Below, one piece after another: positions 1 through 14,355 of a stretch of DNA of 14,355 nt (its first letter is position 1; every line of letters starts with the position of its first letter). This DNA is from a bacterium (GTDB lineage: Bacteria; UBP15; UBA6099; DSWB01), in assembly GCA_020061125.1 (NCBI GenBank), contig JAGUYV010000399.1, positions 1 to 14,355 on the forward strand, in the 5' to 3' direction. A model generated the notes under the pieces. It was not told the DNA's origin and did no database searches. It saw only the letters and a program-made list of their open reading frames with translations. Made by a program: the position numbers and the translations under genes.

Positions 1-149
1 ATGGCCGTGGACGCGGGGCCGCCGCCCTGTTTCACGAACGAGCGCGCGTGCATCTTCTCGTCCGCATGCGGGTAATGATCCAGCAGGCAGATATAATCCG
101 CGGGGCTTATGCCCAATCCGATGCAGTCATATACGGGAGTGGCGCTCAT
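1..149 (-). CDS. PfkB-family sugar/nucleoside kinase, N-terminus (partial)
   Basis: This is the first 49 codons of a gene that runs off the left edge on the minus strand, starting from the ATG at 149-147. The translation begins MSATPVYDCIGLGISPADYI and goes on to HYPHADEKMHARSF and KQGGGPASTA. A short beta strand leading to a glycine, then a (D/H)xxPxxDEK segment and a GGGPAxxA motif is the classic opening of PfkB/ribokinase-family kinases, in which the GG motif lies beside the bound sugar. The ATP site and catalytic Asp would lie outside the window, so the substrate cannot be told. No good Shine-Dalgarno precedes the ATG: the leader is occupied by a heptanucleotide tandem repeat. Family assignment is fairly secure for such a short fragment; specificity is unknown. 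Confidence 0.72.
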   Translation of the reverse strand, partial: MSATPVYDCIGLGISPADYICLLDHYPHADEKMHARSFVKQGGGPASTA

Positions 150-157
150 GGCTTGTC

Positions 158-185
158 AGGGTGCAGGGTGCAGGGGGAAGGGTGC
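158..185. repeat. 7-bp tandem repeat, four units, in the kinase leader
   Basis: Four head-to-tail heptads are read on the plus strand: AGGGTGC, AGGGTGC, AGGGGGA, AGGGTGC. Three are identical and one is degenerate. The array ends nine bases before the start codon of the minus-strand PfkB-like kinase, so it takes up the place where a ribosome binding site would be expected. A change in unit number would shift promoter-to-start spacing, but there is no evidence here that the number varies. Confidence 0.75.
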
Positions 186-251
186 GAAAAACATGACTCT
201 TCCGGCACAATGGTTCTCGAATGTTCCTAATCCTCGAACCCACCGATGTTT

Positions 252-275
252 TGAATCCCTGGAACCCTGAATCCC
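252..275. repeat. 8-bp degenerate tandem repeat, three units
   Basis: Three adjacent octads read TGAATCCC, TGGAACCC and TGAATCCC on the plus strand; looser relatives (CGAACCC, CTAATCC) lie just to the left at about 226-241. It belongs to the repeat-rich non-coding stretch between the kinase and the condensing enzyme. Function unknown. Confidence 0.6.
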
Positions 276-312
276 CGGTATTAATCGCGGCCGCAGGCCG
301 CGTTCTCCGTGC

Positions 313-340
313 CCTCTGTGGTTATCCTTGCCTTTGTTTT
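313..340. repeat. 28-bp direct repeat, copy 1
   Basis: This 28-base stretch beginning CCTCTGTGGTTATCC and ending in TTGTTTT is repeated exactly at 438-465. The two copies are separated by 97 bases that contain a GC-rich hairpin. The CTCTGTGGTTATCC wording resembles short dispersed sequences I have seen between genes in environmental bacterial genomes; that resemblance is from memory and was not searched. Confidence 0.85.
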
Positions 341-370
341 ATTGTTCGCGCGGCTGTCGCGTCCCGCGGC

Positions 371-392
371 GGCGGCGTTCGGCGACGCCGCC
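371..392. repeat. GC-rich hairpin between the 28-bp repeats
   Basis: GGCGGCGT (371-378) pairs perfectly with ACGCCGCC (385-392) around a six-base loop. It lies about 80 bases beyond the stop codon of the minus-strand condensing enzyme, so it could help end that transcript or protect its 3' end. No T-tract follows on either strand, so it is not a standard intrinsic terminator. Confidence 0.5.
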
Positions 393-437
393 CTACATGC
401 TTTGAAATCCACAAAAAAATGAGTTTTGCGTCTGCGG

Positions 438-465
438 CCTCTGTGGTTATCCTTGCCTTTGTTTT
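438..465. repeat. 28-bp direct repeat, copy 2
   Basis: This is an exact second copy of the 28-base sequence at 313-340. It ends three bases before the stop codon of the minus-strand condensing enzyme at 469-471, so the repeat abuts the 3' end of that gene. The whole 150-468 interval appears to be repeat-derived non-coding DNA; apart from the features listed here nothing gene-like is visible in it. Confidence 0.85.
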
Positions 466-468
466 CCT

Positions 469-1866
469 TCAGGCTTCGACCTCGCCGCGTTTCACGGCTT
501 CTTCGAATTGCTGGGGAAGGTGGAGCTTGATTTGCTCGATCATTTCCTCGTCGCTGATGGAGGTGATGCGGCCCTGCTTTTCGTACTGGTCCACGACCCA
601 GCGGCCGATTTTGGCCATCTTGATTTTGCTCAAGCGCGCGTCTCCGGAGAGACCCAGGAAGTTGTTGACCCACATGGCCACGCCGTCTATGCCGCTCTTG
701 TCGGTGATGTTGACCGCGGGCGGGCGTTTGAGGAGTTTGGCGGTATTAAAAATATTGTAGATGCGCTCGTCGCTGTTGAGGCCGTCGGCGTGGATGCCCG
801 CGCTGGTGGCGTTGAACTTGCGTCCCAGGAACGGCTGGTTGCTGGGGATGCGCATGCCGCACTCGCGGCGCAGGTAGCGCGAGATGTCGAAAAGCGCGGT
901 GGTGTCAATGCCGCACATATCGCCCTTGATGCCGATGTATTCCATGACGGCGCCTTCGAGGGGCGGATTGCCGGTGCGCTCACCGAATCCGGCCAGGGTG
1001 GTGTTCACGGCGTCGCATCCGTAAAGCCAGCAGGTGGCGCCGTTGATGTGCGCCTTGTGGAAATCGTTGTGCCCGTGCCATTCCAGCCGGTCGCCGGGGA
1101 TGCCGCCCTCGGAAATGATGGTGTGAACCAGCTTGGGCACGCTGCGGGGCAGGGCCGCGCCGGGGTAGGTGACGCCGAACCCCATGGTGTCGCACAGGCG
1201 CACCTTGGGTTTGAGATCCTCGGGAACCTGTGCGGAGATGTCCGCGAGTTTCTGCACAAACGGAAGCACGAAGCCGGGGATGTCCGCGCGGGTGACATCT
1301 TCGAGGTGGCACCTGGGACGCACCCCGGCCTCGATGGCCGCCTCCACCACTTCAATGTAGTCGCGGAACGCGCCGGCCCGGTCGGTTTTCAGCTTGTTGT
1401 AAATGTGGTAGTCCGAGCTTGAGGTGAGCATGCCGGTTTCCTTGAGTCCCATTTTGGCAACCAGCTTGAAATCGCCCTTGACCGCGCGGATCCAGCCGGT
1501 GATCTCGGGGAAGGGCAGATCCAGCTCGCGGCACTTTTCCACGGCCTCGCGGTCCTTGGTGTTGTAGAGGAAAAACTCGCTCTGGCGGATCACGCCGTTG
1601 GGTCCGCCCAGGCGCGCCATGAGTTTGAACAGGGTCACGCACTGCTCCACTGTGTAGGGCGGCCGGGCCTGCTGGCCGTCGCGGAATGTGGTGTCCGTGA
1701 TCACAATGTCCCTGCGCTTCATGTCCGCGGGGTCGAAGCGCACTTCCTGTCCGTTAATGACCTCTATAGCCGGGCCGTCAAAGGTGATTTTCGGCACCGA
1801 CTCGTAGTCGAAAATGTCCTCCATGAGATTGGGGGACGCGGGGTTGTCGAGTTCATATCTCTTCAT
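469..1866 (-). CDS. HMGL-like acyltransferase, Re-citrate synthase / isopropylmalate-homocitrate synthase family
   Basis: A 465-residue DRE-TIM metallolyase/synthase, condensing an acyl-CoA with a 2-oxoacid. Visible signatures are DTTFRDGQQ at 58-66 (the catalytic Arg62 and metal ligand Asp63), the metal-binding HGHND at 264-268, GFGERTGN at 293-300, and AGIHADG at 356-362. There is no C-terminal LeuA allosteric domain; the protein stops after the accessory helical domain, as in Re-citrate synthases of clostridia and some anaerobes. Phrases such as DGQQARPPY, GGPNGVIRQSEFF and RPRCHLEDVTRADI fit that group by memory. The product is therefore probably citrate from acetyl-CoA and oxaloacetate, but 2-isopropylmalate, homocitrate or another product is possible. 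An AGGGAG ribosome site precedes the ATG. It lies 10 bases downstream of an acyl carrier protein gene and is surely cotranscribed with it, which is unexpected for a citrate synthase. Confidence 0.85.
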   Translation of the reverse strand: MKRYELDNPASPNLMEDIFDYESVPKITFDGPAIEVINGQEVRFDPADMKRRDIVITDTTFRDGQQARPPYTVEQCVTLFKLMARLGGPNGVIRQSEFFLYNTKDREAVEKCRELDLPFPEITGWIRAVKGDFKLVAKMGLKETGMLTSSSDYHIYNKLKTDRAGAFRDYIEVVEAAIEAGVRPRCHLEDVTRADIPGFVLPFVQKLADISAQVPEDLKPKVRLCDTMGFGVTYPGAALPRSVPKLVHTIISEGGIPGDRLEWHGHNDFHKAHINGATCWLYGCDAVNTTLAGFGERTGNPPLEGAVMEYIGIKGDMCGIDTTALFDISRYLRRECGMRIPSNQPFLGRKFNATSAGIHADGLNSDERIYNIFNTAKLLKRPPAVNITDKSGIDGVAMWVNNFLGLSGDARLSKIKMAKIGRWVVDQYEKQGRITSISDEEMIEQIKLHLPQQFEEAVKRGEVEA

Positions 1867-1876
1867 GGAATGCTCC

Positions 1877-2125
1877 CTATTTCTGTTCCTCGATGCACTT
1901 TTTGATGAAATCCACGGCCGCGCCCACAGTCTTCACGGCCATGGCCTGGTCCTCGTCCAGCTCGATGCCGAACTCCTCCTCGAACGCGGCCATAAGCTCC
2001 ACGCTCTGAATGGACTCCGCGTCCAGATCCTCCACGAACGCGTGTTCCAGCTTGATGTTTTCCTCGGCGACTTCCAGAACCTCGGACACGATTTTGATAA
2101 CTCTTGCAGCGATGTCTCCGGACAT
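1877..2125 (-). CDS. Acyl carrier protein
   Basis: An 82-residue acidic helical protein. Ser38 in LDAESIQSVEL (34-44) matches the DSL/ESL-type site at which 4'-phosphopantetheine is attached, and AAFEEEFGIEL (46-56) is the usual helix III region. The ATG at 2125 is chosen because AAGGAGG stands eight bases upstream; longer in-frame starts would run through this site and the leader. ACPs normally carry fatty or polyketide acyl chains as thioesters in the cytoplasm. Here no fatty-acid genes are adjacent; instead a Re-citrate-synthase-like enzyme follows after 10 bases. That suggests a dedicated ACP rather than the housekeeping AcpP, perhaps delivering or receiving an acyl group in a pathway with that enzyme. 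The partner role is inference; the ACP identity is secure. Confidence 0.93.
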   Translation of the reverse strand: MSGDIAARVIKIVSEVLEVAEENIKLEHAFVEDLDAESIQSVELMAAFEEEFGIELDEDQAMAVKTVGAAVDFIKKCIEEQK

Positions 2126-2191
2126 GGGCCGGACCTCCTTGCGCTCGAATCCTGCGGGGTGAACATGCTGTGCGGAACTGCGGCACGAAAA

Positions 2192-2208
2192 CCGGATAGC
2201 GAATCCGG
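2192..2208. promoter_or_regulatory. Perfect palindrome in the ACP leader (operator or RNA hairpin)
   Basis: CCGGAT (2192-2197) and ATCCGG (2203-2208) are perfect inverted copies around AGCGA. The site lies between the candidate promoter at 2223-2251 and the ACP start, about 5-25 bases past the expected transcription start. It could be a repressor operator or a leader hairpin. No regulator family can be named from the sequence. Confidence 0.4.
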
Positions 2209-2222
2209 GAAAATGCAACAAG

Positions 2223-2251
2223 ATCATAATAAAAACATAACAATGCCGCAA
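2223..2251 (-). promoter_or_regulatory. Candidate sigma70 promoter for the ACP-synthase pair
   Basis: Read on the minus strand: TTGCGG (2251-2246), a 17-base spacer, then TATGAT (2228-2223). The surrounding tract is the AT-rich part of the gap between the carboxylesterase and the ACP gene. Start of transcription would be near 2216, giving a leader of about 90 bases. Confidence 0.42.
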
Positions 2252-2293
2252 GACGGGCGGCGGGTGCGGGGATAGGGCCGCGCGCGGGCGGCG

Positions 2294-3931
2294 CTATTGC
2301 GTAAAGGAATCCAGAAGCGCCGCGCTCTGGAATGCGCACTCGCGGGTCTTGAGTCCGCTTTTGACTTCAGACACGAGATCCATGTGCAGGTACTGGGGCG
2401 CGGCGCGCGTGTATGCGGGCCAGGCGGGCACGCCCTGCGCCTCGGGCCTGCCCGTGCGCGCGAACGACGACCACAGCGCCGCCATGTGCGCGCCCAGCGC
2501 CCGGTTCTCGGCCGTGCTCACGCTCATGCCCATGAATTTCCAGTTGTTGAACACGAAGAACAGTTCGGCCGAATGGAACGCGCCCAGCTCCTTGAGCATG
2601 CCCGTGTCCGAGGGCGCGCGCAGGAAATGGTACAGGTACACCTCGCCGCCGTTGTCCGCGAGAATCGAGGCGTGCTCGCGCGTGGGGCAGGTGAACGCCA
2701 GGTCCGAGAACAGGTCGTTGTACGCGTCGCGCGGGCTGGCGTATTTCGATATCGGGTAGAATTCCAGCACCTTGTCCGAATCCACATTGATGCCGAAACT
2801 CGCCTTGACCATTTTCATGTCCGACTCGAAGGTCTTCCTGAAATCCTCTTCGGTGACCACCTTTTTCTGGATGAGAAACAGGGACGCCTCGTCCTTTGTG
2901 GTGCCGAGCATGATTTTCAGGGACTTGTCGTAGTTTCCGGAAAGCAACAGATTGACCGGGGTGTCCGGGATGATGTCTCCGTCAATGACCGGGTGGAACG
3001 GGAATCCCTCGGTGAGTTCGGCGTCGGACATGAGGCCGATGGAAGGCTTGAGGGTTTTCATCATGGCCATGGCGTCCGCTGCGCGCAGGCACTGCGCGGC
3101 CTGCGCCGGGTCCGTGCAGCCCAGGCGCTGCGCGGCCTTCTCTCCGTTGGCGTTCTCCTGCATATGCGTCTTTTTGAGCACGGTTGCGGAACCGCTCTGG
3201 ATGATCGCTTTCTGGAACAGGCCTCTGGTTTTCGGGGACAGGGTAAGCAGGCTCACGGCCATGCCGCCCGCGGACTGGCCGAACACAGTGACATTGCCCG
3301 GGTCGCCGCCGAACGCGGCGATGTTTTCGTGAACCCATTGCAGGGCCGCGATCATGTCCATCATCCCGTAGTTGCCGGTTTTGCCGCCGGCGTCCGCCAG
3401 GGCCGGATGCGCCAGGAACCCGAACGGCCCCAGGCGGTAATTGATGGTCACCACGATCACATTGCCGGTGTTGGCCAGGTTGGTTCCCTCGTAAAGCTCC
3501 TGGCCGCCCGAGCCGAGCACGAACCCGCCGCCGTGAATCCACACCATGACCGGGAGCCTGTCTGCGCCCGCGGGGTGCCACACATTCAGATACAGGCAGT
3601 CCTCGCTGCCCACGGGTTCGCTGGCCGGGGCCAGGCCCATGGGAAACTGCACGCACTCGCCGCCGTACTTGCCGGCCTTGAGGGTTTCCGTCCAGGGCTG
3701 CGCGGGCTGGGGCGGAGCGAACCGCAGTTCGCCCACGGGCGGTGCGGCGTACGGGATGCCCTTGTACGCGCACACATTGGATTTCTCATTGAACCGGCCC
3801 ATGACCGGACCCTTGTCCGTGGGAATCTCCCTGCAATCGTTCACGCTGGCCATCGCGGGCGCGGCCGCGCACACAGCAAGAAGCAGAACCTTCGCCAGAA
3901 CGCACAGACAAACCTTTTTCGGTGAAAGCAT
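2294..3931 (-). CDS. Secreted type-B carboxylesterase (PnbA-like alpha/beta hydrolase)
   Basis: A 545-residue member of the carboxylesterase type B / cholinesterase-like family, hydrolysing carboxylic esters. The order is: signal peptide (basic MLSPKK, hydrophobic core to about 24, likely cleavage after Ala28 in PAMA), the EDCLYLNVW signature at 110-118, oxyanion-hole HGGG at 133-136, nucleophile Ser220 in FGQSAGG, acid Glu348 in TTKDEAS, and base His453 in AFHSAEL. All three catalytic residues are present and the length is normal. The ATG at 3931 is preferred over a TTG at 3940 because GGGGAGG sits ten bases before the ATG but directly against the TTG. Cys21 lacks a proper lipobox (Val at -1), so a lipoprotein is unlikely. 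The enzyme should be periplasmic or secreted. It appears to be transcribed alone; natural substrate unknown. Confidence 0.92.
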   Translation of the reverse strand: MLSPKKVCLCVLAKVLLLAVCAAAPAMASVNDCREIPTDKGPVMGRFNEKSNVCAYKGIPYAAPPVGELRFAPPQPAQPWTETLKAGKYGGECVQFPMGLAPASEPVGSEDCLYLNVWHPAGADRLPVMVWIHGGGFVLGSGGQELYEGTNLANTGNVIVVTINYRLGPFGFLAHPALADAGGKTGNYGMMDMIAALQWVHENIAAFGGDPGNVTVFGQSAGGMAVSLLTLSPKTRGLFQKAIIQSGSATVLKKTHMQENANGEKAAQRLGCTDPAQAAQCLRAADAMAMMKTLKPSIGLMSDAELTEGFPFHPVIDGDIIPDTPVNLLLSGNYDKSLKIMLGTTKDEASLFLIQKKVVTEEDFRKTFESDMKMVKASFGINVDSDKVLEFYPISKYASPRDAYNDLFSDLAFTCPTREHASILADNGGEVYLYHFLRAPSDTGMLKELGAFHSAELFFVFNNWKFMGMSVSTAENRALGAHMAALWSSFARTGRPEAQGVPAWPAYTRAAPQYLHMDLVSEVKSGLKTRECAFQSAALLDSFTQ

Positions 3932-3981
3932 CTTATGCAACCCTCCCCATAAATGCGCCGCAGACCGCGCGGCATGAGAAC

Positions 3982-4009
3982 ATTATCACAAAGATGCGCG
4001 CGAAATCAA
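3982..4009 (-). promoter_or_regulatory. Candidate sigma70 promoter for the carboxylesterase
   Basis: On the minus strand TTGATT (4009-4004) is followed after 16 bases by GATAAT (3987-3982) in an AT-rich tract. Transcription would start near 3976, about 45 bases before the ATG at 3931. Confidence 0.42.
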
Positions 4010-4023
4010 AAAAATCATTTTGC

Positions 4024-4053
4024 TTGTTTGGATTTTCCACAATCCGGTAAAAT
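4024..4053 (+). promoter_or_regulatory. Weak candidate promoter for the small membrane protein
   Basis: TTGTTT (4024-4029), an 18-base spacer and TAAAAT (4048-4053) lie about 80 bases before the plus-strand gene at 4137. The match is modest. With the minus-strand promoter at 3982-4009 it would make this a divergent control region. Confidence 0.28.
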
Positions 4054-4136
4054 GTCTAACAAGACAATGGACTCCGTAAACTCTTGTGGCATTGTTCACC
4101 GGAAAGCGCGCCAGGCGCGCCGGGGCATAACTGGCA

Positions 4137-4445
4137 ATGGAGGAAATCTTGACTTCAAAACGGGCGATGAAAGACATCCTGGATGTTGCACTTGCGGCCA
4201 CAGGACTGTTGCTGCTGATCCCGCTTTATCAGAGGGCGCTTATCCCGCTGCGCGGCGCAATCGGGGTCGTGCAGTTCGAGGTGCTCAAAGGCTCGCAGGA
4301 CGCGCTGAACATCTGCATAGACGCGCTGGTGTATGCGGGAGTTCCGGTGATTTATCTGCTGGCGCTGATGGTTTATCTCATTGCGCGGTGGTCGCGCAAA
4401 GTGGACAGCGCGACCGGGGCGCTGAAAGCGCCTGACCCCGATTGA
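4137..4445 (+). CDS. Small two-helix membrane protein, unknown function
   Basis: A 102-residue protein that I do not recognise. It has two likely transmembrane helices: about 15-31 (VALAATGLLLLIPLYQR region) and about 62-84 (ALVYAGVPVIYLLALMVYLI region), joined by a roughly 30-residue loop, with basic residues (Lys/Arg) just after the second helix and a short polar tail. It may be translated from the TTG at 4149 rather than the ATG at 4137: GGAGGA lies four bases before the TTG and overlaps the ATG, whereas nothing like a ribosome site precedes the ATG. That would remove only four residues. It stops six bases from the end of the convergent FmdB-like gene, with no terminator visible between them. 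No metal-binding or enzymatic motif is evident. Confidence 0.6.
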   Translation: MEEILTSKRAMKDILDVALAATGLLLLIPLYQRALIPLRGAIGVVQFEVLKGSQDALNICIDALVYAGVPVIYLLALMVYLIARWSRKVDSATGALKAPDPD

Positions 4446-4451
4446 TCGCGG

Positions 4452-4763
4452 TCAGGAATCGCAGGATGAGCACGAAGAAGACTGGCCGCACGCGGACTCC
4501 GCGGCGGGCTTGCATGAGCCGGACTCGCAGGATCCGTTTCCGTTGGCCGCTGCCTTGCAAGGCGCTGCGGGCTTGGTGCGGCTCCCGCTGCGGCTGTCCG
4601 TGCAGTAAAATCCCGAGCCTTTGAACACGATACCCACGCTGTTGAAGACCTTGTGAACCTTGCCGCGGCACTCGGGGCAGCGGCTTTTGGGCTTGTCGTG
4701 GATGCTTTGCTCCACCTCGAACTCGTGGCCGCATTTTTCACATTCGTAAGCGTAAACCGGCAT
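4452..4763 (-). CDS. FmdB-family zinc ribbon protein
   Basis: A 103-residue protein opening MPVYAYECEKCGHEFEVEQ, the hallmark of the FmdB/CxxC_CxxC_SSSS regulatory-type zinc ribbon. Cys8, Cys11, Cys29 and Cys32 form the zinc-binding knuckles, and a GSGFYCTDSR segment near 48-57 is also typical. The last 40 residues are low-complexity, rich in Ser, Cys, Ala and Gly, ending SSSCSSCDS, as in many family members. The founding protein was proposed to regulate formamidase genes, but the general function is unsettled. The ATG at 4763 is chosen because AGGAGG precedes it at suitable distance; a longer in-frame start at 4802 would run through that site. Confidence 0.88.
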   Translation of the reverse strand: MPVYAYECEKCGHEFEVEQSIHDKPKSRCPECRGKVHKVFNSVGIVFKGSGFYCTDSRSGSRTKPAAPCKAAANGNGSCESGSCKPAAESACGQSSSCSSCDS

Positions 4764-4854
4764 GATTCCCAATCCTCCTGGCCCGAAAATCCGGCTGTGC
4801 AACAGTTTCAGACAAACACGGTACCGCGGCGCGCTATGCCTGCGCGCCGATCGT

Positions 4855-4883
4855 AGTATAAGCCATTAGTGTAAAACCATCAA
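4855..4883 (-). promoter_or_regulatory. Candidate sigma70 promoter for the FmdB-like gene
   Basis: On the minus strand TTGATG (4883-4878), exactly 17 bases, then TATACT (4860-4855). This is a near-consensus arrangement. Transcription would start near 4848, giving a leader of about 85 bases. Confidence 0.5.
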
Positions 4884-5018
4884 GATATCTGAATCCCATC
4901 TCCAAACCCGGAAATTTTGCACCATAAACCCCAAAACTATGTGCGCATATATGCAAACTATGGCGCATGTCAGTAACCATGGTGTCCATGCTTTTTTCAA
5001 GGTTAAAATGCGGGGGGC

Positions 5019-5056
5019 CGGGGACGCTTTGCTTGCGGAAAACGACCCGGTCCCCG
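5019..5056. repeat. REP-like imperfect inverted repeat
   Basis: CGGGGAC (5019-5025) and GTCCCCG (5050-5056) are inverted copies flanking a 24-base loop that includes GCGGAAAACGACCCG. The GGGGAC...GTCCCCG plan followed by a short AT-rich tail is reminiscent of REP/Y1-transposase-associated elements, but no transposase gene is nearby and only one copy is seen in the window. Confidence 0.35.
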
Positions 5057-5225
5057 AATTTTTCGCTGCTTGCAAATGAACGAGCATCATGATGGCAAAC
5101 TGAAGGGGATTGCCCGCAAAAGACCCCTTCGAAGCGACCCTTTGTTTTTGATTGTTTCTCACGCATAGCCCGCATTGGGAGAATTGCGGATGGAGCCTTT
5201 GCGGCCGGTTGTGAATCCCTTGAAA

Positions 5226-5267
5226 TTGTGTTTGTGTTCATTCGTTTTCATTTGTGCCAATTCGTGA
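5226..5267. repeat. Degenerate TTCGTG/TTCATT-type short repeat
   Basis: The stretch consists of variations on one short phrase: TTGTG, TTTGTGTTCATTCG, TTTTCATTTGTGCC, AATTCGTG. It has an approximate 7-8 base periodicity. It resembles, from memory, dispersed 'TTCGTGTTCATTCGTG' sequences between genes of many environmental bacteria, as does the 28-bp repeat near 313 and 438. Confidence 0.5.
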
Positions 5268-5401
5268 TCAGGCTTTTCGTGCGCCCCGCCATGGCACTGT
5301 CGCTTGCCCATCACTTGTTACCAGGGAACACACTCCCCAGTATGAAAAAACATACACATTCCCGCTCCATATATCATTTGCAACAATTTTGCCGATTTTC
5401 A

Positions 5402-5430
5402 TTGACCGCGCTTTTCTTTGATGATATATT
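5402..5430 (+). promoter_or_regulatory. Candidate sigma70 promoter for the redox operon
   Basis: TTGACC (5402-5407), a 17-base spacer and TATATT (5425-5430), in the AT-rich part of the upstream region. It matches the consensus well. The start of transcription would be near 5437, leaving a leader of about 240 bases before the first gene at 5678. Confidence 0.48.
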
Positions 5431-5549
5431 GCAGAGGTTGAAAATGGCATTATTGCGCCATATATTAATGGAGTCAAAGGCCGCGGAGAGCGGGGGCCGG
5501 GCATCCGGCCCTTTCAAAAATATCATTCGAGAACTCCGCGCAGCCGAGG

Positions 5550-5566
5550 CCCGCAGGCGGGTTTTT
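5550..5566 (+). terminator. Weak terminator-like hairpin in the operon leader
   Basis: CCCG (5550-5553) can pair with CGGG (5558-5561) around CAGG, followed by five T residues (5562-5566). The stem is very short, so at most a weak pause or attenuator between the promoter at 5402-5430 and the first gene. Confidence 0.2.
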
Positions 5567-5677
5567 CAAGCCGCTTCCGCGGATTCAGAAGTTTCTGAAA
5601 GACAGGTGGTAGAGATTCGGGGCTGTGCGCCAGGCGCGCCTCGCCCTGAATTTGACAGAGGAGTGTGACCCCGCCAC

Positions 5678-7090
5678 ATGGCTTCAGAACCCGCGACCCA
5701 GGAAGCTGCACCCCAGGAAACCCAGCAATCCACGCAGGAAAAGTCCCCCAAGAAGAAATACTTTTACCACATGGAAGAGCCGTGCACTGATGATTGCGCG
5801 CGAAAATTTCTCGCGGCCTTCGCCACGGTGCTCAAGCACTCCAACTACAAGTATGCGCTTGACAACTACTCGCGCGTGTCCATGCACTGCGGCCGCTGCG
5901 CCACCCTGTGCCCGGTGTACGAGGTCACCAAGGACCCCAAAGACATTCCGTGCTACCGCACCAATCTGCTGGTGCGCATCTACAAGCGCTACTTCACCCT
6001 CACCGGGCATCTCAAAACCAAATACATGAGCAGTAATTTTCATCTGCAGGACAAGGACATTGACGAGCTGCTCGAAAGCCTTTACCGGTGCACCGCGTGC
6101 CGGCGCTGCTGGCTCGAGTGCCCCATGGGCATTGACCACGGCCTCATGACCCACATGGGCCGTTACATTTTGAGCGAGATGCGCGTCATGCCGCGCGCCC
6201 TGCAGGTGGCCACGCGCTCGCAGCTCGAAGGCCCCATCTTCAACACCTCGGCCATCCCCCTGCCCGCGCTCCAGGACACCATCGAGTTCCTGGAAGAAGA
6301 AGCCGCGGACATCACCGGACAGGAAATCAAGTTCCCCCTGGGCCAGAAGGACAAGGAATATGTGTTCTTCGCCCCGGTGAGCGACTACATGATGGAAGCC
6401 GAAACGCTCATGGGCTGCGCCGCGGCGCTCAAGGCCATGGGCCTGCAGGACAACTGGACCATCGGCGATGTGAACTACGACGGCATCAACTACGGCCTGT
6501 TCTACAGCGACTGGATATGGGAGCGGGTCATCAAGAACATGGTGGCCGAGGTCCGGCGGCTGAACGGCAAGAAGATCCTTATCGGCGAGTGCGGCCACGC
6601 CTCGCGCTCGGCCAAGGTGGGCGTGCCCCTGTGGGGCGGCAAGAATCCGCCGCCCGTGATCAACATCATGGAGCTGACCTGCGACGCCCTCAAGAACGGC
6701 CGCATGAAGCTCAACCCTGACCGGTGGACCCAGAAAGTCACTTACCACGACCCATGCAACCTGGCGCGCCTGGGCTGGGTTGTGGATCAGCCGCGCTATA
6801 TTATCAAACAATTCATCAAGAATTATGTGGAAATGACCCCCTCCGGGAGGTATAACTATTGCTGTGGCGGCGGCGGCGGGACCGTGTCCATGGACGAAAT
6901 CTACGATTTCCGCATGAACATCGGCGGCCTCAAGAAAGTTGAGCAGATGCAAGCCACGGGTGCGGAAATCGTCATCACCCCGTGCGCCAACTGCAAAAAG
7001 CAGGTCAACGAACTCATCCAGTACCATAAGCTGCCAATGGAGAACAAGGGCCTGCACGACATGATTCTCGAAGCCATTATCTGGGACTGA
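5678..7090 (+). CDS. HdrD/DsrK/HmcF-like iron-sulfur protein with CCG domain
   Basis: A 470-residue soluble iron-sulfur protein, the expected cytoplasmic catalytic subunit of the complex. Residues 71-78 (CGRCATLC) and 138-148 (CTACRRCWLEC) form the HdrC-like double [4Fe-4S] region. The C-terminal half has one full CCG domain: Cys360 (HDPC), Cys395-Cys396 (CCGGGGG) and Cys436/Cys439 (CANC). In HdrB/HdrD, CCG cysteines hold the noncubane or special cluster that handles disulfides. IGECGHA at 302-308 marks a degenerate first CCG domain, as in DsrK and HmcF. No signal peptide or membrane helix is seen. The position where the first Cys of cluster 1 would be expected is Ser68. The ATG at 5678 is the first possible start, since an in-frame TGA lies 12 bases before it; GAGGAG stands upstream at rather long spacing. 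Probable role: electron exchange with a DsrC-like or heterodisulfide-type partner. HmcF or TmcB are alternative names. Confidence 0.85.
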   Translation: MASEPATQEAAPQETQQSTQEKSPKKKYFYHMEEPCTDDCARKFLAAFATVLKHSNYKYALDNYSRVSMHCGRCATLCPVYEVTKDPKDIPCYRTNLLVRIYKRYFTLTGHLKTKYMSSNFHLQDKDIDELLESLYRCTACRRCWLECPMGIDHGLMTHMGRYILSEMRVMPRALQVATRSQLEGPIFNTSAIPLPALQDTIEFLEEEAADITGQEIKFPLGQKDKEYVFFAPVSDYMMEAETLMGCAAALKAMGLQDNWTIGDVNYDGINYGLFYSDWIWERVIKNMVAEVRRLNGKKILIGECGHASRSAKVGVPLWGGKNPPPVINIMELTCDALKNGRMKLNPDRWTQKVTYHDPCNLARLGWVVDQPRYIIKQFIKNYVEMTPSGRYNYCCGGGGGTVSMDEIYDFRMNIGGLKKVEQMQATGAEIVITPCANCKKQVNELIQYHKLPMENKGLHDMILEAIIWD

Positions 7091-7136
7091 CGCGCGCAAC
7101 CCGGACACGCGCGAGCCGACAGGAGGACACAAAAAA

Positions 7137-7871
7137 ATGGAACAGTGGCTGGCATACGCGAGAGGACCGCTTTTCCTTGCGACATTCTTATTCATGGTTC
7201 TGGCGCTGGTGCGTCTTGTGGCCATTCACCTGCTGGCCATGCGCAATGTATTGAACAACACCGAGAACAAGCAACTCGTGCCTTCAGCCCTGGTCAAGAG
7301 CGTGACCGACTGGATTCTGCCCCTGCATGTGCTCAAGACCCGCCCCCTGTTCGGCGTGACCTCGTTCATCTGGCACATCGGCATCATCCTGGTGCCGCTG
7401 CTGTTCGTGAGCCATGTCCTGCTCTGGGAGCGCGGCCTGGCCACGCTCATCCCCTATGTGGACAGCATTTCCCTGCCCGGCTTCATCAAAATGAACAAGC
7501 ACATCGCGGACCTGCTCACCATCATCGTGATTCTGTGCACCGCGGCCCTGTTCGTGATGCGCGCCGCAAACCCCGTGTCCCGCGCCATCAGCGAACCCGT
7601 GGACTACATCATTCTCGTGCTCATCGCCATCCCGTTCCTCACCGGGTTCCTGGCCGTTCACCCGTCCATGAACCCCATCCCGTACAATGCGACCATGCTC
7701 CTGCACATTCTTAGCGCCGAGGCCATTTTCGTGCTGATTCCGTTTACCAAAATGGCCCATGTGGCGCTGTTTCCGTTTGGTAGAATATCCAGCGACATTT
7801 ACTGGCGCTTCCCCGAGGGCGCCGGACACAAGATCGCCGGCGAAATGCACGGCGAGGAGGCAAAAGTATGA
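7137..7871 (+). CDS. NarI/HmcE-like diheme cytochrome b membrane subunit
   Basis: A 244-residue integral membrane protein with five probable helices (about 10-33, 76-97, 121-141, 155-176 and 190-213). It resembles the nitrate reductase gamma subunit family found as DsrM, TmcC and HmcE. Four histidines in paired helices, His80 (FIWH), His93 (VSH), His190 (LLH) and His208 (KMAH), are positioned to bind two b hemes across the membrane. It is shorter than DsrM and near the size of HmcE. It would exchange electrons between menaquinol and the HdrD-like protein encoded just upstream. An AGGAGG site precedes the ATG, and the stop codon overlaps the start of the next gene (ATGA), indicating translational coupling. 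Confidence 0.86.
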   Translation: MEQWLAYARGPLFLATFLFMVLALVRLVAIHLLAMRNVLNNTENKQLVPSALVKSVTDWILPLHVLKTRPLFGVTSFIWHIGIILVPLLFVSHVLLWERGLATLIPYVDSISLPGFIKMNKHIADLLTIIVILCTAALFVMRAANPVSRAISEPVDYIILVLIAIPFLTGFLAVHPSMNPIPYNATMLLHILSAEAIFVLIPFTKMAHVALFPFGRISSDIYWRFPEGAGHKIAGEMHGEEAKV

Positions 7872-8689
7872 GCGCAAAACACGGCCCCGGCGCAAACGCC
7901 ATGGCCATTCTCACCGATGTGACGCGTTGCGTCGGGTGCGAGAAATGCGTCATGGCGTGCGAGCGCACATGGAACACCGGCGACACCATTCCCTCGGTGC
8001 ACGCCGCGCCGGACGGGTTGTCCGGCAACCGCTGGACCAGCATCGTCAAAATCAAGGACCGCTTCGTGCGCAAGCAGTGCCTGCACTGCGTGGATCCCTC
8101 GTGCGTGGGCGCGTGCCCGGTGCATGCGTTCTACAAGATGGAAAACGGCGCGGTCATCTACAAGGCCGGAAAGTGCATCGGCTGCCGCTACTGCATGCTG
8201 GCATGCCCGTACTCCATCCCGCGCTACGACTGGGACGAGCCGAAACCTTTCGTTCAGAAGTGCAAACTCTGCTACGACCGGCTGCTCGAAGGCCAGCGCC
8301 CGGCGTGCACCCAGGCGTGCCCTTACGGCGCAACCATCTTCGGCACCCGCACCGAGATGATTGCGGAAGCGCACAAGCGCCTCAAGGCCCGGCACAACGG
8401 CGTCGAGGCGGCGAACTACATTGACAAAATCTGGGGCCTGCACGACTACGGCGGCACCTCGGTCATGTATCTGTCCGATGTGAACCTGTACGAACTCGGG
8501 TTCCCAACGCCCGGCAAGGTGTCGGCTCCGTACGACTCCATTCCCGGCCACTATTCGCATCCCGTGGCCCTGCAGACGCCGTTCCTGGCCGCCACGGTGT
8601 TCGGCTCCCTGGCCGGCATCACCTGGATCATCAACCGCCGCATGGCCGCGGCCGAGCAGAAGCAGAAGGAAAAGGAAAAGGATTATTAA
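7868..8689 (+). CDS. HybA/HmcB-like protein with four [4Fe-4S] clusters and a C-terminal anchor
   Basis: A 273-residue electron-transfer subunit of the DmsB/NrfC/HybA family. Sixteen cysteines are arranged in four sets: 21/24/27/31, 71/74/79/83, 103/106/109/113 and 132/135/147/151, the last set with the usual long gap. One membrane helix follows at about 236-256 and then a basic tail (RRM...KQKEKEK). HmcB and HybA also carry a C-terminal anchor. The basic tail argues, by the positive-inside rule, for a periplasmic cluster domain, yet no twin-arginine or Sec signal is visible at the N-terminus. It may be exported with a partner, or face the cytoplasm. GAGGAGG lies seven bases before the ATG, and the gene overlaps its upstream neighbour by four bases. 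It should wire the multiheme cytochrome to the NrfD-type subunit. Confidence 0.86.
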   Translation: MSAKHGPGANAMAILTDVTRCVGCEKCVMACERTWNTGDTIPSVHAAPDGLSGNRWTSIVKIKDRFVRKQCLHCVDPSCVGACPVHAFYKMENGAVIYKAGKCIGCRYCMLACPYSIPRYDWDEPKPFVQKCKLCYDRLLEGQRPACTQACPYGATIFGTRTEMIAEAHKRLKARHNGVEAANYIDKIWGLHDYGGTSVMYLSDVNLYELGFPTPGKVSAPYDSIPGHYSHPVALQTPFLAATVFGSLAGITWIINRRMAAAEQKQKEKEKDY

Positions 8690-8692
8690 TAT

Positions 8693-8720
8693 TCGAAGCG
8701 GCGCGCGCGCCGCGGTTCGA
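8693..8720. promoter_or_regulatory. Strong intra-operon stem-loop
   Basis: A perfect 16-base palindrome GCGGCGCGCGCGCCGC (8698-8713) is bounded by TCGAA (8693-8697) and TTCGA (8716-8720), so up to 13 base pairs can stack with a two-base bulge. It begins three bases after the stop of the iron-sulfur gene and fills part of the only sizeable gap (71 bases) downstream of the second gene of the operon. No T-run follows, so termination is unlikely; RNA processing, stability control or a protein-binding site are possible. Confidence 0.5.
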
Positions 8721-8760
8721 CCCGGTGGAAATCCATTAATGCACGCGGAGTAAGCAGACT

Positions 8761-9888
8761 ATGAAAAGACTAATGATACTCAAATCCGTGCTCATCGTGA
8801 TCGCCATATTCGGGCTGATCGCCTGCATCGGCCGTTTCGCGTTCGGCCTGGGCGCGGCCACGGCCGTGAGCGACCAGATCCCGTGGGGCCAGTGGAAGGT
8901 GCTGAACATGGTCGCGGGCGCTGCGCTCGGAACCTGCGGCTTCGTCACCGCGCTCATCGTGGTGGTGCTGCGCTTCGAGCGCTTCGAGCCGCTGCTGCGC
9001 CCGGCCACGCTCATCGCGTTCCTCGGCTACGGCTCGTCCTGCTTTGCGCTCCTGCTCGACATCGGTCTCCCGTGGCGCATTTACCACCCGTTTATTTTCC
9101 CCAATATCCACTCGTTTCTGTTCGAAGTCTCGGTCTGCGTCACCTTCTACTTCACCGTCACCGCCATTGAAATGATCCCCATCGTCACGGAGCGGGGCAT
9201 TCTGCACAAGTTCCACAACCTGGGCCACAAGATCCACCACTATGTGGTGCCCATCGTAATCATTGGCATCACCCTTTCGAGCATGCACCATACCTCTCTG
9301 GGCGCGCTGTTCGTGCCGTCTCCCGAGCGCCTGCACCCCATCTGGTACTCGCCGTGGCTGAACTGGATCTTCATTATCTCGGCCATGGGCGCGGGCATGA
9401 TGACCCTGGTGTGGGTGTGCCTCACCGTGGCCGGGCTGTACAACCGCAAGGCCGACCTGCGCCTGCTGCAGGCCGCGGCTTTCATCTCGGTGTTCTTCCT
9501 GTGCTTCTACGGAGCCATCAAGGCCGTGGACCTGTCCGCGCGCCATGTGTGGCCCATCATCTTCAGCGGCCAGTGGGAGGGCGCGGTGTTCATCCTCGAG
9601 TCCCTGCTGCTCGTGGTTGTGCCCGTGGCGGTCATGATCAGCCCGGCCCGGCGCACATCGGCCGGCCTGCTCGTCGCGTCCGTGTCCGCCATCATCGGCC
9701 TGGTCATGAACCGGCTGAATGTGGGCATCGTGGGCTTCTTCCGTTCCGCGGGCGCCACATACTTCCCGTCCATCGGCGAGCTTTTCATCGGCCTGGGCGT
9801 CATGGCCGGCGCGGCCCTGCTGTTCTTCGTCATTGTGGAAAATTACGAGATTTACGATAAACCCCCGGTTCTCCCCAAGGAGGTCTGA
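8761..9888 (+). CDS. HybB/HmcC-like (NrfD/PsrC superfamily) membrane subunit
   Basis: A 375-residue, very hydrophobic protein with about ten membrane helices, for example 7-26, 50-72, 82-103, 121-141, 162-182, 200-225, 237-256, 272-292, 298-318 and 335-358. The phrases SMHHTSLGALF, LHPIWYSPW, and MNRLNVG followed by TYFPS are characteristic of the HybB branch of the NrfD/PsrC superfamily, which includes HmcC. These proteins bind a menaquinone/menaquinol near one face of the membrane and carry no heme; they pass electrons through the partner iron-sulfur protein. The length is normal for HybB/HmcC. A GGAG site lies about ten bases before the ATG. The gene's last codons contain the ribosome site of the following cytochrome gene, so the two are tightly coupled. 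Confidence 0.9.
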   Translation: MKRLMILKSVLIVIAIFGLIACIGRFAFGLGAATAVSDQIPWGQWKVLNMVAGAALGTCGFVTALIVVVLRFERFEPLLRPATLIAFLGYGSSCFALLLDIGLPWRIYHPFIFPNIHSFLFEVSVCVTFYFTVTAIEMIPIVTERGILHKFHNLGHKIHHYVVPIVIIGITLSSMHHTSLGALFVPSPERLHPIWYSPWLNWIFIISAMGAGMMTLVWVCLTVAGLYNRKADLRLLQAAAFISVFFLCFYGAIKAVDLSARHVWPIIFSGQWEGAVFILESLLLVVVPVAVMISPARRTSAGLLVASVSAIIGLVMNRLNVGIVGFFRSAGATYFPSIGELFIGLGVMAGAALLFFVIVENYEIYDKPPVLPKEV

Positions 9889-9892
9889 ACCC

Positions 9893-10633
9893 ATGTCCGA
9901 CGACAAACGCCCCGATGTGTCCTTTGATCCCGTCACGAATGTCTGGGACAGCATTATCCACAACCCGATCCACAAGTTGAGCATGGTCGCGGTCGTGGCC
10001 CTGGCGGTCTCGATTCCATTCCTGTGGCACTTCGACACATCGCTCAAGGGCATGCCCCTTCGCAACGAGCCGGTGCAGGCGCCCAAGAGCGCGGACCAGA
10101 CGCGCGCCGTGCTCATCATAGACGGCAACCGCGACAACTATGTGGCCGAGTTCAAGCATGCACAGCACCAGGAAATGCTCGGAGGCGAAGAGTCCTGCGC
10201 CAAATGCCACCACATTGACAAGCCCAACAACCTGTTCACCGCCTGCTTCCACTGCCACAGCAGCATGGCCCAGCCCACAGCCATCTTCAACCACACCTTC
10301 CACATCAACAAGCTCGGCGGCAACAAGGGCTGCAACACCTGCCACCCCGACGAAAGCAAGCCCAAATGGCGCACCAACGCCGTGCACTGCTCCGAATGCC
10401 ACAGCAAGGACATGCGCATGCAGAAACCCGCGGCGTCCAAAAACGGCGAACCCGCGCCCTCGTTCAACTATATGGCCCCCAGCTACGCCGACGCCATGCA
10501 CAAGCTCTGCATCGAATGCCACCGCACCATGGACTTGAGCGCCGAGCGCAAGCAGCCCATGGAAGAATGCAACTTCTGCCACGCGGGGGCCAAAAAGACG
10601 CACCCCAACATCGAGGAAAACGGCGCCAACTGA
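9893..10633 (+). CDS. Membrane-anchored six-heme cytochrome c
   Basis: A 246-residue protein with a polar N-terminal segment, one membrane helix at about 29-46, and a periplasmic domain with six CXXCH sites starting at Cys102, 118, 147, 166, 206 and 226. Additional histidines (for example 89, 92, 107, 134, 137, 203, 237) are enough to give bis-His ligation to all hemes. The anchor with a 28-residue N-terminal extension has no cleavage site, so it should stay as an uncleaved signal anchor. Heme number and anchoring recall QrcA, the hexaheme subunit of the Qrc complex, but no QrcB-type gene is present; the HmcA, TmcA and DsrJ subunits have 16, 4 and 3 hemes. It would take electrons from, or give them to, soluble periplasmic cytochromes. 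AAGGAGGT eight bases upstream of the ATG fixes the start. Confidence 0.88.
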   Translation: MSDDKRPDVSFDPVTNVWDSIIHNPIHKLSMVAVVALAVSIPFLWHFDTSLKGMPLRNEPVQAPKSADQTRAVLIIDGNRDNYVAEFKHAQHQEMLGGEESCAKCHHIDKPNNLFTACFHCHSSMAQPTAIFNHTFHINKLGGNKGCNTCHPDESKPKWRTNAVHCSECHSKDMRMQKPAASKNGEPAPSFNYMAPSYADAMHKLCIECHRTMDLSAERKQPMEECNFCHAGAKKTHPNIEENGAN

Positions 10634-10652
10634 CCCGCCTCCTCAACAACCC

Positions 10653-10671
10653 GCGCGGCCCCCGGCCGCGC
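10653..10671. repeat. GC hairpin after the last operon gene
   Basis: GCGCGGCC (10653-10660) and GGCCGCGC (10664-10671) form a perfect eight-pair stem with a CCC loop, 20 bases after the cytochrome stop codon and about 25 bases before the terminator. It lacks a T-run and may stabilise the 3' end of the transcript. Confidence 0.5.
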
Positions 10672-10689
10672 AACACACAGCCAGCCATC

Positions 10690-10720
10690 AAAAAAGCCGC
10701 TCCCTACAGAGCGGCTTTTT
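10690..10720. terminator. Bidirectional intrinsic terminator
   Basis: GCCGCTC (10696-10702) pairs with GAGCGGC (10709-10715) around CCTACA. Six A residues precede it and five T residues follow, extending the stem and giving a U-run on both strands. It ends the plus-strand redox operon and also the convergent minus-strand surface-protein gene that stops at 10778. Confidence 0.9.
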
Positions 10721-10777
10721 GATTGACGGCGCCTTGAAAATTTGAACCTCACAGCACTTGTTTTTCGCGCCCCGCAA

Positions 10778-11821
10778 TCAGAACCCGGTCACAAGCACCG
10801 GAACTGCGGAATCCGTGGTCGTTCCATCTCCAAGGGCGCCTTGAGCGTTGTACCCCCAGCACCATATTGTGCCGTTTTCAAGCATTAAACAGGTATGAAG
10901 AGAGGACGATAGCTGCACGGCTGTGCTGATGCCGGTTACATCAACGGGGATCAGAGAACTCTGGGTCGAACCGTTCCCAAGCCCTCCGTACAACCCATCT
11001 CCCCAGCACTTGACAGTACCGTCGGGCATCTGTGCGCAGGTGTGATAAAAACCGGTACTGATGGACCTGGCGTTAGAGATTGAAACGGCTGCAACGGGCG
11101 TTAGCGAGTTTATCGTTGTCCCGTCACCGAGCTGGCCATGTGAATTGTGCCCCCAGCACATGGCCTGTCCGCTGCCAAGCACAGCGCATGTCTGGTAATA
11201 ATGAGCGGAAATTGAAACGGCGTTCGAAATGCCCAGCACAGTTACGGGAATGGAAGAAGTTATTGTTATCCCGTTCCCCAGGGCGCCATATTGATTGGAC
11301 CCCCAGCATTTCACTTCGCCGCTGGACAGCACGGCGCAGAAATGATAATACCCCGCTGCTATGGACACGGCGTTTGAGATGCCTGTCACATCCACGGGTG
11401 CTGAAGAGTCGGCTATATTTCCGTTTCCGAGTTGTCCCCAGAAATTAGCGCCCCAGCATTTCACACTCCCATTGGACAGCACAGCGCATGTGCTGTACAA
11501 CGCGACCGCGATGGACCTGGCCGATGAAATGCCCGTCACATCCACGGGTACCAAGGAGGTGGCAGTATTTCCGTTTCCGAGCTGTCCATAAGAATTGTCA
11601 CCCCAGCATTTCATGCTTCCATCGGTCAGCAAGGCGCAGACACTCATTCCGCCGCCGGCGACAGCGGCCGCATTCGAGATGCCCTGTACGCTGACGGGGA
11701 CCAGCGACCTCATTGTGGTTCCATTGCCAAGTGTTCCATATTGATTGAATCCCCAGCATTTGATGCCTCCGGATTCCTGGACGGCGCATGTATGGTTTGA
11801 TGCTGCGGCAACTCTGCTTCC
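10778..11821 (-). repeat. Seven RCC1 repeats (approx. 150-bp period)
   Basis: Seven consecutive units of about 50 residues carry the pattern (H/S)xCAxxxxGxxxCWGxNxxGxLGxG, then PVxVxGIS and a small-residue strand. This matches RCC1 repeats and suggests one complete seven-bladed propeller. Each blade has two cysteines (CA and CWG) that could pair within the blade, unlike eukaryotic RCC1. The copies differ enough that recent expansion is unlikely. Confidence 0.88.
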
Positions 11822-14355
11822 CGGTTCGTGGGTGCATGCAGCACTGCATGTGCCCGCGGCCAGGCAGTAGTCCGGGGTGTCGGGGTTGCTGTCGTCGCAA
11901 TCCGCGGCGCTGGAACACAATGATGTGCAGTGCGCGCACACAGCCGTGCATGTGCCGGGATTCTGGCACTCGTCCGCTGTGGCGGGGTCGGCGTCCGCAC
12001 AGTCAGTGTTCTGCGTGCATGCGGGCGTGCAGTTGGAACAAGATGAAATGCAGGTATTCGGATAGTTGCAGATATCCAGTGCGGTGGAGGGATTGCCGTC
12101 ATCGCAATCAGCGTTGCTCGAACATGTCACACAGGACACATTGGAGCAAGTGGCGCCGCATGTTGCCTGATTGTTGCATGTGTCGGTTGTAAGCGGGTTG
12201 CCGTCATCGCATTGTGTATCGTTGCTGCACACCACGGAACACGCCGTGTTGGAGCAAGAGGCTGCGCATGTGCCGGGATTGTTGCATGTGTCCGTAGTCA
12301 GCGGGTTGCCGTCAGTGCACCCCGCATCCGAGGAGCAGGCCGGGGTGCAGGCCGTGTGTGCGCATGCGGAGGAACATGTGCCGGGGCTGGAGCAGGTGTC
12401 AATGGTGAGCGCGTTGCCGTCATCGCACTGGGTGTCGTTGCTGCACGCTATGGCACAGTGCTCGCACTGCGCCGAGCATGTGCCGGGGTTGAGGCAAGTG
12501 TCCAGAGTTGCGGCGTTGCTGTCGTTGCATGTGGCGTTGCTGGAGCAGGCCGGAGTGCAGGCCGTGTGAGCGCAGGCCGCGCTGCATGTGCCCGGATTGG
12601 CGCAGGTGTCTATAGTGAGCGGGTTGCCATCACTGCAGGCCGCGTCCGCGGAGCAGGCGACTTCACATTCCAAATGATGGCACGCGGCGTCGCATGTGCC
12701 CGCGCTGGTGCAGAGGTCCGTAGTGAGCGGATTGGAGTCGTTGCACGCCGCATCCGAGGCGCAGGCCGAGGTGCAGGCCGTGTGCGCGCACTGCGCATCG
12801 CATGTGCCGGGGCTGGCGCACGCGTCCCGGGTGAGGGGATTGCCGTCGTCGCATCCCGGATCCGCGGTGCATGCGATGGTGCATGAGCTGTGGAAGCACT
12901 GCGCGCTGCATGTGCCGGGATTGGCGCACGAGTCCACGGTCATCTCCACGCCGTCGTTGCATCCCGCGTCCGAGGAGCATGCCGGGGTGCAGGGCGAGTG
13001 CGTGCATGCGGCCGCGCAGGTGCCGGGATTGGCGCAGGAATCAACGGTGAGGGGATTTCCGTCGTCGCAGGCGGAATCCGCGGAGCAGGCCACGGCGCAC
13101 GCGCTGTTCGAGCACGAAGCGTCGCATGCGCCCGCGTTCACGCATGTGTCCATGGTGTACGGGCTGCTGTCCGTGCAGTCCGCATCCGAAGCGCATACAG
13201 GTGCGCATGCGGTGTTGCTGCACTCGGCCCCGCACTGGCCGGGGTTCACGCAGATGTCCGTGGTTGCGGGATTGTCATCTTCACAATCTGCACTGTCGGA
13301 GCACCCGATCTCGCAGAAGCCTGGATTTACATGGATGTTGAAGTTGTCGCCCTTTTCCCAGCGCGTGCGGTTCATGCGCACGGTGTAAATGTCGTAGTCC
13401 GATCCCTGGGGGCTGTCCGTGGCCGCCCAGTCGCCGGGGATGGTTTTGGTGATCACGCGCTGCACATTCTGCTGCCCCGGATAGATGGTGATGAAAATGT
13501 CATCGTCAAAGGACGACCATACGGGGTTGTCCCCATCGCGCTTAAGCGCGGTTTCCACACCGCAGTAGATGGCTTCGGATCCGGCGTTGCTGGCGGAGAG
13601 GGTGATGGTCATGGTTTCGCCGGGGGTGTAGTTGACCTTGTCCAGCTGAAGGTCGCACTCCACGCGCTCGTGTGCGCATGTGGCGTTGCAGGTGTCCGGG
13701 TACAGGCATGCGTCGAGCGTATCAATGTCCCCGTCATCGCAAGCCGCATTCGAGGTGCACGCCATTTCGCACGAGCCGACAACAAGTGTGGCGTCCGAGC
13801 ACGCCGTGATCGTGGCCACATTGGATTTCTGGCCGTCCTTTTCCGCCCACACGGTCCAGGAAACATCTGCGGGTGCATTGTAGAACCGGATCCAGCTATC
13901 GTTGGAAAACATTGAATATTTGAACCAGCCTGGAATGGATGCGCTGAAGGTTGCCCCGCGCACGGGGTTGCCCGCGCCGTCCACGATGCGGATGTAGGGC
14001 TTGCCGTTTGGACATCGTGTACTCTTCCAGTCCAGGTTGAGCCAGGTCAAATGGCTCATGGGGAAGATCACAAACAGGCCCGCGGCGTCCTGCTGCACTG
14101 TGGCGCGCTTCACGCTTCCGTCCGGGTTTTCCTCCACGACCCATTCGCCGGTGGATTCGTTGAACGCGAAGATGGGCACGGTGTCGCCCGCGGCCACGGT
14201 TGCGCCGGTCTCGGGGTTGGTCACGCCGTCCGGGATGCGCATGGTGATGGAAATGGTGTTGCCGCCGAATGAGGTGATGGGATTGCCCGCGGCGTCCTCG
14301 AGGGTGACGCGCGCGAACCCGCCGGTGATGAGCGCGCCCGTGCCGGACCCGCCTG
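10778..14355 (-). CDS. Large extracellular cysteine-rich repeat / RCC1 propeller protein (partial)
   Basis: The reading frame is open from the right edge to a TGA at 10778, about 1192 codons, so the true N-terminus lies outside the window; the ATG at 14242 is internal. From the N-terminal side it contains: a beta-rich part with VTLEDAAGNPI, RIPDGVTNP, DTVPIFAF and HLTWLNLDW; a second possible Ig/carboxypeptidase-regulatory-like part (PYIRIVDGAGNPVRGATF); one six-Cys repeat (DNA 13655-13771); a CARDB-like beta segment beginning LDKVNYTPGETMTITLSAS; fourteen tandem six-Cys repeats (DNA 11822-13316); and seven RCC1 repeats to the C-terminus. The cysteine content and repeat type point to a secreted, disulfide-bonded surface or adhesion protein. 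There is no C-terminal sorting motif; the chain ends in the last propeller blade (PVLVTGF). A signal peptide cannot be checked. Function unknown; adhesion or matrix binding is a guess. Confidence 0.87.
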   Translation of the reverse strand, partial: GGSGTGALITGGFARVTLEDAAGNPITSFGGNTISITMRIPDGVTNPETGATVAAGDTVPIFAFNESTGEWVVEENPDGSVKRATVQQDAAGLFVIFPMSHLTWLNLDWKSTRCPNGKPYIRIVDGAGNPVRGATFSASIPGWFKYSMFSNDSWIRFYNAPADVSWTVWAEKDGQKSNVATITACSDATLVVGSCEMACTSNAACDDGDIDTLDACLYPDTCNATCAHERVECDLQLDKVNYTPGETMTITLSASNAGSEAIYCGVETALKRDGDNPVWSSFDDDIFITIYPGQQNVQRVITKTIPGDWAATDSPQGSDYDIYTVRMNRTRWEKGDNFNIHVNPGFCEIGCSDSADCEDDNPATTDICVNPGQCGAECSNTACAPVCASDADCTDSSPYTMDTCVNAGACDASCSNSACAVACSADSACDDGNPLTVDSCANPGTCAAACTHSPCTPACSSDAGCNDGVEMTVDSCANPGTCSAQCFHSSCTIACTADPGCDDGNPLTRDACASPGTCDAQCAHTACTSACASDAACNDSNPLTTDLCTSAGTCDAACHHLECEVACSADAACSDGNPLTIDTCANPGTCSAACAHTACTPACSSNATCNDSNAATLDTCLNPGTCSAQCEHCAIACSNDTQCDDGNALTIDTCSSPGTCSSACAHTACTPACSSDAGCTDGNPLTTDTCNNPGTCAASCSNTACSVVCSNDTQCDDGNPLTTDTCNNQATCGATCSNVSCVTCSSNADCDDGNPSTALDICNYPNTCISSCSNCTPACTQNTDCADADPATADECQNPGTCTAVCAHCTSLCSSAADCDDSNPDTPDYCLAAGTCSAACTHEPGSRVAAASNHTCAVQESGGIKCWGFNQYGTLGNGTTMRSLVPVSVQGISNAAAVAGGGMSVCALLTDGSMKCWGDNSYGQLGNGNTATSLVPVDVTGISSARSIAVALYSTCAVLSNGSVKCWGANFWGQLGNGNIADSSAPVDVTGISNAVSIAAGYYHFCAVLSSGEVKCWGSNQYGALGNGITITSSIPVTVLGISNAVSISAHYYQTCAVLGSGQAMCWGHNSHGQLGDGTTINSLTPVAAVSISNARSISTGFYHTCAQMPDGTVKCWGDGLYGGLGNGSTQSSLIPVDVTGISTAVQLSSSLHTCLMLENGTIWCWGYNAQGALGDGTTTDSAVPVLVTGF
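11822..13316 (-). repeat. Fourteen tandem six-cysteine repeats (approx. 108-bp period)
   Basis: The unit is about 36 residues with spacing C-x3-C-x5-C-x10-C-x5-C-x3-C-x4, and a conserved core such as CDDGNPLTTDTC then NPGTC. Fourteen units run from CEIGC (Cys codon ending at 13316) to the EP preceding the propeller. Some are short by one to three residues (for example the CVTC, CEH and CAH variants). They resemble the Cys-rich repeats of large secreted proteins of Myxococcota and Desulfobacterota. The Asp-rich core might bind calcium; that is inference. A fifteenth unit stands apart at 13655-13771. Confidence 0.88.

Follow-up and report, generated by a model that had tools for sequence, protein, structure and literature searches.

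Which transmembrane redox complex, if any of those already named, is encoded by the operon at positions 5678–10633 of the window (the whole 14,355-nucleotide stretch of DNA that was analyzed)? DsrMKJOP, Hmc, Tmc, Ohc, and Qrc are the complexes named in surveys, and for uncultured sulfate reducers that do not belong to the classical groups, little is known of how electron donors are wired to DsrC. An earlier note, made from sequence alone, read the operon as a possibly distinct complex composed of an HdrD/DsrK-like protein, a NarI-like protein, a HybA-like protein, a HybB-like protein, and a six-heme cytochrome. The open reading frames, the Pfam domains, and the count of CxxCH motifs confirm this gene content.

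The operon and its five subunits

Five complete open reading frames lie on the forward strand in the order K-M-O-P-J (Table 1). The first start given for J by the ORF finder, at 9719, is spurious; the gene begins at 9893, 8 nt downstream of AAGGAGGT, in a frame that differs from that of P. Together, this spacing and the change of frame make the separation of P and J look real, and a frameshift artifact is unlikely given the strong ribosome-binding site that J has of its own.

Table 1. Features of the K-M-O-P-J operon, with positions counted from the first letter of the window.
Feature	Coordinates	Strand	Length	Description
K	5678..7090	+	470 aa	HdrD/DsrK-like CCG protein; cytoplasmic; Pfam CCG and Fer4_8
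M	7137..7871	+	244 aa	NarI/TmcC/HmcE-like diheme membrane cytochrome b; weak Pfam NarI
O	7868..8689	+	273 aa	HybA/HmcB-like ferredoxin, four [4Fe-4S]; Pfam Fer4_11
P	8761..9888	+	375 aa	HybB/HmcC-like NrfD-family quinone protein; Pfam NrfD
AAGGAGGT	9877..9884	+		Ribosome-binding site of J, assigned from sequence; overlaps the end of P
J	9893..10633	+	246 aa	N-terminally anchored six-heme cytochrome c, periplasmic; Pfam Cytochrom_CIII (47 bits)

K carries two 4Fe-4S sites and a C-terminal CCG motif (C360-X34-CC395/396-X39-C436xxC439) whose cysteines are kept across the aligned relatives. Its predicted model (pLDDT 79) matches the folds of EtfD, LutA, and HdrB, and a sequence search of the PDB retrieved one chain only, that of EtfD. 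By its CCG cysteine motif, its two 4Fe-4S sites, and its HdrB-like fold, K belongs among the HdrD/DsrK-like CCG oxidoreductases in the broad sense. In M, four invariant His residues (80, 93, 190, and 208) that are also found in TmcC, HmcE, and DsrM are the predicted ligands of two b hemes.

O possesses 16 invariant Cys residues, sufficient for four 4Fe-4S clusters and kept in 16/16 aligned sequences, and ends in a single membrane helix followed by RR. This C-terminus is like that of HybA and suggests that the ferredoxin domain is periplasmic; yet no signal peptide was found in the window protein or in the relatives examined. Twin-arginine (Tat) signals are present in HmcB, HybA, and DsrO, and QrcC has none. 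A missed upstream start that would supply a signal peptide was ruled out, as a stop lies 29 codons upstream and the interval holds no hydrophobic segment, and the relatives' O, which begins just ahead of the first cluster, is further evidence against such a start.

P spans the membrane with 10 helices, both ends being cytoplasmic by the positive-inside rule. The HybB residues R89, Y99, E148, and H184, whose replacement lowers hydrogen oxidation (PMC8076601), are retained as R80, Y90, E137, and H176; the R80 position is occupied by Lys in some relatives, and the position of HybB Asp58 is Asn in the window's P. No PDB match to P was retrieved by sequence, and its NrfD domain, 10 helices, and HybB proton-path residues place it broadly in the HybB/HmcC branch of NrfD-like proteins. 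J displays exactly six CxxCH motifs behind one N-terminal membrane helix, which would place its hemes in the periplasm. Sequence searches of the PDB gave weak c7/c3 matches for J, and its predicted structure is of low confidence (pLDDT 58). Across the family, there is little or no variation in the cofactor ligands or in the residues of the HybB proton path.

Profile scores, trees, and conservation of the gene set

Scores were compared with the curated NCBIfam cutoffs, given here in parentheses. K reached 265 bits against DsrK (NF045796; 400), 195 against HmcF (750), and 191 against TmcB (735); M reached 110 against TmcC (240) and 95 against HmcE (275); O reached 205 against HybA (263), 193 against HmcB (420), and 65 against QrcC (400); and P reached 220 against HmcC (550), 203 against HybB (450), and 121 against QrcD (570). 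In the profile search, J matched a piece of HmcA weakly. None of the five subunits reached an equivalog cutoff of DsrMKJOP, Hmc, Tmc, or Qrc. The true DsrK of the window's genome scores 704 bits, and the reference Hmc locus scores 537, 674, and 911 bits for HmcB, HmcC, and HmcF, respectively.

Trees of K, M, O, and P were built with references confirmed by these cutoffs: the Hmc and Tmc loci of one genome (G029), a Qrc locus, and the DsrK of the window's own genome. K forms a clade of its own (96/98) that takes in two orphan K proteins and falls on the DsrK side, away from HmcF/TmcB. M groups with TmcC/HmcE and away from DsrM, the support for the M group being weak (68/50). O and P fall outside HmcB and HmcC, each monophyletic at 100%, but beside them, and away from DsrO/DsrP and QrcC/QrcD; as single groups they receive moderate support (79/68 and 71/81). 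By these placements the putative complex is a mosaic, with K on the DsrK side, M on the Hmc/Tmc side, and O and P beside HmcB and HmcC. Membership in the known Hmc, Tmc, Dsr, or Qrc complexes is ruled out by cutoffs and trees. The claim of distinctness is thereby upheld: all four subunits in the trees lie outside the described complexes, and neither cutoffs nor trees put the whole set inside any one of them with the same gene order.

Relatives were gathered by a scan of a genome collection and by whole-genome searches, beyond which one phylum, Acidobacteriota, was surveyed further; the named carriers are all metagenome-assembled genomes. The family occurs in Acidobacteriota, Calditrichota, Omnitrophota, and several further lineages. 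Among 386 genomes, full-length family K proteins score 719–800 bits; below them come two truncated members of the family, at 475 and 418, and the rest score no higher than 370. The K-M-O-P(J) order is found again in 25 further operons, in one of which K is frame-broken, and four more are interrupted by contig ends. Order is thus kept across phyla, in line with the synteny that the earlier note had proposed as a check, and its repetition argues that the set is not a product of chance. The same subgroups reappear in all four subunit trees, which together with the kept order indicates that the set was inherited as a unit.

The description as a five-gene operon holds for the window and not elsewhere, where fusion of P and J into a single protein leaves four genes (26/26 relatives with both domains complete). 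The fused protein carries six hemes, except at two Omnitrophota loci with four. Because fusion is the state in all of these relatives, the separate J of the window would most simply be a derived split.

The window's genome (79% complete) also encodes a true DsrMKJOP and an Hmc-like set that is apparently split over two contigs, with M, K, and a 12-heme cytochrome on C167 and O and P on C339. An intact M-K-cytochrome-O-P set, with HmcB and HmcC over cutoff, is found in G001, a genome of the same taxonomic order as the window's organism; overall, three carrier genomes, that of the window and two others, have a separate Hmc-like complex. Given that this genome has its own DsrMKJOP and Hmc-like complex, K-M-O-P-J is an additional one. 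Large multiheme cytochromes other than J, with 12 and 28 hemes, are encoded in the window's genome.

Association with sulfur genes and a proposed role

One contig of the window's genome carries dsrA, dsrB, a dsrN-like gene of the cobyrinate-synthase type, and dsrC, so that dsrAB and dsrC, whose co-occurrence had been raised as a check, are both present. aprA and qmoC are found as well, and a second K follows qmoC on the aprA contig. Orphan K genes near qmoC and a CoA-disulfide reductase–rhodanese gene occur in this genome and in an Omnitrophota genome.

dsrA was detected over cutoff in 13/16 carrier genomes. The three carriers without a full dsrA belong to one family, and the gene is probably present in them, perhaps in two copies, because in each of them two contigs break off within the start of a dsrA gene. 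In the 386-genome survey, dsrA was over cutoff in 6/9 carriers versus 26/377 other genomes (Fisher p 1.4e-5, uncorrected for kinship), or in 9/9 carriers once the contig-end starts are counted. Within Acidobacteriota, the corresponding figures are 13/14 carriers, one frameshift-broken gene included, versus 3/20 noncarriers, these being the first listed rather than a random draw and kinship again uncorrected. Pooled, 29/30 carrier genomes possess dsrA; the DsrC family is represented in 15/16 carriers and aprA in 18/19 of those tested.

Local gene order provides a second line of evidence. dsrAB lies directly downstream of the operon at L168 and L173, although one of the two has a YeiH-like transporter gene in the gap; dsrKJOP lies upstream at L167; dsrAB-dsrC-dsrMK diverges from the operon at L178; and sat with two TauE exporters lies downstream at L019. 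dsrAB, dsrMKJOP genes, or sat abut the operon in some Acidobacteriota, and most operons are not beside dsr genes. At other loci, the genes commonly found nearby encode PAS sensor kinases, receiver proteins, and sigma-54 activators, and a NiFe hydrogenase lies downstream at L174. Hydrogen or formate genes were not found as consistent neighbors among the loci examined. Of the role first proposed, linking periplasmic hydrogen/formate electrons and menaquinone with a cytoplasmic disulfide, the cytoplasmic sulfur side, in the form of dissimilatory sulfite/sulfate reduction, is thus favored by adjacency to dsrAB, dsrMKJOP, and sat in some genomes, and the hydrogen/formate side has no consistent neighbor to speak for it.

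Co-occurrence with dsr genes and adjacency to them point to DsrC as the likeliest partner of K. At a probability of roughly 0.6, we propose that K-M-O-P-J is a single transmembrane complex with two quinone-reactive halves, an undescribed member of the DsrMKJOP/Hmc/Tmc superfamily that is linked to DsrC in uncultured sulfate/sulfite reducers. J would act as a six-heme wire in the periplasm, and J and O would trade electrons with menaquinone via P, which retains the HybB proton path and may translocate protons. Through its two b hemes, M would carry electrons over the membrane to K. The CCG site of K could then reduce or oxidize a cytoplasmic protein disulfide or trisulfide, most likely that of DsrC. 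The net flow in sulfate reducers would run from periplasmic cytochrome c and/or menaquinol to the DsrC-trisulfide, parallel to DsrMKJOP. By analogy, this layout, with a periplasmic cytochrome/ferredoxin/NrfD half and a cytoplasm-facing cytochrome b/CCG half, appears to be of the two-module type; a two-module quinone complex has been proposed for DsrMKJOP in work that also surveys NrfD-type complexes (PMC8076601). Counting against a DsrC-linked complex are the absence from O of the Tat signal expected of a periplasmic subunit, the DsrMKJOP already present in the window's genome, the location of most operons away from dsr genes, and the hydrogenase at L174.

Outward flow is the strongest competitor, albeit an unlikely one: electrons from DsrC or sulfane sulfur would reach J by way of K, M, and menaquinone and leave for acceptors in the periplasm or outside the cell, as in sulfur oxidation, disproportionation, or extracellular electron transfer. 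Direction is not readable from sequence, the 12- and 28-heme cytochromes of the window's genome could serve such a route, and dsr and apr genes serve oxidation too (PMC10504309); the position of the operon beside sat and dsrAB in places, however, fits reduction at least equally well. Somewhat less probable is that K-M and O-P-J are independent neighboring modules, and that K has some other thiol substrate (DsrC-like tandem proteins, CoA-disulfide, or TusA). That arrangement would accommodate the split loci of G001 (one contig with K-M-J, a second with M-O-PJ), the orphan K genes that adjoin CoA-disulfide reductase–rhodanese genes, and a K-like gene in G012 with the gene of a tandem DsrC-like protein next after it, but it is at odds with the 25 other operons that hold all parts in one order and with the agreement among the subunit trees. 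Equally improbable is a divergent Hmc that lost HmcD, shortened its cytochrome, and kept the Hmc job of passing periplasmic hydrogen or formate electrons to the cytoplasm: HmcB/HmcC and HybA/HybB are nearest to O and P, TmcC/HmcE are nearest to M, and J weakly resembles a piece of HmcA, yet all subunits score far under the Hmc cutoffs, K sits away from HmcF/TmcB, the order is reversed with neither HmcD nor a Tat signal, and three carriers, the window's genome among them, have a separate Hmc-like complex.

Returning to the DsrC-linked complex, a broader version of this proposal is more tentative, and we rate it somewhat short of even: the operons may represent an unnamed, multiphylum family of the DsrMKJOP/Hmc type, in which a second DsrC-linked complex with a cytochrome–quinone protein fusion brings periplasmic (perhaps interspecies or extracellular) electrons directly into sulfite reduction and has its O subunit placed without a Tat signal of its own. 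Searches of one open-access paper library turned up no description of the K-M-O-P(J) set; a related survey covers Hmc, Tmc, Ohc, and HdrED (PMC10504309). As an extra complex, conserved and associated with dsr genes, K-M-O-P(J) would supply a missing piece and is probably an unrecognized part of sulfur-compound respiration. The fused NrfD–hexaheme protein beside an HdrD-like protein offers a marker for annotation, and the feeding of DsrC by periplasmic cytochromes without DsrMKJOP becomes testable.

Comparison with known systems

DsrMKJOP is alike in composition, combining a CCG protein, a diheme cytochrome b, a 4Fe-4S protein, an NrfD-type protein, and a small anchored multiheme cytochrome; K falls on its side of the tree, and the two complexes share genomes and at times a gene cluster. 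They differ in that J has six hemes versus three in DsrJ and is mostly fused to P in the family, P is of the HybB/HmcC type rather than DsrP, M is of the TmcC/HmcE type, the gene order is different, and O is without the Tat signal borne by DsrO. The operon falls below the DsrK cutoff, has no Tat-bearing DsrO with triheme DsrJ, and lies outside the DsrO/DsrP clades. The account of DsrMKJOP given earlier, with a triheme DsrJ and a signal-bearing DsrO, agrees with the locus in the window's own genome, where DsrO has a Tat signal.

Hmc is alike in kind, with O, P, M, and K resembling HmcB, HmcC, HmcE, and HmcF, and with a cytochrome joined to a HybA/HybB pair and a NarI/HdrD pair. Unlike Hmc, the window set has no 16-heme HmcA, no HmcD, and no Tat signal on O; K stands outside the HmcF/TmcB clade, and the HmcB, HmcC, HmcE, and HmcF cutoffs are all missed. 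The cytochrome comes last, and the order is indeed reversed relative to hmcABCDEF, a true Hmc locus having its 16-heme HmcA first and HmcF last.

Tmc likewise pairs K- and M-type proteins with a c-type cytochrome, and TmcC gives the best profile score of M. The true Tmc locus (C-B-A) has a TmcA with four hemes and, as previously stated, no HybA/HybB-type pair, whereas the window set has the pair, has no tetraheme TmcA, misses the TmcB and TmcC cutoffs, and has a K far from TmcB.

Qrc shares an NrfD-type protein, a ferredoxin without its own Tat signal, and an anchored multiheme cytochrome. It was described as having a molybdopterin-type QrcB and six hemes; in the Qrc locus examined, the molybdopterin-type protein, with a Tat signal, is there, and no more than five CxxCH could be counted in QrcA. 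The window operon has K and M and no molybdopterin-type QrcB, and O and P miss the QrcC and QrcD cutoffs and fall outside those clades.

The operon differs from hydrogenase-2 in having no hydrogenase subunits, no Tat signal on O, and Asn in place of HybB Asp58; the two are alike in the resemblance of O to HybA and of P to HybB, with the proton-path residues kept.

M–K pairs and a K paralogue

A few kilobases upstream of the new K-M-O-P(J) operon, the loci that adjoin sat (L019) or dsrAB (L168 and L173) carry a pair of genes for an M-type cytochrome b and a K-type CCG protein (314/556 aa type). The locus combining qmoC with a second K paralogue (L009) is situated on an aprA-bearing contig, and the K-like gene of L125 is incomplete, being cut by the contig end.

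A 28-CxxCH cytochrome locus and flanking window genes

The L150 set of the window's own genome is another candidate complex, not assigned to any type, comprising a cytochrome of 609 aa with 28 CxxCH motifs and a ferredoxin without a Tat signal. Within the window, the cysteine-rich repeat protein (1191 aa) continues past the window edge.

dsrA copies and compared clusters

Two contigs end inside the start of dsrA in each of three related genomes (L144-L149, contig ends), which suggests that dsrA is duplicated in these genomes.

Coordinates of the gene sets in the window and the compared loci
Feature	Location	Strand	Remark
HMGL enzyme, LeuA/homocitrate synthase-like	window 469-2251	-	adjoins acyl carrier protein
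Cysteine-rich repeat protein, RCC1 repeats at its end	window 10778-14353	-	RCC1 by Pfam
Second M-K pair, 314/556 aa type	L010 5122-7682		window's genome
M-K pair, 314/556 aa type	L019 198-1802; L168 1276-3785; L173 11810-14421		
HmcB-like ferredoxin, HmcC-like NrfD protein, 28-CxxCH cytochrome	L150 5088-9040		window's genome
HdrA-like (QmoA/B-type) genes, qmoC, CoA-disulfide reductase-rhodanese, second K paralogue, in that order	L009 439-8730		
K-like gene, then protein with two DsrC domains	L125 7622-8991		
qrcABCD, then TmcC-like/TmcB-like pair and 14-heme cytochrome	L087 265-10608; L119 287-10696		single cluster
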